Shown: piece by piece, positions 1-64,000 of the stretch | Layout: the number at the start of each line of letters is the position of its first letter | How positions within the stretch are numbered: the first letter of the stretch is position 1 | Source of the DNA: Nonomuraea sp. NBC_00507 | GTDB lineage: Bacteria > Actinomycetota > Actinomycetes > Streptosporangiales > Streptosporangiaceae | Reading direction: 5' to 3' | Length of the DNA stretch: 64,000 nt | NCBI RefSeq assembly: GCF_036013525.1 | Contig: NZ_CP107853.1 | Location: 12,630,371-12,694,370, forward strand | Made by a program: the position numbers and the translations under genes | Notes under the pieces: model-generated | Seen by the model: the letters and a program-made list of their open reading frames with translations, nothing else | What the model was told of the DNA's origin: nothing | Databases searched by the model: none

Positions 1-800
1 TCGATCTGCAGCTCCGTCACCCATTCGCTCTCGTCCTCCGGGCAGTGCAGGGAGATCTCTCTGGCCAGGCCGAGCGAGCGGTAGCCGTTCTCCTCGATCC
101 AGTGAGCCAGCATCTGGAACGTCGACCCCACCGCCTCCATCGACCCCTGGTGGATGATCGTGGCCGCCAGCTCGATGGGAGGCAGGTCGACGACTTCGAA
201 ATCATAGGAGCTGGGCGGCACAGAGACCGGCAGGCAGGTGTGCACCATGACCGAGCCGTCCTCCTCCTGGACGTAATAGGCCAGCCCGGGACCCACGACG
301 GACACGCCGGCCGCCTCCACCCGCCGGCAGATCTCCGCGAACAGCGGCTGGATCACCGGCCCGATGTCCTCGCCGTCGTAGCTCGCCGCCCTGGCGCTGA
401 GCTCGGCCACCCGCGCGGAAGGCACCCTCTTCAACAGGACCTCAGCAGTACGCATGTATCCCTCCGTCTCGATCGTGCGGAGCCTCGCCTCGACACTGCG
501 CAACCTGGCCAGGTCGGCGCTGATCTGGGCCTCGAGCTGGGCGCGGCGCATCCGTACCATGCCGTGCAGCTCCTCGGTGCTCACCTTCTCGTCGAGGATC
601 GCCCTGACCTGCTCCAGCGTGAAGCCGAGGTCCTTGATCGCGACGATGCGGTTGAGCCTGGACAACTGCGCGGCCTGGTACGACCGATAGCCGGTAACCG
701 GGTCCACGTGGGCCGGGCGCAGCAGGCCGATGGCGTCGTAGTGGCGCAGCATGCGGACCGACACGAGCCCCAGCCTGGCGAAGTCTCCAATGCTGAACAT
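1..800 (-). CDS. MerR family transcriptional regulator, C-terminus cut by window edge
   Basis: Reading leftward from the ATG at 800, the protein begins MFSIGDFARLGLVSVRMLRH, a MerR winged-helix N-terminus, followed by YDAIGLLRP and a conserved GYRSY segment. Residues ~75-105 form the usual helical dimerisation region, and the part beyond ~115 (AEVLLKRVPSARVAEL) resembles a GyrI-like effector-binding domain. The frame stays open to the window edge, so the C-terminus is missing. MerR/GyrI-like proteins bind small, often cationic or hydrophobic ligands and activate their promoter by untwisting it. The gene has its own MerR-type promoter just upstream (811-841), which suggests autoregulation. The ligand is unknown. 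Confidence 0.85.
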   Translation of the reverse strand, partial: MFSIGDFARLGLVSVRMLRHYDAIGLLRPAHVDPVTGYRSYQAAQLSRLNRIVAIKDLGFTLEQVRAILDEKVSTEELHGMVRMRRAQLEAQISADLARLRSVEARLRTIETEGYMRTAEVLLKRVPSARVAELSARAASYDGEDIGPVIQPLFAEICRRVEAAGVSVVGPGLAYYVQEEDGSVMVHTCLPVSVPPSSYDFEVVDLPPIELAATIIHQGSMEAVGSTFQMLAHWIEENGYRSLGLAREISLHCPEDESEWVTELQI

Positions 801-810
801 GGCCTCTCCA

Positions 811-841
811 GGTCTAGGGGCTGACACGGTGTCAGGGTCAA
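811..841 (-). promoter_or_regulatory. MerR-type promoter with operator inside a 19-bp spacer
   Basis: On the minus strand a TTGACC -35-like box (836-841) and a TAGACC -10-like box (811-816) are separated by 19 bp. The spacer holds a palindrome with 7-bp arms (CTGACAC-g-GTGTCAG, 821-835). An overlong spacer containing a dyad is the hallmark of promoters activated by MerR proteins. The -10 box lies so close to the ATG at 800 that the transcript would be nearly leaderless. Confidence 0.7.
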
Positions 842-880
842 CCTATGGCGATTTCCGGGGAATCAGGTTAATTTGAGTGC

Positions 881-896
881 TACCGAACGTTCGGTA
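881..896. promoter_or_regulatory. Palindromic operator, probably for the adjacent TetR regulator
   Basis: TACCGAACGTTCGGTA is a perfect 16-bp palindrome that ends 8 bp before the TetR ATG at 905 and runs into its AGGAG ribosome binding site. Position and symmetry fit a TetR-family autorepression site. Confidence 0.65.
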
Positions 897-904
897 GGAG
901 GATC

Positions 905-1597
905 ATGGACCTCAAGGACCGGGACGCGGACGCGAGCCGGCGGATCAGGACAGCGGCGGTGCTGCTGTTCGCCCAGCGGGGCTACGCGGCGACGAGCATT
1001 CGCGATCTGGCCAAAGAGGTCAACATGACCAATGCCGGTATCTATCACCACGTGTCGAGCAAGGAAGCCCTGCTGGCCGACCTCATGCGGGTCGCCCAGC
1101 GAGGACTGATCGACGCCGCCGAGCGCATGCTGCGCGACGTCCAGAGCCCCGCCGACCGCCTCGCCCTGCTGATCAGCTCGCTCACCGCGAGCCATGCGAG
1201 CGCCCCCATGACGACCCGGGTCATGGACGCCGAGCTCCGTTCCCTGACCCCCGGCTCCGCCGCCCTCGACGAGATCATCGCACTCCGCGACGCCTACGAG
1301 GACCACTGGAAGCGCGCCATCGCCGACGGCGTCTCAGCAGGCGCCTTCCGCATCGCCGACCAGAAGCTGACCCGCCTCGCCCTCATGTCCATGTGCACCG
1401 GCACCAGCGAGTGGTACCGCCCCGACGGGGACTCCACGCTGGAGCAGGTGTGCGCGGAGTTCGTGGCGATCGGCCTGGCCGCCGTACGCGCTCCCGTCCA
1501 GGTCGTCGCGGCCCTCGACCCCTCCCTGCTGCCCGACTTCCCTTGGGAGCCGCCGGATGCCAGAAACGATCCCCGACCTGTTGAGGCACGCCGCTAG
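905..1597 (+). CDS. TetR family transcriptional regulator
   Basis: This 230-residue protein has an N-terminal TetR helix-turn-helix at about residues 10-57, with the typical segments AAVLLFAQRGY, TSIRDLA and GIYHHVSSKEALL. It is followed by a helical ligand-binding domain. The gene lies first in an operon with an acyl-CoA synthetase and an enoyl-CoA hydratase: its 3' end overlaps the synthetase start by 41 bp. By analogy with TetR regulators of fatty-acid and aromatic-acid degradation the ligand may be an acyl-CoA, but that is inference from context. A perfect palindrome sits on its ribosome binding site, suggesting autorepression of the whole operon. The ATG at 905 is preceded by a good AGGAG site. 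Confidence 0.9.
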   Translation: MDLKDRDADASRRIRTAAVLLFAQRGYAATSIRDLAKEVNMTNAGIYHHVSSKEALLADLMRVAQRGLIDAAERMLRDVQSPADRLALLISSLTASHASAPMTTRVMDAELRSLTPGSAALDEIIALRDAYEDHWKRAIADGVSAGAFRIADQKLTRLALMSMCTGTSEWYRPDGDSTLEQVCAEFVAIGLAAVRAPVQVVAALDPSLLPDFPWEPPDARNDPRPVEARR

Positions 1598-3029
1598 ACA
1601 GTACGGCCGCCGTGAGTTCCTCCGTTTCCCCGACACCTCGCTGACCTTCGAAGACGCCGACGCCCAGTCGGATCGGCTGGCCGGCGCCCTGATCGACAAG
1701 GGCGTACGACCCGGCGATCGGGTCGCGGTCATGATGGACAACGTGCCCAGCTGGCCGCTCAGCTGGCTGGCGATACTCAAGGCAGGCGCGATCACGGTGC
1801 CGGTCAACGTCCGCTACCGGGCCGCCGACCTGGAGCACGTCCTGCGTGACTCGGGCGCCGTCGCCACGCTGACCACCGCCGAGCACGCCCCGCACATCCC
1901 GGGCACGGTCTACGCCCTCGACTCCATGCCCGGGTCACCACCCACCCGGCCCGTTCCCAGCACTCCCCACGATGTCGCGAATTTTCAGTACACGTCGGGA
2001 ACGACCGGCTTTCCCAAGGCCTGCATGCTCACCCACGACTACTGGCTCAGAACCGCCCAGATCGCTGCCGACCAGGCGCGGCTCCGCGACGACGACGTCA
2101 TGCTGATCGCCCAGGCGTACTCGTACATGGATCCCCAGTGGGCCACCCTCCTCTGCCTCATCGGCGGTATCCCGCTGGTGGTGCTCCCCCGCTTCTCCGC
2201 GTCCGGCTTCTGGCCCGCGGTCAGGGAGCACGGCGCGACGCTCACGTACGTGCTCGGCACGATGCCGCTCCTGCTGCACAAGCAGCCGCCCCACCCCCTT
2301 GACCGCGAGAACCGGATGCGGCTCGTGCTCTGCTCCGGCATCCGCCCCGACCTGCACCGGGAGTTCGAGGAGCGCTGGGGCGCGCCGTGGCGCGAGCTGT
2401 ACGGCTCCACCGAGAGCGGCCCCGACCTGGTGGTGCCCATCGACGCCGAGGAGACGGTGGGCACCGGCGCGATGGGCCTCGCGCCGCCCGGCAAGGAGGT
2501 TGTGCTCGACGAGGAGACCGGGGAGATCCTCGTCAGAGGCGTGCCCATGATGAACGGCTACTGGAACCATCCGGAGGCGACCGCCAGGGCGTTCAGAGAC
2601 GGCTGGTACCACACCGGCGACCTGGGCTTCCGCGACGCCCACGGCTACATCCACCACGCCGGGCGGATCAAGGACATGGTCCGCAGGGGCGGCGAGAACA
2701 TCTCGTGCGCCGAGGTCGAGAGCGTGCTCACCCAGCACCCCGCGGTGCTGCAGGCAGCTCTGGTGCCCATCCCCGACGACCTGTGGGGCGAGCTGCCGAA
2801 GGCGTTCATCCAGCTCCACCCCGGTCACCCGGCCGGCGTAGAGACCGCCATGAGCGTGATCGAGCATGCCAGGCAGCGCCTGGCCCGCTTCAAGATTCCG
2901 GCGTACGTGGAGTTCGTCGAAGGTTTCTCACTGACCCCGTCGGCCCGCATCGAGAAACGCCACCTGCTGCAACCCGAACGCGACCAACGCGCCGCACCCG
3001 CCATCCCCGTGGAGAAGGAGAGAGCATGA
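1557..3029 (+). CDS. Acyl-CoA synthetase (AMP-dependent, ANL superfamily)
   Basis: This 490-residue enzyme would activate a carboxylic acid to an acyl-AMP and then to the CoA thioester. The P-loop motif YTSGTTGFPK lies near residue 147, YGSTESG near 281 and GWYHTGDLG near 346, with a C-terminal ANL subdomain. At the A10 site near the C-terminus, where the family usually has a TPTGKI-type motif with the adenylation lysine, this protein reads TPSARIEK, so the G-K pair is A-R. This may mark a ligase subgroup or altered chemistry. It overlaps the TetR gene by 41 bp and the downstream hydratase by 4 bp (ATGA), so the three are co-translated. The substrate is not readable from sequence. Confidence 0.88.
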   Translation: MPETIPDLLRHAARQYGRREFLRFPDTSLTFEDADAQSDRLAGALIDKGVRPGDRVAVMMDNVPSWPLSWLAILKAGAITVPVNVRYRAADLEHVLRDSGAVATLTTAEHAPHIPGTVYALDSMPGSPPTRPVPSTPHDVANFQYTSGTTGFPKACMLTHDYWLRTAQIAADQARLRDDDVMLIAQAYSYMDPQWATLLCLIGGIPLVVLPRFSASGFWPAVREHGATLTYVLGTMPLLLHKQPPHPLDRENRMRLVLCSGIRPDLHREFEERWGAPWRELYGSTESGPDLVVPIDAEETVGTGAMGLAPPGKEVVLDEETGEILVRGVPMMNGYWNHPEATARAFRDGWYHTGDLGFRDAHGYIHHAGRIKDMVRRGGENISCAEVESVLTQHPAVLQAALVPIPDDLWGELPKAFIQLHPGHPAGVETAMSVIEHARQRLARFKIPAYVEFVEGFSLTPSARIEKRHLLQPERDQRAAPAIPVEKERA

Positions 3030-3757
3030 TCGAGATAACGGAACGCGACGAGGTCGCGCTGATCACGCTGGCCCGTCCCGAGAAGCTCAACGCCCTCACC
3101 GCGCAGATGCGCAGGGACCTGGCGGCGGCCGTGCGCGGGCACGGGGACGGCAAGAGCGTCAAAGGCATCGTGGTCACCGGCACGGGCCGGGCGTTCTCCG
3201 CCGGGGAGGACCTGCGGGAGGCCGCGGGCAAATCCCTCCTGGAGGAGGTGGAGCTCTTCCACGACATGACCAGGGCCGTGCTGGAGACCCGTGTCCCGGT
3301 GGTGGCCGCGGTCAACGGCATGGCCGTGGGCGGGGCCGCTGAGTGGACGCTGTGCTTCGACAGCCGCATCGGCACCCCGGCAGCCGAATACTTCTTCCCC
3401 GAGAACCACATCGGCCTGTCGATCTCGAACGCCTCCAGCTACCTGCTGCCCCGCCTGACCGGCGCCAGGGCACTGCGGCTGGTGCTCGACTCGGCCCGCC
3501 TGAGCGCCGAGGAGGCCCTGGCCGCGGGCCTCCTGGACGAGATCGCCGAGCAGGAGGCGTTGGTGGAGACGGCGATCGCCCGGGTGCGCCACTGGTCACG
3601 GCCGGGCACCGCCACAGACGTGCACCTCTCGCTGCTGCGCCCCGCGCTGACCGAGGTGGAGCGGGCCTTCGCCGTCGAGACGGAGGCCGCCAAACATGTG
3701 GAGGAAACCGGAATCGCCGAGGCGGGCATGCGGCGCTTCGTCGAAGCAAGGCCATGA
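3026..3757 (+). CDS. Enoyl-CoA hydratase/isomerase (crotonase) family protein
   Basis: This 243-residue protein has the crotonase fold. RPEKLNALT lies near the N-terminus and GTGRAFSAGEDL forms the first oxyanion-hole segment. AAVNGMAVGGAAEW supplies the second, followed by FPENHIGL and a C-terminal helical tail. It presumably hydrates or isomerises the acyl-CoA made by the upstream synthetase. The ATG at 3026 overlaps the synthetase stop (ATGA) and follows a GGAGAAGGAG ribosome binding site. A longer open frame begins upstream at 2387, but that part is antisense-like noise inside the synthetase. The exact reaction is unknown. Confidence 0.88.
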   Translation: MIEITERDEVALITLARPEKLNALTAQMRRDLAAAVRGHGDGKSVKGIVVTGTGRAFSAGEDLREAAGKSLLEEVELFHDMTRAVLETRVPVVAAVNGMAVGGAAEWTLCFDSRIGTPAAEYFFPENHIGLSISNASSYLLPRLTGARALRLVLDSARLSAEEALAAGLLDEIAEQEALVETAIARVRHWSRPGTATDVHLSLLRPALTEVERAFAVETEAAKHVEETGIAEAGMRRFVEARP

Positions 3758-3771
3758 CGCCCCGACACGAG

Positions 3772-3868
3772 CCGAGCGATGACGACGCGACCACCAGCCG
3801 AGCGACGGCGACGACCATCAGCTGAGCGACAGCGACGCGATCACCGGCTGAGCGACGGCGATCGCCGG
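3772..3868. repeat. Degenerate tandem repeat, about four units of 21-26 bp
   Basis: After the hydratase stop there are four related units, beginning at 3772, 3798, 3822 and 3848. Each starts C(C/T)GAGCGA(C/T)(G/A/T) and continues with GACG/ACC-rich sequence. The array fills the gap between two convergent genes and ends at the stop of the leftward PH-domain gene. Confidence 0.6.
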
Positions 3869-3872
3869 CTCG

Positions 3873-4484
3873 CTAGGGGATGACGATCGCCACGATCATC
3901 AGGACGACCGCGGCCGCCAGCACCGCGATCGCGTCGTAGGCCCAGACGACCCGGACCGGCGCCGCCTCCTCGTGACGGTGCCGGGCCGACTCGGCGCGCT
4001 CGCGGATCTGCTCGCCCACCCAGTCGGCGTGCGTCTTGCCCGCGAACGCCTCCGCCGCCGCCTGCTCGCCCTTGCTCAGCGTCGGCTCGGTGCGGAAGCG
4101 TCCTCGCTGCTGCCCGGACATGCCGCGGCGCTGCGCCTTGGCCCGCTCCCGCGCGCTGGCCATCGGCGTCCACAACCGCAGCACCTGCTCATCGCCGTGG
4201 TGCACGCTGATGGCGTGCGACACGCTCACGTCATCGATGGCCGCCCACGGCACGTGCGTCGTGCGCATCGGGTTGCGGCCCACCAGCTCGGACTCCGTGA
4301 ACACGGTCGCGGGCCGCAGCGCGACGAGGTAGACCAGCGCGGTCAGCACGCCGAGCACGGCCAGTGCCACCAGCGACGGCTTGCCGTTGTACTTGCTGAT
4401 CAGGTCCCAGACGTTGAACGCGACGAACGCCAACCAAACCCACGCCAGTACGAACGCGGCCCTGGAGCGGTAAGTCTGTTTCAC
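3873..4484 (-). CDS. PH-domain-like membrane protein
   Basis: Translated from the GTG at 4484 this is about 203 residues. Two hydrophobic segments lie near the N-terminus ([19 protein letters not shown] and [19 protein letters not shown]). A soluble beta-rich part follows ([30 protein letters not shown]), typical of bacterial PH-like domains. Then come a charged stretch and a C-terminal membrane segment ([18 protein letters not shown]). The GTG start overlaps the stop of the adenosine deaminase gene (GTGA), so the two are translationally coupled. An in-frame ATG further upstream at 4592 lies inside the deaminase and is unlikely. Function is unknown; actinomycetes carry many such proteins. Confidence 0.75.
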
Positions 4485-5554
4485 GGCCGCCACTTCAGCT
4501 GCGCGAACCCGGGCTTGATCACTCCGTTGATGAGCGCCAGCCGCTCGTCGAACGGGATGAACGCCGACTTCATCGCGTTGACCGTGAACCACTGCAGGTC
4601 ATCCCAGCCGTAGCCGAACGCCTCGACCAGCTTGGCGAACTCCAGCGACAGGCTCGTCCTGCTCATCAGCCGGTTGTCGGTGTTGACCGTGACCCGGAAA
4701 TACAGCCGCCGCAGCAGCCCGATGGGATGATCGGCGATCGACGCGGCGGCCCCGGTCTGCAGGTTGGACGTGGGGCACATCTCCAGCGGGATGCGCTTGT
4801 CGCGGACATAGGCGGCCAGGCGGCCCAGCTTGGCCGTGCCGTCACCGGCCACCGTGATGTCATCGATGATCCGCACGCCGTGCCCGAGCCGGTCGGCGCC
4901 GCACCATTGGATGGCCTGCCAGATCGACGGCAGCCCGAACGCCTCGCCCGCGTGGATGGTGAAGTGGGAGTTTTCCCGCTGCAGGTATTCGAACGCGTCG
5001 AGATGCCTGGTGGGCGGGTATCCCGCCTCCGCCCCCGCGATGTCGAACCCCACCACGCCCACGTCGCGGTAGCGGACGGCGAGCTCGGCGATCTCCATGG
5101 AGCGCGCCTGGTGCCGCATGGCCGTGAGCAGCGTGCCGACGCGGACGCCGCGGCCCTGCGAGCCCTGCTTGAAGCCCTCGAGCACCGCCTCGACGACCTG
5201 GTCCAGGGTCAGCCCTGTGGTGGTGTGCTGTTCGGGGGCGAAGCGCACCTCGGCGTAGACCACGCCGTCCGCGGCCAGGTCCTCGGCGCACTCGGCCGCC
5301 ACGCGGACGAGCGACTCGCGCGTCTGCATGACGCCGACGGTGTGGTCGAACGTCTCCAGGTAACGCTCGAGCGATCCGGAATCCGACGCCTCCTCGAACC
5401 ACTGGCGGAGATTGTCGGGATCGTTGGTGGGCAGCCGATCGTAACCGCTCTCCCGGGCGAGCTCGACGATCGTCTCGGCGCGCAGCCCGCCGTCGAGGTG
5501 ATCGTGCAACAACACCTTGGGAGCCCGGCGGATCTCGTCAAACGTGGGGCTCAT
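4481..5554 (-). CDS. add: Adenosine deaminase
   Basis: This 357-residue amidohydrolase converts adenosine or deoxyadenosine to inosine or deoxyinosine in purine salvage. Metal-site and catalytic motifs are visible: [10 protein letters not shown] at the N-terminus (HxH), GFDIAGAE in the middle, HAGEAFG (zinc His and catalytic Glu), RLGHGVRI, and the C-terminal [10 protein letters not shown] with the conserved Asp pair. Length matches the family. The start MSPTFDEI at 5554 is preceded by little non-coding sequence. It is separate from the nucleoside uptake operon at 8.7-15.5 kb but fits the same salvage theme. Confidence 0.93.
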
Positions 5555-5578
5555 CCGCCCATGATATGACCAGCGGTC

Positions 5579-5929
5579 TCAGTCGCGGCCCGCGCTCTCC
5601 GGGGAGAAGGCAGGCAGGCACACGGCCACGTATTCAGCCCCCTCGGGACCCACGCTGTAGCGGACCTTCTCGCCCGGCGACGTCACCACCGACTGCCCGG
5701 CCGCGACCTCCGTCCGCCCGCCGTCGTGCTCAACGATCATCGTGCCGCGCAGGACCACGGTGTATTCGGCGAACGACGGCGTCTGCGCGGGCTCCTCCCA
5801 GCCCGGCGGTGCGGTCATGTGCGCGATGGAGATCTCCTCGTCGCCACTGTTGACGCGGCCGATGTGCTCGTCGATGAGCTTGCCGCCGGGTACGGGGATG
5901 CGGGCCGGGCCCTCGATCTTTCTCACCAC
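5579..5929 (-). CDS. Small cupin-domain protein
   Basis: A single-domain protein of about 116 residues with cupin motif features: GGKLIDEHIGRVN, SIAHMTAPPGWEEP, FAEYTVVLRGTMIVEHDGG, and VAAGQSVVTSPGEKVRYS. Only part of the usual metal-binding His set is present, so catalytic activity cannot be asserted. The GTG at 5929 lies 4 bp after the stop of the upstream lipoprotein gene, so the pair is probably one transcript. A longer open frame extends upstream to 6043 but overlaps the lipoprotein gene. Role unknown. Confidence 0.75.
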   Translation of the reverse strand: MVRKIEGPARIPVPGGKLIDEHIGRVNSGDEEISIAHMTAPPGWEEPAQTPSFAEYTVVLRGTMIVEHDGGRTEVAAGQSVVTSPGEKVRYSVGPEGAEYVAVCLPAFSPESAGRD

Positions 5930-5933
5930 GGGA

Positions 5934-6572
5934 TCAGTGTGCCACGTCGAGTACGAGCCGGTTGGGCGAGGACGCCTCGGTGAGCTGGAACGCCGCCTGC
6001 CTGGCCAGCACCAGGCCGATGCCGACGCGGCTCTCGAAGTCACCGGTGCGCACGACCTCGGTGAGGTTGCGCAGGTCGGCCTGGTAGACCGGGCCGCCCT
6101 TCCAGGTGAGCTCGCCGTCCTCCTCGTGTGCGTTCGCGGGGAAGAGCGTGAGCTGCAGGTAAGCGCCGCCGCGCACCTCGAGGGGCTTTCCGGAGCCGGC
6201 CTCCACGAACTCGTCCACCCATCTCACGCTGTATCCGGGGATATCGCCTTCGAGGTCGATGACCAGGCGGTCGTACGTTTCGTGGGACGCATACCGTACA
6301 GCCCTCACGACCGCGGGCCCCACGCCCGGCCGTGCGACGTCCACTTCCGCCGTGCTGGTCGGCGCGCCCGACTCGGGAACCAGCGCCGCCGATTCGGTCG
6401 CGGACGGGCTTTCGGGCAGGGCGGTCTGGGTGGCCGGGCCGCACGCCGTACCGCCGGCCGTGAGCAGGGCCAGGCAGGCGAGCGGGGCGGCGAGGCGGCT
6501 GCGCGCCCACCGGCCACCGGCCCGGGATGACGGTCGCATGCCTCGGTAGATGCCCAGCACGCGAGTCGGCAA
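5934..6572 (-). CDS. Secreted protein with AMIN-like domain, probable lipoprotein
   Basis: The protein is about 212 residues from the ATG at 6572, or about 201 from an internal ATG at 6539. A signal peptide (ARSRLAAPLACLALLTAGGTAC) ends at a cysteine with an imperfect lipobox (GTAC). A Ser/Pro/Ala linker follows, then a beta-rich C-terminal domain with AVRYASHETYDRLVIDLEGD, VRGGAYLQLTLFP and SPNRLVLDVAH. This pattern is typical of AMIN-like domains, which are found in cell-envelope proteins and bind glycans in some cases. It runs directly into the cupin gene. Function is unknown beyond envelope localisation. Confidence 0.75.
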   Translation of the reverse strand: MPTRVLGIYRGMRPSSRAGGRWARSRLAAPLACLALLTAGGTACGPATQTALPESPSATESAALVPESGAPTSTAEVDVARPGVGPAVVRAVRYASHETYDRLVIDLEGDIPGYSVRWVDEFVEAGSGKPLEVRGGAYLQLTLFPANAHEEDGELTWKGGPVYQADLRNLTEVVRTGDFESRVGIGLVLARQAAFQLTEASSPNRLVLDVAH

Positions 6573-6693
6573 GCCGCGTTTCGAGCGACCGGCGCGATCT
6601 TTCCTGGCCCTTTCGTGGAACGGGACCGACCCTCTACCCTGATCAGCTCACAAGGAGTCACACATGTGACTACGAGGTCATTCAGGAATGAGA

Positions 6694-6722
6694 AAGGGCC
6701 CCGCCAGGACGGCGGGGCCCTT
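6694..6722 (-). terminator. GC-rich hairpin terminator
   Basis: AAGGGCCCCGCC (6694-6705) and GGCGGGGCCCTT (6711-6722) form a perfect 12-bp stem with a 5-nt loop. It lies just downstream of the leftward MFS gene, so it most likely ends that transcript. It has no long U tract. Confidence 0.75.
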
Positions 6723-6731
6723 CGATCGTGA

Positions 6732-8165
6732 TCAGACGGTCTCGTAGACCTTGTCGCCGTCCGGCTCCACGGCCACGGCCTTGCGGCCGCGCAGCCCGGT
6801 CAGCGAGATCGCCAGCCCGACGAGGGCCAGCACCAGCGACACCACGATGGCCGCGCGCAGCGTGCCGATCGAGAGCGTCTCGCCACCCCCCGAGGTCAGC
6901 ACGGCGGTGACCGCGGCCAGCACGATGGCGCCGCCCACCTGCCCGGAGGTGTTGAGCAGCCCGGAGGCCAGCCCCTGCTCGTCGTCGTGCACGCCGCTGA
7001 CGGCCTGGATGTTGAGCGCGGGGAAGGACAGCGCGAACGCGACGCCCAGCAGCAGCATCCCGGGGATGACCATGCCGGCCAGGCTCGGCGTGCTGTCGAT
7101 GCCCAGGAAGATCGCGTAACCACCGGCCAACGCGGCCGCGCCGATGACGATCAGCTTGCCGGTGCCGAACCTGTCGGCGAAGTCGCCCATCTTGGTCGAG
7201 GTGAGCGCGACGAGCAGGCCCGCGGGCAGGAAGGCGAGCGCCGTGCCGAGTGCCGACCAGCCCAGCAGGATCTGGAAGTACTGCATGGCGACGAACTGGA
7301 AGGCGACGTACGAGCCGAAGAGGATCATCAGGCCCAGGTTGGCCCGCACGATGTGGCCGGAACGCAGGATGCCGAGCCGCACCAGCGGGTGCTTCATCCG
7401 CAGCTCGGTGAAGACGAACAGCCCGAGCAGCGCCGCCACGGCCACCAGCGAGCCGATGGTCCGGACGGAGGTCCAGCCGACCTCGGGCGCCTGGACGACG
7501 GTGAAGACCAGCAGCAGCATCGAGGCGGTGATCAGCACGGCGCCGAGCAGGTCGTGGCCGCCCTCGGCCCGCTCCTCGGCGCCCCGCGGCAGCACCCTGA
7601 GCGCGGCGACCAGCGCGATGATCGCTACGGGCACCGGCATCAGCAGCGTCGCCCGCCAGTCGAGCTCCGTCAGCAGGCCGGAGAGCACGAGGCCCAGCGA
7701 GTAGCCGCTGGCGCCGCAGGCGGTGAAGATGCTCAATGCCCTGTTGCGCTCCGGGCCCTCAGGAAAGGTCGTCGTAATGATCGACAATGCCGCGGGCGCG
7801 GTGAAGGCGGCCGACACACCCTTGATGAACCTGGCCGCGATCAGCAGCGCTCCGTCATCCACGATGCCACCGAGCAGCGACGCGACGGCGAAGACACCCA
7901 GAGCGACCAGGAACACCCTGCGCCGCCCGAGCAGGTCGGCGGTCCTGCCCCCGAGCAACAGAAGACCGCCGTAGCCGAGCACGTAACCGCTGACCACCCA
8001 CTGCAAAGACGACGTGCTCAACCCCAGGTCGTGCTGGATTGCGGGGAGAGCCACACCGACCATCGAGACGTCCAGAGCGTCAAGGAAGATCACCGCGCAC
8101 AGCACGGCGAGCAAGCCCCAGAGAGAAGAAAGAGATGCCGAAGTTGAAGAAGAGGAAGACGACAT
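6732..8165 (-). CDS. MFS drug/solute exporter, DHA2 (EmrB/QacA) type
   Basis: This 477-residue membrane protein has about 14 hydrophobic segments. The DHA2 motifs are clear: LDALDVSMVGVALPAIQHDL in the first helix region, LQWVVSGYVLGYG in the second, and the loop motif GGRTADLLGRRRVF. Proton-driven export of drugs or small metabolites is the family role; the substrate is unknown. It is divergent from a MarR regulator at 8253, and the 87-bp gap holds inverted repeats, so MarR probably represses it. A GC hairpin follows the stop codon. The N-terminus is Ser-rich. Confidence 0.9.
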   Translation of the reverse strand: MSSSSSSTSASLSSLWGLLAVLCAVIFLDALDVSMVGVALPAIQHDLGLSTSSLQWVVSGYVLGYGGLLLLGGRTADLLGRRRVFLVALGVFAVASLLGGIVDDGALLIAARFIKGVSAAFTAPAALSIITTTFPEGPERNRALSIFTACGASGYSLGLVLSGLLTELDWRATLLMPVPVAIIALVAALRVLPRGAEERAEGGHDLLGAVLITASMLLLVFTVVQAPEVGWTSVRTIGSLVAVAALLGLFVFTELRMKHPLVRLGILRSGHIVRANLGLMILFGSYVAFQFVAMQYFQILLGWSALGTALAFLPAGLLVALTSTKMGDFADRFGTGKLIVIGAAALAGGYAIFLGIDSTPSLAGMVIPGMLLLGVAFALSFPALNIQAVSGVHDDEQGLASGLLNTSGQVGGAIVLAAVTAVLTSGGGETLSIGTLRAAIVVSLVLALVGLAISLTGLRGRKAVAVEPDGDKVYETV

Positions 8166-8194
8166 GGATCAGAACAATACATGCATCAGCATCT

Positions 8195-8208
8195 AATGCA
8201 AGCGCATT
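8195..8208. promoter_or_regulatory. Inverted repeat, candidate MarR operator
   Basis: AATGC-AAGC-GCATT lies midway between the divergent MFS and MarR genes. Related TGCAT elements occur at 8182-8186 and 8218-8222. Position suggests joint control of both genes by MarR. Confidence 0.5.
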
Positions 8209-8252
8209 TAATTCCGTTGCATAAGGTTTAGCGGAGTGGTAACCTCCGCGAC

Positions 8253-8642
8253 ATGGACGAGGAGTTCGTGGTCGAGACCTGGCATTACGTCCTGGCCAAG
8301 CACGCCAAAGCCATGTGCGCGCTGGAGCGGGAGCTCGGCGATCGGCACGGGCTGGGGCCCAGTGAGTTCGAGGTGCTGGACCGGATCGTCCACCACGACA
8401 GGAAGTTGCGCCTGCAGGAGCTCTGCGACGAGGTTCACCTGAGCCAGAGCGCGCTGTCCAGGGTGGTGGCGCGGTTGGAGAAGGCCTCGCTCGTGTCACG
8501 GGGCGCGTGCGATTCGGACCGGCGTGGTGTCTTCGTGTGCATCACCGATGAGGGCCGCGCCCGCCACGCCGAAGCCCTCCCCACCCAGCGGGCCGTCCTG
8601 TCCGGCATCTTCACCGACACCCCGGCGGCTCTGATCTCCTGA
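8253..8642 (+). CDS. MarR family transcriptional regulator
   Basis: A 129-residue protein with the MarR winged helix: LGPSEFEVLDRIVHH, LRLQELCDEVHLSQSALSRVVARLEK (recognition helix) and the wing CDSDRRGVFVCITDEG. It is a little shorter than the usual 140-160 residues, mainly at the C-terminus. It is divergent from the MFS exporter and probably represses it, with release by an exporter substrate. It converges with thymidine phosphorylase, with only 12 bp between the stops. Confidence 0.87.
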   Translation: MDEEFVVETWHYVLAKHAKAMCALERELGDRHGLGPSEFEVLDRIVHHDRKLRLQELCDEVHLSQSALSRVVARLEKASLVSRGACDSDRRGVFVCITDEGRARHAEALPTQRAVLSGIFTDTPAALIS

Positions 8643-8654
8643 CCCCGCCGCGCG

Positions 8655-9935
8655 CTACTCGGCGGTGATGCGGTCGATGACCAGAGGGAGTTGCTCCTCG
8701 CTGGCATCCCCCACCGCGTAGCCGCCTTCCAACGCCTCCAGCGCCCGCGCGAACCGCTCCGTCTCATCGGCGTGCAACGTCATCAACGGCTGCCCGGCCC
8801 GCACCAGATCCCCGGGCTTGGCGTGCAGCGTCACGCCGGCCCCGAACGACACCGGGTCCTCCTTGCGCGCCCGCCCGGCCCCCAGCCGCCAGGCCGCCAG
8901 CCCCACCGCGTACGCGTCCAGCCGGGTCAACACCCCCGACGCGGGCGCCTCGACGACCATCGTCTCGGCCGCGCGCGGCAACACGGCGTCCGGATCGCCG
9001 CCCTGAGCGACGATCATCCGCCGCCAGGCGTCCATGGCCGACCCGTCCTGCAGCGCCTTGGCCGGGTCCTTGCCGGAGGCGACCCCGGCCGCCTCCAGCA
9101 TCTCCCTCGCCAGCCGTACGGTCAGCTCCACCACGTCGGAGGGCCCGCCGCCGGCCAGGACCTCGACGGACTCCTCGACCTCCAGAGCGTTGCCCACGGC
9201 CCGCCCCAGGGGCCGGTCCATCGCGGTGAGCAGCGCGACCGTGCGCACTCCCGCGTCCGTGCCGAGCGCCACCATCGTCTCGGCCAGCTCACGCGCCGTC
9301 TCGACGGACTTCATGAACGCCCCTGAGCCCACCTTGACGTCGAGCACCAGGGAGCCGGTGCCCTCGGCGATCTTCTTCGACATGATCGACGAGGCGATCA
9401 GCGGGATGGACTCGACGGTGCCGGTGACGTCGCGCAAGGCGTAGAGCTTCTTGTCGGCGGGGGCGAGACCGGAGCCCGCCGCGCAGACGACGGCGCCGGC
9501 CGAGCGCAGGACGTGCAGCATCTCGTCGTTGGACAGCGAGGCACGCCAGCCGGGAATGGACTCCAGCTTGTCCAAGGTGCCACCGGTGTGGCCGAGGCCG
9601 CGTCCGGACAGCTGCGGCACGTACGCGCCGCACGCCGCCACCAGCGGGGCCAACGGGAGCGTGATCTTGTCACCGACGCCGCCGGTCGAGTGTTTGTCGG
9701 CAGTCGGCCGATCCAGCATCGACCAGTCCATACGCTCACCGGAGCGGATCATGGCCTGGGTCCAGTCGGCGATCTCGCGCCGGTTCATGCCGTTCAGCAG
9801 AATGGCCATGGCCAGGGCTGACATCTGCTCGTCGGCCACGTCGCCGCGGGTGTAGGCGGCGATCACCCAGTCGATCTGGGCGGTGGTCAGCTCGCCGCCG
9901 TCCCGCTTGGCGCGGATGACCTCGATGGCATCCAC
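8655..9935 (-). CDS. deoA: Thymidine / pyrimidine-nucleoside phosphorylase
   Basis: A 426-residue enzyme that cleaves thymidine, deoxyuridine or uridine with phosphate to the base and (deoxy)ribose-1-phosphate. The family signature is present: SGERMDWS, DKHSTGGVGDK (phosphate site), SGRGLGHTGGTLDKLESIPG, and SSIMSKKIAEGTGSLVLDVKVG. A C-terminal domain near residue 350 contains GVTLHAKPGDLV. Translation starts at a GTG whose G is shared with the TAG stop of cytidine deaminase, so it is the last gene of the nucleoside uptake and salvage operon (15.5 to 8.7 kb). Confidence 0.95.
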   Translation of the reverse strand: MDAIEVIRAKRDGGELTTAQIDWVIAAYTRGDVADEQMSALAMAILLNGMNRREIADWTQAMIRSGERMDWSMLDRPTADKHSTGGVGDKITLPLAPLVAACGAYVPQLSGRGLGHTGGTLDKLESIPGWRASLSNDEMLHVLRSAGAVVCAAGSGLAPADKKLYALRDVTGTVESIPLIASSIMSKKIAEGTGSLVLDVKVGSGAFMKSVETARELAETMVALGTDAGVRTVALLTAMDRPLGRAVGNALEVEESVEVLAGGGPSDVVELTVRLAREMLEAAGVASGKDPAKALQDGSAMDAWRRMIVAQGGDPDAVLPRAAETMVVEAPASGVLTRLDAYAVGLAAWRLGAGRARKEDPVSFGAGVTLHAKPGDLVRAGQPLMTLHADETERFARALEALEGGYAVGDASEEQLPLVIDRITAE

Positions 9936-10330
9936 TACGCGCTCCTGCTCAGGTCTTCCGGGCCGAACGCGTACGGCAGGATCTCGGACATCGGCTTCGG
10001 CCCGTCGACGGTCTCGACCAGCAGGTCGCCACCACCGAACTCATACAGCAGCTGCCGACAGCGCCCGCACGGCATCAGCAGCTCGCCGTGGCCGTCCACG
10101 CAGGTGAAGGCCACCAGCCGGCCGCCGCCGGACAGTTGCAGCGCCGACACCAGCCCGCACTCGGCACACAGGCCGAGCCCGTAGGAGGCGTTCTCGACGT
10201 TGCAGCCGGTGACGATCCTGCCGTCATCGACGAGCGCCGCCGCCCCCACAGGAAATTTCGAGTACGGCGCGTACGCGTGCCGCATGGCCTCAGCGGCCTC
10301 GTCCCGCAGGCCGTCCCAGTCGATGCTCAA
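9935..10330 (-). CDS. cdd: Cytidine deaminase
   Basis: A 131-residue zinc enzyme converting cytidine or deoxycytidine to uridine or deoxyuridine. The sites are C-A-E at about residues 55-57 (GLCAECG) and PCGRC at 87-91 for the other two zinc ligands. CNVENASYG is also conserved. The chosen start is a TTG at 10330 that overlaps the permease stop (TTGA) and has a strong GGGGGAA ribosome binding site 6 bp upstream. No ATG or GTG fits the family length as well. It feeds uridine to the downstream phosphorylase. Confidence 0.92.
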   Translation of the reverse strand: MSIDWDGLRDEAAEAMRHAYAPYSKFPVGAAALVDDGRIVTGCNVENASYGLGLCAECGLVSALQLSGGGRLVAFTCVDGHGELLMPCGRCRQLLYEFGGGDLLVETVDGPKPMSEILPYAFGPEDLSRSA

Positions 10331-11607
10331 TGCTGTTCCCCCCGGCGATAGCGTACGCCGTCGGCCTTGGGCATCCGCAGACGCTGCGAAGCCACCAAGA
10401 GCACGAGCAGCGTGAGCACGTGTGGTGTGATGAAGACGAACTCGTTCGGCAGTTGATCGACGGTCATCCAGAGCCAGAACAACACGACCATGCCCGCCGC
10501 CGCGGCGGCCATCAGCGTGTAGTCCCTGGGGCTCCTGGCCGCCAGCTCGGCCGGCTGGTCGGGCGCCAGCATCCGGCGGACCCTGATCACCAAATAGGCC
10601 AGCAGCAGCACCGCGCCGAACAGGAAGAACGACGTGACCGCCCCCGAGCTGCGCAGTTGCAAGCCGTCGGCGTAGCCGAACAACGACGCGCCGGCCGCGA
10701 GCCCGCCGGGACGCCAGTTGCCGAAGATCATGGCGGCCAGGCCGATGAAGCCGCGCCCGGCCGTCTGGCCCTCGACGTACTTGGTGGAGACGAAGACCAG
10801 GAACACGCCGCCGAGCCCGGCGAACGCGCCGGAGATGACGACCGCGAGGTACTTGATCAGGTAGACGTTCACGCCCAGCGACTCGGCCGCCCACGGGTTC
10901 TCGCCGGCCGAGCGTAGCCGCAGGCCGAAGGCCGTGCGCCAGAGCACGAAGAACGTCAGCGGCAGCAGCAGGACCGCGAGGACCACCAGAACGTTCACGT
11001 TGTGCGTCAGGCCGCGCAGGATGCCGGCGAGGTCGGAGAGCAGGAACCAGTGGGTGCTCTCGAGCTTTCCGAGCAGGTCAGGACCGTCAGAAAGCAGCGG
11101 CAGGCTGATCTGCCACGAATCCCCAGTGATCGCGGGCGAGGTGGTGATGCCCGCGCCGGCGTCGGCTGCCGGGGTGCCCTCCTTGAAGAGCACCTCGGAC
11201 AGGAAGCGGGTAACACCGGGGCCGAGCAGGTTGATGGCGACGCCGCTGATGATGTGGTCCACGCCGAACGTCACGGTGGCGATGGCGTGGATGAGGCCGC
11301 CGAGCGCGCCGCCGAGCAACCCGGCGATCAACGCGGCCACGGCGCCCCACTGGTAGCCGGCCCAGCCGGCGAACCAGGTGCCGAGCACCATCATGCCTTC
11401 GAGCCCGATGTTGACCACACCCGCCCGCTCGGCCCACAACCCGCCGAGCCCGGCCAGGCCGATCGGCACCGCCAGCAGCAACGCGGCGGCGAACGTGCCG
11501 GAGGAGGTGATGTCGTTCTGGCCCGACACGACGCGTACCAGCGACATCAGCAGCAGGAGCGCGGCGACGCCGATGAGCACGAGGTGGTATTTGGTGAACC
11601 TGGTCAT
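10327..11607 (-). CDS. ABC nucleoside transporter permease (NupQ-like)
   Basis: A 426-residue membrane protein of the BPD_transp_2 / YufQ group. Features include LLAVPIGLAGLGGLWAERAG near residue 45, VVNIGLEGMMVLGTWFAG, a long run of hydrophobic helices, and GENPWAAESLGVNVYLIKYLAV followed by SGAFAGLGGVFLV. It would form the membrane channel with the permease encoded upstream. Its ATG overlaps the upstream permease stop and its own stop overlaps cytidine deaminase. The C-terminal half has extra hydrophobic segments beyond the core (AAAAAGMVVLFWLWMTV). Confidence 0.88.
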   Translation of the reverse strand: MTRFTKYHLVLIGVAALLLLMSLVRVVSGQNDITSSGTFAAALLLAVPIGLAGLGGLWAERAGVVNIGLEGMMVLGTWFAGWAGYQWGAVAALIAGLLGGALGGLIHAIATVTFGVDHIISGVAINLLGPGVTRFLSEVLFKEGTPAADAGAGITTSPAITGDSWQISLPLLSDGPDLLGKLESTHWFLLSDLAGILRGLTHNVNVLVVLAVLLLPLTFFVLWRTAFGLRLRSAGENPWAAESLGVNVYLIKYLAVVISGAFAGLGGVFLVFVSTKYVEGQTAGRGFIGLAAMIFGNWRPGGLAAGASLFGYADGLQLRSSGAVTSFFLFGAVLLLAYLVIRVRRMLAPDQPAELAARSPRDYTLMAAAAAGMVVLFWLWMTVDQLPNEFVFITPHVLTLLVLLVASQRLRMPKADGVRYRRGEQH

Positions 11608-12746
11608 GCTGCCACCTCAACCTTGTTCGTGCCGAGCTCGTGGGCGGCCCGCCGTTCCTCGAGTCTGAGGGCCAGCCGGTTCGTCACCTCGTTGGCCACG
11701 ACGACCAGCAGGACGGTCACACCCTGGATGATCGTGATGACGGATGGCGGCACGTTCGCGATCTGCAGGGCGCCCTGCGCCCGGTCGAGGAAGGCGAACA
11801 ACAACGCGGCGACCGCGATGCCGACCGGCTTGTTCCTGCCGAGCAGCGCCACGGCGATGCCCAGGAAGCCCAGTCCCGCGGTGAAGTTGGAGTTGAACGC
11901 GCCCTTGTCGCCGAGGATCTCGGGCAGGCCGATGAGCCCGGCGATCCCGCCGGACAACACCATGGCCGCGATGACCATCGTCTTCGGGTTCACGCCCGAG
12001 GCGAGCGCGGCCGGGCCGTTGAGTCCGCTGGCCTTGACGTTGAAGCCGAAGCGGGTGCGTTCGAGCACGACCCAGATCACGATGCCGAGCGCGATCGCCA
12101 CGAGCAGGAAGCCCCACACGCCCCCGCCGCGGGTGGGCGGCAGCAGCCCGAACCACTCGAAGGCGAAGTTGAGGTTCGGGAACATGGCCGACTCCGGCAG
12201 CTCCGGCGTCGTGGTGGTGAGCTGCCCGGCGGCACGCTCGCCCGCGAATGGTCCTCGCACGAGGAACGAGCTCAGGTTGATCGCGATGTAGTTCAGCATG
12301 ATCGTCGCGATGACCTCGTTCACGCCCCTGGTCACCTTCATGACCGCGGGGATGAGCGCGTAGAGGCCGCCGACGGCCGCCGCCACCAGAATGATCACCG
12401 TGATCTGGATGGGCGCGGGCGCCGTGAACGTCGAGCCGACGTAGGCCGCGCAGATGGCGGCGAGCCGGTACTGTCCCTCCACGCCGATGTTGAAGAGGTT
12501 CATCCGGAAGCCGACGGCCACCGCCAGGCCGGCGATGAACAGCGGCACCGCCCGGTTGAGGAAGGCCGCGATCGCGTTGGACTGGGCCCGCTCGGTGGCG
12601 CCGAAGTCGAAGAAGGCGGCGAACGCGTCCAGCGGGCTCGCGCCCGCCGCAGTGATCGCCACGCTGGAGATCGCGATGGCCAGGACGATCGCGATGACGG
12701 CGCCGGCCACAGTGAGCAGCGCCCGGTTGAGCCCGGCGGGCATCAC
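11604..12746 (-). CDS. ABC nucleoside transporter permease (NupP-like)
   Basis: A 380-residue membrane protein of the YufP / BPD_transp_2 family. Recognisable segments are FLNRAVPLFIAGLAVAVGFR, MNLFNIGVEGQYRLAAICAA, GVNEVIATIMLNYIAINLSS and ASGVNPKTMVIAAMVLSGGI. It pairs with the downstream permease and the upstream ATPase. Both flanking junctions are 4-bp overlaps, giving equal translation of the membrane subunits. Confidence 0.88.
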   Translation of the reverse strand: MMPAGLNRALLTVAGAVIAIVLAIAISSVAITAAGASPLDAFAAFFDFGATERAQSNAIAAFLNRAVPLFIAGLAVAVGFRMNLFNIGVEGQYRLAAICAAYVGSTFTAPAPIQITVIILVAAAVGGLYALIPAVMKVTRGVNEVIATIMLNYIAINLSSFLVRGPFAGERAAGQLTTTTPELPESAMFPNLNFAFEWFGLLPPTRGGGVWGFLLVAIALGIVIWVVLERTRFGFNVKASGLNGPAALASGVNPKTMVIAAMVLSGGIAGLIGLPEILGDKGAFNSNFTAGLGFLGIAVALLGRNKPVGIAVAALLFAFLDRAQGALQIANVPPSVITIIQGVTVLLVVVANEVTNRLALRLEERRAAHELGTNKVEVAA

Positions 12747-14353
12747 GTCTCCTCAGTGCCGGCGATGGCGCCGGTCATGTAGCCGCCCAGCCGCTCGGGC
12801 GTGATGTCGGAAGGGTCGAGCGCGGCCACGAGGCGTCCCCGGTAGATCACCTGAATCGTGTCGGACAGGCCGATCAGCTCGTCGAGGTCGGCGGAGATGA
12901 GCAGCACGGCCAGGCCCGCCGCCCGGGCGTTACGCAGGTGGTCCCAGATGGCGGCCTGGGCGCCGACGTCCACACCGCGGGTCGGATGCGCGGCAATGAG
13001 GAACTTGGGCGCGCCGCTCATCTCGCGGCCCACGATCAGCTTCTGCTGGTTGCCGCCGGACAGGGCCAGCGCCAGGGTGTCCACGCTGGGCGTGCGGACG
13101 TCGTAGTCCTTGACGATGCGCTCGGTGTCACGTTTGGCGGCGCTCCGGTCGACCCAGATGCCGTTGCGTGCGGGCTTCCTGGTCTGGTGGCCGAGCACGC
13201 GGTTCTCCCACAGGGACGCCTCCAGCAGCAGGCCCTGGCGGTGCCGGTCCTCGGGGATGTAACCGACGCCGGACTCCCTGCGCTTGAGCGTGGACCAGGT
13301 GCTGATGTCCTGCTCGCCGAGGGTGATGACACCGTGCGCGGCGCGGATGCCCATGATGGCCTCGATCAGCTCGGACTGGCCGTTGCCCTCGACGCCGGCG
13401 ATGCCGAGGATCTCGCCCTCGTGGATCTCGAACGACACGTCGTCGAGGAGCAGCCGCTTGCCGTCCGCGCGCAGCTTCTCCACGTACGTCTCCACCGGGG
13501 TGCCCTTCGGCACCGGGCGGTAGCCGTCGGCCTCCATGGTGAGGTGCGCGACCTGGAGCGCCACGCGGTCGGTCACCGTGGACTCGCGGGTCTCGGGGGT
13601 GGGCAGCTCGCTGCCGACCATGAGCTCGGCGAGCTGGCGGGCGCTGGTGACCTCGTCCCTGGCCAGGCTCGCGACGGTGGTGCCGCGCCGGATCACGGTG
13701 ATCGCGTCGGCGATGTCGAGCACCTCGTCGAGCTTGTGCGAGATGAAGATGACGGTCAGGCCCTCGGCCTTGAGCTCGCGCAGGTTCTGGAAGAGCTCCT
13801 CGACCTCCTGGGGGACCAGCACGGCGGTCGGCTCGTCGAGGATCAGGATGCGGGCGCCGCGGTAGAGGACCTTGAGGATCTCCACACGCTGGCGGTCGCC
13901 GACGCCGAGGTCCTCCACGAGCTTGTCCGGATCGACCCTCAGGCCGTGGCTGTCGGCCAGCTGGGTGATGCGCGAGCGGGCGGCGGCCGTGTCGAGCATG
14001 CCGGCCTTCTTCGGCTCGGCGCCGAGAACGATGTTCTCCAGCACGGTGAGGTTGTCGGCCAGCATGAAGTGCTGGTGAACCATGCCGATGCCGACCGCGA
14101 TGGCGTCACTGGGCGTGCGGAAGCCGACCTCGGTGCCGTTGACCTTGATGGTGCCCTCGTCCGGCTTCTGCATGCCGTACAGGATCTTCATCAGGGTGGA
14201 TTTGCCTGCGCCGTTCTCGCCGACGATGGCATGCACCGTGCCGGGGTCGACGGTGATGCGGATGTCGTGGTTCGCGACGACGCCGGGGAAACGCTTGGTG
14301 ATGCCCTCCAGCTCTACGGCGGGTTTCGCCGTGGCCAGGGTGTCAGCACTCAT
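12743..14353 (-). CDS. ABC nucleoside transporter ATPase with two nucleotide-binding domains (NupO-like)
   Basis: A 536-residue protein with two ABC domains in tandem, as in the sugar (RbsA) and nucleoside (YufO) importers. Domain 1 has Walker [13 protein letters not shown] near residue 45, a divergent signature around [13 protein letters not shown], and Walker [12 protein letters not shown]. Domain 2 has a degenerate Walker A ([12 protein letters not shown]) and a signature [14 protein letters not shown]. The start chosen is ATG 14353 (MSADTLA), which follows an AGGAGAGG site; an in-frame ATG at 14380 lacks one. It overlaps the first permease gene by 4 bp. Confidence 0.9.
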
Positions 14354-14383
14354 TTCGCCTCTCCTAGAGGGGGGCGGCATAGG

Positions 14384-14419
14384 CAGAAGGCCCGAAGTAT
14401 CCGGACTCCGGGCCCTCTG
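14384..14419 (-). terminator. Intercistronic hairpin between binding protein and ATPase genes
   Basis: CAGAAGGCCCG (14384-14394) pairs with CGGGCCCTCTG (14409-14419) with one mismatch. It sits in the 84-bp gap after the BMP-family gene. A partial terminator or 3'-stabilising hairpin here would give more binding protein than membrane subunits, a common arrangement in ABC operons. Confidence 0.5.
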
Positions 14420-14437
14420 TCAATGGTCCTACCCCGG

Positions 14438-15508
14438 TTACGGCTTAGCCGGAACCGTGATTTTGCCGTCGACGATGTCCTGCTTGGCAGCGTCGAGCTT
14501 GTCCTTGATGTCGTCGATCTCGCCACCGGTGGTGGCCAGGCCCACGCCGTCGACCTTGAGGTCGTAGATGACGTTCGTGCCGCCCTTGGCGCCGCCCTGG
14601 AAGGCCTTGATGAACTCGAACACGCCGACGTCGACGCGCTTGAGCATCGAGGTCATGATGACCGGCTGCAGGTCGGCCTCCTTGACCGTCTGGCGCTGGT
14701 CGGAGTCGACGCCGATGGCCTTCTTCTTGGCCGCGGCCGCCGCCTGGAACACGCCGAGGCCGGAGTCGCCAGAGGCGTGGTAGACGATGTCCGCGCCGTC
14801 CTGGTACATCTTGTCGGCCGCGACCTTGCCCTTGTCGGGGGCCTTGAAGCCGGAGAAGTCACCGTCGGGGGTGAGGTACTTGATGTCGATCTTGATGTCC
14901 GACTTGACCGACTTGGCCCCGGCCACGAAACCGGCCTCGAACTTCTTGATCAGGTCGTTCTCGACGCCGCCGACGAAGCCGAGGTGGCCGCTCTCCGACT
15001 TGGTCGCCGCGGCGACGCCCGCCAGGTAGGAGCCCTGCTCCTCGGCGAACAGCAGGCCGGTCACGTTGGCCGCGTTCGAGGCGGAGTCCACGACCGCGAA
15101 CTGAATGTCCGGGTACTCCTGGGCCGCCTTCTTGATGTCCTCGCCGTAGGCGAAGCCGACACCGATGATCGGGTTGTAGCCGGCGTCGGCGAGCTGGCGC
15201 AGCAGGTCACCACGGTTGGAACCGTCGGCGGCCGGGCTCAGCTCCTTGATCTCCGCCTGGAGGTCCGTCTTGGCCTTCTCCAGGCCGGCGTACGCCGCGT
15301 CGTTGAAGGACTTGTCACCACGTCCGCCGATGTCGAACGCCAGTCCCACCTTGAGCGCACTCTTCGGCGCCTCGCTGCTGGCCGCGCCGGTCGGCGCCTC
15401 GCTGGCCGTCGTGGAGCCCCCACCACCGCCGCCACATGCGGCCGCTGCCATGAGCATGACGCCGGCTACCGAACCGAGCGCCATCCTGTTGAATCGCTTG
15501 CCGAGCAA
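14438..15508 (-). CDS. BMP-family nucleoside-binding lipoprotein
   Basis: A 356-residue solute-binding protein. A lipoprotein signal (SVAGVMLMAAAAC) ends at Cys25 and is followed by a Gly/Ser/Ala linker. The mature part has the Bmp/PnrA features VGLAFDIGGRGDKSFNDAAY, GVGFAYGEDIKKAA and FVGGVENDLIKKFEAGFVAG. HASGDSGLGVFQAAA and IGVDSDQRQ follow. Family members bind purine or pyrimidine nucleosides outside the membrane. It is first in the operon that continues with the NupO/P/Q-type transporter, cdd and deoA, which supports nucleosides as the cargo. Confidence 0.92.
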   Translation of the reverse strand: MLGKRFNRMALGSVAGVMLMAAAACGGGGGGSTTASEAPTGAASSEAPKSALKVGLAFDIGGRGDKSFNDAAYAGLEKAKTDLQAEIKELSPAADGSNRGDLLRQLADAGYNPIIGVGFAYGEDIKKAAQEYPDIQFAVVDSASNAANVTGLLFAEEQGSYLAGVAAATKSESGHLGFVGGVENDLIKKFEAGFVAGAKSVKSDIKIDIKYLTPDGDFSGFKAPDKGKVAADKMYQDGADIVYHASGDSGLGVFQAAAAAKKKAIGVDSDQRQTVKEADLQPVIMTSMLKRVDVGVFEFIKAFQGGAKGGTNVIYDLKVDGVGLATTGGEIDDIKDKLDAAKQDIVDGKITVPAKP

Positions 15509-15785
15509 GGCGACTCCCTTCCATCTCCCCGCCGTCGAACTTCATCGCAGGCGCGAAGAAACGTACGGCACCTGCACGGAAGATAGTTGCTTGACCAGGG
15601 CAGACCAAACCAGCACACAGGGTCGCAACTACTCCGTTATCGACCTCAGTCGCGTCTGTGACCTGAAACCCCCAAGAGAGGCGTACAGAAGATTTGCCCG
15701 ACTTTGGGGATGAATCACCTCTTGCCCTGGGCCCGATCATGACAGAGATTCCCACAGACGGTGGAATTTTCCGATCGGAGCCCGC

Positions 15786-17666
15786 ATGCACCCTAGGAAG
15801 GCACTGGCCGTGCCACTGGCCGCGATTCTCATCGCGGCCTTGACCGGCACCACGCCTGCCGCAGCCGACACCCCCGCCTTAAAGATCGAGAACAACGCCA
15901 CCCAGCCCATCTTCTCCCGAGCGGACGCCATCAAGCAGACGGTGTTCGTCGAGGTCGCCGGGACCGACAGCGACAACGACGGCGCACCGGACCGCGTCGC
16001 GGTGGACATCCTGCGCCCCAAGGAGACCGACCAGGGACTCAAGGTCCCGGTGATCATGGAGGCCAGCCCGTACTACGCCGGCGGCAACGACGTCGCCAAC
16101 CACCCCGTGGACGTGGACGAGAACGGCAACCCCCTCCCCACGCTCAAAGCACTCGCCAACAAGCTGGCCGCCGAGCCGTTCGACGGCTATTACGACAATT
16201 ATTTCCTGCCCCGCGGCTACGCCATCGCGCTGGTGGAGAACCTCGGCAGCGGCCGTGCCACCGGCTGCCCGACCTCCGGCGACCGCAACGAGACGGCCGG
16301 CCCGAAGGCCGCGATCGACTGGCTGAACGGCCGCGCCAAAGGCTTCGACGCCGCCGGCAACCCGGTCGAGGCCACCTGGTCGACCGGCAAGGTCGGCATG
16401 ATCGGCGTCTCCTACAACGGCACGCTCCCGAACGCCGTCGCCGCGACCGGCGTCGAGGGCCTGGAGACGATCGTGCCGATCGCCGCGATCTCCAGCTGGT
16501 ACGACTACTACCGCGCCAACGGCGGCGTCCTGGCCCCCGGCGGCTTCCAGGGCGAGGACCTGGACGTGCTCGCGAAATACGTGCTGACCAGGGAGAACGG
16601 CCAGGAGGCCTGCGGCGCGCTGATGGACCAGATCACCGCCACCCAGGACCGGATCACCGGCGACTACAGCCCCGTCTGGGACGCCCGCAACTACATGAAC
16701 GACGTCGGCAAGGTCAAGGCCAGCGTCTTCGTCGTGCACGGGCTCAACGACTGGAACGTCAAGACCAAGCAGTTCGCGCAGTGGTGGTACGCCCTGGCCA
16801 AGCGGCACGTGCCGCGCAAGATCTGGCTGCACCAGGGCACTCACATGAACCCCTTCAGCCTGCGCACGGCCGAGTGGCTGCGCCAGCTGCACGGCTGGTT
16901 CGACCACTGGTTGTACGGCATCGACTCGGGCATCATGCGCGAGCCGCAGGCCGACGTCGAGCACGCGGCCGGCCAGTGGGCCCAGCACAGGTCGTGGCCG
17001 CTGCCCGGCGCCACCCCCGTCCCCCTCCACCTTGGCTCCGGCCAGCGGCTGAGCCTGACCCCGCAGCCGTTGCCGGCCAAGGAGTCCTTCGTCGACCAGA
17101 AGGCCAGGACCGCCGAGCAGCTCGTCGAGGCCACCGGTTCCGACCCGAACCGGCTGGCGTACACGACCGGCGGGCTCCCCGCCGACGTGCGGATCTCCGG
17201 CACGCCGACGGTGTCGGTGCGGGCCTCGTTCAAGAATGGGGCGTCACCGTATCTGACGGCGTTACTGGTGGACTACGGCACGGACGTCCGCCCGAACGGC
17301 TCGTTGCTCTCGACCGGCCAGACCTACTGCTACGGGCAGGGCGTCCCGGGTGACACGGGCTGCACCACGCTCAGGGTGCTCGGCACGGCCACCACGCCGT
17401 ACAAGATCGTCACCCGGGGCTGGCTGGACGTGCGCAACCGGCACCGCCAGGACCGGACCGAGCCGCTGCGGCCGGGCAAGGAATACACCTTCACCTGGGA
17501 CTTCCAGCCGACGGACTACGTGTTCAAGAAGGGCCACCGGCTGGGCCTGGTGATCATCTCGACCGACTACGACTACACCCTGCGCTACCCGCCGGGCACC
17601 GAGATCACGGTGTCGCCGGGACACTCGTCCCTGCGGCTGCCGCTGGTCACGCCAGCGCGCTGGTGA
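15786..17666 (+). CDS. Secreted Xaa-Pro dipeptidyl-peptidase, S15 / CocE-NonD family
   Basis: A 626-residue alpha/beta hydrolase. The N-terminal signal peptide (LAVPLAAILIAALTGTTPAAA) is followed by the S15 catalytic domain. The nucleophile motif is GVSYNG with Ser at about residue 209, and the charge-relay region includes VFVVHGLNDWNV and LHQGTHMNP. The C-terminal jelly-roll domain typical of CocE/X-Pro peptidases starts near residue 440 (YTTGGLPADVRISGTPTVSV). It probably releases N-terminal X-Pro dipeptides from extracellular peptides. Its last 20 bp overlap the convergent M20 gene. Confidence 0.88.
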   Translation: MHPRKALAVPLAAILIAALTGTTPAAADTPALKIENNATQPIFSRADAIKQTVFVEVAGTDSDNDGAPDRVAVDILRPKETDQGLKVPVIMEASPYYAGGNDVANHPVDVDENGNPLPTLKALANKLAAEPFDGYYDNYFLPRGYAIALVENLGSGRATGCPTSGDRNETAGPKAAIDWLNGRAKGFDAAGNPVEATWSTGKVGMIGVSYNGTLPNAVAATGVEGLETIVPIAAISSWYDYYRANGGVLAPGGFQGEDLDVLAKYVLTRENGQEACGALMDQITATQDRITGDYSPVWDARNYMNDVGKVKASVFVVHGLNDWNVKTKQFAQWWYALAKRHVPRKIWLHQGTHMNPFSLRTAEWLRQLHGWFDHWLYGIDSGIMREPQADVEHAAGQWAQHRSWPLPGATPVPLHLGSGQRLSLTPQPLPAKESFVDQKARTAEQLVEATGSDPNRLAYTTGGLPADVRISGTPTVSVRASFKNGASPYLTALLVDYGTDVRPNGSLLSTGQTYCYGQGVPGDTGCTTLRVLGTATTPYKIVTRGWLDVRNRHRQDRTEPLRPGKEYTFTWDFQPTDYVFKKGHRLGLVIISTDYDYTLRYPPGTEITVSPGHSSLRLPLVTPARW

Positions 17667-18870
17667 TCGAGTCGAGCGGCCCGACCTCCCAGAGGGCGGT
17701 CAGCGCGGTGGCGGCCATGATCCGCACCCCCATCGCGATCGCCCTCTCGTCCACGTCGAACGTGCCCTGGTGGATGTCGTAGGTCACGCCGCCCGGTGAG
17801 CGGGTGCCCAGACGGGCGAACGCGCCGGGAATCGACTCGAGGTACCAAGCGAAGTCCTCGCCGCCGAGCGACTGCTGGGTCGGGATCACCGCACCCGCGC
17901 CCAGCACGCGCTCGGCGGCCTCGGCCAGCATCTCGACGCTGACCTCGTCGTTGACCACCGGCGGCACGCCGCGCTTGTAGTCCATCTCGGCCTCGATGCC
18001 GTAGGCGCCGGCCACCGACTCCAGCAGGGACTTGATCAGGTCGGGTGCGGCGTGCCAGGCGTTCTCGTCGAGGCAGCGCACGGTGCCCTCGGCGATGCCG
18101 TCGTCGGGGATCGCGTTGGCCGCCGTGCCGGCCTCGACCCGGCCCCAGACGAGGCTGAGCGAGGAACGCGGGTCGACGCGGCGCGACAGGGCGGCGGGCA
18201 GCTCGGTGAGGATCTTGGCGAGGGCGAAGACCAGGTCGGCGGTCAGGTGCGGGCGCGCGGTGTGGCCGCCGGGTCCCGAGACCCGGATGCTCAGCTTGTC
18301 GCAGGCCGAGGTGATCGGGCCCGGCCTGAGCCCGACCTGGCCGACGTCCACGCGCGGGTCGCAGTGCAGGCCGAAGATGCGGTCGACGCCGCTGATGCCG
18401 CCGTGCGCCATGACCTCGAGCGCGCCGCCCGGCAGCTCCTCAGCGGGCTGGAAGATCAGCCTGACCCGGCCGGGCAGGAGGCCGGCGGCGGCCTGCTGGG
18501 CGAGGAAGAGCGAGGTGCCGAGCAGCACAGCGGTGTGCACGTCATGGCCGCAGGCGTGGCAGGCGCCGCCCACGTTCGAGCGGTAGGACACGTCCTTCTC
18601 GTCGTGCAGCGGCAACGCGTCGATGTCCGCGCGCAGCGCGACGGTCGGGCCGTCGTCGCTGCCCACGTCGCAGATGAGGCCGGTGCCCCGGGGAAGCACC
18701 GAAGGCGTCAGCCCGGCGGCGGTGAGCCGCTCGGCGATCCGCTGTGTCGTGCGATATTCGGCGAAGGCCAGCTCAGGATGCATGTGGAGGTCGCGGCGGA
18801 ATGCCACGAGATCCTGCTCGGTCTCCGCCAGGAACGCGTCGAGTTCGCCCCGAAGCTCACGTCCCCGCAT
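17647..18870 (-). CDS. M20 family amidohydrolase (hippurate hydrolase / amidase-like)
   Basis: A 407-residue metal-dependent amidohydrolase of the M20D type. Metal and catalytic residues are in the usual motifs: LHMHPELAFAEY, ALRADIDALPLHD, HACGHDVHTAVLLG (Cys/His metal ligands), FQPAEELPGGA (Glu pair) and GGEDFAWYL. The lid domain carries the HTARPHLTAD stretch. These enzymes cleave N-acyl amino acids or related amides; the substrate is unknown. It converges on the S15 peptidase with a 20-bp overlap. Confidence 0.88.
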   Translation of the reverse strand: MRGRELRGELDAFLAETEQDLVAFRRDLHMHPELAFAEYRTTQRIAERLTAAGLTPSVLPRGTGLICDVGSDDGPTVALRADIDALPLHDEKDVSYRSNVGGACHACGHDVHTAVLLGTSLFLAQQAAAGLLPGRVRLIFQPAEELPGGALEVMAHGGISGVDRIFGLHCDPRVDVGQVGLRPGPITSACDKLSIRVSGPGGHTARPHLTADLVFALAKILTELPAALSRRVDPRSSLSLVWGRVEAGTAANAIPDDGIAEGTVRCLDENAWHAAPDLIKSLLESVAGAYGIEAEMDYKRGVPPVVNDEVSVEMLAEAAERVLGAGAVIPTQQSLGGEDFAWYLESIPGAFARLGTRSPGGVTYDIHQGTFDVDERAIAMGVRIMAATALTALWEVGPLDSITSALA

Positions 18871-19364
18871 ATGTCACCATCCCGTCCATGCCGCGCGCCC
18901 CAATATGTCTGACCACCGCGGCTCATGCGCTGTGAAAGCTCGTCCTTCCGCCGTGGCCACCCGGTCGAGCGGCCGCTCGGCGAATCAAAAAACACACCCG
19001 CTGGTTCGGGTGCGCGAGATCGTCAGCATGGGCTTTGCGCTCATCAGTCGCGAGTGCCGCTGCAGCCCGGGTGCACAGCGGTCGGCCGTGTGCCCGATGG
19101 CGATGCTTCGACTCTATCGCCCGCGCGCGAGTTCCTGCCGACAGATACACCAAAAGTTAGCCGACGGCACGCCCGTAACCTCGGGTGGTGACGCTAGGTG
19201 AACGTCAGCCTGATCCGGAAATAGTCACAAGGGATCATTAGATGGTGACCCGATGCCGCCTGTTCCAAACGTGGTCGGCGATTCCGAATCCTGTCACCTT
19301 CTGTCATGGTCATCACACTTCGGCGGTGGCTGCATTTGAGAAGAATGCGTGTTTCACTCGCAAT
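18871..19364. other. Intergenic region without a convincing gene
   Basis: This 494-bp stretch separates the leftward M20 gene from the rightward ATP-grasp gene. It contains the minus-strand terminator at 18987-19012 and must contain the ATP-grasp promoter. An in-frame extension of the ATP-grasp protein reaches an ATG at 19242 with an AAGGGA site, but its codons (19242-19364) lack the GC-rich third positions seen downstream. Short open frames on both strands look like chance. Confidence 0.5.
18987..19012 (-). terminator. Intrinsic terminator with T6 tract, minus strand, no obvious gene upstream
   Basis: On the minus strand CACCCG-aaccag-CGGGTG is followed by tg and six T residues (A6 on the plus strand at 18987-18992). 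This is the best Rho-independent terminator in the window. The only space upstream of it on that strand before the ATP-grasp gene is about 230-350 bp with no convincing protein gene. Confidence 0.65.
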
Positions 19365-20756
19365 ATGATCACTAATATCCCGTTCGGGGAGAAGTATGCC
19401 AGGTTGAGCATCTTCGAGCCGAGTGAGGGGACCCTGGTGGTCGTACCCTCGCTCTCCCTTCCGCAGGACGAGCTCCGCCGCATCACGGCGGCCAGGTCCT
19501 ACGAGGAGCGCCTGCTGTTCCTTCTGCTGACGCTGCGCGAACCCGGGGTAAAGGTGGTCTACCTCTCCTCCGCGCCCATTGATCCCGACATCATCGACTA
19601 CTACTTCGCGTTCCTGCCCGATCCGGATGACGCCGCCAAGCGGCTCACGTTGATCACGCTCGACGATCCCTGGTCTCAGCCGTTGACCAGGAGCGTGCTC
19701 GAGCGCCCGGATGTGATCGAGCAGCTGCGGTCGGAGATCAACGGTGACGCGTGGATCGTGCCGTTCGTCCTCAGCGAGCTCGAGGAGGAGCTCGCGTCGT
19801 TACTCAACGTGCCCCTCTACGGTCCGGCCACCTCTTTCGCCTATTACGGCTCCAAGAGCGGCGGACGCGAGTTGGGCCAGGAGGCGGGCGTGCCGATGGC
19901 ACGCGGCTTCGGCGACCTGCGGACCTCGCTGGAGATCGAGGAGGCGATCGAGGCGCTGCCGGGCGAACGGGTGATCGTCAAGCTGAACGACGCCTACTCC
20001 GGGCTGGGCAACGCGATCGTCACCAAGACCGACAGGTCGCTGACCAGTTTCGCGATGGCGGGCGAGAGCTGGGACACGTTCTCCGTGAAGATCAGGGACC
20101 GCGGGGCGGTCGTCGAGGAGTACATCGAGCACCGGCCGCTCTACTACCCCAGCGCGCTGGCCTGCATCACGCCGGGCGGCCACGCGCAGGTGCTGGCCAC
20201 GCACGACCAGGTGCTCGGCGGCGCCAACGGCCACGTCTACCAGGGCTGCACGTTCCCTGCCGCGCCCGAGTATCGCGCCGAAGTGGGCGCCTCGGCCGAG
20301 CGGATCGCCGGCGTGCTGGCCGAGCGGGGCGTGGTGGGGGTGTTCGGGATGGACTTCTTCGCCTTGAAGGCCGACGCCGGATACGCGGCGCTGCTGTGCG
20401 AGATCAACTTGCGCATCGGCGGCACGACGCATCCGTTCGGCGCGGCCGTGCTGACGACCGGGGCCGCGTACGATCCCGCGACCGGCCTGCTCATGGCCGG
20501 CGACCAGCCGAAGTATTACACCGCCACCGACAACTGCGCCTCCTCCTGCCTGCGCGGGCGCACCCCGGGCGAGGTCGTGCGCACGGCCGACCGGCTCGGC
20601 ATCGGGTTCGACGCCGAACGGCGCACCGGCAACGTCTTCCATCTGCTCGGGGCCGTTCCCGAGCATGGGAAGCTGGGCTTCACGTCGATAGGCGACTCGC
20701 GAGAGGAGGCCGACGAGCTGCACGCGCTTACCCGGCGTCTCCTCTGCGGTTCCTGA
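19365..20756 (+). CDS. ATP-grasp peptide ligase, PGM1-like
   Basis: About 463 residues from the ATG at 19365, or 504 from an alternative ATG at 19242. A pre-ATP-grasp domain comes first (LVVVPSLSLPQDELRRI). The ATP-grasp core follows, with GERVIVKLNDAYSGLGNAIV, VVEEYIEHRPLYYPSA and GVFGMDFFALKADAGYAALL, and the Mg/ATP motif CEINLRIGGTTHPF. The C-terminal part (YTATDNCASSCLRGRTPGEV) matches the region conserved with the pheganomycin peptide ligase PGM1. Enzymes of this type join carboxylates to amines or peptides at the cost of ATP. No precursor peptide or other biosynthesis gene is adjacent, so the substrate is unknown. Its 3' end overlaps the small membrane-protein gene by 29 bp, convergently. 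Confidence 0.75.
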   Translation: MITNIPFGEKYARLSIFEPSEGTLVVVPSLSLPQDELRRITAARSYEERLLFLLLTLREPGVKVVYLSSAPIDPDIIDYYFAFLPDPDDAAKRLTLITLDDPWSQPLTRSVLERPDVIEQLRSEINGDAWIVPFVLSELEEELASLLNVPLYGPATSFAYYGSKSGGRELGQEAGVPMARGFGDLRTSLEIEEAIEALPGERVIVKLNDAYSGLGNAIVTKTDRSLTSFAMAGESWDTFSVKIRDRGAVVEEYIEHRPLYYPSALACITPGGHAQVLATHDQVLGGANGHVYQGCTFPAAPEYRAEVGASAERIAGVLAERGVVGVFGMDFFALKADAGYAALLCEINLRIGGTTHPFGAAVLTTGAAYDPATGLLMAGDQPKYYTATDNCASSCLRGRTPGEVVRTADRLGIGFDAERRTGNVFHLLGAVPEHGKLGFTSIGDSREEADELHALTRRLLCGS

Positions 20757-20937
20757 GTCCCCGCCAGCCGATGGCGGCCAGCACGATGGCGAGGATGATG
20801 TTCACCGCGATCAAGATGCCGTGGACGACATAAAAGCTGGTTGGATGCCCATCCTGCAGGTTAAACCCGAGATTCACCCACTCGAAGACCATGAATGCGC
20901 CGAGCGCGATCAGGAATCCGGCGATCTTTCGTGACAT
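20728..20937 (-). CDS. Small two-helix membrane protein (SCO4848-like)
   Basis: A 69-residue protein from the ATG at 20937, which has a GAGAGG ribosome binding site. Two membrane segments are evident (IAGFLIALGAFMVFEWVNLGF and VVHGILIAVNIILAIVLAAIG) and a basic tail ends it. It sits divergently from a D-Ala-D-Ala carboxypeptidase, the arrangement I recall for SCO4848/SCO4847 in Streptomyces. A role in the envelope is inferred only from that conserved neighbourhood. Confidence 0.75.
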   Translation of the reverse strand: MSRKIAGFLIALGAFMVFEWVNLGFNLQDGHPTSFYVVHGILIAVNIILAIVLAAIGWRGLRNRRGDAG

Positions 20938-21020
20938 TAGTGCCTCTCTGGTATCGAAGGTGGATCTTCGGGGGATGTGTCGCCACATGGGCATTCACAC
21001 GAAGCTACGCTGAGACCGCC

Positions 21021-22142
21021 ATGTGGACAAAAATCGTGCCGGTGACGGCACTCATCGCCTCGGTCTCGCTCACTGGCGGGACCGCATATGCCGCTCCGAC
21101 GACACCCGTCGGTGGCGAGGCGCTGGGCAGCCGCGGACTGGTGGCGCCCCAAGGCGTCAAGAAGCCGCCGAAGACCAAGGCTACTTCGTACGTCATCGCG
21201 GACGTGGGCACGGGCCAGGTGCTCGCGGCCAAGGACGCCCATGGGCGTTACCTGCCGGCCAGCACGCTGAAGACGCTGACCGCGCTCACGCTCATCCCCA
21301 AGCTCGACAAGCACCGCAAGATCCGGCCCAGCCAGAACGCCTGCAACCAGGAGGGCAGCGCGGTCGGTCTGACGCCGAAGACGACGTACAAGGTCGAGGA
21401 CCTGTTCAGGGCATTGATGATGTCCTCGGGCAACGACGCGGCCATGGCCTTGGCGGAGACGAACGGCGGCCTCGAGAAGACGATGGCGGACATGAACGCC
21501 GAGGCCAAGCGGCTGCAGGCGTACGACACCGTGGCCAAGACGCCGAGCGGCCTGGACAAGCCCGGGCAGAGCAGCTCGGCCTACGACCTGGCGCTCATCG
21601 CCCGCGCCGGCCTGGCCAACCCCGATTTCACCCGCTACATCAGCACGAAGGTCGCGAACTTCCCGGCGCCCAAGGGCAAGCACTACCAGATCAGCAACCA
21701 CAACAAGCTGCTCTGGCGCTACAACGGCATGGTCGGCGTCAAGAACGGCTGGACCACCAAGGCGCACGCCAGCTTCGTCGGCGCCGCCACCCGCGGCGGC
21801 CACACGATCGTGGTGAGCATCATGCGGCACGAGGGCGGCTTCTGGGACGAAGTGGCCTCGCTGCTCGACTGGGGTTTCTCGGTCAGGGGCAAGGCCGCGC
21901 CGGTCGGGCAGCTGGTCGACCCGCTCCCCGCGGGCCTGACCGCCCCGCAGCAGCAGGTGTCCGCGCCACCGGCCACGCAGGTCACCCCGGCGCCGCAGCC
22001 GCCGCTGCTGGACACGGCCGCACGGAACCAGGACGCCTCCACCAAGACGGTCGGGTCGGTGGTGATCGGCGGCGGGCTGTTGTTCGGGCTGATCTACCTC
22101 TGGTACGGCATCCGCCGCAAGCGCTCCAGATCACGCTTCTGA
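21021..22142 (+). CDS. D-alanyl-D-alanine carboxypeptidase (PBP, peptidase S11)
   Basis: A 373-residue penicillin-binding protein trimming the terminal D-Ala of peptidoglycan stem peptides. The signal peptide (VPVTALIASVSLTGGTAYA) is followed by the catalytic domain, with S-T-L-K at residues 81-84 (nucleophile Ser81) and S-G-N at 136-138. The third motif reads K-N-G (241-243) rather than the common K-T-G. A Pro-rich linker and a C-terminal membrane helix (VVIGGGLLFGLIYLWYG) with a basic tail anchor it outside the membrane. The start ATG 21021 fits the signal peptide; the open frame upstream to 20895 does not. It overlaps the convergent YihY gene by 12 bp. Confidence 0.9.
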   Translation: MWTKIVPVTALIASVSLTGGTAYAAPTTPVGGEALGSRGLVAPQGVKKPPKTKATSYVIADVGTGQVLAAKDAHGRYLPASTLKTLTALTLIPKLDKHRKIRPSQNACNQEGSAVGLTPKTTYKVEDLFRALMMSSGNDAAMALAETNGGLEKTMADMNAEAKRLQAYDTVAKTPSGLDKPGQSSSAYDLALIARAGLANPDFTRYISTKVANFPAPKGKHYQISNHNKLLWRYNGMVGVKNGWTTKAHASFVGAATRGGHTIVVSIMRHEGGFWDEVASLLDWGFSVRGKAAPVGQLVDPLPAGLTAPQQQVSAPPATQVTPAPQPPLLDTAARNQDASTKTVGSVVIGGGLLFGLIYLWYGIRRKRSRSRF

Positions 22143-23060
22143 CGCCGGCGGCGGCGTCGGGGACGGCGGCGGGCAGAGTCCCGCCGTCGCCGTCCACGCG
22201 GCGACATAGAGCACGAGCCTGGCGGAGAAGTTGATCCAGACCAGCAGGCCCACGATGACGGCGAACGTGCCGTAAACCGGGTTGCCCAGCGTCTGCCCCA
22301 GCAGCAGCGTGGCGAGTTGCTTGAGCACGCCGAAGCCCATCGCGCCGAGCAACGCACCCCTGGCGATCACTCGGAACGGCTGGGTCAGCCTGGCCACCCA
22401 GCCGAGCAGGATCAGGAACAACAACCAGTCGGCGCCCACGCTCGCCGCCACCCCGGCCAGCCGCAACCCGGTGGTGGCCAGGGCGGACTCGCTGCCGAAC
22501 AGGAATTCCAGCACGTTGTCCGTGGCCGTGGTGGCGAACCCGGCCACCAGCACCGAGGAGATCATCGTCACGCCGATCATGGCGATCGAGGCCAGATCGC
22601 GGAGCTTGCCCAGGAAGAAGCTGAGCGGCGGCTCGGTGGTCATGGACATCTCGCGCAACGCCCCGCGCAGCGCGTCCATCGCGCCGAGCCCGGCGTAAAG
22701 GAGGCCGAGCAGGCCGATGATCCCGGCGGTCGCCTTGGCCTTGGAGATGGCGTCGAGGTCCAGCTGGCCGGCGATCCCCGGCAGCCGCTCGACGATCGCC
22801 GCCTCCAGCGCCTCCCTGGTCGTCTCGCTGGTCGCCACCACGAGCCCGAGCACCGCGTACGACAGCGCCATCAGCGGGAAGAACGACAGGAACGCGAAGT
22901 AGGTGACCGCGCCCGCCAGCCGGTCGCCGAACTGCACCTGGTAGCGCTGCACGGCCCTGATGAGATGATCGACCGACAGCCTGCGGACCCGCCAGTCATC
23001 CACCTTGCCGCGGCCCCAGGCCTTGGCCTCCTCGATCCGCTCCGCCAGGCCTGCCATCAC
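22131..23060 (-). CDS. YihY/BrkB family inner-membrane protein
   Basis: A 309-residue protein with six hydrophobic segments. After an amphipathic N-terminus (IEEAKAWGRGKVDDW) it shows the family hallmarks AVQRYQVQFGDRLAGAVTYF, AFLSFFPLMALSYAVLGLVV, GLLGLLYAGLGAMDALRGAL, and PVYGTFAVIVGLLVWINFSA. Function is unproven in the family (once thought to be RNase BN). Clustering with the carboxypeptidase and the small membrane protein recurs in actinomycetes, suggesting an envelope role. The C-terminus is Pro/Ser-rich. Confidence 0.87.
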   Translation of the reverse strand: MMAGLAERIEEAKAWGRGKVDDWRVRRLSVDHLIRAVQRYQVQFGDRLAGAVTYFAFLSFFPLMALSYAVLGLVVATSETTREALEAAIVERLPGIAGQLDLDAISKAKATAGIIGLLGLLYAGLGAMDALRGALREMSMTTEPPLSFFLGKLRDLASIAMIGVTMISSVLVAGFATTATDNVLEFLFGSESALATTGLRLAGVAASVGADWLLFLILLGWVARLTQPFRVIARGALLGAMGFGVLKQLATLLLGQTLGNPVYGTFAVIVGLLVWINFSARLVLYVAAWTATAGLCPPPSPTPPPASEA

Positions 23061-23071
23061 GCCCTACCTGT

Positions 23072-24337
23072 TCATGGCCTCACTACGGCGTCGGCGGACT
23101 CCCGCAGGGAGGCGAGGACCGCCGATAGGTCGTGGTGGAGCAACTGCCCATCTCGCTTGACGACACGCCCCGCGACCAGGACTGTGTCGACGGAATTGGT
23201 GTCGGCGTTCAACACTACGGCCCCGATCGGGTCGTGGGCGGCGGCCATGCCCAGCCGGTCCGTACGCAACAGCACCAGATCCGCCTGCTTGCCAGGCCGC
23301 AGCGAACCGATCGACTCTTCCATGCCGAGCACCTGGGCGCCCTCGATGGTGGCCATGCGCAGCGCGTCACGGGTGGTGAAGCCGAGGCCGGCGCCGTCCG
23401 GGCGGCCGCGTTCGAGCAGGTGGATCGTCCGCATCAGGGAGAACATGTCGCCGGGCGAGCAAATCACGGTGTCCGCGCCGAGTCCGGTCGGGATCCCGGC
23501 TGCCCTGGCCCGGCCGGTGGGCGGGTAGCCGAGGGCGAGGTTCATCTCGTCCACGGGCGCGAGCGAGACGGTGCCCCCGGCGGCGGCGATGCGCTTGAAC
23601 TCCTCGTCGGTGTACTCGAGCGCGTGCACGAACGTGGTGGGAGTGTCGAGCAGCCCGTTCGACTCCAGGAACGCCAGCCCGGATGCGGTGCTCATGTGCA
23701 CGGTGACCGGGAGGCCCAGTTCCCTGGCCAGCCGCCACTCCTCCAGCGCGCGGTCCTCACCCCCGATCTCCGGCCCCAGGGCGGCGAGGGCGATCGTGAC
23801 CAGGCCGGGCCCGTCGAACAGCTGCTCGCGTACCCGCCGCGTCTCGCTCGCCTGCCCCTCCGGCCCGCCTGCGTAGTTGTAGCCGAACACGGCCCTGATG
23901 CCGGAGTCACGCAGCGCCTTCACGGAGGCGTCGGTGTGAGCGGGGCTGAACTGGGCGTGCGTCCAATCGAGCAGCGTCGTAACGCCCGCGTCGAGGCACT
24001 CCAGGGCGCCGGCGAGGTTGCCCGCGTACATGTCCTGTGGGCGGTAGTTGGGGGCGATCTCGCCGAGGACGCGCGCCATGTAGCCCTGGATGGTGGTGTC
24101 GGGCAGGAGTGCCCTGATGGCGGCCTGCCAGGTGTGCCGGTGGGTGTCGACGAAGCCAGGGAGCACGATCCGCCCGGTCGCGTCGATCACCTCCGCGCCC
24201 GGGACGTCCGGCAGGCCGGGGCCCACCTCGGTGATCGCGCCACCCTCGATCCGCACGTCGGCGCGGCCGAGGACGACGGGCTCCGGCTCGGTGTCGATGA
24301 CGACGCCATTCTTGATCAACACGGTAGTTGTTGTCAT
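23072..24337 (-). CDS. TRZ/ATZ-type amidohydrolase
   Basis: A 421-residue metal-dependent hydrolase of the cytosine-deaminase / TRZ-ATZ superfamily. Metal ligands are in VDTHRHTW (HxH), VTVHMSTASG and FVHALEYTDEE, and the catalytic Asp is in GADTVICSPGDMFSLMR. The C-terminal strand region (RPGKQADLVLLRTDRLG) is typical. It would deaminate or dechlorinate a heterocycle; the substrate is not evident. The ATG at 24337 (MTTTTVLI) is chosen because the frame upstream to 24529 runs antisense through the MarR gene. A MarR regulator is divergent, with an inverted repeat between them. Confidence 0.85.
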   Translation of the reverse strand: MTTTTVLIKNGVVIDTEPEPVVLGRADVRIEGGAITEVGPGLPDVPGAEVIDATGRIVLPGFVDTHRHTWQAAIRALLPDTTIQGYMARVLGEIAPNYRPQDMYAGNLAGALECLDAGVTTLLDWTHAQFSPAHTDASVKALRDSGIRAVFGYNYAGGPEGQASETRRVREQLFDGPGLVTIALAALGPEIGGEDRALEEWRLARELGLPVTVHMSTASGLAFLESNGLLDTPTTFVHALEYTDEEFKRIAAAGGTVSLAPVDEMNLALGYPPTGRARAAGIPTGLGADTVICSPGDMFSLMRTIHLLERGRPDGAGLGFTTRDALRMATIEGAQVLGMEESIGSLRPGKQADLVLLRTDRLGMAAAHDPIGAVVLNADTNSVDTVLVAGRVVKRDGQLLHHDLSAVLASLRESADAVVRP

Positions 24338-24342
24338 GATAG

Positions 24343-24362
24343 AAAGCTTAATAAGAAGCTTT
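24343..24362. promoter_or_regulatory. Inverted repeat, candidate MarR operator
   Basis: AAAGCTT (24343-24349) and AAGCTTT (24356-24362) are separated by 6 bp. They lie immediately upstream of the amidohydrolase ATG at 24337 and between it and the divergent MarR gene. The site is AT-rich against a GC-rich background. Confidence 0.6.
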
Positions 24363-24398
24363 TCTGAAAGCAATCTAGATCTGAGTATCCTCGATGAC

Positions 24399-24902
24399 GT
24401 GAAACCCGATGAGATCGACGCGCTGGCCACCCTCTGGAAAGAGACGGGCATGTCGTCGTCGCTCATCGCCACGCTCGAACTCGGCAAGCGCATCAACCGG
24501 CTGCACCTGCTATTGGAGCAGGCGGTCAAGGCGGAGCTCGCGGAACTGGGGTTGACCTACGCCGAGTTCGACGTGCTGATGACGCTGAAGCGGGCGCCGG
24601 AGTGCCGGATGAAGCCGAGCGAGTTGTCGAAGGCGCTGCTTCTCACCTCGGGGGGCATCAGCAATGTCCTGCAGCGGCTGACGAGCGCCGGATACGTGGA
24701 GCGCGAGGCCAACGAGGGGGACGCGCGCAGCCGCTGGGTGCAGCTGACGGACAAGGGACAGCGCGTGGCCGAGGCGGGCCTGGAGGCCTCGTCGCGGGCG
24801 TACACGGAGGTGACGGCCGGGATCCCGGAGGAGACGGTGCGGCGGGCGGCGGACGTGCTCCGTGAGGTCCTGGCCCCGATGAGCCGCCGCCGCTACCGCT
24901 AG
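24399..24902 (+). CDS. MarR family transcriptional regulator
   Basis: A 167-residue regulator from the GTG at 24399 (VKPDEIDALATLWKETG). The winged helix includes LTYAEFDVLMTLKRAPECRM, PSELSKALLLTSGGISNVLQ (recognition helix) and the wing DARSRWVQLTDKG. It probably represses the divergent amidohydrolase through the AAAGCTT inverted repeat. An in-frame ATG at 24336 would place the operator inside the coding region and is less likely. It converges on the hydrolase gene with a 4-bp overlap. Confidence 0.87.
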   Translation: MKPDEIDALATLWKETGMSSSLIATLELGKRINRLHLLLEQAVKAELAELGLTYAEFDVLMTLKRAPECRMKPSELSKALLLTSGGISNVLQRLTSAGYVEREANEGDARSRWVQLTDKGQRVAEAGLEASSRAYTEVTAGIPEETVRRAADVLREVLAPMSRRRYR

Positions 24903-25762
24903 CCCAGCTCGTGCCGGGCGGCCCAGGCCGAGATCGCCGCCGCGATGGCCTCCGGCCGGTCCTCCGTCGCATGGTGCCCGGCCGGACCGGCGTGCTCGAT
25001 CTCCAGGCCGGCGATGTTCTCCGCGCACCAGGCGGCCATCCGCTCCGTGATCAGCAGCGTCGGCGAGGAGTCGAAGGTGAGCAGCAGCTTGGGCACGTCG
25101 GCGCTGGCCCCCAGCCACTTGACGTAGCCCTCGATCCGCTCGGCCACGTCGGCCGGCTCGCCGTCGAGCGGCAGCGAACGTGCCCACTCCAGCAACGGCC
25201 GTCGGCTCTCGCGCGTCGGATACGGCGCCAGGTAGGGCGCCCTTTCCTCATCGCTCAAAGGTGTCAGCACGCCTCCCGTGAATGCGGTGCTCACGAGGAA
25301 GTTCTGATCGAGCACGAGCGACTCCCCCTCGGGGCCGCGGATGGTCTCGGCGCGGGCACGCGGCGCCTCACCGAGCTCGCCCCAGCTCATCCCCCGCAGG
25401 ATGGTTTCGAAGAACGCCACGCCCCGCACGCGATCCGGGTGGCGGGAGGCCCAGTCGAAGGCGAGCGAGCCACCCCAGTCGTGACCGACCAGCACCACGT
25501 CGCGCAGCTCGAGCGCGTCGAACCAGGCGTCGAGGTAGCGGGCGTGGTCGGCGAACCGGTAGGGGATGTCGGGCTTGCCCGAGCGGCCCATGCCGATGAG
25601 GTCCGGGGCGAGCAGGCGGCGACCGGGGCCGGCCACTCCCGGCAGCACGTTCCGCCACGCGTGGGAGGAGGCCGGGTTGCCATGCAGGAAGACGAAGGGG
25701 ATGCCGTCGCCCGCGTCCTCGTAGGCGATGGTCGAGTCGAGCACGTCGATCGTCTTGAACAT
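24899..25762 (-). CDS. Alpha/beta hydrolase, haloalkane-dehalogenase-like
   Basis: A 287-residue alpha/beta hydrolase. The HGNP motif supplies Asn29 and the nucleophile elbow GHDWGG supplies Asp95 followed by Trp96. Asn plus the Trp after an Asp nucleophile is the halide-binding pattern of haloalkane dehalogenases (HLD). The base His lies in AGHHATED near the C-terminus. A cap domain occupies about residues 125-215. A dehalogenase or epoxide-hydrolase-like hydrolysis is therefore likely; the substrate is unknown. The divergent MarR gene and the ACTAACG repeats between them suggest inducible expression. Confidence 0.82.
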   Translation of the reverse strand: MFKTIDVLDSTIAYEDAGDGIPFVFLHGNPASSHAWRNVLPGVAGPGRRLLAPDLIGMGRSGKPDIPYRFADHARYLDAWFDALELRDVVLVGHDWGGSLAFDWASRHPDRVRGVAFFETILRGMSWGELGEAPRARAETIRGPEGESLVLDQNFLVSTAFTGGVLTPLSDEERAPYLAPYPTRESRRPLLEWARSLPLDGEPADVAERIEGYVKWLGASADVPKLLLTFDSSPTLLITERMAAWCAENIAGLEIEHAGPAGHHATEDRPEAIAAAISAWAARHELG

Positions 25763-25783
25763 GACGCCTCTTTCGTTTGTCCA

Positions 25784-25831
25784 ACTAACGTTTATTACAC
25801 TAACGAACGTATATCGTTAGTGCCACTAACG
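25784..25831. promoter_or_regulatory. Cluster of ACTAACG sites, candidate MarR operator
   Basis: A long inverted repeat ACTAACGA-N7-TCGTTAGT occupies 25799-25821. Two further direct copies of ACTAACG stand at 25784-25790 and 25825-25831. All lie between the divergent hydrolase (ATG 25762) and MarR (ATG 25840) genes. Confidence 0.7.
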
Positions 25832-25839
25832 CAAGAGAT

Positions 25840-26322
25840 ATGATCGGCGGCATGACCTGGGACGCCATGGATGACCACCAACCCTCCGCCCGGCTGCGGC
25901 GCCTGCCCAGCCGTATGTTGGCGATGATCGCGATGCAGGCCGACCGGCTCGTGAGCGAAGGGCTGGCCCAAATGGACGCCCGCAAGTGGCACTACGCGGC
26001 GCTCGTGGCGCTGAACGAGTCTGGGCCGGTAAGCCAGGCGGAGCTGAGCAGGCGCACCGGCATCTACCGCAGCGACCTGGTCTCCGTGATCAATGAGCTG
26101 GCCGAACGCGGCTTCGTCGAGCGCGCGCCCGACCCCGCCGACCGCCGCCGCAACGTCATCACCGTCACCGAGCGGGGCCGCGGGCACCTGGAGCGCCTCG
26201 ACAAGCTCATCACCGAGCTACAGGACGACGTGCTCGCGCCCTTGACCCGACCGGAACGCGAGCAGCTGACCGACCTCCTGGCCCGCGTTCTGGAGCATCA
26301 TTCGCGTTCTCGCGCCTCCTGA
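25840..26322 (+). CDS. MarR family transcriptional regulator
   Basis: A 160-residue MarR protein. The DNA-binding part shows WHYAALVALNESGPVSQAEL, SRRTGIYRSDLVSVINELAE and the wing DPADRRRNVITVTERG. It is divergent from the dehalogenase-like hydrolase and directly adjoins the ACTAACG repeat cluster, so it probably represses both. The start could also be the ATG at 25852; the upstream ATG keeps a 9-bp gap to the last repeat, and neither has a strong ribosome binding site. Confidence 0.87.
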   Translation: MIGGMTWDAMDDHQPSARLRRLPSRMLAMIAMQADRLVSEGLAQMDARKWHYAALVALNESGPVSQAELSRRTGIYRSDLVSVINELAERGFVERAPDPADRRRNVITVTERGRGHLERLDKLITELQDDVLAPLTRPEREQLTDLLARVLEHHSRSRAS

Positions 26323-26403
26323 GCTGCGCGGAAACCAGGGCAGGGCGCGGTCTGGAGCCCTAACCTGTGGGGTGCTGAACCGAGCCAGGAGGCGCCCACA
26401 CCC

Positions 26404-27594
26404 ATGACCGAAATAAGCACCGGGCAGATGGTCAGACTCCAGCGCGAGCGGCGGGGCATGAGCACCACCGCGCTGGCGACCCAGGCCGGATGCACTCCCC
26501 GGCACATCGAGCTGATCGAGCACGGCAAGCGCACACCCTCACTGCCCCTCCTGCGGGAGATCGCCAAGGTGCTGGGCGTACGCAGCGCGGTGCTGTTAGG
26601 AGAAACCCCGCGCGACTCCCACGAGCCGAGCCGGCCGCAGATCAGCGACATCGAGCGCGCGTTGTTCACCTGCCGCTCGTCGGCGCCCGACCTCGAGCCG
26701 CCCGACGCCGAGCAGCTGTCGGAGCGGGTCGCGGACGCGCGCACCTCCTGGTTCACCTCGACGCGCCGCTACTCGATCCTGATGGCGGCGCTGCCGTCCC
26801 TGGTGACCGACGCCGAGAGCCTGGCGGCCGAGCGCACGCCGCGGTCCTGCGGAGTCGCGGCGGACGCGTACCTTCTGGCCAGGGGTGTGCTCAAGCACCT
26901 GCAGCGGGTGGACCTCTCGCATCTCGCGGCGGACCGGGCCATGCGCTTCGCGGAGGAGTCCGAGGACCCGCTGATGATCGCGTGGGCGTACTGGAGCCTC
27001 GGGCAGTCGATGTTGTCCGACGACATGCACCAGATCGCGTACGAGCTCGGGCGGCGCGGCATCGAGCTCATCGAGCCGCACGTCGCCGACGGCGATCAGC
27101 GCCACGTCAAGGCGCTCGGCGCGCTGCACCTGCTCGCCGCCGTCGGCGAGGCCCGCTCCGGCGACGACGACCGGGCCAGGGAACGGCTACGCGGGCCCGC
27201 GACGCAACTCGCCGAACGCGTGCAGGACTCGGCGGACGTCTACGATCTGGCCTTCTTCGGACCCGCCAACGTCGCCATCCACATGGCCGGCATCGAGAGC
27301 GACGTCGGCCGGCCCGAAGACGTGCTGCGCATCGCCGACGACATCGACCTGCGCCACACCCCGTCCATCGAGCGGCGAGCCACCCATCTCGGCCATGTCG
27401 CCCGCGCCTGCGAGGATGTGGGCGACGACGCGGCGAGCCTGCTGCACCTGCTGCGCATCGAGCGCGAAAGCCCTGAGGAGCTCGACCACAAGCTGCTGCT
27501 GAGGGAGATGGTCCGGTCGCTGGCGCGGCGGGCCCGGCCCTCGTGGGCGCCGGAGGTTCGCCATCTCGCCGAACGCCACGGCATCCTCAACTGA
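26404..27594 (+). CDS. XRE-type helix-turn-helix regulator with large C-terminal helical domain
   Basis: A 396-residue protein. Residues ~8-65 form an XRE helix-turn-helix (VRLQRERRGMSTTALATQAG, HIELIEHGKRTPSLPLLREI). The remaining ~320 residues are helical and look like degenerate tetratricopeptide-type repeats (for example AWAYWSLGQSMLSDD and RHVKALGALHLLAAVGEARS). This architecture is common in actinomycete regulators that respond to small molecules or peptides. The target is unknown. The gene stands alone and is followed by a possible 64-codon gene. Confidence 0.8.
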   Translation: MTEISTGQMVRLQRERRGMSTTALATQAGCTPRHIELIEHGKRTPSLPLLREIAKVLGVRSAVLLGETPRDSHEPSRPQISDIERALFTCRSSAPDLEPPDAEQLSERVADARTSWFTSTRRYSILMAALPSLVTDAESLAAERTPRSCGVAADAYLLARGVLKHLQRVDLSHLAADRAMRFAEESEDPLMIAWAYWSLGQSMLSDDMHQIAYELGRRGIELIEPHVADGDQRHVKALGALHLLAAVGEARSGDDDRARERLRGPATQLAERVQDSADVYDLAFFGPANVAIHMAGIESDVGRPEDVLRIADDIDLRHTPSIERRATHLGHVARACEDVGDDAASLLHLLRIERESPEELDHKLLLREMVRSLARRARPSWAPEVRHLAERHGILN

Positions 27595-27683
27595 ATCGCG
27601 AACTGAGAGTTCGGACTTTGCGAACGAGGAGATCTGTCGCTCGAGTTCGTCACGGAACGACACGTCAATGACACGCTGCGTTC

Positions 27684-27878
27684 ATGACCACAGCGCCGAG
27701 TGCCGATTTCGTCATGGCACGACTACAGCAGGAAGCCGTGCGTGAGTTTCCCGGGTGGGCCTTCGAACGGGATCGTTCCGGCTGGACCGCCGTTCACGGC
27801 GACATCCGGTTCACCAGGCCCACCCTGGCCGCCCTCCGCGCGATTCTGCGCATCCACCGGGCGACGCGGCGACGCTGA
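27684..27878 (+). CDS. Small hypothetical protein
   Basis: A 64-residue open frame with ATG start and GC-rich third codon positions, ending in a basic tail (IHRATRRR). Its middle (AVREFPGWAFERDRSGWTAV and IRFTRPTLAALRAILRI) has the composition of the small conserved proteins often found next to XRE regulators in actinomycetes. No signal peptide or membrane segment is seen. It is not recognised, and a chance open frame cannot be excluded. Confidence 0.5.
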   Translation: MTTAPSADFVMARLQQEAVREFPGWAFERDRSGWTAVHGDIRFTRPTLAALRAILRIHRATRRR

Positions 27879-27909
27879 GGGCGGGCCGATCGCCTTGAGG
27901 GCCGAGGTG

Positions 27910-28914
27910 TCAGAGCTTGGGGAGGAAGCCGACCCGGTCGCGGACCGCGGCCATGGTCTGCCTGGCCACCGCCGACGCACGCTCCGCCCCCAGGGCCAGC
28001 AGCCGGTCCAGCTCCTTCTCGTCCGACAGCAGCTTCTCCGTGCGCTCCCTGATCGGCGTGAACGTCTCCACGACCGCCTCGGCGACGTCCTTCTTGAACG
28101 TGCCGTATCCCTGCCCCGCATAGCGGGCGACGAGCTCAGGGATCGGCGTGCCGGTCAGCGCGGACTGGATCCGGAGCAGGTTGGAGATGCCGGGCTTGTC
28201 GTCCTCGTCGAACAGGACCTCCGTGCCCGTGTCCGTGACCGCTCGCATGATCTTCTTCTTCAGCGGGCCCGGCTGCTCAAGGACGTCCAGGATCCCGGCC
28301 GGGCTCGACGACGACTTCGACATCTTCGACGTCGGGTCCTGCAGGTCGGTGATCTTCTCGACTTCCTTGAGGATGTAGGGCTCTGGCAGCGTGAACGTGT
28401 CACCGAAGCGGTGGTTGAAACGCTGCCCCAGGTCGCGGGTCAGCTCCAGGTGCTGCTTCTGGTCGGCGCCCACCGGCACGGCGTTGGCCTGGTAGAGCAG
28501 GATGTCGGCGGCCTGCAGGATCGGGTAGGTGAACAGGCCGACGCTGGCCGCGCTCTCCCCGAACTTGGCGGACTTGTCCTTGAACTGCGTCATCCTGCCC
28601 GCCTCGCCCATGCCGGTGAGGCAGATCAGGACCCAGGCGAGCTCGGTGTGCTCGCGTACGTGCGACTGCACGAAGACCGTGGAACGCTCCGGGTCCAGGC
28701 CCGCGGCGAAGAGCTGTGCGGCGGCCACGCGGCTGCGGCGGCGCAGGGTGGCGGGCTCGGTCGGCACGGTGATCGCGTGGAGATCGACCACGCAGTAGAA
28801 GGCGTCGTGGGTCTCCTGCAGGGTGACCCACTGGCGAACGGCACCCAGGTAGTTGCCCAGGTGGAAAGAGTCCGCAGTGGGCTGGATGCCGGAGAGTACA
28901 CGAGGTCTGGCCAT
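27910..28914 (-). CDS. trpS: Tryptophanyl-tRNA synthetase
   Basis: A 334-residue class I aminoacyl-tRNA synthetase charging tRNA-Trp. The HIGH-type motif is HLGN in [15 protein letters not shown] and the KMSKS loop is intact ([10 protein letters not shown]). Other family segments include [21 protein letters not shown] and [16 protein letters not shown]. The ATG at 28914 ([13 protein letters not shown]) matches the usual N-terminus; another ATG lies three codons upstream at 28923. The next gene upstream on the strand (CNNM-type) ends at 28929, so the two may share a transcript. Confidence 0.95.
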
Positions 28915-28928
28915 AGCACGCAATTGTG

Positions 28929-30242
28929 TCAGGAATCCTGGTCGGGCGGCGACTCGACGACCGCTCGGCGCTTCACCCTCACCCGGGCGACACGGCGGCC
29001 GTCGAGCTCGGTGACGGTCAGCTCGAATCCCGAGACCTCCACGCGTTCACCGAGGACGGGCACGTGGCCCAGCATGGCCATCACGAACCCGCCCAGCGTC
29101 TCGTAGGGGCCGTCGGGAAGCCTGATGCCGGTCTCGGTGGCGAAGTCGTTGAGGTTCGTCAGGCCGTCGATCTCGATCTCGCCGGCGGGCAGGACGACGA
29201 CGTCCTCTTCGATGTCGTACTCGTCCCTGATGTCGCCGATCAGCTCCTCGACCAGGTCCTCCATGGTGACGATGCCGGCGGTGCCGCCGTATTCGTCCAC
29301 CACGATCGCCAGGTGCTGGCCCTCGTCGCGCATCTCGTTCAGCGTGGTCAGCAGGCGTTTGGAGGCGGGCACGAACTTGGCGGGGCGGATGGGCACGACC
29401 GCGCTGATGGGCTCGGTGCGGCCGGCGAGCTCGGGGTCGAGGATGTCACGTACGTGGACGAAGCCGATGACCTCGTCGTACGACTCGCGGTAGACCGGGA
29501 ATCGGGAGTGCGGCAGCCTGGCGGCCTCGCGCGCCGCGTCGACCAGCGGCGTGTCGGCCTCCATGAACTCCACCTCCGTGCGCGGCAGCATCACCTCCCT
29601 GAGCTGCCGTTTCCCGGCGGCGAACACCTCGCCGATCAGCTTGCGCTCATCGGCGGTCAGGTCGGTGTGCCCGACCACCATGTCGCGCAGCTCCTCGGTG
29701 GTGACCTCCTCCCTGTCGGCCTTCGGATTGCCGCCTAGCAGCCTGACCACGCCGTCGGTGGACTTCGACAACATCCAGATGATCGGGCGCGACAGGGTGG
29801 CGATCCAGTCCAGGAACGGCGCCACGTACAACGACAGGCCCTCGGCCCGCTGCAGGGCCAGGCGCTTGGGGGCGAGCTCGCCGAGCACGAGCGACACGTA
29901 CGAGATCGCCAGCGTGACCAGCACGAGCGCGAGCACGGGCGACACGGCCGCGGGCACCCGCCACGTCTCGAGGACGGGCACGAGCTGCGCCGCCAGGCGG
30001 TCGGCGCCGAACGCGGCCGACAACATAGTGGCCACGGTGACGCCGATCTGCACGGCGGACAGGAACCGGTTGGGGTCCTGAGTGAGCTTGGCCACGCGTT
30101 CGCCCCGGCGGCCGTGGGTGGCGAGCTTGCGGACCTGGCTCTCCCTGAGAGAGACCATCGCCATTTCGGCCGCGGCGAAGAAGCCCCCGATCAAAATGAA
30201 GAGCAGAACCAGGGCGATGTTGGCCGCGACGGTGTCAAACAT
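28929..30242 (-). CDS. CNNM/CorC-type hemolysin-family membrane protein with CBS domains
   Basis: About 437 residues from the ATG at 30242. The N-terminal DUF21 (CNNM) membrane domain has [20 protein letters not shown] and three further membrane segments. Two CBS domains follow ([40 protein letters not shown]). [20 protein letters not shown] and a C-terminal CorC_HlyC transporter-associated domain ([20 protein letters not shown]) complete it. Family members are implicated in Mg/Co efflux or homeostasis. The in-frame extension to 30296 lacks conserved sequence and is left out. Confidence 0.9.
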
Positions 30243-30328
30243 GGTGGTTGGCAGCGTACTCGTGTGGTTTCCAGCGTATGCTGAACGGCAAGCCATACAA
30301 AATCAAACATATTTGAACAGGAGCCAAC

Positions 30329-31276
30329 ATGAGACTGCTGGTCACCGGAGGAGCCGGATATGTCGGCAGCGTCGTCGCGGCGCAGCTCGTCGAGGCGGGA
30401 CACGAGGTGACCGTGCTCGACGACCTGTCAACCGGACATGAGGACGCGGTGCCGGAGGGCGCCCGTTTCGTCCGGGCGGAGATCGCCGACGCAGGCGATG
30501 TGCTCGACGGCATGGACGCGGTGCTGCACTTCGCGGCCAAGTCGCTGGTGGGCGAGTCGGTGCAGAAGCCGGGGCTCTACTGGGACAACAACCTCGGCGG
30601 CACGCTGGCGCTGCTCGAGGCCATGCGGGACAAGGGCGTGGACAGGATCGTCTTCTCCTCGACCGCGGCCACGTACGGCGAGCCCGAGCGCTCCCCGATC
30701 GAGGAGGACGACCCGACGCGCCCGACCAACCCGTACGGCGCCTCCAAGCTGGCCGTGGACACCGCGTTGAGCGCGTACGCGCGCGTCCGCGGACTGGGCG
30801 CGGTGAGCCTGCGCTACTTCAACGTGGCCGGTGCCTACGGCCGCTACCGCGAGCGGCACACCATCGAGACCCACCTCATCCCGAACGTGCTGAAGGTCGC
30901 CACCGGCGAGCGCGCCTCGGTGAGCGTGTTCGGCACCGACTACCCGACGCCGGACGGGACCTGCGTGCGCGACTACATCCACGTGACCGACCTGTCGCGG
31001 GCGCACCTGCTGGCGCTGGAGTCGATCACGCCGGGCGAGCACAAGATCTACAACCTGGGCAGCGGCACCGGGTTCAGCGTGCAGGAGGTGATCTCGGTCT
31101 GCCGCGAGGTCACCGGCCACGAGATCCCTGCCGAGGTGGGCGAGCGCCGGGCCGGCGACCCCGCCGTGCTGGTGGCCTCGTCCGCGAAGATCCAGCGCGA
31201 GCTGGGCTGGAAGGCGGAGCGGCCGGCGCTGCGCGACATCGTCTCCGACGCATGGGACGCGCTTTCCGGCAAATGA
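30329..31276 (+). CDS. galE: UDP-glucose 4-epimerase
   Basis: A 315-residue extended short-chain dehydrogenase interconverting UDP-glucose and UDP-galactose. The NAD-binding TGGAGYVGS starts near residue 6 and [17 protein letters not shown] follows. The catalytic Tyr136-X3-Lys140 lies in NPYGASK, and [12 protein letters not shown] and [20 protein letters not shown] complete the signature. The ATG at 30329 has an AGGAG site. An AT-rich inverted repeat TCAAA-cata-TTTGA at 30303-30316 lies just upstream and may be part of the promoter or an operator. The gene is monocistronic. Confidence 0.93.
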
Positions 31277-31349
31277 GCCGTTCCGGCAAAAAGGGTCATT
31301 CACCGAAAAGAGTCATGTTGCAGCCAAATATGTGCTGTGATATCGAAAC

Positions 31350-31508
31350 GTGAGGAGCTTTTCACCAAGGGTCACGAAGCTGATCTTCGGTGCCCTCGTG
31401 GCGATGGGCAGCCTCCTTGCCGCCGCGGGTGTCATCTTCACGACGCCGCAGCCCGCTCCTGCCGTGCAACCCACGTCCTGCCCCATGCAGAGCGGCGTGA
31501 GTCCATGA
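31350..31508 (+). CDS. Possible small secreted or membrane-anchored protein
   Basis: A 52-codon frame from the GTG at 31350 to the TGA at 31508. It has a basic start (VRSFSPRVTK), one hydrophobic segment (LIFGALVAMGSLLAAAGVIF) and a short Pro/Cys-containing tail (TPQPAPAVQPTSCPMQSG). Third codon positions are GC-rich and a strong hairpin terminator follows at once, which supports a real gene. Function unknown. The start is uncertain, as no clear ribosome binding site precedes the GTG. Confidence 0.5.
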   Translation: MRSFSPRVTKLIFGALVAMGSLLAAAGVIFTTPQPAPAVQPTSCPMQSGVSP

Positions 31509-31539
31509 GAAAGCCCCCCGCACCGGGCGAGGGGCTTTC
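31509..31539. terminator. Hairpin terminator, possibly bidirectional
   Basis: GAAAGCCCC (31509-31517) pairs with GGGGCTTTC (31531-31539). It lies between the stop of the small rightward frame and the stop of the leftward mdh gene, so it can serve both. Confidence 0.7.
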
Positions 31540-31550
31540 GCGCAGGGCCG

Positions 31551-34587
<3,037 letters not shown>

Positions 34588-34758
34588 TCGTCATCCCCAC
34601 GTTTACATCAACCCCAACGACGCAAACTTTACGACGCTCAGCAACCTCTCAGGGTTTCGTTAACCGTTCGTGAGGTCACAAATTGCCTCCCCTGTCAGAG
34701 CCGGAAGTCAAGTGGCGCCCCCTTGCGCGCGCGGCCGATCACGGGGAGGCTCGAGATC

Positions 34759-35889
34759 ATGGACCGTCCCTACGACATCGTGCTCTTCGGCGCGAGCGGG
34801 TTCACCGGCGCGCTCACGGCCGCCTATCTCGCCGGGGCCGCGCCTCCCGGCACGCGGTGGGCGCTGGCCGGACGCGACCGCGCCAAGCTGGAGCGGCTCG
34901 GGCTCGACGTGCCGGTCCTCATCGCCGACGCCGCCGACCCCGCCGCGCTGGCCGAGCTCGCCCGCCAGACGCGGGTCCTGGTCACCACCGTCGGCCCGTA
35001 CGTCACCCACGGCGAGGCGCTGGTCGCCGCCTGCGCCGAGGCCGGCACCCACTACCTGGATCTGACGGGCGAACCCGAGTTCGTGGACCGGACCTACCTG
35101 CGCCACCACGATCAGGCCGCCAGGACTGGCGCCAAGATCGTGCACGCTTGCGGTTTCGACTCGATCCCGTGGGATCTCGGCGTCCTCCACACCGTCAGCC
35201 TGCTCCCTGAAGGTGTCCCGCTGGCCGTCAGCGGCTTCCTGCGGGCGAGCATGCGCCCGTCGGGCGGCACCCTGGCCACCGCCATGACCATGTTCGGCCG
35301 CGCCCGTCAGATGGCCGAGGCCGCCGCGCAGCGCCGGGCCGCCGAACCCCGCCCGAAGGGACGCAAGGTGAGCTCGGCCCCCGGCGGGCTGCGGTACGTG
35401 GGCGGATGGGCGTTGCCCATGCCCACCATCGATCCGTTCATCGTCGGCTACTCGGCCCGGCTGCTCGACCGCTACGGCCCGGACTTCACCTACCGCCAGC
35501 ACTACGCCGTCAGAACGCTCCCGCAGGCAGCGGCGACGGCGGCGGGCGCCGGCGCGTTCGCGGCGCTCGCGATCATCCCGCCGGCCCGCCGCCTGATCCA
35601 GAGCCGGCTGCGGCCGGGCGAGGGCCCCTCGCCCGAGCGGCGCGCGAAGAGCTGGTTCAAGGTCACGTTCCTGGGCCAGGGCGGGGGCGAGCGCGTCGTC
35701 ACGGAGGTCGCCGGCGGCGACCCCGGGTACGGCGAGACCGCCAAGATGCTCGGCGAGTCGGCCCTGTGCCTGGCCTTCGACGAGGTGCCCGACCGCGCGG
35801 GACAGCTGACGACGGCCTCGGCCATGGGCCGGCCGCTCATCGACCGCCTACGGCGCGCGGGCATCACCTTCGACAGGCGGGCCGGCTAG
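34759..35889 (+). CDS. Saccharopine-dehydrogenase-like / trans-acting enoyl reductase family protein
   Basis: A 376-residue protein with an N-terminal NAD(P)-binding Rossmann fold (YDIVLFGASGFTGALTAAYL). Further conserved segments are VLVTTVGPYVTHGEALVAAC, HYLDLTGEPEFVDR and KIVHACGFDSIPWDLGV. A hydrophobic stretch near residue 265 (AAATAAGAGAFAALAIIPPA) may touch the membrane. Mycobacterial homologues act as trans enoyl reductases in lipid synthesis; most are uncharacterised. The ATG at 34759 has a GGGAGG site. Its 3' end overlaps the convergent deacetylase gene by 4 bp. Confidence 0.83.
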   Translation: MDRPYDIVLFGASGFTGALTAAYLAGAAPPGTRWALAGRDRAKLERLGLDVPVLIADAADPAALAELARQTRVLVTTVGPYVTHGEALVAACAEAGTHYLDLTGEPEFVDRTYLRHHDQAARTGAKIVHACGFDSIPWDLGVLHTVSLLPEGVPLAVSGFLRASMRPSGGTLATAMTMFGRARQMAEAAAQRRAAEPRPKGRKVSSAPGGLRYVGGWALPMPTIDPFIVGYSARLLDRYGPDFTYRQHYAVRTLPQAAATAAGAGAFAALAIIPPARRLIQSRLRPGEGPSPERRAKSWFKVTFLGQGGGERVVTEVAGGDPGYGETAKMLGESALCLAFDEVPDRAGQLTTASAMGRPLIDRLRRAGITFDRRAG

Positions 35890-36914
35890 TACGGCAGGCT
35901 CCACTTGGCGAACGACTTACGCAGGTACGCCCCCTTGAACTTCGGGTACGCCACCGTGCTGGGATCCCCGTCGGACGTATACCGCATGTCCGGGTTGTTC
36001 TTCAGCCAGTCCAGCCAGGCCTGCGAGCAGAACTGGGCACAGTCGCCCTTCTTCTCCATGACCTTGATGCGCGGGATGCCGGCCGGGTCGTACGCCTTGC
36101 TGAACGGCGCGGGAGCCGGCGTGTAGCCCGCCAGAAAAGCGCCCTGGTGATCGTAGTGCTTGCCGCGCATGGCCCAGTCCTTCTTGCGCGGCTGGTTGCC
36201 GTACGGCAGGGCGATCGTGGCCGGCTTGACGTAGGACAGCGAGGTGATCTGCTGGCCGATCGTGCCGATCTGCTCCTCGACCTCCTCGTGCGAACGCGTG
36301 CGCAGGTCGAAGTGATCGCGCGTGTGGTTGCCGATGTCGAACCCGTTCTCCTTCAGCCAGAGCAGCATCTGGGCCTGCTCCTCCCGGCCGGTCTTGCCGA
36401 ACATGTCGCGCGTCACATAGAACGTGGCGACCGGGCGGAAGCCCGGATTCTTGGCGGCCACGTCCTTCAGGATCGCCACAGCCGTGTCCTTCTGCGGGAC
36501 GCCCATCTGGTTCAGCGTGAGCTGCGAAGGTGAGGAGTCGTCGAAGGTCAGGACCACAGGGTGCTTGCCGGCCGGGATGTCTATCTTGCCGGTCACCATC
36601 TCGGCCGCCGTGATCGGCACATAGCCCTCCTTGGCCAGCCGCTCGAGGTCCGCGCGGAACTGCTGAGGCGTGCGGTCGTCGGTCGTGGCCGGCTTCTCCA
36701 CGACCCGGTGGAACATCAGCACCGGGATCTGGCCCAGTTCGTTCGCCTTCGCCTTGGCGGCGGCCTTGGCCTTGGCGGCCTTGTCCACCTTGGCCTTGGC
36801 GGCGGTGGTCGCCTTGGTGTCCGCCATCTTTGTGGTGTCGGGCTGCGAGTCGCACCCGGTCAGGAGCACAGCGGCGGCGAGCACCCCCAGCCCACTGGAA
36901 ATACGCAGTCGCAT
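35886..36914 (-). CDS. Polysaccharide deacetylase lipoprotein
   Basis: A 342-residue lipoprotein. The signal peptide ends in the lipobox LLTGC (Cys21). A Lys/Ala-rich helical linker (residues ~38-60, repeated KAKA) leads to a NodB-type deacetylase domain. Motif 1 is LTFDDSS (catalytic Asp pair) and motif 2 is NHTRDH (His-x3-His metal ligands). ALPYGNQ follows. It probably removes acetyl groups from peptidoglycan or another surface glycan. The charged linker could span the cell wall. Monocistronic. Confidence 0.88.
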   Translation of the reverse strand: MRLRISSGLGVLAAAVLLTGCDSQPDTTKMADTKATTAAKAKVDKAAKAKAAAKAKANELGQIPVLMFHRVVEKPATTDDRTPQQFRADLERLAKEGYVPITAAEMVTGKIDIPAGKHPVVLTFDDSSPSQLTLNQMGVPQKDTAVAILKDVAAKNPGFRPVATFYVTRDMFGKTGREEQAQMLLWLKENGFDIGNHTRDHFDLRTRSHEEVEEQIGTIGQQITSLSYVKPATIALPYGNQPRKKDWAMRGKHYDHQGAFLAGYTPAPAPFSKAYDPAGIPRIKVMEKKGDCAQFCSQAWLDWLKNNPDMRYTSDGDPSTVAYPKFKGAYLRKSFAKWSLPY

Positions 36915-37004
36915 TTGAACCCCCCGAGACGCGTACGACTGATTACGAGGGGGCTCATACCCAGGTGATCAACTACGGCACGCCGCCCCAGTGTCAAGAC
37001 ATGG

Positions 37005-37032
37005 GAAAGGGCCGCACGTCGGCGGCCCTTTC
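37005..37032 (-). terminator. Hairpin terminator of the GH30/ABC/GH35 operon
   Basis: GAAAGGGCCGC (37005-37015) pairs perfectly with GCGGCCCTTTC (37022-37032) across a 6-nt loop. It lies 86 bp past the stop of the last leftward gene of the operon. Confidence 0.72.
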
Positions 37033-37117
37033 GGCGAGAACGATCCGGTGCGAGTGGAGACGTCGGTGACATCCAGGCATGCGCCGCGGGAGCCCTGCTG
37101 CGATTCGGGGGATGAGA

Positions 37118-38584
37118 TCAGCGGAGGCGGAAGGTCGCCACGCCGCCGGAGGGAAGCTCGTAGGAAAAGTTCGTGCGACCCATGGAGACGTTGAAGCGCT
37201 GGCTGCCGGCACCCCAGTCGTCGTTGACGGCCAGGAGGTAGACGGAGCCGTCGGGGTTACGGAAGGTCACGCCGATGACGGATCCGGCATAGGAGGAGGT
37301 GCCCAGGCGGACGGCTCCGCGCTTGATGAACTTGCCGGCGTGGCCGAGGACGTAGTACTCGGCGGTCGGGGTCGCCTTGCCGGTGGCGGGGTCGATGGTC
37401 ACGACGCCGAAGCAGGTGGCGCAGCCGCCGTTGTGGGGGCCGCCGGCGGGGTCGAGCGCGAGGTTCCAGGAGATCACGGTGGACGCCCAGTGCCGCGTTC
37501 CCCATACGGTGAGCTGCCGGGTCTGCCAGTGCAGGGTGTCGGCGAAGGTCGTCGCGGGGTTGGCAGACCGGCTGCCGGAGCATTCGGTGAGGAGGATGTC
37601 CTTGCCGGGGTAGGCGTCATGCGCGGCCGACATGCGGTCGGGGTCGCCCGCGTAGCAGTGGAAGGCCAGCCCGTCGATCTCCTTGGCGGCCTGCGGGTCG
37701 GACATCAGGGTCTTGACGTACTCGGGGTCGGCCGGGTCGTCGGCCGGTCCGGAGTCGTTGGGGTGCAGGCTCCAGTTGTGGTCGTAGCCGAGGATCTGCG
37801 TGTCGAGGCCGGCCGCGCGCAGCTTGGGCCCGAGTGCTTTGATGACCGCGGCCGACTCATCGGGCCGCAAGTCCATGCCCGGATAGCCATCGGGGTTGCG
37901 GTTCTGCGGCTCGTTCTGCACGGTGAGCGCGTCGACCTTCACTCCTTCGGCCTTGTACGCCTTGACGTACTTGACCAGGTAGTCCGCGTAGACGTCGACG
38001 GCTTCGGGCTTGAGCCTGCCGCCGATGAGTGAGTCGTTGGTCTTCATCCAGGCGGGCGGCGACCATGGCGTGCCGATGATCCGCAGCCCTGGGTTGATCG
38101 CCTTGGCGAGCCTCAGCAGGGGCAGGATCTCCTTACGGTCGTGGGCGATGGAGAAGTGCTTGAGGCCCGGGTCGGTCTGCCCTGCGGGCATGTCGTCATA
38201 GGTGTAGTGCGGTCCGTTGACGAAGTCGGAGGAGCCGATCGGCTGGCGCAGGTAAGACAGGCCGAGGCCGCGGCTCCCTGGGCTGAACAGCGAGCGCATG
38301 ATCTCGTGCTTGTAGGGCGAGGTGAAGATCAGATGAGCCGAGGAGTCGGTGAGAGACGCACCGAAGCCGTTGATCTTCTGGTAAGTCTCGCCCGGGTTCA
38401 CGGTGATGGTCGGCGCGGCGGGGTCGGCGGACCGGAGGAGATCAGTACGGTCGGCCAGCAGGTTCCGCTCATCACCAGTGGTCAGCCAGACCTGGGCAAC
38501 GGGCTTGGCGTTGGCGTCGGCCGGGGGCACGACGATCGTGGTGCTCGCCAGAAGGGCGGCGCACCCTAGCGCTGTCTTCTTCAC
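37118..38584 (-). CDS. Secreted GH30 family glycoside hydrolase
   Basis: A 488-residue enzyme from the GTG at 38584 (VKKTALGCAALLAS), which overlaps the GH35-like stop (GTGA). It has a signal peptide and then a (beta/alpha)8 domain: INGFGASLTDSSAHLI, LSYLRQPIGSSDF, GTPWSPPAWMK and TVQNEPQ (acid/base Glu). LLTECSGSR carries the nucleophile Glu, and the usual GH30 beta-sandwich follows. The type resembles GH30 glucosylceramidase / beta-1,6-glucanase-like enzymes; the substrate is not settled by sequence. It is the last gene of the operon and a paralogue of the CBM-bearing GH30 that opens it. Confidence 0.9.
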   Translation of the reverse strand: MKKTALGCAALLASTTIVVPPADANAKPVAQVWLTTGDERNLLADRTDLLRSADPAAPTITVNPGETYQKINGFGASLTDSSAHLIFTSPYKHEIMRSLFSPGSRGLGLSYLRQPIGSSDFVNGPHYTYDDMPAGQTDPGLKHFSIAHDRKEILPLLRLAKAINPGLRIIGTPWSPPAWMKTNDSLIGGRLKPEAVDVYADYLVKYVKAYKAEGVKVDALTVQNEPQNRNPDGYPGMDLRPDESAAVIKALGPKLRAAGLDTQILGYDHNWSLHPNDSGPADDPADPEYVKTLMSDPQAAKEIDGLAFHCYAGDPDRMSAAHDAYPGKDILLTECSGSRSANPATTFADTLHWQTRQLTVWGTRHWASTVISWNLALDPAGGPHNGGCATCFGVVTIDPATGKATPTAEYYVLGHAGKFIKRGAVRLGTSSYAGSVIGVTFRNPDGSVYLLAVNDDWGAGSQRFNVSMGRTNFSYELPSGGVATFRLR

Positions 38585-40554
38585 GTTGCGTTCTCCTCCA
38601 TGAGGGTGGACCCGCCGATCAGGCACAGATCGGTGGACGCAGGCGCGGCGATGTGCTCGCCGTCGAAGCGGATCGAGGCGGAGACGGCCGACCCGAGATG
38701 GCTGTTGGTGGCCTTGACGAGGTGGTCGTCGAGTCGGCCCGCGACGACACGCAGGACGGCCGCGCCACCCCTGGCCGCGACGATCTCGATCTGATGGGTG
38801 CGGCCCCGGTGGCGGAGTTCCAGTTCGATCAACGGATCGGAGTCGTTTTGGACCAGGACGGTCACATAGCAGACGTCATGGTCCGGGTGGATCCGGAGGT
38901 AGGCGTCAGCCACGCCGGACAAGACGGTGACCCCGTCCTCCGCGGAGAGGTCGGCGGGCGCGGTGCGGCGCAGCGCGTCGGCGAGGATGGTGCAGGGTCC
39001 GCCGTGCTCGTCGTATAGGGGTTCCGTGCCCTCGAGGTGGACGTGTCCACCGGCGGCCAGATGGGCGGCGAGCTTCTCTTGGACTGCGCGGTGCATGAAC
39101 TGCCCGCCGTGGAGAGCGATCCGGTCGTGCCCGGCCAGGTCGGCGTGCTCCAGATCGACGATGCGATAGTCGTGGCCGGCGGCGCGCATCCGGTGGTGGA
39201 AGTCCAGCAGCGGGCGTCCGCACTGCTCGGCAGCGCCGGGCGACCAGGCGCCGATCGCGGCGTAGGGGGTGTAAAGGCCCCAGGTGGCGTAGGTGACGGG
39301 AACGCCTTCGAGGTACTCCGTGCCGTGGAGTGTGAAGTAGTCGGCGAGCATCTTCACGGCCGCGGCCTTGGCGGTGGGCCTGCCGTCGCCGTCGATCGGC
39401 GGGCAGTCCGGGTAGGGGGCCGACAGGACGGCGTCGAGCGCGGGTGTCCAGTCGGTGGTGGCGATCGCGGTGTAGATGTTGAATCCGGTTGCACCGGCCG
39501 CCAGGGCGAGGAGGGTCTGGTGGAAGCTGGTGGCACCTGAGGCGTAGGCGGTGTCGTACAGCTTGGAGAAGCCCCAGTTCTCCTCCATGTTCGGTCCGGC
39601 GGCGCGTTTGGCGGCGATCACGTAGCGGGCGTGGGCGGACCGGTCGGCGGAGACCACGCCCATCCAGTTGGTGAAGCCGTACTGCAGGCCGTTCCAGGTC
39701 TCCGGCCGGACGCGGGCGAGCCAGGAGTCCAGGTCGCCGTCGTCGCCCGCGGGCGGGTTGAGGTTGAGCACGACCGGGACAGGCGGGGCGAACGCGTCGG
39801 TCCAGCGGCGCAGCACCTCCTGCAAGTAGGCGGTGTGGAAGCGACCCCAGTCGACGTGCTGGAGCGGGGTCGCCGGGCCGCGTGGTGGCTCGATCTCCGC
39901 GAGGGTGGTGTACGCGGTGCCGTGCCGTGCGTTGTACCCGGCGACGTCTCCGTACTCGCGGGCCAGGACGGTGCGGAAGAACTCCAGCCCGGACGTGCTG
40001 TAGTCGTAAGCCGACAGTGGGCGGGCACCGTTGGTGAACAGTCCTTCGTTCCCGATCTGGCTCCCGATGATCGGCCCTGCGGGCGTCACCAGGTCGGGGG
40101 TGAACAGGGCTTGGCCCGCGTCGCGCAGCCACCGCTCGGCGAGCGCCGCGAAGCGCGAACCGAGGGGGGCGGGAAGCGGCCACGGGACGGCGCTGCCGTC
40201 GGCGTCGAGTTCGGATCCCGACCATGTGGCAGGAGCTCCATCGGCGTCCAGCTGCGGCTCGATCGCGGGATCGGCGAGGGGGCATACCCAGTCGGGCAGG
40301 CCGCCGTAGTTGAGCTCGGCGTGGACGAACGGGCCGGGTTTGACGATGACCTTCAGCCCGAGCTCACCGCAGAGCCGGACGAAGTCGACCGCGTCGGTCA
40401 GGTCGGGCGGTGCGGCGGCGTCGGGCTGGTGGTGCCGCCACGGGATGTAGGTGGTGACCACTTTGACGCCGGTTGCGGCGACGAGGGTGGTCAGCCGGTC
40501 GCGCCATACCTCGGGGCGGTCACGGAAATACGGATACTCGGCGGTGATGAGCAA
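38581..40554 (-). CDS. GH35-like beta-galactosidase family protein, probably cytoplasmic
   Basis: A 657-residue protein without a signal peptide. The N-terminal barrel resembles GH35: TTYIPWRHHQP, GLKVIVKPGPFVHAELNYGG, and GPIIGSQIGNEG, where Glu aligns with the acid/base of the family QIENEYG motif. NMEENWGFSKLYD in the middle may hold the nucleophile. The rest forms beta domains (GGHVHLEGTEPL, VCYVTVLVQNDSD). It is divergent from well-known GH35 enzymes. Lacking a signal, it probably trims oligosaccharides brought in by the adjacent ABC importer. It overlaps the GH30 start by 4 bp. Confidence 0.75.
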   Translation of the reverse strand: MLITAEYPYFRDRPEVWRDRLTTLVAATGVKVVTTYIPWRHHQPDAAAPPDLTDAVDFVRLCGELGLKVIVKPGPFVHAELNYGGLPDWVCPLADPAIEPQLDADGAPATWSGSELDADGSAVPWPLPAPLGSRFAALAERWLRDAGQALFTPDLVTPAGPIIGSQIGNEGLFTNGARPLSAYDYSTSGLEFFRTVLAREYGDVAGYNARHGTAYTTLAEIEPPRGPATPLQHVDWGRFHTAYLQEVLRRWTDAFAPPVPVVLNLNPPAGDDGDLDSWLARVRPETWNGLQYGFTNWMGVVSADRSAHARYVIAAKRAAGPNMEENWGFSKLYDTAYASGATSFHQTLLALAAGATGFNIYTAIATTDWTPALDAVLSAPYPDCPPIDGDGRPTAKAAAVKMLADYFTLHGTEYLEGVPVTYATWGLYTPYAAIGAWSPGAAEQCGRPLLDFHHRMRAAGHDYRIVDLEHADLAGHDRIALHGGQFMHRAVQEKLAAHLAAGGHVHLEGTEPLYDEHGGPCTILADALRRTAPADLSAEDGVTVLSGVADAYLRIHPDHDVCYVTVLVQNDSDPLIELELRHRGRTHQIEIVAARGGAAVLRVVAGRLDDHLVKATNSHLGSAVSASIRFDGEHIAAPASTDLCLIGGSTLMEENAT

Positions 40555-40567
40555 AGGGAGGCTCCGA

Positions 40568-41473
40568 TTACTTGAGTCCGGTGAACTGGATGCCGTCGAG
40601 AATGCGGCGCTGGAAGATGAGGAAGATGAGGATCACGGGCATGACCGCGACGACCGCTCCCGCCATGACGAGGTGCGGCTGGGCGACCCGGCCCGAGGCG
40701 AGCGCTTGGAGGGCCAGCGGCAGGGTGTACTTCTCCTGGTCGCTGAGGATGACCAGGGGCCAGAGCAGGTCGTTCCAGTGGAAGATGAACGCTGTGATCG
40801 TCACGACCGCGAGCGCCGGCCGGGCCATGGGCAGCGCGATGCTCCAGAAGATCCGCAGCCGGCTCGCGCCGTCCATCATGGCGGCCTCCTCCACCTCCTT
40901 GGGGTGGGTCAGGAAGAACTGGCGGAGCAGGAAGATGTCGAACGCCGAGACCAGGCTCGGGACGATCAGGCCGGTGAGGCTGTCGGCCATGCCGAGCCAC
41001 TGGGTGACGTAGACCTTCGGCACGAGCAGGGTGACGCTTGGCAACATGATCGTTGTCAGCAGCGCGGCGAACAGCCGGTCCCGCCCGGGAAAGGGGATGC
41101 GGGCGAAGGCGTAGGCGGCCAGTGCCGCGCAGAGCACCTTGAGCGGGATCAGCACGGCGACGACCAGGACGCTGTTGAGGAATGCACCGCCGAAACCGCC
41201 CAGCTCGAAGACCTCGGTGTAGCTGGCCAGGGTGCCTGCCCACTGGCCGTCCTCGGTGGTCGGCAGCAGGTGCGGGGTGGAGGTGAACACGTCCTGCGGC
41301 TGCTTGAACGAGGTGGCGACCATCCAGGCGAACGGGGCGAGCGCGACGAGCGAGCCGGCTACCAGGAGCAGGAAGGCCAGGACGCGCAGCGCGGCCGGGG
41401 CGCGCCGTCCCGACCGGCTCTCCGGGCGTCTGTGACCCACCGGAGGACGGGTCCGTTCGGCTAACAGGGTCAT
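40568..41473 (-). CDS. ABC sugar transporter permease, MalG-type
   Basis: A 301-residue membrane protein of the carbohydrate CUT1 family. The EAA loop is EVEEAAMMDGASRLRIFWSI, and six hydrophobic segments include ALRVLAFLLLVAGSLVALAP and VVTITAFIFHWNDLLWPLVI. The ATG at 41473 overlaps the upstream permease stop (ATGA). No ATPase gene is present in the operon, so the importer presumably uses a shared MsiK-type ATPase encoded elsewhere, as in other actinomycetes. Confidence 0.88.
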   Translation of the reverse strand: MTLLAERTRPPVGHRRPESRSGRRAPAALRVLAFLLLVAGSLVALAPFAWMVATSFKQPQDVFTSTPHLLPTTEDGQWAGTLASYTEVFELGGFGGAFLNSVLVVAVLIPLKVLCAALAAYAFARIPFPGRDRLFAALLTTIMLPSVTLLVPKVYVTQWLGMADSLTGLIVPSLVSAFDIFLLRQFFLTHPKEVEEAAMMDGASRLRIFWSIALPMARPALAVVTITAFIFHWNDLLWPLVILSDQEKYTLPLALQALASGRVAQPHLVMAGAVVAVMPVILIFLIFQRRILDGIQFTGLK

Positions 41474-42387
41474 GAGGCGGCGTCCCTTCGGCTGAGGCGG
41501 AACTGCAGCGCCGTGATGAGCAGGGTCGCTATGAACAGCAGGAACGACATGGCACTTGCCGCTCCCATCTCGCCGTCCCTGAACCCTGACACGTACAGCT
41601 GCAGCACGTAGGTAAGGCCCGCCGACTCCGGTCCGCCGATGTCCCTCCCGAAGAGCACGTAGACGACACCGAACATCTGGAGGGCGAAGATGATCCCGGT
41701 GACCGTCAGGTAGAAGGTGGTGGGGCGCAGCAGCGGGAGCGTCAGGTGGAACAGTTGCGCGCGCCGGTTCGCGCCGTCGATCTCGGCGGCCTCGTACAGG
41801 TTCCGTGAGATGCCTTTCAGTCCGGCCAGGAAGATCAGCATCGCGGTGCCCGATTGCCAGGCGGCGATGAGCACGAGCGCTGGGACGACCATTTCCGGGA
41901 TGCCGAGCCAGTCGGGCCCGTCGATCCCGATCAGGCCGAGGGCCTCGTTGATGAGGCCGAACTGCGGGTCGTACAGCCACCGCCAGATCGCGGCGACGGC
42001 GGCTTCGGCCGTCACGACGGGCAGGTAGAACGCGAGCCGGAAGAAGCCCTGCCCGCGCCGGACCGCGTCGATCAGGTAGGCCTGGACGAACCCGGTGAAC
42101 AGCGCGGCCGGGACGGCCAGAACCGCGTAGAGAAGAGTCACCCGGACCGAGACCCAGAAGTCGGGGTAGAGATCGCGGTCGAAGAGGATCTCCTGGTAAT
42201 TCCGCAGGCCGGTCCAGCGGGGTGCGGAGGTCATGTCCCATTCGGTGAAGCTGAGGAACAGCGCACCTGCGGCGGGAACCGCCATGAAGACGATCGTGTG
42301 CAGGACTGCCGGGGTGACGAACAGCCAACCGACGAACGCGTCGGAGCGGGCGCCCTTTCGGGCGCCCGCCTGCCGTATCAGCTCCAT
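41470..42387 (-). CDS. ABC sugar transporter permease, MalF-type
   Basis: A 305-residue membrane protein of the CUT1 family. The N-terminal cytoplasmic tail is followed by GWLFVTPAVLHTIVFMAVPA, then VTLLYAVLAVPAALFTGFVQ, and the EAA loop region ISRNLYEAAEIDGANRRAQL. It overlaps the end of the binding-protein gene by 10 bp and the MalG-type permease by 4 bp, giving tight coupling. It forms the channel heterodimer with the next permease. Confidence 0.88.
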   Translation of the reverse strand: MELIRQAGARKGARSDAFVGWLFVTPAVLHTIVFMAVPAAGALFLSFTEWDMTSAPRWTGLRNYQEILFDRDLYPDFWVSVRVTLLYAVLAVPAALFTGFVQAYLIDAVRRGQGFFRLAFYLPVVTAEAAVAAIWRWLYDPQFGLINEALGLIGIDGPDWLGIPEMVVPALVLIAAWQSGTAMLIFLAGLKGISRNLYEAAEIDGANRRAQLFHLTLPLLRPTTFYLTVTGIIFALQMFGVVYVLFGRDIGGPESAGLTYVLQLYVSGFRDGEMGAASAMSFLLFIATLLITALQFRLSRRDAAS

Positions 42388-43592
42388 CCGAGGACCTTGG
42401 TGGCCCGGGTGGCGGCAGCGTTCAACGCGTCGGCGGGCGATTTGTCACCGTCCACGCCCTCCTCGATGGCCTTGGCCAAGACGTCGTCATTTACCTTGAT
42501 CCACTCAGTGAGCGCGGGGCGGGGGCGTGCCGACTCCAACTGCTGGATGACGATCTTCATGTCGGGGTCGCCGGCCAGCGCCGAGGTGGCAGCGGCCTTC
42601 TTGTTGACGGGGAAGTTGCCAGTGATGTCGGCGTACTGCGCGTTGTGCTCCGCGCTGGACAGGAACTTCAGCCACTTCCAGGCGGCGTCGGGGTTGTCGG
42701 CCTTGCTGAACACGACGCCGTTGTCGCCGCCTATCGTGGAGGCCTCCTCCAGCTTCTTCGGCAGCAGGGAGACGCCGAACTTCAGCTGGGGGAACTGCTC
42801 GCGGATGCCCAGGACGTCCCAAGGGCCGGAGAAGGTCATGGCGGCCAGGCCCTTCTGGAACGCCTGATCGGTATTGGTGATCTTCCTCGGGGAGCTGGCC
42901 AGCAGCGTGCGCCACAGGCCCAGCGCCTCCTGGCCTTGAGGGCTGTTGAAGGTGATCTTCTTGGCGGTCTCGTCGGCCATCGTTCCGCCGGCCGACGCGA
43001 CGAAGGCGGGGAAGATCCAGGCGCCGAAGCCGTCGCCCTTGGGCAGGGAGACCCCGGCGACGTCCGGGTGCTCGCGGTGGACCTTCTCGGACGCGGCGAT
43101 CAGCTCGTCCCACGTGGTCGGCGGGGTCTGGATGTACTGCTTGTTGTAGAAGAGCACCACCGTGGTCTGCTGGAGGGGGATGCCCATCAGCTTGCCCGCG
43201 ACCTTGTTGGTGCCGAGGGCACCGGGGTAGTAGTCGGCCTCGTCGATCGTCCCGGCGGGGACCTCGGCGAGCTGTCCACCGCCGGCGAACCTGGCCATCT
43301 GGGGCTGGTCGAGGTAGCCGGCGTCGGGGACGCCGCTGCCGTTGAGCGCGGTGGCGAGCTTGGTGTTGTAGTCGTCCTTGGGGATCTCGGTCAACTTGAT
43401 CTTGATGCCGGGGTTGGCGGACTCGAAGTCCTTGGCCAGTTGCTTGACCTTGACGGCCTGGTCGGGCGTCGGCTGGTAGTACCAGAAGTCGACCGTCTGC
43501 GTCGCGGCCTCCTGGCCGCCTTCGCCTCCACAGGCCGTCGCCGCCAGGGAGACCGCGAACAGGGCTGCGGCCATTCTCATCGGTGTTCTCAT
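42378..43592 (-). CDS. ABC sugar-binding lipoprotein (family 1)
   Basis: A 404-residue extracellular solute-binding protein. The signal peptide ends at the lipobox AATAC (Cys21). The mature protein has the family-1 features VDFWYYQPTPDQAVKVKQLA, DAGYLDQPQMARFAGGGQLA, MTFSGPWDVLGI and FPVNKKAAATSALAG. It should deliver an oligosaccharide released by the secreted GH30 enzymes to the adjacent permeases. The start at 43592 gives the complete signal peptide. Confidence 0.9.
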   Translation of the reverse strand: MRTPMRMAAALFAVSLAATACGGEGGQEAATQTVDFWYYQPTPDQAVKVKQLAKDFESANPGIKIKLTEIPKDDYNTKLATALNGSGVPDAGYLDQPQMARFAGGGQLAEVPAGTIDEADYYPGALGTNKVAGKLMGIPLQQTTVVLFYNKQYIQTPPTTWDELIAASEKVHREHPDVAGVSLPKGDGFGAWIFPAFVASAGGTMADETAKKITFNSPQGQEALGLWRTLLASSPRKITNTDQAFQKGLAAMTFSGPWDVLGIREQFPQLKFGVSLLPKKLEEASTIGGDNGVVFSKADNPDAAWKWLKFLSSAEHNAQYADITGNFPVNKKAAATSALAGDPDMKIVIQQLESARPRPALTEWIKVNDDVLAKAIEEGVDGDKSPADALNAAATRATKVLGWS

Positions 43593-43618
43593 CTGGGATT
43601 CCTGTGGTTCGGGGCGGA

Positions 43619-45430
43619 TCAGGAGTACAGGTTGAGCTCGTGGATGGACCACCAGTTGCCGGCCCAGCCGGTCTGGACGATCCGCAGGTAGCGCTTGGTC
43701 TGCGCGGGGAAGGACACCGTGGTCGTGGCGGCACCGGTGCCGGAGGCGATCGCCGCGCCCCACGACTGGGGGTCGTCGGAGGCGTAGACCTGGAAGCCGC
43801 GAGGCTCATCGCCGCCTGCGGAGGTGAAGCGCAGGGTGGAGAAAGTGCGGGCTTGGCCGAGGTCGACCTGGAACCACTGGCCGTTGGTCTGGGCCTGCCC
43901 CGTCGACCAGCGGGTCGACTCGTCGCCGTCCAGCGCACGAGCGGGCGCATCCTCGGCGGCCGACACCGAAGCGGTGGCCGTCCAGCCGGTCCGGCTGAGC
44001 ATGCCGCCGGGGGTACCGGACGGGGCGGGCCAGGTGTAGGTGGCCATAGAGCGTGCCGGGAGGCTGGAGGCGAAGGTACGGTCGTTCTCCGTGACGGAGA
44101 AGGGCTGCGCCGAAGTGGTGGTGTTGAGGGCGACGAGGACACGGGAACCGTCGGGGTTGACGAAGGCGACGTTCTGGACCTCGGCGGAGCTGGTGGAGCC
44201 GACCCTGACCGCGCCCGGCTTCACGAACCTGGCGGCGTGGGAGAGGACGTAGTACTCGGCGTTGCGGGTGTACGTTGCGCCGTTGATCTCGACGACGCCG
44301 TTGCAGCGGTTGGAGCAATGGCCCTGGTGCGGACCGCCTGACGGGTTCAGGGCCAGGTTCCAGGTGATGGTGGACTCCCCGCCGTTGCGGGCGTTCTGGA
44401 TGAACAGGTTCTCCGCGTGCCACATCAGCGTGTCGGCGAACGTGGCGGCGCTGTCGGCGCTGTCGGTGCCGCTGCACTCGGTGAACATGACCCGCTTGCC
44501 GGCGTTGACGACCTGCTGCTGGGCGGAGACCTGTCCGCCGTAGCAGTGGAAGGCGGCACCGACCAGGCGGGGGAGGTTTCCGACTCTCGAGAACACGTCG
44601 AGGGGGTAGTCGGGACGATCCCAGTTGTGGTCGTAGGCCCAGATCCGGGTGTTGAGCCCCGCGGCGGTGAGCTTGGCATCGAGCAGCTTGATCAGCTCGG
44701 CCTGCTGCTCGGACGACATGGCCATCGACGGGTAGCTGGTGGGGAACAGCGGCTCGTTCTGGACCGTCAGGTCGTCGACCGGGACGCCCGCGGCGCCGTA
44801 CGCCTGCACGAACTTCACCAGGTAGTCGGCGTAGGTGGCGACATACTCGCTCTTGAGCGAGCCGCCGTTGAGGTTGTTCGAGTCCTTCATCCAGGCCGGC
44901 GCGCTCCATGGGGAGCCCATCACCTTGAGCACCGGGTTGAGCTGCCTGGCCTGGCGGACGAGCGGCAAGATGTTCTCGATCTCGTCCCGCTGGACGCTGA
45001 ACCGCGACAGGGTCGGGTCGGCGGCGCCGTCATCGTAGGTGTAGAAATCGGCGGTCCGGTTGAAGTCGGTCGCGCCGATCGGCTGGCGCAGATAGTTGAG
45101 GCCCGCCGTCTGAAACAGATCGGCCATCAACGCGTTACGCCGGGCCGTCGGCATGGCCGCGATCAGTGAGGCGGAGGCGCCGGTGATGGAGGCGCCGAAT
45201 CCGGCCATGGTCTGGTGGGTCTCGGCGGGGGACACCACCACGTTCCGTGCCAGAGCGGGGGCACCGAAGGCGGTATCAGGCTGTCGGGCCAGCTTGGCGG
45301 CCCCGTCCGCCGTGGTCAGCCAGACCTGGACGGCTGGCGCCGCCTGAGCCGACGTGGTGTGGAGAGCGAGGGTGCCTGCTAGCACACAGCCGAGTGCCGT
45401 GGCCGTGGCGAGGCTTCGGCGGAGATGCAT
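43619..45430 (-). CDS. Secreted GH30 glycoside hydrolase with C-terminal F5/8 (CBM32-like) domain
   Basis: A 603-residue enzyme. A signal peptide (ATALGCVLAGTLALHTTSAQA) precedes a GH30 barrel with Glu226 in TVQNEP (acid/base) and Glu318 in FTECSG (nucleophile). The GH30 side beta-sandwich follows, then from ~residue 465 a discoidin/F5-8-type galactose-binding-like domain: ARALDGDESTRWSTG, WFQVDLGQA and YLRIVQTGW. It binds and cleaves an extracellular polysaccharide; beta-1,6-glucan or a related glycan is a guess from family resemblance. It is the first gene of the operon, with GGAGGAGC before the ATG and a LacI operator further upstream. Confidence 0.9.
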   Translation of the reverse strand: MHLRRSLATATALGCVLAGTLALHTTSAQAAPAVQVWLTTADGAAKLARQPDTAFGAPALARNVVVSPAETHQTMAGFGASITGASASLIAAMPTARRNALMADLFQTAGLNYLRQPIGATDFNRTADFYTYDDGAADPTLSRFSVQRDEIENILPLVRQARQLNPVLKVMGSPWSAPAWMKDSNNLNGGSLKSEYVATYADYLVKFVQAYGAAGVPVDDLTVQNEPLFPTSYPSMAMSSEQQAELIKLLDAKLTAAGLNTRIWAYDHNWDRPDYPLDVFSRVGNLPRLVGAAFHCYGGQVSAQQQVVNAGKRVMFTECSGTDSADSAATFADTLMWHAENLFIQNARNGGESTITWNLALNPSGGPHQGHCSNRCNGVVEINGATYTRNAEYYVLSHAARFVKPGAVRVGSTSSAEVQNVAFVNPDGSRVLVALNTTTSAQPFSVTENDRTFASSLPARSMATYTWPAPSGTPGGMLSRTGWTATASVSAAEDAPARALDGDESTRWSTGQAQTNGQWFQVDLGQARTFSTLRFTSAGGDEPRGFQVYASDDPQSWGAAIASGTGAATTTVSFPAQTKRYLRIVQTGWAGNWWSIHELNLYS

Positions 45431-45480
45431 GATGCTCCTCCTTCGATGGGGGGTGAGGGAGAACCTGGATGAAACAAAAT

Positions 45481-45503
45481 GAAACATTTCTGTAAAATGT
45501 TTC
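45481..45503. promoter_or_regulatory. LacI-family operator for the GH30 operon
   Basis: GAAACATTT-CTGTA-AAATGTTTC is an inverted repeat with perfect 9-bp arms and a 5-bp spacer. It lies between the divergent GH30 and LacI genes, 51 bp from the GH30 start. A further half-site TGAAAC occurs at 45470-45475 and another at 45591-45596. Confidence 0.75.
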
Positions 45504-45611
45504 GTGTCACATGAGTACTCGCCCGGTTCCGCCCTGTCAAGAGTCCCCTGTGTACAGCCCTTGAGATCGGAGAACGGTATGCTGCGTCTGTGAAACGAAG
45601 TGATGTAACTG

Positions 45612-46646
45612 ATGGCTAGGCGGCGCAGTGGCAAGGTCACCGTCCGAGCCGTCGCCACCGAGGCGGGCGTATCGATCGCGACCGTTTCGCGGGTCATGAA
45701 CGGCCATGAGTACGTCGCGCCAGAAACCCGTGCTCTGGTACAGGAGGCTCTGAACAGGCTCGGAAGCACCGCCGTGATCCCCGGCTCCGCTTCGGAGGAC
45801 CGCTCCGCAGACGCCGTCTACGTACGCTGCCCCTATCTGCTGACCGACTACTTCGGGATGATCGTCTCCTCGGTAGCCGAGACCCTCGACCTGCACGGCC
45901 GCCGCGTCATCCTCAGCGCAGGCGACGCGGCCCGTGAAGCGAGCGTCATCTCCGGGCTCCCCGACGACCCGGACATTGCCGGAGCGATCTTCATCGTCCC
46001 CTCGGAGACCAACGAGGAACTCGAGGAGCTACGTGCCCAGGGATTCCCGTTCGTCGTGATCGATCCGCGTCTCCAGCCACCACGCGACATCGCCTCGGTG
46101 TCGGCCTCCCATTTCGCCGGCGCCCGGAACCTCACTGCCCACCTCGTCGAACTCGGGCACCGCCGCATCGGCGTCATCGGCGGCCCTCAGGAGTGGCTGG
46201 CCAGCGAATACCGCCTCGCCGGTCATACCTCAGCCCTAGCCGACGCCGGGCTCCTCACCTCCCCCGAGCTCATCGTCCGCAACCGGGAACCGGTCACCGA
46301 CTGGGGCTACGACTCCGCCCGCCACCTCCTCGACCTTTCTGAACGCCCTACCGCCATCGTCGCCTTCAACGACAAGTCCGCCGTCGGCGCCCTACGTGCC
46401 GCCTTCGAACACGGTCTCCGCGTCCCTGAAGACCTCTCCGTCACCGGGTTCGACGACCTCTACCTCAGCCTCAGCACCCTTCCGAGGCTCACCACCGTCC
46501 GCCAACCCCTCGAAGAGATGGGCCGCATGGCCGTCACTCTCCTCATGCGTCTCATCGCAGGTCACGCCGTTGAGGCCCTCCACATCGAACTCGCCACCCA
46601 CCTCGTCATCCGCGACTCCACCGGCCCCGCCCCGGGCACACGGTAG
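45612..46646 (+). CDS. LacI family transcriptional regulator of the GH30/ABC operon
   Basis: A 344-residue LacI/PurR-type repressor. The helix-turn-helix at ~residues 9-35 reads VTVRAVATEAGVSIATVSRV. The sugar-binding domain includes DPDIAGAIFIVPSETNEELE, LGHRRIGVIGGPQEWLASEY and AFNDKSAVGALRAAFEHG, then VTGFDDLYLSLSTLPRLTTV. It is divergent from the GH30-CBM gene and the GAAACATTT inverted repeat lies between them, so it probably represses that operon until a sugar binds. A decayed GH32 fragment follows it. Confidence 0.92.
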   Translation: MARRRSGKVTVRAVATEAGVSIATVSRVMNGHEYVAPETRALVQEALNRLGSTAVIPGSASEDRSADAVYVRCPYLLTDYFGMIVSSVAETLDLHGRRVILSAGDAAREASVISGLPDDPDIAGAIFIVPSETNEELEELRAQGFPFVVIDPRLQPPRDIASVSASHFAGARNLTAHLVELGHRRIGVIGGPQEWLASEYRLAGHTSALADAGLLTSPELIVRNREPVTDWGYDSARHLLDLSERPTAIVAFNDKSAVGALRAAFEHGLRVPEDLSVTGFDDLYLSLSTLPRLTTVRQPLEEMGRMAVTLLMRLIAGHAVEALHIELATHLVIRDSTGPAPGTR

Positions 46647-46659
46647 GAGAGAAGGGCCA

Positions 46660-47124
46660 CTGGTCACCCTCACGAATCAGAACGACCTCAGCGCGGCCAA
46701 CCAGCAACTGTCCGGCGTCCACTGCGACACCCTCCACATCCAGCTGGAGATGTCGGCCTCCGCCGCGAGCCGCTACGGAATAAAGGTCAGGCGCAGCCCC
46801 GCGGGAGAGGAGGAGACACTCCTGTCCTACAACAAGAACGACAAGACCTTCTGCGTCGACCGGACCCGCTCGGGCGCCATCTCCAGCCTGTTCGCCGACC
46901 TGGGCGTGCAGTGCGGTCCTGTCGCTCTCGCGGACGACGTCCTCACTCTGGATCTGTTCCTCGACAAATCCATGGTCGAGGCCTATGCCGGGGACCACAA
47001 GTCGATCACTACCCGCGTGTACCCCGCCCGCGCCGACTCGATCGGCCTGGCCCTGTTCGCCGACGGCACCGTCACGGTCAAGTCGCTCAAGGTCTGGGCG
47101 ATGAAGTCCGCTTTCACCGACTGA
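46660..47124 (+). pseudogene. Orphan GH32 C-terminal domain fragment (beta-fructosidase remnant)
   Basis: After the LacI stop, an open frame of about 154 codons encodes only the C-terminal beta-sandwich of a GH32 enzyme. Diagnostic strings are YGIKVRRSPAGEEET, FCVDRTRSG, LTLDLFLDKSMVEAYAG, TTRVYPARADSIGLALFADG and VKSLKVWAMKS. The catalytic five-bladed propeller that should precede it is absent, and no good start codon or ribosome binding site is visible. It is most simply the 3' end of a deleted levanase/inulinase/sucrase gene. It borders the fructan cluster to its right. Confidence 0.75.
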
Positions 47125-47172
47125 ATGATTGAGTCCGAGGCTGTACGTGTCGCGCAACCCCGGGGCGGATGG

Positions 47173-48081
47173 TCAAACCGGGGTCGCCGACACTGAGGAA
47201 AGCAGGCCGTCGATCTCCTGCGGGCTGGGTGGCACCGCGCCCTCCCGAGTGCACACCACGGCCGCCGCCGCGCATCCGTAGCGCAACGCGTCGCCAACCC
47301 GCTCCCCAGTGAGCTCACCGTCGCCGAGAACCGTGAGATAGGCGGCGGTGAAGGTGTCCCCCGCGCCGACGGTGTCGACGAGTTCCACGAGGGGAGCGGG
47401 GCAGGTGATCACCGAGTCGCCCAGGATCGCCGACGCGCCGTCGCCGCCCCGGGTCACCACGACCAGGCGCTCACCCGGCCACGCCGCCCAGCGTTTCGCC
47501 GCATCCAGGTCCGGCTCGCCGGGATACAGCCAGGCCAGGTCCTCCGCGCTGACCTTGACCAGCCGCGAGATCCGTACGCATTCCTCGACCAGCGTGAGCG
47601 CAGACGCCCGGTCCGCGATGAGCGAGGGGCGGATATTGGGGTCGTAGGAGACGATGACCCCGGCGTCGGCCGCGGCCCGCATCACCTCCCGGACATGCGC
47701 CGCACCGGACCCGACGAGCGTGGCCAGCGATCCGGTGTGCAGGCAGGTGACGCCGTCGAGTGAGACCGGACCGGAAAATCGCCAGTCGAACCGGAAGTCG
47801 TAGGACGCCGACCCGTCGTCACCGATCCTGGCGAAAGCCAGGCTGGTTGCGGCACCGGGGACGAGCTCTCCTTGTCCGACCCCGTGCCTGCCGAGATGGC
47901 CCCGCAGCAGGTCGCCGAAGAAGTCGCCGCCGATCTCGCTGGCGAGTCTGACCTGTTGCCCGAGCGTGGCCAGGGCGACCGCGACGTTGAGCGGGCTGCC
48001 TCCCGCGACGGCGCTGAACCGCGATGCGTCGGGCGTGCCGATCAGGTCGACGATGCTCTCGCCGATCACCAGGAACGTCAT
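47173..48081 (-). CDS. PfkB family carbohydrate kinase, probable fructokinase
   Basis: A 302-residue ribokinase-fold sugar kinase from the ATG at 48081 (MTFLVIGESIVDLIG). It carries GGSPLNVAVALATLG near the N-terminus, ASYDFRFDWRFSG in the lid, SYDPNIRPSL, and the catalytic-Asp/anion-hole motif DTVGAGDTFTAAYL at the C-terminal end. Length and motifs match fructokinases that make fructose-6-phosphate. It is divergent from the ABC importer of the fructan cluster, and the shared 204-bp gap contains two palindromes, so uptake and phosphorylation are probably co-induced. Confidence 0.88.
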   Translation of the reverse strand: MTFLVIGESIVDLIGTPDASRFSAVAGGSPLNVAVALATLGQQVRLASEIGGDFFGDLLRGHLGRHGVGQGELVPGAATSLAFARIGDDGSASYDFRFDWRFSGPVSLDGVTCLHTGSLATLVGSGAAHVREVMRAAADAGVIVSYDPNIRPSLIADRASALTLVEECVRISRLVKVSAEDLAWLYPGEPDLDAAKRWAAWPGERLVVVTRGGDGASAILGDSVITCPAPLVELVDTVGAGDTFTAAYLTVLGDGELTGERVGDALRYGCAAAAVVCTREGAVPPSPQEIDGLLSSVSATPV

Positions 48082-48120
48082 GTGCCCTCCCCTCGTGACG
48101 GCGACATGGTGACACGTGCT

Positions 48121-48130
48121 GAATCGATTC
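48121..48130. promoter_or_regulatory. GAATCGATTC palindrome, same core as the operator before the third LacI gene
   Basis: A perfect 10-bp palindrome located 40 bp upstream of the fructokinase ATG. The same GAATCGATT core occurs twice in the inverted repeat at 56290-56320 in front of the LacI gene at 56330, so this site may be bound by that LacI protein. Confidence 0.55.
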
Positions 48131-48209
48131 TGCAAGCACAGGGACTCGTTCCAGGGGCATTACGACGAAGTTTCCGGCGCCCTCTTGACCTCCCTCGATA
48201 TGGAGGCTT

Positions 48210-48225
48210 ACGTTTGCGCAAACGT
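48210..48225. promoter_or_regulatory. LacI-type palindromic operator upstream of the fructan importer
   Basis: ACGTTTGCGCAAACGT is a perfect 16-bp palindrome with a central CG, the classical form of LacI/GalR-family operators. It is 61 bp upstream of the binding-protein ATG at 48286. The regulator is probably one of the two LacI proteins in the cluster. Confidence 0.72.
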
Positions 48226-48285
48226 TTTTGCTCAGCAGCGGTTCGGGGTGCGCCGCATGAGCCCCAGGCTGATGGGAGAGGGCAC

Positions 48286-49590
48286 ATGCCTCACAACTCA
48301 GGGCTGTCCCGGCGCGACCTGTTGAAGTGGACGGGCGTGTCGGGCCTGGCGGTACTGGCGACCGCGTGCGGCGCCGGCGGGACGACGAGCGGATCGGGCA
48401 CGGGCGGCGCCAAGGCGCTCAGCGTCCTGGTCGAGGCGGGCGGCAAGGCGGAGCTGACGAAGATCGCCGAGGCGTTCACCGCGAAGACCGGCGCGAAGGT
48501 GACGTTCATCGAGCTGCCGTACGACGGCCTGTTCAACCGGCTGTCCGGCGAACTGTCCTCCGGCACCCTCAGCTTCGACGTGGCCGCGCTGGACGCGATC
48601 TGGCTGACCGCGTTCGCCGGAGCCGTTCGCCCCCTCACCGAGCTGTTCACCGCGGACGTCAAGGCCGACCTGTTCCCGGCCCTGGTGACCGAGGCGCAGG
48701 TCGGCGGCACGTTCGTCGGCATGCCGGTGTGGACGAACGCCGAGATCCTCTTCTATCGCAAGGACCTGTTCGAGGACACCGACGAGCAGGCCGCCTTCAA
48801 GAAGAAGTACGGCTACGAGCTCGCCCCACCCACGACGTGGGAGCAGTTCAACGACGCGGCGGCGTTCTTCACCCGCGACGGCAAGCTGTACGGCACCGAC
48901 GTCAAGGGCGCGGTCGAGACCGAATTTCTCGCGCACGTGCTGCAAGCCGGGTCGCCGGGCGTGGTTCTGGACGCCGCCGGCCAGGTCATCATCGACAACG
49001 ACCAGCACCTGAAGGCGCTGACGTTCTACAGCGACCTCAACAACAAGCTCAAGGTGAGCCCTCCCGGCGCCGCGCAGCTCGACTGGGCGGGCGCGCAGAA
49101 CCTGTTCAATCAGGGCAAGACGGCGATGATGCGGTTCTGGGCGCATGCGTTTCCGCTCATCCCGAAGGACTCCCTGGTGCACGGCAAGGTCGGCGCCGCC
49201 CCCATGATCGGCGGAGCCGCCGGAGTGGCGGGCATCCCCGGACCCTGGTATCTCTCGGTGCCCAAGGCCACCAAGCAGGCCGACCTGGCCACCGAGTTCG
49301 TCAAGTTCGCCTACGACAACAACGCGATGGCGATCGAGTCCTCGCTCGGGCTGGCCGCGCGGAAGTCGGCATTCGAGCAGTACGCCGACAAGCCCGGCTA
49401 CGAGCACTTCAAGCCGCTGCTGGAGACCCTCAACGCGACGGCCACCAAGCCACGCCCTGCGACGGCCAAGTGGCAGCAGATCGTGGACACCGTGCTGATC
49501 CCGACGCTGCAGCAGTCGCTCAACCCGAACGCCGACTACGCGGGCCTGCTGGCCGCCGCCAAAGACAAGGTGCAGAGCCTTGCCCAGTAG
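48286..49590 (+). CDS. ABC sugar-binding lipoprotein of the fructan/DFA cluster
   Basis: A 434-residue family-1 solute-binding protein. The signal carries a twin-arginine motif (SRRDLLKW) and a lipobox ending at Cys28 (ATAC), so export by Tat and lipid anchoring are likely. The mature protein shows LSVLVEAGGKAELTKIAEAF, FDVAALDAIWLTAFAGAVRP and MPVWTNAEILFYRKDLFED. PWYLSVPKATKQADLATEF is also present. Context (GH91, GH172, beta-fructosidase-like enzyme, fructokinase) suggests a fructo-oligosaccharide or difructose anhydride as cargo; sequence alone does not show it. The downstream permease starts within its last codons. Confidence 0.9.
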   Translation: MPHNSGLSRRDLLKWTGVSGLAVLATACGAGGTTSGSGTGGAKALSVLVEAGGKAELTKIAEAFTAKTGAKVTFIELPYDGLFNRLSGELSSGTLSFDVAALDAIWLTAFAGAVRPLTELFTADVKADLFPALVTEAQVGGTFVGMPVWTNAEILFYRKDLFEDTDEQAAFKKKYGYELAPPTTWEQFNDAAAFFTRDGKLYGTDVKGAVETEFLAHVLQAGSPGVVLDAAGQVIIDNDQHLKALTFYSDLNNKLKVSPPGAAQLDWAGAQNLFNQGKTAMMRFWAHAFPLIPKDSLVHGKVGAAPMIGGAAGVAGIPGPWYLSVPKATKQADLATEFVKFAYDNNAMAIESSLGLAARKSAFEQYADKPGYEHFKPLLETLNATATKPRPATAKWQQIVDTVLIPTLQQSLNPNADYAGLLAAAKDKVQSLAQ

Positions 49591-50578
49591 TCCGAACCCC
49601 ACGGTGGGCCGGGTCGATCCCCGGCCCTCCGGCGGCGCTATCCGGGCCGGCGATGATCACGTCCGGCACCGGCGGCGCCGACGGGGTCGTGGGCTCACTG
49701 ACAACCGGTTCGCGCTGGCGTTGATGGCCCCGGCGGCGGTGTTCCTGGCAGTGTTCGTCGGCTGGCCGCTGGTCAAGCTGGTCGTGGACAGCCTGTACGA
49801 CATCGCCCCGCTGGCCGGGACGCGCGAGTTCACCGGACTGGCCAACTACGGTCAGGCACTGACCTCTCCGGAGTTCCTTGGCGCCGCCGGCCGGACGGCC
49901 CTCTACACGATGCTCGTGGTCACGCTGGAGTTCACCCTCGGGCTGGCGGCGGCCCTGCTGTTCAACGCGCTGGGCAGGCGGGCGAGGTGGGTTCGGACCC
50001 TGTTCCTGTATCCGCTGATGATCGCCCCGGTCGTCGCGGGCCTGCTGTGGCGGTTCCTGCTCATCGACAACTTCGGCATCGTCAACGAGCTGCTCACCCG
50101 GCTCGGCATCATCGACGGACCCGACGCGATCGGCTGGCTGAGCGACCCGGACATCGTGCTGTTCTCGGTAGCGTTGCCGGACATCTGGCTGACCACGTCG
50201 TTCATGGCCCTGGTGCTGTTCGCCGGACTGCAGAACATCCCGGGCGACGTGCTGGAGGCCGCCCACCTCGACGGCAGCGGACCCTGGCACACCCTCACCC
50301 GGGTGACGCTGCCGCTGCTGCGGCCGGTCATCGCCGTCGCGCTCGTCGTACGCGGCATCGACGCGGCGCGGGCCTTCGACGTGATCCTCATCCAGACCAA
50401 CGGCGGCCCGCAGTCGGCCTCCGAGACGCTCAGCCTGCTCATCTACCGGACGATGGTGCGCTTCGGCGAGCCCGGGCTCGCCAGCGCCATGGGCACCCTC
50501 TACCTGATCGCGATGCTGGGCGTGGCACTGATCGCGGTCGCCACCATCTGGCGACCGGGGAAGGGGGTGCAGCGATGA
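49580..50578 (+). CDS. ABC sugar transporter permease, MalF-type (fructan/DFA cluster)
   Basis: About 332 residues. The first possible start is a TTG at 49580 overlapping the binding-protein gene by 11 bp. The basic N-terminal tail is followed by FALALMAPAAVFLAVFVGWP, five more hydrophobic segments, and the EAA loop NIPGDVLEAAHLDGSGPWHT. The GPQSASETLSLLIYRTM segment near the C-terminus is typical of sugar permeases. A start further in (before LTDNRFALAL) is possible. It overlaps the next permease by 4 bp. Confidence 0.87.
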   Translation: MPSSPNPTVGRVDPRPSGGAIRAGDDHVRHRRRRRGRGLTDNRFALALMAPAAVFLAVFVGWPLVKLVVDSLYDIAPLAGTREFTGLANYGQALTSPEFLGAAGRTALYTMLVVTLEFTLGLAAALLFNALGRRARWVRTLFLYPLMIAPVVAGLLWRFLLIDNFGIVNELLTRLGIIDGPDAIGWLSDPDIVLFSVALPDIWLTTSFMALVLFAGLQNIPGDVLEAAHLDGSGPWHTLTRVTLPLLRPVIAVALVVRGIDAARAFDVILIQTNGGPQSASETLSLLIYRTMVRFGEPGLASAMGTLYLIAMLGVALIAVATIWRPGKGVQR

Positions 50579-51402
50579 CCCCGCGCACGAGCACCCGGAC
50601 GCTGCTGTGGGCGCTGCTGGCCAGCATCGTGGTGCTGTACGCGTTCCCTTTCGCGTACCTCATCCTGACCTCACTCAAGCTGCCCACCGACGCCATCGCC
50701 GTGCCACCGACGGTGCTGCCCAAGGCCTGGAGCCTGGAGAACTACGGCACCGCCCTGGCCACGCCCGGCGTGATCCCCTCGTTCATCAACAGCACCTCCA
50801 CCGCCGTGATCAGCACGGTGCTGTCGGTCCTGCTCGCGGTCCCGGCCGCATACGGGATCACCCGCTACGGAACCGTGAGCGGGCGGATCTTCATCATGCT
50901 CGCCCTGGTCACCCGGATGGTGCCACCGGTCGCCATCGGGGTCCCGCTGGTCAACCTGATGAGCACAGCGGGCATCACCGACACGCCGACCGCGCTCGCG
51001 CTGGCCCACACGACGATCTCGCTGCCGCTGTCGATCTGGCTGATGGCCAGCTTCTTCGAGGCCGTACCGCCCAGTCTGGAGGAGGCGGCCGTGGTCGACG
51101 GCTGCACGCGGCTGCAGGCGCTGGTGCGGATCGTGGTGCCGGTCGTCGGCGGCGGCATCGCGGTGACCGCGATCTTCGCGTTCCTCGCGTCCTGGAACGA
51201 ATTCCTGTTCGCGCTGCTGCTCACGGCGGTGCGGGCACAGACGACACCGATCGTCATCGCCAACTTCCAGACCCAGTACGGCCTGCAATGGGGGCCCATG
51301 ACCGCACTGGCCACCCTGTACTCGGTCCCCGTCGTCCTGTTCACCCTGCTGCTCCAGCGGCGGATCGTCGCGGGCATGACCCTCGGCGCCGTCAAGGGCT
51401 GA
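50575..51402 (+). CDS. ABC sugar transporter permease, MalG-type (fructan/DFA cluster)
   Basis: A 275-residue CUT1 permease. It has LLWALLASIVVLYAFPFAYL, ILTSLKLPTDAIA and LALAHTTISLPLSIWLMASF. The EAA loop is VPPSLEEAAVVDGCTRLQAL, followed by FAFLASWNEFLFALLL. The ATG at 50575 overlaps the preceding permease stop (ATGA). As in the GH30 operon, no cognate ATPase gene is nearby, so a shared ATPase is presumed. Confidence 0.88.
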   Translation: MTPRTSTRTLLWALLASIVVLYAFPFAYLILTSLKLPTDAIAVPPTVLPKAWSLENYGTALATPGVIPSFINSTSTAVISTVLSVLLAVPAAYGITRYGTVSGRIFIMLALVTRMVPPVAIGVPLVNLMSTAGITDTPTALALAHTTISLPLSIWLMASFFEAVPPSLEEAAVVDGCTRLQALVRIVVPVVGGGIAVTAIFAFLASWNEFLFALLLTAVRAQTTPIVIANFQTQYGLQWGPMTALATLYSVPVVLFTLLLQRRIVAGMTLGAVKG

Positions 51403-51431
51403 CCCACAACCTCGCGAAAGGTCATATATCA

Positions 51432-52553
51432 ATGCAGTTCTGGCAGCCGACCAGCCCGCTGGGCGGACTTCCGCGCGTCAAGGCCGGGCGATCACGGCGA
51501 TCGTCCAGCTGGGACCGCACCGGCGGTAACCGCGACTTCGCCGTCGTCGCCCCCGGCGAGACCCACGTGCTCGCCGACATCGACGGCAGCGGGATCATCG
51601 AGCACATCTGGCTGACCACCCGGTGCTACTCGGAGAAATACCTGCGCAAGCTCGTCATCGAGATGTACTGGGACGGCGAGGACAACCCCAGCGTACGCAG
51701 CCCGCTCGGCGACTTCTTCGGCGTCGGCCACGCCACCTGCACGCACTACGTGTCGCTGCCGCTGAGCATGGTCTTCGGCCCGCGCCGCGGCCCCAAGGGC
51801 CCGTTCGCCGCCGCGATGAACTGCTACTTCCCCATGCCGTTCGGCTCGCACGCGAAGATCGTGCTGCGCAACGAGAGCGACATGCCGGTGGAGAACTTCT
51901 TCTACTACGTCGACTACGAGCTCACCGAGGAGCCGATCCCCGACGACATGGGCCGCTTCCACGCCTACTACCGGCAGGAGAAGCCCTGTCAGAAGGTCGT
52001 GCACCCCGCGGGCGCGGAGAACCCTCCGCCGTGGGAGCTGCCGGGCGTCAATCTCACCGGGGACGACAACTACGTCATCCTGGACGCCACCGGCACCGGG
52101 CACTATGTCGGCTGCGTGCTGAGCATCGACAACTTCGACGCCTCCAACCAGCAGTTCACCTGGCCGGGCGAGGGCGACGACATGATCTTCATCGACGGTG
52201 AGCAGTGGCCGCCGTCCCTGCACGGCACCGGCACCGAGGACTACTTCAACGCCGCGTGGGGATTCCCCAGTGGGGCTTACGCCGGGCCCTACCACGGGAT
52301 CTCGCTGGCCAGCAGCCCACAGGAGCACTTCGGGTTGTGGAGTTTGTACCGCTTCCACATCGAGGACCCGGTTCGCTTTGCCGAGTCCATCCGCGTCACC
52401 ATTGAACATGGTCACGCCAACGACCAGGGCAACGACTTCTCCAGCGTCGCGTACTGGTATCAGCTCCACCCGCACGCCCCTCATGCCGATCTCCCCCCGG
52501 TCGAGGAGCGGCTGCCGCGCCGCTGGCCCGAGCACGGCCTCTGGGACGAGTGA
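51432..52553 (+). CDS. GH172 (DUF2961) glycoside hydrolase, difructose-anhydride-I-hydrolase-like
   Basis: A 373-residue protein without a signal peptide. The DUF2961 signature is clear: VLADIDGSGIIEHIWLTT near residue 40, SPLGDFFGVGH, a Phe/Tyr-rich strand (PVENFFYYVDYELTEEPIPD), and the hallmark LHGTGTEDYFNAAWGFPSG. DUF2961 is now family GH172, whose characterised members include a bifidobacterial alpha-fructofuranosidase acting on DFA I and alpha-arabinofuranosidases. With GH91, a fructosidase-like gene and fructokinase beside it, opening of an imported difructose anhydride to inulobiose is the likeliest role. It follows the permease gene after 29 bp, with a GAAAGG site. Confidence 0.88.
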   Translation: MQFWQPTSPLGGLPRVKAGRSRRSSSWDRTGGNRDFAVVAPGETHVLADIDGSGIIEHIWLTTRCYSEKYLRKLVIEMYWDGEDNPSVRSPLGDFFGVGHATCTHYVSLPLSMVFGPRRGPKGPFAAAMNCYFPMPFGSHAKIVLRNESDMPVENFFYYVDYELTEEPIPDDMGRFHAYYRQEKPCQKVVHPAGAENPPPWELPGVNLTGDDNYVILDATGTGHYVGCVLSIDNFDASNQQFTWPGEGDDMIFIDGEQWPPSLHGTGTEDYFNAAWGFPSGAYAGPYHGISLASSPQEHFGLWSLYRFHIEDPVRFAESIRVTIEHGHANDQGNDFSSVAYWYQLHPHAPHADLPPVEERLPRRWPEHGLWDE

Positions 52554-52601
52554 TGCGGCCGACCACGCCATCAAAGGATCCCCCAGAAGAGGAGTGACGC
52601 G

Positions 52602-53633
52602 GTGACCAGGCGGCCGAGCATCCGTGACGTCGCGCGCGAGGCAGGCGTGTCCATCACGACCGTCTCCCGTGCGCTCAACGACGTCGTGGGCTCCCGGCTG
52701 CCCGACGACACGCGTCGCCGGGTACGCGAGACGGCCGAGCGGCTGGGGTATGCCCCCAACAAAATGGCCCGCGGCCTGCGCACCCAGCGCAGCCACATGC
52801 TCGGGATGATCAGCGATCACATAGCGACCACCCCGCACGCCGGCCGGCTGATCCTCGGTGCCCAGGAGGTCGCGATGACCCGTGGGTGGGCGTTGATGCT
52901 CATCAACACCGGAGGCGACCCGGCCGCCGAGGCGCGCGGCATCCAGGCGCTGCACCAGCAACAGGTCGACGGGGTGCTGTACGCCACGATGTACCACCGG
53001 ATCGTCACGGTCCCGTCCGAGCTGCGCGGTCTCCCGCTGGTCATGGCCGACGCCAGGACCGAAGGCGACGGGCCACCCGCCGTGGTCCCGGACGAGGTCC
53101 GGGGAGGGTACGACGCCACCCGGGAGCTGCTCGACCACGGCCACCGGCGCGTGGGACTCGCCCTCAACAGCGACGACGTCCCCGCCACCCACGGCCGCCT
53201 GCGCGGTTATCGCCAGGCGCTGGAGGAGGCGGGCATCGCCTACGATCCCGAACTCGTCGTACAAAAGGAGTCCGAGACCACCGGCGGCTACCTGGCCTGC
53301 CGCCGGCTGCTGGAGCGCACGCCCCGGCCCACCGCGATCTTCTGCTACAACGACCGCATGGCCATGGGGGCCTACCGCGCGGCCGCCGAACTCGGGCTGC
53401 GCATCCCCGAAGACGTGTCCGTCGTCGGTTTCGACAACCAGGAGTACATCGCCGACGGCCTGTACCCCGGCCTCACCACGCTGCAACTGCCCCACTACGA
53501 AATGGGCGCCTGGGCCGTCGATCGCCTCATGGAGCTGATCGACGACCCCGCCAGGAACGCGGGCGATGTCCCTGACCGGACCCTGCCCTGCCCCCTCATC
53601 CGCCGGTCCTCGGTCGCGGCACCGTCCGCCTGA
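52602..53633 (+). CDS. LacI family regulator (fructan/DFA cluster, first copy)
   Basis: A 343-residue LacI/PurR-type repressor from the GTG at 52602. The helix-turn-helix is IRDVAREAGVSITTVSRALN. The ligand domain includes IATTPHAGRLILGAQEVAM, QQVDGVLYATMYHRIVTVP, TAIFCYNDRMAMGAYRAAAE and VVGFDNQEYIADGLYPGLTT. It closely resembles the LacI protein at 56330 across the ligand domain, so both may recognise related sugars. It lies inside the operon, between GH172 and the fructosidase-like gene, an unusual internal position that would allow feedback control. Confidence 0.92.
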   Translation: MTRRPSIRDVAREAGVSITTVSRALNDVVGSRLPDDTRRRVRETAERLGYAPNKMARGLRTQRSHMLGMISDHIATTPHAGRLILGAQEVAMTRGWALMLINTGGDPAAEARGIQALHQQQVDGVLYATMYHRIVTVPSELRGLPLVMADARTEGDGPPAVVPDEVRGGYDATRELLDHGHRRVGLALNSDDVPATHGRLRGYRQALEEAGIAYDPELVVQKESETTGGYLACRRLLERTPRPTAIFCYNDRMAMGAYRAAAELGLRIPEDVSVVGFDNQEYIADGLYPGLTTLQLPHYEMGAWAVDRLMELIDDPARNAGDVPDRTLPCPLIRRSSVAAPSA

Positions 53634-53667
53634 GGCGTACCGGCGTCATCACCGGAAAGGCCTTTTC

Positions 53668-54627
53668 GTGCTGCGTCTCGACGACCACTGGGTCTGGGAC
53701 TTCTGGCTCGCCGACGACGGCGAGGCCTACCATCTCTACTTCCTCAAGGCGCCCAAGGCGATCGGCGACCCCGACCAACGCCACTGGAACGTCTCGATCG
53801 GCCACGCCGTATCCGCCGACCTCACCGACTGGACCGTACTCCCGGACGCCCTGGCCCCCAGCTCCAGTCCCGCCTTCGACGACTACACCACCTGGACCGG
53901 CTCGATCGTCCGGGCCGACGACGGCACCTGGCACATGTTCTACACCGGCACCAGCCACGCCGAACGCGGCCTCAAGCAGCGCATCGGCCTGGCCACCTCG
54001 GACGACCTGCACACCTGGCGCAAGCACGGCACGGCAGCGATCCTGGAAAGCGATCCGCGCTGGTACGAGCAGCTCCAGACCGCTCAGTGGCCCGACGAGG
54101 CATGGCGCGACCCCTGGGTCTTCCGCGACCCCGGCGGCGATGGCTGGCACATGCTCATCACCGCCCGCTCCCAGGTCGGCGACCCCGACCAGCGCGGCGT
54201 GATCGGCCATGCCCGCTCCCACGACCTGCTCACGTGGGAGACACAACCCCCGCTCAGCGCACCCGGCACCGGCTTCGGCCACCTGGAGGTCCCCCAGGTG
54301 GAGATCGTCGACGGCAGTCCAGTGCTGCTGTTCTCGTGTCTGCGCACCGAGCTGTCGCAGGAACGGCGCCTGGCTGGGGAACGCGGCGGCGTCTGGGTCC
54401 TCGAACCCGGCGACCCGCTCGGACCGTACGACCCGAGTAAGGCGCGGCGCCTCACCGAGGAGTCCCTCTACAGCGGCCGCATCATCCAGGATCGCGAGGG
54501 CGCCTGGATCCTGCTCGCCTTCCGCCACACCGACGACGACGGCTTCATCGGGGAGATCACCGACCCGATCCCCGTGCGCCTCGATCCGGCTCACGGCCTG
54601 CAGAGCACCCAGCCACTCCCGATGTGA
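53668..54627 (+). CDS. Clan GH-J (GH32/GH68-like) beta-fructosidase-type enzyme
   Basis: A 319-residue protein from the GTG at 53668. It has the five-bladed propeller pattern of fructan-acting enzymes. A nucleophile-type Asp lies in WVWDFW (Asp11), then HWNVSIGHAVSADLTDWT, the RDP motif in WRDPWVF (Asp148), and a candidate acid/base Glu in GHLEVPQVE (Glu207 or 212). It lacks the C-terminal beta-sandwich of GH32 and a signal peptide, so it should act in the cytoplasm, for example on inulobiose. It could also be a GH43-like enzyme. It follows the LacI gene by 34 bp. Confidence 0.75.
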   Translation: MLRLDDHWVWDFWLADDGEAYHLYFLKAPKAIGDPDQRHWNVSIGHAVSADLTDWTVLPDALAPSSSPAFDDYTTWTGSIVRADDGTWHMFYTGTSHAERGLKQRIGLATSDDLHTWRKHGTAAILESDPRWYEQLQTAQWPDEAWRDPWVFRDPGGDGWHMLITARSQVGDPDQRGVIGHARSHDLLTWETQPPLSAPGTGFGHLEVPQVEIVDGSPVLLFSCLRTELSQERRLAGERGGVWVLEPGDPLGPYDPSKARRLTEESLYSGRIIQDREGAWILLAFRHTDDDGFIGEITDPIPVRLDPAHGLQSTQPLPM

Positions 54628-54644
54628 CACCCGCCAACTCAAAA

Positions 54645-54683
54645 GACCATCGGACGGCCTTCGACTCAGCCGTCTGACTGGTC
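54645..54683 (+). terminator. Imperfect hairpin after the fructosidase-like gene
   Basis: GACCATCGGACGGC and GCCGTCTGACTGGTC can pair over about 13 bp with one mismatch and one bulge. It lies 18 bp past the stop at 54627 and probably ends or attenuates the importer/GH172/LacI/fructosidase transcript before the GH91 gene. Confidence 0.5.
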
Positions 54684-54835
54684 ACCGGTGCCTGCGCAAC
54701 CGCGGCACCGCCGACAGGTATGCCCGCAGGTACCGCCGCGCTCCCGGGCTGGAGCACGGCGCGCACCTCAGCCCAGCGAACTCCACCTGTCCCTCAACCC
54801 GGATATCGCACCCCCCAACCCTCAGGAGGAACCGC

Positions 54836-56163
54836 ATGACCGAGAAAGACTCCGGCATCGCCCGCCGCATGCTGCTCAGAGTGCCGGCCGTCGGCGCTGC
54901 CGCGGCCGGCTTAGCCGTACTCTCGGGCCAGACCGCCGCATCCGCCAAGGCCGGCAAGCCGCCCACTGTGTACGACGTCACGGCCTGGACCCACTCCACC
55001 AACCCGGCCATCACCTGCTACACCGACATCGGCGCGCTGATCAACGACATCATCGCCGACATCAAGAAGCGCCAGCCCAACCAGTCGTCGAAGCCCGGCG
55101 CGGTGATCTACATCCCTCCCGGCGACTACCCCCTCAAGACGAGGGTCACGGTCGACGTCAGCTACCTCACCATCAGGGGTGACGGCCACGGCTTCGCCTC
55201 CTCCAGCATCCGCTACAACGCAGGAGACACCTCGGCGTGGCACGAGATCTGGCCTGGCGGCAGCCGGATCCGGGTCGAGAACACCGACGGCCACAGCGAG
55301 GCCTTCCTCGTCTCCCGCAGCGGAGATCCGCGGCTGAGCTCGGTCGTCTTCGACAACTTCTGCCTCGACGGGCTCTCCTTCACGCCGAACCAGAACTCCT
55401 ACGCCAACGGCAAGGTCGGGATCCGGGTCGACACGGCCAACGACGCCTTCCGCATCGAGCGGATGGGCTTCGTCTACCTCGAGCGCGCGCTGGTCATACG
55501 CGACGCGGACGCGCTGAGCGTGCACGGCAACTTCATCGCCGAATGTGGCAGCTGCGTGGAACTGATCGGCTCCGGGCAGGCGTCAAAGGTCACCGACAAC
55601 CACATCGGCGCAGGCTACATCGGTTACTCGATCTTCACCGAACAGCACCAGGGGCTGCTGATCGCCGGGAACAACATCTTCCCGCGCGGCAAGAGCTTGA
55701 TCCACCTCCGCAACACCAACCGGTCGTCGATCACTGGGAACCGGCTGCACGGCTTTTACCCCGGAATGCTCGATTCGGACGGGGCCAACAAGGAGAACCT
55801 CATCAGCGGCAACCACTTCCGGAGGGAACCCGAACCCTGGGCCCGATGCAGCCGTACAACAACGGCAAGGACGACCTGTACGGGGTGATCCACCTGCGCG
55901 GTGACGGCAACATGGTCACCGGCAACCTCTTCGCCTACGACGTCGACCCAGCCAAGATCACCCCCTCCGGCGCCAAACCCACGATCATCCTGGTCGCCTC
56001 AGGGCACAACAACCACCTGTCCAACAACAGCCTGGTCAGCAACGTCGCTGCGAACGCCGTTGTGCTCGACGGGAGCACGCACGGCACGAAGGTGATCGAC
56101 AGCGCGACCGCCTCGCAGTTCGTCACCCACACCTCGGACCACACCTTCCGCGCCACCCCTTGA
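54836..56163 (+). pseudogene. Secreted GH91 inulin fructotransferase, interrupted by a frameshift
   Basis: Starting at ATG 54836 (CAGGAGG site), a Tat-type signal (ARRMLLRVPAVGAAAAG) precedes a right-handed beta-helix. Its sequence matches DFA-forming inulin fructotransferases: VYDVTAWTHS, AVIYIPPGDYPLKTRV, FLVSRSGDPRLSSVVF, GFVYLERALVIRDADALSV and FIAECGSCVELIG. Asp225 and Glu236 have the spacing (11) of the catalytic pair I recall for the Bacillus enzyme (Asp233/Glu244). After GNHFRREPEPW the frame is lost; the rest (MQPYNNGKDDLYGVIHLRGD to FRATP) continues in another frame to 56163. One missing base near 55840-55844, in a GGGCCC run, explains it. Restored length would be about 442 residues, normal for the family. 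Either a true pseudogene or a sequencing error. Confidence 0.85.
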
Positions 56164-56289
56164 GCCGGAGCAGGCAGGGGTGGCGCTGCCGCTGGACGCG
56201 CCAGGGCGGCCCCGAGGTCCCGGGCCGGTTCCACGGCATGTAACGCGTCGGAAACGAACTCTTGCCAAATATCCGCATCAGGGCAAGGA

Positions 56290-56320
56290 TGAAGAATCGA
56301 TTTGATGAATCGATTCTTCA
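56290..56320. promoter_or_regulatory. Long inverted repeat, operator of the downstream LacI gene
   Basis: TGAAGAATCGATT (56290-56302) and AATCGATTCTTCA (56308-56320) are perfect 13-bp arms with a 5-bp spacer. It ends where the AGGAGA ribosome binding site of the LacI gene begins, so it is a likely autoregulatory operator. Its GAATCGATTC core also occurs at 48121. Confidence 0.78.
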
Positions 56321-56329
56321 AGGAGAATC

Positions 56330-57352
56330 ATGGGCAAACCGCGGATCAAGGACGTCGCAGCCCGAGCGGGCGTAGGCGTCTCCACGGTGTCCGTGGTCCT
56401 GAACAACGTCGAGGGCGCGCGCGTCGGCCCCGAGACCCGGGAGCGAATCCTGTCCGCCGCCCGCGACCTCGGCTACACCTCCAACCCGATCGCCCGCAGC
56501 CTTCGCACACGGAGGACTCAAACGATCGGCTTCGTCGGCGATGACATAGCGACCACCCCGTTCGCCGGGCGGATGATCCAGGGAGCTCAGGACGCGGCCT
56601 GGCAGGCCGGCTACCTGCTGTTCCTGGTGAACACCGGGGGAGAGCACGCGCTCGAGCGCCACGCCGTTCGGGCGCTGCTCGACCGGAGGGTCGACGGTGT
56701 CATCTACGCCACCATGTACCACCGGCACGTCGAGATCCCCGAGATGCTGGACGACGTGAGCACCGTCGTCCTCGATGCCTGCCCCACCGGCGGCTCCATG
56801 CCGTACGTCGTGCCCGACGAACGCGGAGGCGCGGCTGCGGCGGTCGGCGAACTCCTCCGCGCGGGTCACCGGCGGATCGGGTTCGCCACCGAGGCGCTGG
56901 AGGTTCCGGCGGCATCCGGGCGCCTGACCGGCTACCACGAAACGTTGGCCGCGGCGGGGATCCCCGCCGACCCGGAGCTTGTAGCAGCCGAGCACGGCAC
57001 CACAACCGGAGGCTACCAAGCGGCGAGCCGCCTTCTCGATCTCGACGAACGGCCGACCGCGATCTTCTGCTACAACGACCGGATGGCGATGGGGTGCTAC
57101 CGCGCCGCGGCCGAACGCGGCCTGCGCATCCCCCACGACCTGTCCGTCGTCGGGTACGACGATCAGGACCTGATCGCACCCGAGCTGTCCCCGGCACTGA
57201 CGACCGTCGCCCTCCCCCACTACGAGATGGGGATGTGGGCGTTCCACCGGCTGCTGGGGCTCATCCAGGACGACCCTGAGCAAAGGGAGCAGGGACATCT
57301 CATGCCGTGCCCGCTGGTCAGGCGGGACTCGGTGGGGCCGCCGCCGCGGTGA
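56330..57352 (+). CDS. LacI family regulator (fructan/DFA cluster, second copy)
   Basis: A 340-residue LacI/PurR-type protein with ATG at 56330. The helix-turn-helix is IKDVAARAGVGVSTVSVVLN. The ligand domain shares long stretches with the LacI protein at 52602: IATTPFAGRMIQGAQDAAW, RRVDGVIYATMYHRHVEIP, TAIFCYNDRMAMGCYRAAAE and VVGYDDQDLIAPELSPALTT. The two are clearly paralogues with similar expected ligands but different recognition helices. A 31-bp inverted repeat directly precedes it, and the GAATCGATTC core reappears before the fructokinase gene, so it may link these loci. Confidence 0.92.
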   Translation: MGKPRIKDVAARAGVGVSTVSVVLNNVEGARVGPETRERILSAARDLGYTSNPIARSLRTRRTQTIGFVGDDIATTPFAGRMIQGAQDAAWQAGYLLFLVNTGGEHALERHAVRALLDRRVDGVIYATMYHRHVEIPEMLDDVSTVVLDACPTGGSMPYVVPDERGGAAAAVGELLRAGHRRIGFATEALEVPAASGRLTGYHETLAAAGIPADPELVAAEHGTTTGGYQAASRLLDLDERPTAIFCYNDRMAMGCYRAAAERGLRIPHDLSVVGYDDQDLIAPELSPALTTVALPHYEMGMWAFHRLLGLIQDDPEQREQGHLMPCPLVRRDSVGPPPR

Positions 57353-57358
57353 GACGCG

Positions 57359-58387
57359 ACGGCGACCCGCGACACGGCCGCAAGCCTCACCCCGGCCGGC
57401 CAGCCGGGCCACAACGCCTCGCAGAAGGAGTATCAGATCGTCCACGAGGCGTTCCCCCAGGGCGCCTACAACAACGCCGTCACGGGAGCCGCCACAGCGG
57501 GCAAGTTGCCCTGCCTGCTCGACGCGGACGGACCCGTCGTGCCCAACTGGGCCTGGGCCAAGTATCTGGCGCCGCTAAACCTTCCGCAGGCCACCACGCA
57601 TCCCCACCATCGACACGCCGTGGACCCTGCAGGAGTTCGACGCGGCGCTGGTCAAGCTCGAGAACGAGGGAAAGTTCGACTACGCCCTTGATCTGGGTAC
57701 CGGCGGCAGCGGCGGCGAAGTGGTGGCCGTACGTCTTCTCACCCCTGCTGCAGGGCTTCGGCGGGGATCTCGTCGACCGCTCCTCGATGACCACGGCCGA
57801 GGGCGCGCTCAACGGCCCCGCAGCCGTCAAGTGGGGGGAATGGTGGCAGAGCTTGTTCCAGCGCAAGCTTGCCAACCCGCGCGAGGCCACCGACCGCGTC
57901 GCGTTCTTGAACGGCAAGGCCGCGCTGGCTTGGAAGGGCAACTGGGGGGCGCCGGACGCCGTCAAGAAGTACGGCGACGACGTGCTGTTCCTTCCCCCGG
58001 CCCGACCTCGGCGCCGGGCCGAAGATCGGTGGTGCTTCCTGGCAGTGGGCCATCACCTCCTCTTGCAAGGAGCAGGACGGGGCCCGCAAGTACCTGGAAT
58101 TCTCCCTGAACCCCAAGTACATCGCGCAGTTCTCCAACAAGATCGGCTTGATCCCGGCCACGGAGGAGGCCGCCGCCCTGACCGACAAGTACAAGCAGGG
58201 TGGCCAGTTGAGAATGTTCGCTGACTACTCGCGCAAATTCGCCATGGTTCGCCCACCCACGCCCGCCTACCCGGTGATCTCCAGCGTCTTCGAGAAGGCC
58301 GCGCAGGACATCATGAACGGCTCCGCGGTCAAGGCCCGCCTGGACGCGGCAGTCGACGAGATCGATGCCAACGTCGCTAGCCGATGA
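57359..58387 (+). pseudogene. Decayed ABC sugar-binding protein gene
   Basis: Pieces of a family-1 solute-binding protein are readable in successive frames: KEYQIVHEAFPQGAYNNAVT, then PTIDTPWTLQEFDAALVKLE, then KWWPYVFSPLLQGFGGDLVD and AALAWKGNWGAPDAVKKYGD. Next come GASWQWAITSSCKEQDGARK and finally IGLIPATEEAAALTDKYKQG, ending at a TGA at 58387. The signal peptide and N-terminal ~60-80 residues are missing and at least three frame changes occur. It is a non-functional remnant of a further sugar importer, following the second LacI gene, which may once have controlled it. Confidence 0.82.
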
Positions 58388-58531
58388 TCGCCCTCCTGCA
58401 CAAGCTTCCCGAGCGGGACAGGCAAGCCCTCGTCGAGCTGATCAACCAGTGCGCGCAGGAGGAAACCGACCCTGAGCGGCAGCTGCCGTCTGCGAAACGC
58501 CCGAAACCCTGGGACTCCCGACCTGATCAGT

Positions 58532-58888
58532 TCACGTCACCGGAGGTTCGTGGCATTGGCGGACCTCCACCGGTTCGCCGGCTCCCGCGACGATCTGACG
58601 GGCGAGCTCTAGCGCTCTCGTCTCATCCGCGACGTCCACCAACCACCAGCCGGCCAGTGATTGGCTGGGCTCAGCGAACGTGCCGTCCCGTACGGCCACC
58701 GCGCCGTCTTCGAGACTGACAACCTTCGCATGCGGCGCGAGTGCCAGCCCTTCATCGGCAAGCAGTTCACCCGACCTCTTCAGCCCTTCGGTGAACTCGA
58801 TCATGAATTTGATCATTTGCTGGACCCATTCCTGAGACTTGCCGCTCAGGACGGTTTCGTCGCCGAACTGCATCAACATGTATTTCAT
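58532..58888 (-). CDS. YciI (YCII-related, DGPF-type) family protein
   Basis: A 118-residue protein from the ATG at 58888, preceded by GGAAGG. It shows MKYMLMQFGDE, then WVQQMIKFMIEFTEGLKRSG, ADEGLALAPHAKVV, VRDGTFAEPSQSLAGWWLVD and ALELARQIV, the pattern of YCII-related ferredoxin-like proteins. These are often found near ECF sigma factors in actinomycetes; none is adjacent here. Biochemical function is unknown. The frame upstream to 58993 has no conserved sequence. Confidence 0.85.
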   Translation of the reverse strand: MKYMLMQFGDETVLSGKSQEWVQQMIKFMIEFTEGLKRSGELLADEGLALAPHAKVVSLEDGAVAVRDGTFAEPSQSLAGWWLVDVADETRALELARQIVAGAGEPVEVRQCHEPPVT

Positions 58889-59219
58889 TGCTTCCTTCCG
58901 GGGTGAGTACCTGGTCGACTTCGTGCGATGGCGACGGGACCTCCGGCCCGTCCCCTCGCCAACGCGTCGATCGCGCACCGCCGGAATCGACATGGCTCCC
59001 GAGGAAGCTTTCAGGCGTCATGGAGCGAAGCGGCATTCGTGCAGCTCAGGTCCATGGCACGCGCGCATTCTTGGCTCGAACAACGCCGCCATTCGGGTCC
59101 AGGCCGGCTTCTGCTGTTGTCCGTGCTGGCTGAGCAGGCTGTACCGAATCGCGCCGTCGGCGCGGGCCCGGAGTCCGGCCGGGATGGGCAGCAATGAAGG
59201 ACGGCACCGTCTGAGCGCA
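58889..59219. other. Intergenic region without a recognisable gene
   Basis: This 331-bp stretch between two leftward genes has only short overlapping frames with no recognisable family. It presumably contains the promoter of the YciI gene. No clear repeat or terminator was found. Confidence 0.5.
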
Positions 59220-59651
59220 CTACTTCTTCCACGGTGTGCACACCCACCGGCCGACGTTGAAGACGCAGGCGCGGAAGCTGCGGCCGCCCCACTGGTCGAC
59301 GCCCCCGGCGGTGCCGATTTTGCCGCGGCGCTTGGCGTAGCAGCCGTGCCAGGAGCGGCCGCCGGTGTCCGACCAGTCGAGCGTGACCCTGTCCCCGCGC
59401 TGGAGCCCGCCGGCCAACGCGTAGTAGACGTGCCGTCCCTTGTAGATCCGGTTCCTGGACTTGACGAGATAGACATACGCGAAGGAGGTCTGGGCGGTTC
59501 CCAGGTCTGTAATCCCGTTCGTGCGCTCGTAACTGATCCGCGGCCCGCAGCTGTAGTCGATGAACCCGGGCCCCGCCGCATTCGCCGCACTCGGCACCGC
59601 CAGCACCGCGAGTCCTGTCGCGAGCGCCGCACTAATCGCTAACTTGCGCAT
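59220..59651 (-). CDS. Small secreted protein of unknown function
   Basis: A 143-residue protein with a clean signal peptide (KLAISAALATGLAVLAVPSAANA) and a mature part of about 118 residues. The mature part holds four Cys residues that could form two disulfides (SCGPRISYERTN, WHGCYAKRRGK, FRACVFNVG, WVCTPWKK). It is rich in Arg, Gly and aromatic residues and probably folds as a small beta protein. Small secreted actinomycete proteins of this kind are common and mostly uncharacterised. The ATG at 59651 has a TCAGGAGGAAA-type ribosome binding site. Confidence 0.78.
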   Translation of the reverse strand: MRKLAISAALATGLAVLAVPSAANAAGPGFIDYSCGPRISYERTNGITDLGTAQTSFAYVYLVKSRNRIYKGRHVYYALAGGLQRGDRVTLDWSDTGGRSWHGCYAKRRGKIGTAGGVDQWGGRSFRACVFNVGRWVCTPWKK

Positions 59652-59925
59652 GTTTCCTCCTGAGGTGATCCGTCCCAGGGATCATGCGCCGCCCCGTGTT
59701 GAGAATCTGTTGAGCTTCCGTTCAGGCACTCCCGGGCCGTACAGCAGGCTGCGATCCAGAGCCCGGCGAGCGTGGGCGCCGAAGCTCACGCCCGCGCTTC
59801 CCGTTCGGAGTCCAGAGGTTTCCCGCTGCTCACCGTACGTACGTGATGCTGGACCGTGCAGTTGCACGGCGCTACCGATCTACGAGTAATCAGGATGACG
59901 CGTGAGAGGCCTCCCGGCCAGACCA

Positions 59926-60585
59926 TCAGCAGGAGGCCACCCGGCAAATCTTGGCCAGCATCTTCTTGGCGTCCCGCCGGTCTTTGGCGAAGGGCTTCTT
60001 CTGCCGCGGTCCACCGTAGTAGATGATCGCGTTGGCCCGACGAACGATCACGTAGGCGTCCCACTGCTCGTCGTCGTCGGTGTTGTAGCCCGTCACCGCC
60101 CAGGCCTGGTCGCCCAGGGAGCTGGGGTAGAGCTTGCGGCGGAAGACGCCCATCGGCTGGGCCTTACTGCCCTTACGCGCGCAGCGGGCGGCTGCGGCCT
60201 TCCAGTCACCCATGACTTTCTTGGCGATCTTCGTGGAGCGATAGACGATCACCTGCTCCTGCGTTCCGTGGTACTCCTGGGAGCTGAAGGTCACCGACCG
60301 CACGGCTTTGCGGCCGGTAAGCCCGATCTTGGTACTCTGGCCTGTGCCGACCGCGACGGTGTAGCAGGGGTTGGCCAGGAGCGGCTGGTCGGCTCTGTCG
60401 TCGTAGAGCCAGGTCTCCTCATAGTCGTGAAGGTCATCAGGGTCGTCACGTGCCATGTCCTCGCGGGCCGTGCGCTCGTAGAGCAGGAAGTTCTTCGGCA
60501 GCTTCGTGGCCGTGGCCGCCTGCACGGGCACGGCAGGCGCGAGGCAAATACTGACAAGTCCAACTAACGCGATCTTCTGCAGCAT
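59926..60585 (-). CDS. Secreted protein, possible sensor-like domain
   Basis: A 219-residue protein from the ATG at 60585. The signal peptide (ALVGLVSICLAPAVPVQA) is followed by a mature alpha/beta domain. It has KNFLLYERTAREDMARDD, LLANPCYTVAVG and TFSSQEYHGTQEQVIVYRST. A KKVMGDWKAAAARCAR stretch and a Cys near the very C-terminus (KICRVASC) follow. The layout resembles extracytoplasmic sensor domains of actinobacterial kinases (PknH_C-like), but the match is weak and no kinase domain is present. The frame upstream to 60756 carries no conserved sequence. Confidence 0.72.
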   Translation of the reverse strand: MLQKIALVGLVSICLAPAVPVQAATATKLPKNFLLYERTAREDMARDDPDDLHDYEETWLYDDRADQPLLANPCYTVAVGTGQSTKIGLTGRKAVRSVTFSSQEYHGTQEQVIVYRSTKIAKKVMGDWKAAAARCARKGSKAQPMGVFRRKLYPSSLGDQAWAVTGYNTDDDEQWDAYVIVRRANAIIYYGGPRQKKPFAKDRRDAKKMLAKICRVASC

Positions 60586-60822
60586 GACCGCGCAGGCTAG
60601 CGGGACGAACACCGGGTCGTGTACTGATCCCACCCGCAGTGCCCATCTCGACTCGGTTGGGTCGCCGGCCATGGACTGCCCGAACAGCACGCCCGCGGCA
60701 TGCTCCGCGAGGCGCTGGCGTTCCTGTCCGCGGACTGACCTGAGCCGGGTCAACACGCACTCAACACGGGCTCAACATCGGCCTGCCTATCTTCCTGTTC
60801 ACCACACGAAGAGGGAGACGAA

Positions 60823-61302
60823 ATGAGTTTCATGAGAGTGGCCGCCATCGTCATCGGCGCCGGTGTCATCGCCGGCGGCGCGGTCCCGGCCCAAGCAGCC
60901 TCAAGCAGCGCCCGCGTCGACGCCTACATGGCCGCGTTCCCCGGCGGCACGAAGGTCGGCAACAACGAGATCTCCTGGCAGGGCGGCGACGTCCGCGTGG
61001 TGCTGGAGGCCACCGCCAAGTCCTGCCCGGCCGGCTACTACTGCGTCTATGAGCACCAGTACTGGCGCGGCGCGATGGGCGCGTGGCGGGCCTCCGCCGC
61101 GAATTGCAAGAAGTTCAACTTCACCGCCTACTGGCGGGACAAGGTCTCCTCGTTCTGGGCGCGCGGCGGCTGCGAGACCGCCACCTACTTCCTGAAGAAC
61201 AAGAAGAAGTGGCAGCCAGATCAGTTCGAGCCCTTCGAGGGCAAGAAGGCCTGGGTCCGGTTCAACGACAGCTACGACTATGCCGCCCGCGGCTACCTCT
61301 AA
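60823..61302 (+). CDS. Secreted peptidase inhibitor I36-like protein
   Basis: A 159-residue secreted protein. The signal peptide (VAAIVIGAGVIAGGAVPAQAA) is followed by a domain with CPAGYYCVYEHQYWRGAMGA near residue 68. This is the beta/gamma-crystallin-like pattern of actinomycete metalloprotease inhibitors (family I36), and KVSSFWARGG follows. Four cysteines could form two disulfides. It may inhibit a metalloprotease or play a structural envelope role. The ATG has a GAGGGAGACGAA site. Confidence 0.82.
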   Translation: MSFMRVAAIVIGAGVIAGGAVPAQAASSSARVDAYMAAFPGGTKVGNNEISWQGGDVRVVLEATAKSCPAGYYCVYEHQYWRGAMGAWRASAANCKKFNFTAYWRDKVSSFWARGGCETATYFLKNKKKWQPDQFEPFEGKKAWVRFNDSYDYAARGYL

Positions 61303-61463
61303 GCGGTCGGAGCTGGACGCTGAACAGCACGACGGCCCACAGCAGCAGCCACGGCAGGCTGTGAGGTTGACCGGTAGATGGGCCATCTCGGTTCACCTGA
61401 TGGCAGGGTACGCCGCGATCGCCAATCGCCTACGCTCCTGTTCCTGATCCGACCCTGCCACGC

Positions 61464-62129
61464 GTGATCGCCGAACCGGCGGGCAAGCCGGTCCCCGAGG
61501 GCGGCGTCGAGCTGCGTCGGCTGGCCCGCCAGATCGCTACCGAACCGGCAGCGTGGACCCCGGCGCTGGCCACGCTGGTCGCGGGCCTGTTCGAGGAGAT
61601 GGCGCCCGCCTGGGACGCCGAACACGCCACCGGCCGGCTGGACTTCCTGTCCGACTCCCTGGCCCGCGGCGGACCCCTGCCAGAGGGCGTATGCCTGGAG
61701 CTCGGCTCGGGCACCGGCCAGCACACCGCGCTCTTGGCGGGCGCCTTCGACCACGCCGTCGCCGTCGACCTGGCCCGGCAGATGCTCACCCGCGCTCCCG
61801 CTCATCTGGCGCCGCGGTTGCAGGCCGACGCCGCCCGCCTGCCCCTGGCCGCCAGATCGATCGCCGCCATCGTCTGCATCGACGTGCTGTTGTTTCCGTC
61901 TGAGATTGCCCGTGTGCTGCGCGAGGACGGCGTGCTGCTATGGGCCAACCAGCTCGGCGCAGAGGGACCGCTGTTCCTCGATACCCCCACGGTCCTAGCC
62001 GCTCTGGGCGGCAGCTGGCAGGCGGTCCAGGCCGAGGCCGGCTGGGGCAACTGGGCCGTCATCCGCCGGCGCGGCGACCACACAACGCCCACCAGTCCGT
62101 CCACCAGCTGCCGAACCACCACAACATAA
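61464..62129 (+). CDS. SAM-dependent methyltransferase
   Basis: About 221 residues from a GTG at 61464. The class I methyltransferase fold is visible: LELGSGTGQHTALLAGAFDH (motif I), AVAVDLARQMLTRAP, LQADAARLPLAARSIAAIVC (acidic loop and motif IV region), and ARVLREDGVLLWANQ. Both ends are weaker: no strong ribosome binding site precedes the GTG and the tail (TSPSTSCRTTTT) looks like read-through. Substrate unknown. It is followed by a region of gene remnants. Confidence 0.75.
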   Translation: MIAEPAGKPVPEGGVELRRLARQIATEPAAWTPALATLVAGLFEEMAPAWDAEHATGRLDFLSDSLARGGPLPEGVCLELGSGTGQHTALLAGAFDHAVAVDLARQMLTRAPAHLAPRLQADAARLPLAARSIAAIVCIDVLLFPSEIARVLREDGVLLWANQLGAEGPLFLDTPTVLAALGGSWQAVQAEAGWGNWAVIRRRGDHTTPTSPSTSCRTTTT

Positions 62130-62177
62130 GCTCGGCGGTAACAGCGACATCACCCGTGGCATGTCACACGGGAGACC

Positions 62178-62310
62178 GCCAGGATCGTCGCTGTGGTGGT
62201 GATGCTGCAGCGCCTGAAGGGTTGTCGGACCGGGAGGCGGTGGATCGGTTCGCTTTCGATGTGCGGCGGAAGTACGCCGCCGGCGGGCTGGACTTCGACC
62301 ATCCCGGGGC
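62178..62310 (+). pseudogene. Transposase N-terminal remnant
   Basis: The fragment reads VVVMLQRLK in one frame and then GLSDREAVDRFAFDVRRKYA and GGLDFDHPG in another, with a frame change near 62217. This resembles the N-terminal segment of IS5/IS1182-like transposases (DUF772 type). No DDE domain, terminal repeats or target duplication are visible. An old insertion-sequence scar. Confidence 0.6.
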
Positions 62311-62322
62311 TCGCAGTCCGGC

Positions 62323-62418
62323 TGGGGTCAGTTCACCGGCTCGCACACCTCCGACCCGGCCCACCCGCACACTGGCGTGCGCATCCAGGGCAACACCGTG
62401 CGCAACACCCGGGTGTGA
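62323..62418 (+). pseudogene. Possible parallel beta-helix protein C-terminal scrap
   Basis: A 31-codon stretch ending in TGA reads WGQFTGSHTSDPAHPH then TGVRIQGNTVRNTRV. The second part looks like one coil of a right-handed beta-helix such as a pectate lyase. It directly follows the transposase remnant and may be debris from a truncated gene. The rest of the gap (62130-62573) shows nothing else. Confidence 0.35.
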
Positions 62419-62573
62419 CGGCACCCAACTCCAGTGCCCCTCCGATGCACGGGATAACGGCCCCTTATCCCGCACATCGCGCGGAACCTCCAGTGCGCCA
62501 TTTACCGAGTACTGCGCGCCGTTTAGACTCCGCCGACGTGTTCGATATCGCTTGCGCGGCTGGTGGCTCTCGC

Positions 62574-64000
62574 TCAGCGTCCACTACGGCGTTCGCTTCC
62601 GGACGTGGACTCGCGGGCTGCCGATTCTTCGGATCGGCACAGCGTGAAAGGCTCGACGCCGGGCAGGTGGCGTGACCATTCAGCGGCGGTGAGTGTACGG
62701 CCCGCGCGTGCGCACACGGTCGCGGCCACGTGCCGCTCATCCACGTCATGCACGCGTACGGTGCCGTCGAGGGCGGCGGTGTGGAGTTTCGTGCCGTCCG
62801 CCGAGAATGCCACCCACCCGTCGCCGACCTCGTCCAGCCGCTGCTTACCGTCGAAGACGATGCCCAGCGGTTGCCGGCTCGGCACGTCCCACAATTGCAC
62901 GCGCATGCCCTTCTCGTACGAGGCGATCGTGCGCCCGTCGGGTGACCAGGCGAGCACGGCGGCCTCGCTGCCCGGAACCGCGGAGAACTGGGCGATCCGG
63001 GTCCTGACGTCGCCGTCCCACAAGGTGAGCCGGTCCGGGCCGGCGAAGACCACCTGACGGCCGTCCGGGCTGACGGCGAAGGGGCCGTCGAGCTGGCCGG
63101 TCCCCGGCGCGAGAGGGCGGGTGGCACCCGTCGCGGGATCGATGAGCTGGAACGGGTCCCCGGTCATCAGCAGCCGTCCATCGGGGCGGAAGGCCAGGTA
63201 GCCCGCGCCGTGCCCGGTCGTCGCCCGTACAGATCTCTGTTCAAGGTCCCACAGCTCGACGCGGCCGGACTCTCCATCGCGTGACACGGCCAGCGTGCGG
63301 CCGTCCGGGCTGAACGCCAGGGCCTGCGCGCCCTGCCCGCCGTTACCCGTCAGCTTGAGCCTGGCCGACACCTCGCGCCTGGCCAGATCCACGATGGTGA
63401 TCTTGTCGCCGCCCGCCAGGGCGAGGCGGCGGCCGTCGGCGCTGAAGGCCGTCGCGGCCCCCGTGCCCGACCAGCCGACCGGCGCGATCAGCGGCCGTCC
63501 CGTCGCCGTGTCCCTGACGTAGATTCTTTCCCCGCCGACCTTGGCCAGCACGCGCGCGGAAGGGTCCAGCCGCAGGCTCAGGCCGTCGCCGTCGGCGTCG
63601 CCGGCGGCGATCGGCCGGTCGAACACCATCGCAACGTCCTCGGTGTAGACGACGCCGCGGTCGTTCAGATAGCGGACGGCCCGGCCGGCGAGGTCGAAGC
63701 GGAGCTGGGCGACGAAATCGGGCATGGCCCGCTCGTACACCGTGGTGAGGTCGGAGCGCCGCACCAGCCTCAGCGTGCTCTGCCCGGCCCAGGCGGCGAT
63801 GAACTGGTCGCCGAAGGCGAAGGCCACGTCCGTGGCGAGCTCGTCTTTATGCCCTATCATCTCCTCTCCTGACGGCACTTTGAACAGGCCCATCATGCTC
63901 TGCTCGCCCGAGGGCAGGATCGCGACGGTCGTTACCGACCTGCCGTCGTCACTGAGGGCAACGTCGTTGATGACGCCGTCGTCGGGGCGGTGTCGCAGGC
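62574..64000 (-). CDS. WD40 repeat protein, N-terminal part beyond window edge
   Basis: The leftward frame is open from the right edge to a stop at 62574 (about 475 codons visible). It contains repeated blades with FSADGRRLALAGGDKITIVD, FSPDGRTLAVSRD, VELWDLEQRSV, WSPDGRTIASYEKGMRVQLWD and VRVHDVDERHVAATVCARAG. The ending TLTAAEWSRHLPGVEP is the conserved tail seen in actinomycete WD40 proteins, often fused to nSTAND NTPase, helix-turn-helix or TIR modules. The N-terminal module lies outside the window. A methionine at 63896 is internal to the frame, not the likely start. Confidence 0.85.
   Translation of the reverse strand, partial: LRHRPDDGVINDVALSDDGRSVTTVAILPSGEQSMMGLFKVPSGEEMIGHKDELATDVAFAFGDQFIAAWAGQSTLRLVRRSDLTTVYERAMPDFVAQLRFDLAGRAVRYLNDRGVVYTEDVAMVFDRPIAAGDADGDGLSLRLDPSARVLAKVGGERIYVRDTATGRPLIAPVGWSGTGAATAFSADGRRLALAGGDKITIVDLARREVSARLKLTGNGGQGAQALAFSPDGRTLAVSRDGESGRVELWDLEQRSVRATTGHGAGYLAFRPDGRLLMTGDPFQLIDPATGATRPLAPGTGQLDGPFAVSPDGRQVVFAGPDRLTLWDGDVRTRIAQFSAVPGSEAAVLAWSPDGRTIASYEKGMRVQLWDVPSRQPLGIVFDGKQRLDEVGDGWVAFSADGTKLHTAALDGTVRVHDVDERHVAATVCARAGRTLTAAEWSRHLPGVEPFTLCRSEESAARESTSGSERRSGR

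What the first reader, a model, noticed from the sequence alone, without database searches (positions are those of the whole stretch)
46660..58387. Candidate complete difructose-anhydride (DFA) route from inulin in an actinomycete
Seen: GH91 inulin-fructotransferase sequence with a Tat signal, a signal-less GH172 (DUF2961) protein, a signal-less clan GH-J beta-fructosidase-like protein, a fructokinase, a three-gene ABC importer and two LacI regulators, all adjacent. Known: GH91 turns inulin into DFA I or DFA III; a GH172 member opens DFA I. Inference: inulin is turned into DFA outside, imported, opened by GH172, split by the fructosidase, and phosphorylated. This would be a way to monopolise inulin by converting it to a sugar few others can use.
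Basis: partly seen in the sequence, partly recalled or inferred. Interest (0 to 1): 0.85.

Follow-up and report, generated by a model that had tools for sequence, protein, structure and literature searches.

The report
Inulin-sugar uptake cluster, swapped opening enzyme
A soil actinomycete carries genes to turn the plant fibre inulin into a ring-shaped double sugar, take it up and open it inside the cell, and it seems to use a different opening enzyme from the one known in other bacteria; in this genome copy the ring-making gene is broken.

Summary
The gene content is real: fructokinase, binding protein plus two permeases, GH172, LacI, GH-J β-fructosidase, GH91 and another LacI, in a Nonomuraea-like genome. 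Two corrections. (1) GH91 is frame-broken in this copy; three close relatives are intact. (2) Context points to DFA III, not DFA I: the importer is orthologous to that of DFA-IIIase clusters, the Nonomuraea GH91 characterised in print forms DFA III, and this GH172 subfamily lacks the αFFase1 +1-site residues (E85, K147) while keeping the catalytic ones.

GH172 follows permease B, the place that five other clusters give to the GH91 DFA III hydrolase directly before LacI2. Of 24 genomes searched, 7 have this GH172 and no DFA-IIIase, 16 have DFA-IIIase and not this GH172, one has neither. Two DFA-IIIase clusters (Nocardioides, Arthrobacter) keep deleted GH172 relics in that slot. Best reading: this GH172 is a non-homologous DFA III hydrolase, displaced elsewhere by the GH91 enzyme. 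The searches listed no such activity. The three-stage DFA idea itself is published. Substrate and product are inferred; no assay was possible.

The parts
46660..47124 (+). GH32 C-terminal domain fragment (relic), probably not functional
   Evidence: Pfam Glyco_hydro_32C E 1e-31, no catalytic domain; of L004-L009 and L052 found only in L004
47173..48081 (-). PfkB-family sugar kinase, probable fructokinase
   Evidence: PfkB E 4.7e-42; NCBIfam fructokinase 110.7 bits, below its cut-off of 450
48117..48134 (.). candidate LacI-type operator (near-palindrome, AATCGATT core)
   Evidence: AATCGATT core also at 56295 and 56308 upstream of LacI3
48210..48225 (.). candidate operator, perfect 16-bp palindrome upstream of the binding protein
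   Evidence: core found in window, L004, L005, L006 and in none of the other 22 loci scanned; about 0.014 expected per 64 kb from base composition
48286..49590 (+). solute-binding protein, probable DFA III binding protein
   Evidence: SBP_bac_1 E 7.5e-33; twin-arginine profile 19.7 bits, cut-off 22.7; 50-67% identical to binding proteins of DFA-IIIase clusters; tree
49580..50578 (+). ABC permease A
   Evidence: BPD_transp_1; orthologs in DFA-IIIase clusters
50575..51402 (+). ABC permease B
   Evidence: BPD_transp_1; up to 76% identical to the permease of a DFA-IIIase cluster (L026)
51432..52553 (+). GH172 of the subfamily lacking the alphaFFase1 +1-site residues; predicted intracellular DFA III hydrolase
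   Evidence: DUF2961 E 1.3e-83; alphaFFase1 E 2.3e-86; residues; slot and exclusivity; relics; fold
52602..53633 (+). LacI-family regulator (LacI2), conserved in GH172 and DFA-IIIase clusters
53668..54627 (+). clan GH-J beta-fructosidase-like protein without beta-sandwich domain; predicted inulobiose hydrolase
   Evidence: GH32N E 9e-21; D11, D148, E207 invariant in 32 sequences; AlphaFold pLDDT 92.7, top folds inulosucrase, beta-fructofuranosidase and endo-levanase
54836..56163 (+). GH91 inulin fructotransferase gene with twin-arginine motif; frame broken, N part in 54836-55888, C part in the frame ending at 56163
56330..57352 (+). LacI-family regulator (LacI3)
   Evidence: 93-98% identical in L004-L006 and 54% in L009
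57353..58387 (+). broken-frame stretch, possible solute-binding-protein relic
   Evidence: open only in pieces in several frames; piece 57694-58002 SBP_bac_1 E 0.0013, below cut-off, piece 58214-58384 no match; no similar piece in L004-L009 or L052

Best explanation
This is a three-stage inulin route through DFA III. A Tat-exported GH91 inulin fructotransferase turns inulin into DFA III. The binding protein and two permeases (ATPase presumably elsewhere) import it. The cytoplasmic GH172, a retaining alpha-fructofuranosidase, cuts the alpha-Fruf C2-O3' bond of DFA III to give inulobiose. The GH-J protein splits inulobiose to two fructoses, and the PfkB kinase phosphorylates fructose. The GH172 does the job that a GH91 DFA-IIIase does in Arthrobacter and Blautia, and was displaced by that enzyme in some lineages. 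Shown here: gene content, synteny, importer orthology, exclusivity, relics, residue loss. Inferred: substrate, product and each enzymatic step. In this genome copy the GH91 gene is frame-broken (true loss or sequence error), so this strain may depend on DFA III made by others.
For: Importer genes are 50-76% identical to those of clusters with DFA-IIIase, and the binding proteins form one clade apart from those beside alphaFFase1-type GH172 (99/99, long branches). GH172 follows permease B in 7 of 7 GH172 clusters; DFA-IIIase lies directly between permease B and LacI2 in L011, L014, L015, L016 and L119. Of 24 genomes, 7 have this GH172 (over 80% identity), one GH91 and no DFA-IIIase; 16 have DFA-IIIase and no such GH172; N. 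polychroma has neither. GH172 relics sit between permease B and LacI2 of two DFA-IIIase clusters: L023 (E 9e-11 over 19 loci) and L022 (N-terminus E 8e-5 and C-terminus E 2e-4 with the full query, side by side); reversed queries gave one match, E 0.33. The characterised Nonomuraea GH91 is DFA III-forming (PMC4640833 passages; PMC11538131 section). In 150 family genomes the 3 strong GH91 matches (own genome included) were all of the window's lineage. W267, E270, E291 and D292 are kept in 118 of 118 subfamily members, E85 and K147 in 0 of 118, against 6 of 6 in the alphaFFase1 type.
Against: No assay. In the GH91 tree the window lineage (represented by relatives, support only 90/88) groups neither with the Arthrobacter DFA III formers nor with the Streptomyces-like type; those two group together to its exclusion (99/96), so sequence alone does not fix the product. 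Automated names call close relatives 'DFA-I-forming'. The ortholog link to the published Nonomuraea enzyme is inferred; its sequence was not seen. Exclusivity covers related lineages, so 23 genomes are not 23 independent events, and 22 of them were found through GH91. The subfamily also occurs outside actinomycetes, where its context was not examined. Other GH172 enzymes cut alpha-D-arabinofuranosides.
Confidence: 0.68

Rival explanations
1. DFA I route: GH91 makes DFA I, and GH172 opens DFA I like alphaFFase1 of Bifidobacterium dentium.
For: alphaFFase1 (7v1v) is the best PDB match by sequence and fold; database names 'DFA-I-forming' for relatives; a published DFA I prediction pairs GH91, GH172 and GH32 in S. 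davawensis; the GH91 tree does not exclude it.
Against: The window GH172 lacks both; in alphaFFase1, E85A, E85Q and K147A drop inulobiose activity below 5%. The published Nonomuraea GH91 makes DFA III.
Confidence: 0.15
2. GH172 acts on another alpha-furanoside (alpha-D-arabinofuranoside or a mixed alpha-fructoside) and sits in a fructan cluster as an accessory; the GH-J protein or an unlinked enzyme opens the DFA.
For: GH172 enzymes characterised in PMC10115798 and PMC10509167 (passages) are exo-alpha-D-arabinofuranosidases; the subfamily is found in organisms not examined for DFA genes.
Against: Alternation with DFA-IIIase and relics in its slot. The GH-J protein co-occurs with DFA-IIIase in L010 and L022, so it is not the alternative to DFA-IIIase. 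None of the cluster's genes had an arabinan-type Pfam match.
Confidence: 0.12
3. Compatible with the best explanation rather than exclusive of it: the locus is decaying and no longer a working inulin route in this strain (GH91 broken, GH32 fragment and broken frames alongside).
For: Frame break in GH91, GH32 fragment, broken frames on the right, GH91 also degraded in N. polychroma (L029, L052).
Against: Importer, GH172, LacI2, GH-J and LacI3 are open and 91-99% identical to L004-L006, the kinase 87-95%; a single frame break may be a sequence error.
Confidence: 0.35

Closest known systems
DFA III route of Arthrobacter and Blautia (GH91 IFTase in Arthrobacter, ABC importer, GH91 DFA-IIIase, GH32, kinase)
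   Same: Importer and LacI2 orthologous to the Arthrobacter clusters, a PfkB kinase, and a GH91 fructotransferase; Blautia cluster known from PMC11538131
   Different: GH172 instead of GH91 DFA-IIIase; a GH-J single-domain protein instead of GH32
Predicted DFA I route of Streptomyces davawensis (PMC8605356)
   Same: GH91 + GH172 + GH-J clan fructosidase
   Different: Judged by the look-alike clusters L053-L055: different importer lineage, different GH172 subfamily, two-domain GH32, different GH91 branch
alphaFFase1, DFA I synthase/hydrolase, B. dentium (GH172, 7V1V)
   Same: Fold and -1 subsite with both catalytic glutamates; no signal peptide
   Different: 44.6% identity; E85 loop (about 30 residues) missing and K147 is Gly
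Nonomuraea sp. ID06-A0189 inulin fructotransferase (BAN62836)
   Same: Same genus and enzyme type; reported 52.8-54.0% identity to seven DFA III formers resembles the 53-54% found here for L004 against three Arthrobacter-type fructotransferases
   Different: Sequence not available to compare; window copy is frame-broken

Membership tests
GH172 (DUF2961) | match to the family profile over cut-off | tested here: met
   280.5 bits, cut-off 27
GH172 (DUF2961) | two catalytic Glu (E270, E291) and -1-site W267, D292 | tested here: met
   all aligned and conserved
alphaFFase1-type DFA I synthase/hydrolase | +1-site E85 and K147 needed for inulobiose | tested here: not met
   gap and Gly; 0 of 118 subfamily members keep either, 6 of 6 alphaFFase1-type do
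alphaFFase1-type DFA I synthase/hydrolase | activity on DFA I | not testable with these tools
   needs an assay
GH91 | sequence match to solved GH91 enzymes | tested here: met
   2inu E 2.9e-110 for the N part; intact relative L004 matches it over residues 39-442
GH91 | one intact open frame | tested here: not met
   frame broken in the window copy; intact in L004-L006
DFA III-forming inulin fructotransferase | groups with characterised DFA III formers | tested here: inconclusive
   separate lineage in the tree; published Nonomuraea enzyme is DFA III-forming
GH91 DFA III hydrolase | a DFA-IIIase clade member in the genome | tested here: not met
   one GH91 in the genome, 60% to the R. etli DFA-IIIase-clade enzyme, 98% to the L004 fructotransferase
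DFA III import cluster | importer orthologous to that of DFA-IIIase clusters | tested here: met
GH32/GH68 (clan GH-J) | GH32/GH68-like propeller fold with Asp/Asp/Glu | tested here: met
   fold; D11, D148, E207 invariant in 32 sequences; their catalytic role is assigned by motif, from recall

The most novel reading that the evidence does not exclude
A widespread GH172 subfamily without the alphaFFase1 +1 loop is a second, unrelated class of DFA III hydrolase (retaining alpha-fructofuranosidase). It was present in this slot of the DFA III operon in several actinomycetes before a GH91 DFA-IIIase, spreading horizontally, replaced it and left deletion relics.
Probability: 0.6. Interest if true: 0.7.

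Novelty: new variant of a known kind. Interest (0 to 1): 0.6.

Why it matters
It predicts a new activity for GH172, directly testable with one enzyme and two sugars, and fills a gap: a Nonomuraea enzyme is reported to make DFA III, yet no DFA-IIIase was found in the four Streptosporangiaceae genomes with this cluster. It splits GH172 into fructose-side subfamilies by readable residues, gives a case of non-homologous gene displacement with fossils left behind, and offers an enzyme that might make or open DFA III, an industrial prebiotic.

Tried and rejected
Rejected: DFA I reading (see rivals). The GH-J protein as DFA opener was rejected because it coexists with DFA-IIIase in L010 and L022. The GH91 tree as proof of DFA type was rejected as inconclusive. 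Identity of L004 GH91 to Arthrobacter-type fructotransferases (53-54%) matches values reported for the Nonomuraea enzyme, but L004/L005 identities to other GH91 types are close (48-55%), so it does not discriminate. A shared operator with Arthrobacter or Micromonospora clusters was not found: the 16-bp palindrome core is only in the window and L004-L006 of 26 sequences scanned. A 396-genome phylum sample for the importer gave one further genome besides the own. S. meliloti and other GH172 of about 45-55% identity were fetched but their contexts not resolved. Fold search of the GH172 model adds family membership only; its active-site stretch 267-306 has pLDDT under 50.
Full report
WHAT IS THERE. 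The window is the last 64 kb of contig 1 of a 12.9 Mb, two-contig genome. The closest named locus found with GH91 is Nonomuraea (L004, 98% for the N part). The cluster reads, left to right: PfkB kinase (-), binding protein, two permeases, GH172, LacI2, GH-J protein, GH91, LacI3. No ATPase gene was seen; actinomycetes often share one (recalled). GH172, the GH-J protein and the kinase show no signal sequence by eye. GH91 has a twin-arginine motif, and the binding protein a twin-arginine motif and a lipobox-like cysteine (by eye; library scores below cut-off).

GH91 is not a single open frame. The frame from 54836 ends at 55888; the conserved C-terminal part lies in another frame ending at 56163. 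Three relatives (Nonomuraea sp. SYSU D8015, N. jabiensis, Thermocatellispora tengchongensis) are intact there. In N. polychroma (G100; its contig length 11519774, gives the name) GH91 is also degraded and this GH172 type is absent. Whether the window's break is biological or a sequence error cannot be told without reads. The left edge (46660-47124) is only a GH32 C-terminal domain. The right edge is broken into frames; one piece resembles a binding protein weakly (19.3 bits, cut-off 26) and another matches nothing.

WHICH DFA. Three lines point to DFA III. First, the importer: binding protein and permeases are 50-76% identical to those in clusters that carry a GH91 of the DFA-IIIase clade (Arthrobacter, Paenarthrobacter, Pseudarthrobacter, Subtercola, Nocardioides, Devosia, Rhizobium). 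Second, the literature: the Nonomuraea sp. ID06-A0189 GH91 is DFA III-forming (PMC4640833, passages; PMC11538131, section). The primary paper is not held; its title, seen in reference lists, speaks of conservation among other Nonomuraea. In 150 genomes of the family only 3 gave a strong GH91 match, the own genome included, all 91% or more identical to the window's, so the published enzyme is probably of this lineage. Third, the slot (below). Against: the GH91 tree puts the window lineage outside a group that joins the Arthrobacter enzymes with the Streptomyces-like type and 8hsn (99/96), and automated names say 'DFA-I-forming'. For what it is worth, 8hsn is the weakest of 6 PDB matches for the window lineage and the strongest for L054; the PDB listing does not say which DFA 8hsn makes.

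THE GH172. Its nearest solved relative is alphaFFase1, the DFA I synthase/hydrolase of B. dentium (44.6% identity). In alphaFFase1, E85 and K147 are +1-site residues: E85A, E85Q and K147A keep 94-100% activity on an arabinoside but under 5% on inulobiose (PMC8605356, section). All 6 alphaFFase1-type sequences aligned keep both. None of 118 members of the window's subfamily does (59% identity or more to the window; 111 of the 120 listed proteins, six locus copies and the window), while W267, E270, E291 and D292 are kept in all 118. The 120 were the best listed of 7994 hits. So the enzyme should still bind and cut an alpha-fructofuranoside at -1 but has a different +1 site. DFA I and DFA III both have an alpha-Fruf at one side; the leaving oxygen is O1' in DFA I and O3' in DFA III (nomenclature, established). 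A retaining cut of that bond gives inulobiose from either.

THE SLOT, THE ALTERNATION AND THE RELICS. In 7 of 7 clusters with this GH172 it follows permease B (window, L004-L008, and L120, a second contig of the L009 genome). In L011, L014, L015, L016 and L119 a DFA-IIIase occupies exactly the place between permease B and LacI2; in most other DFA-IIIase clusters it lies a few genes away, beside the kinase. A search of 24 whole genomes found 7 with this GH172 (over 80% identity), each with a single GH91 that is not of the DFA-IIIase clade; 16 with DFA-IIIase (63-73% to the R. etli enzyme) and no GH172 of this type; and N. polychroma with neither. Four of the 16 have other or partial GH172 matches (43-51% identity), one of them the alphaFFase1-type of L012. 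One-sided Fisher p for 7/7 against 0/16 is 4e-6, but the genomes are related and, the own genome aside, were reached through GH91, so this is not a clean probability. The strongest single observation is fossil: in L022 (Nocardioides) the gap between permease B and LacI2 holds pieces matching residues 1-33 and 357-373 of GH172 side by side, and in L023 (Arthrobacter ISL-48) residues 329-373, with a weak trace (E about 0.1) of residues 1-13. Both genomes have DFA-IIIase and no GH172 match at E 1e-20. The other 12 of 14 slots tested gave no match at E 1. Over 19 loci (357 kb) the only other forward matches below E 0.05 were to L012's alphaFFase1-type gene; reversed queries gave one match, at E 0.33. 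In the GH91 tree the DFA-IIIases of Nocardioides and Subtercola fall among the Arthrobacter enzymes (90/94 and 98/89), as expected if they arrived by transfer. L022 and L010 keep the GH-J protein typical of GH172 clusters.

THE GH-J PROTEIN. 319 residues, no beta-sandwich domain, AlphaFold pLDDT 92.7; top folds are inulosucrase, beta-fructofuranosidase and endo-levanase. Asp, Asp and Glu at the expected motifs are invariant in 32 sequences. It takes the place, next to LacI2 and the kinase, that GH32 has in several Arthrobacter-type clusters. It is therefore the likely inulobiose hydrolase, not the DFA opener.

REGULATION. A perfect 16-bp palindrome upstream of the binding protein and AATCGATT-centred near-palindromes upstream of the kinase/binding-protein pair and of LacI3 are candidate LacI sites, found only in the window and L004-L006 among the loci scanned (26 sequences for the first; window and 10 loci for the second).

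PRIOR WORK. The three-stage DFA idea is reported as suggested for DFA III (Arthrobacter) and proposed for DFA I (S. davawensis) in PMC8605356 (sections read); Blautia uses GH91 DFA-IIIase plus GH32 (PMC11538131, sections). Searches for GH172 alone (13 papers), GH172 with difructose anhydride (2), GH172 with arabinofuranosidase (5), DFA-IIIase terms (4) and DUF2961 with inulin or fructan (15 of 4,416 listed) listed no title or abstract start that describes a GH172 acting on DFA III. Most of these papers I saw only in the listing; PMC10115798, PMC10509167, PMC4640833 and PMC5438323 in passages; PMC5448860 in the first of two parts. Most papers of subscription journals are not held.

Numbers were recounted (binding-protein identities, subfamily floor 59%, GH172 side matches 43-51%, counts in item two of Noticed in passing) and the right-hand relic was scanned, which weakened its label.

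Noticed in passing
window 43619-45580 (-): GH30 glycosidase with an F5/8 type C domain beside ABC transporter genes (about 40.5-43.8 kb, one permease checked) and LacI1; apparently a separate sugar cluster.
   Followed up: partly
L064 (own genome C1:7455021-7461996): A second region holds two more GH172 genes (one about 54% identical, one distant) with two ABC permease pairs and a LacI; substrate unknown. In 250 family genomes the 53-55% type was found in 9 and the window type in 2, the own genome in both counts.
   Followed up: partly
L012:12000-19500: Arthrobacter nitrophenolicus carries a DFA III cluster with DFA-IIIase and, a few kb away, an alphaFFase1-type GH172 + GH32 + ABC cluster: both DFA routes side by side. 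Its DFA III binding-protein gene appears split.
   Followed up: partly
L052 (N. polychroma), L029: GH91 degraded by deletion and frame change, with no importer or GH172 match in the 19.9 kb fetched: a second case of loss of the extracellular enzyme.
   Followed up: partly
L008:11377-12711, L009:11401-12660: A GH32 gene directly downstream of GH91 in Micromonospora and Saccharomonospora, probably a separate inulin- or sucrose-cleaving enzyme.
   Followed up: no
window 64000: The window ends exactly at the contig end, so the cluster lies within about 6 kb of the end of the assembled contig.
   Followed up: no
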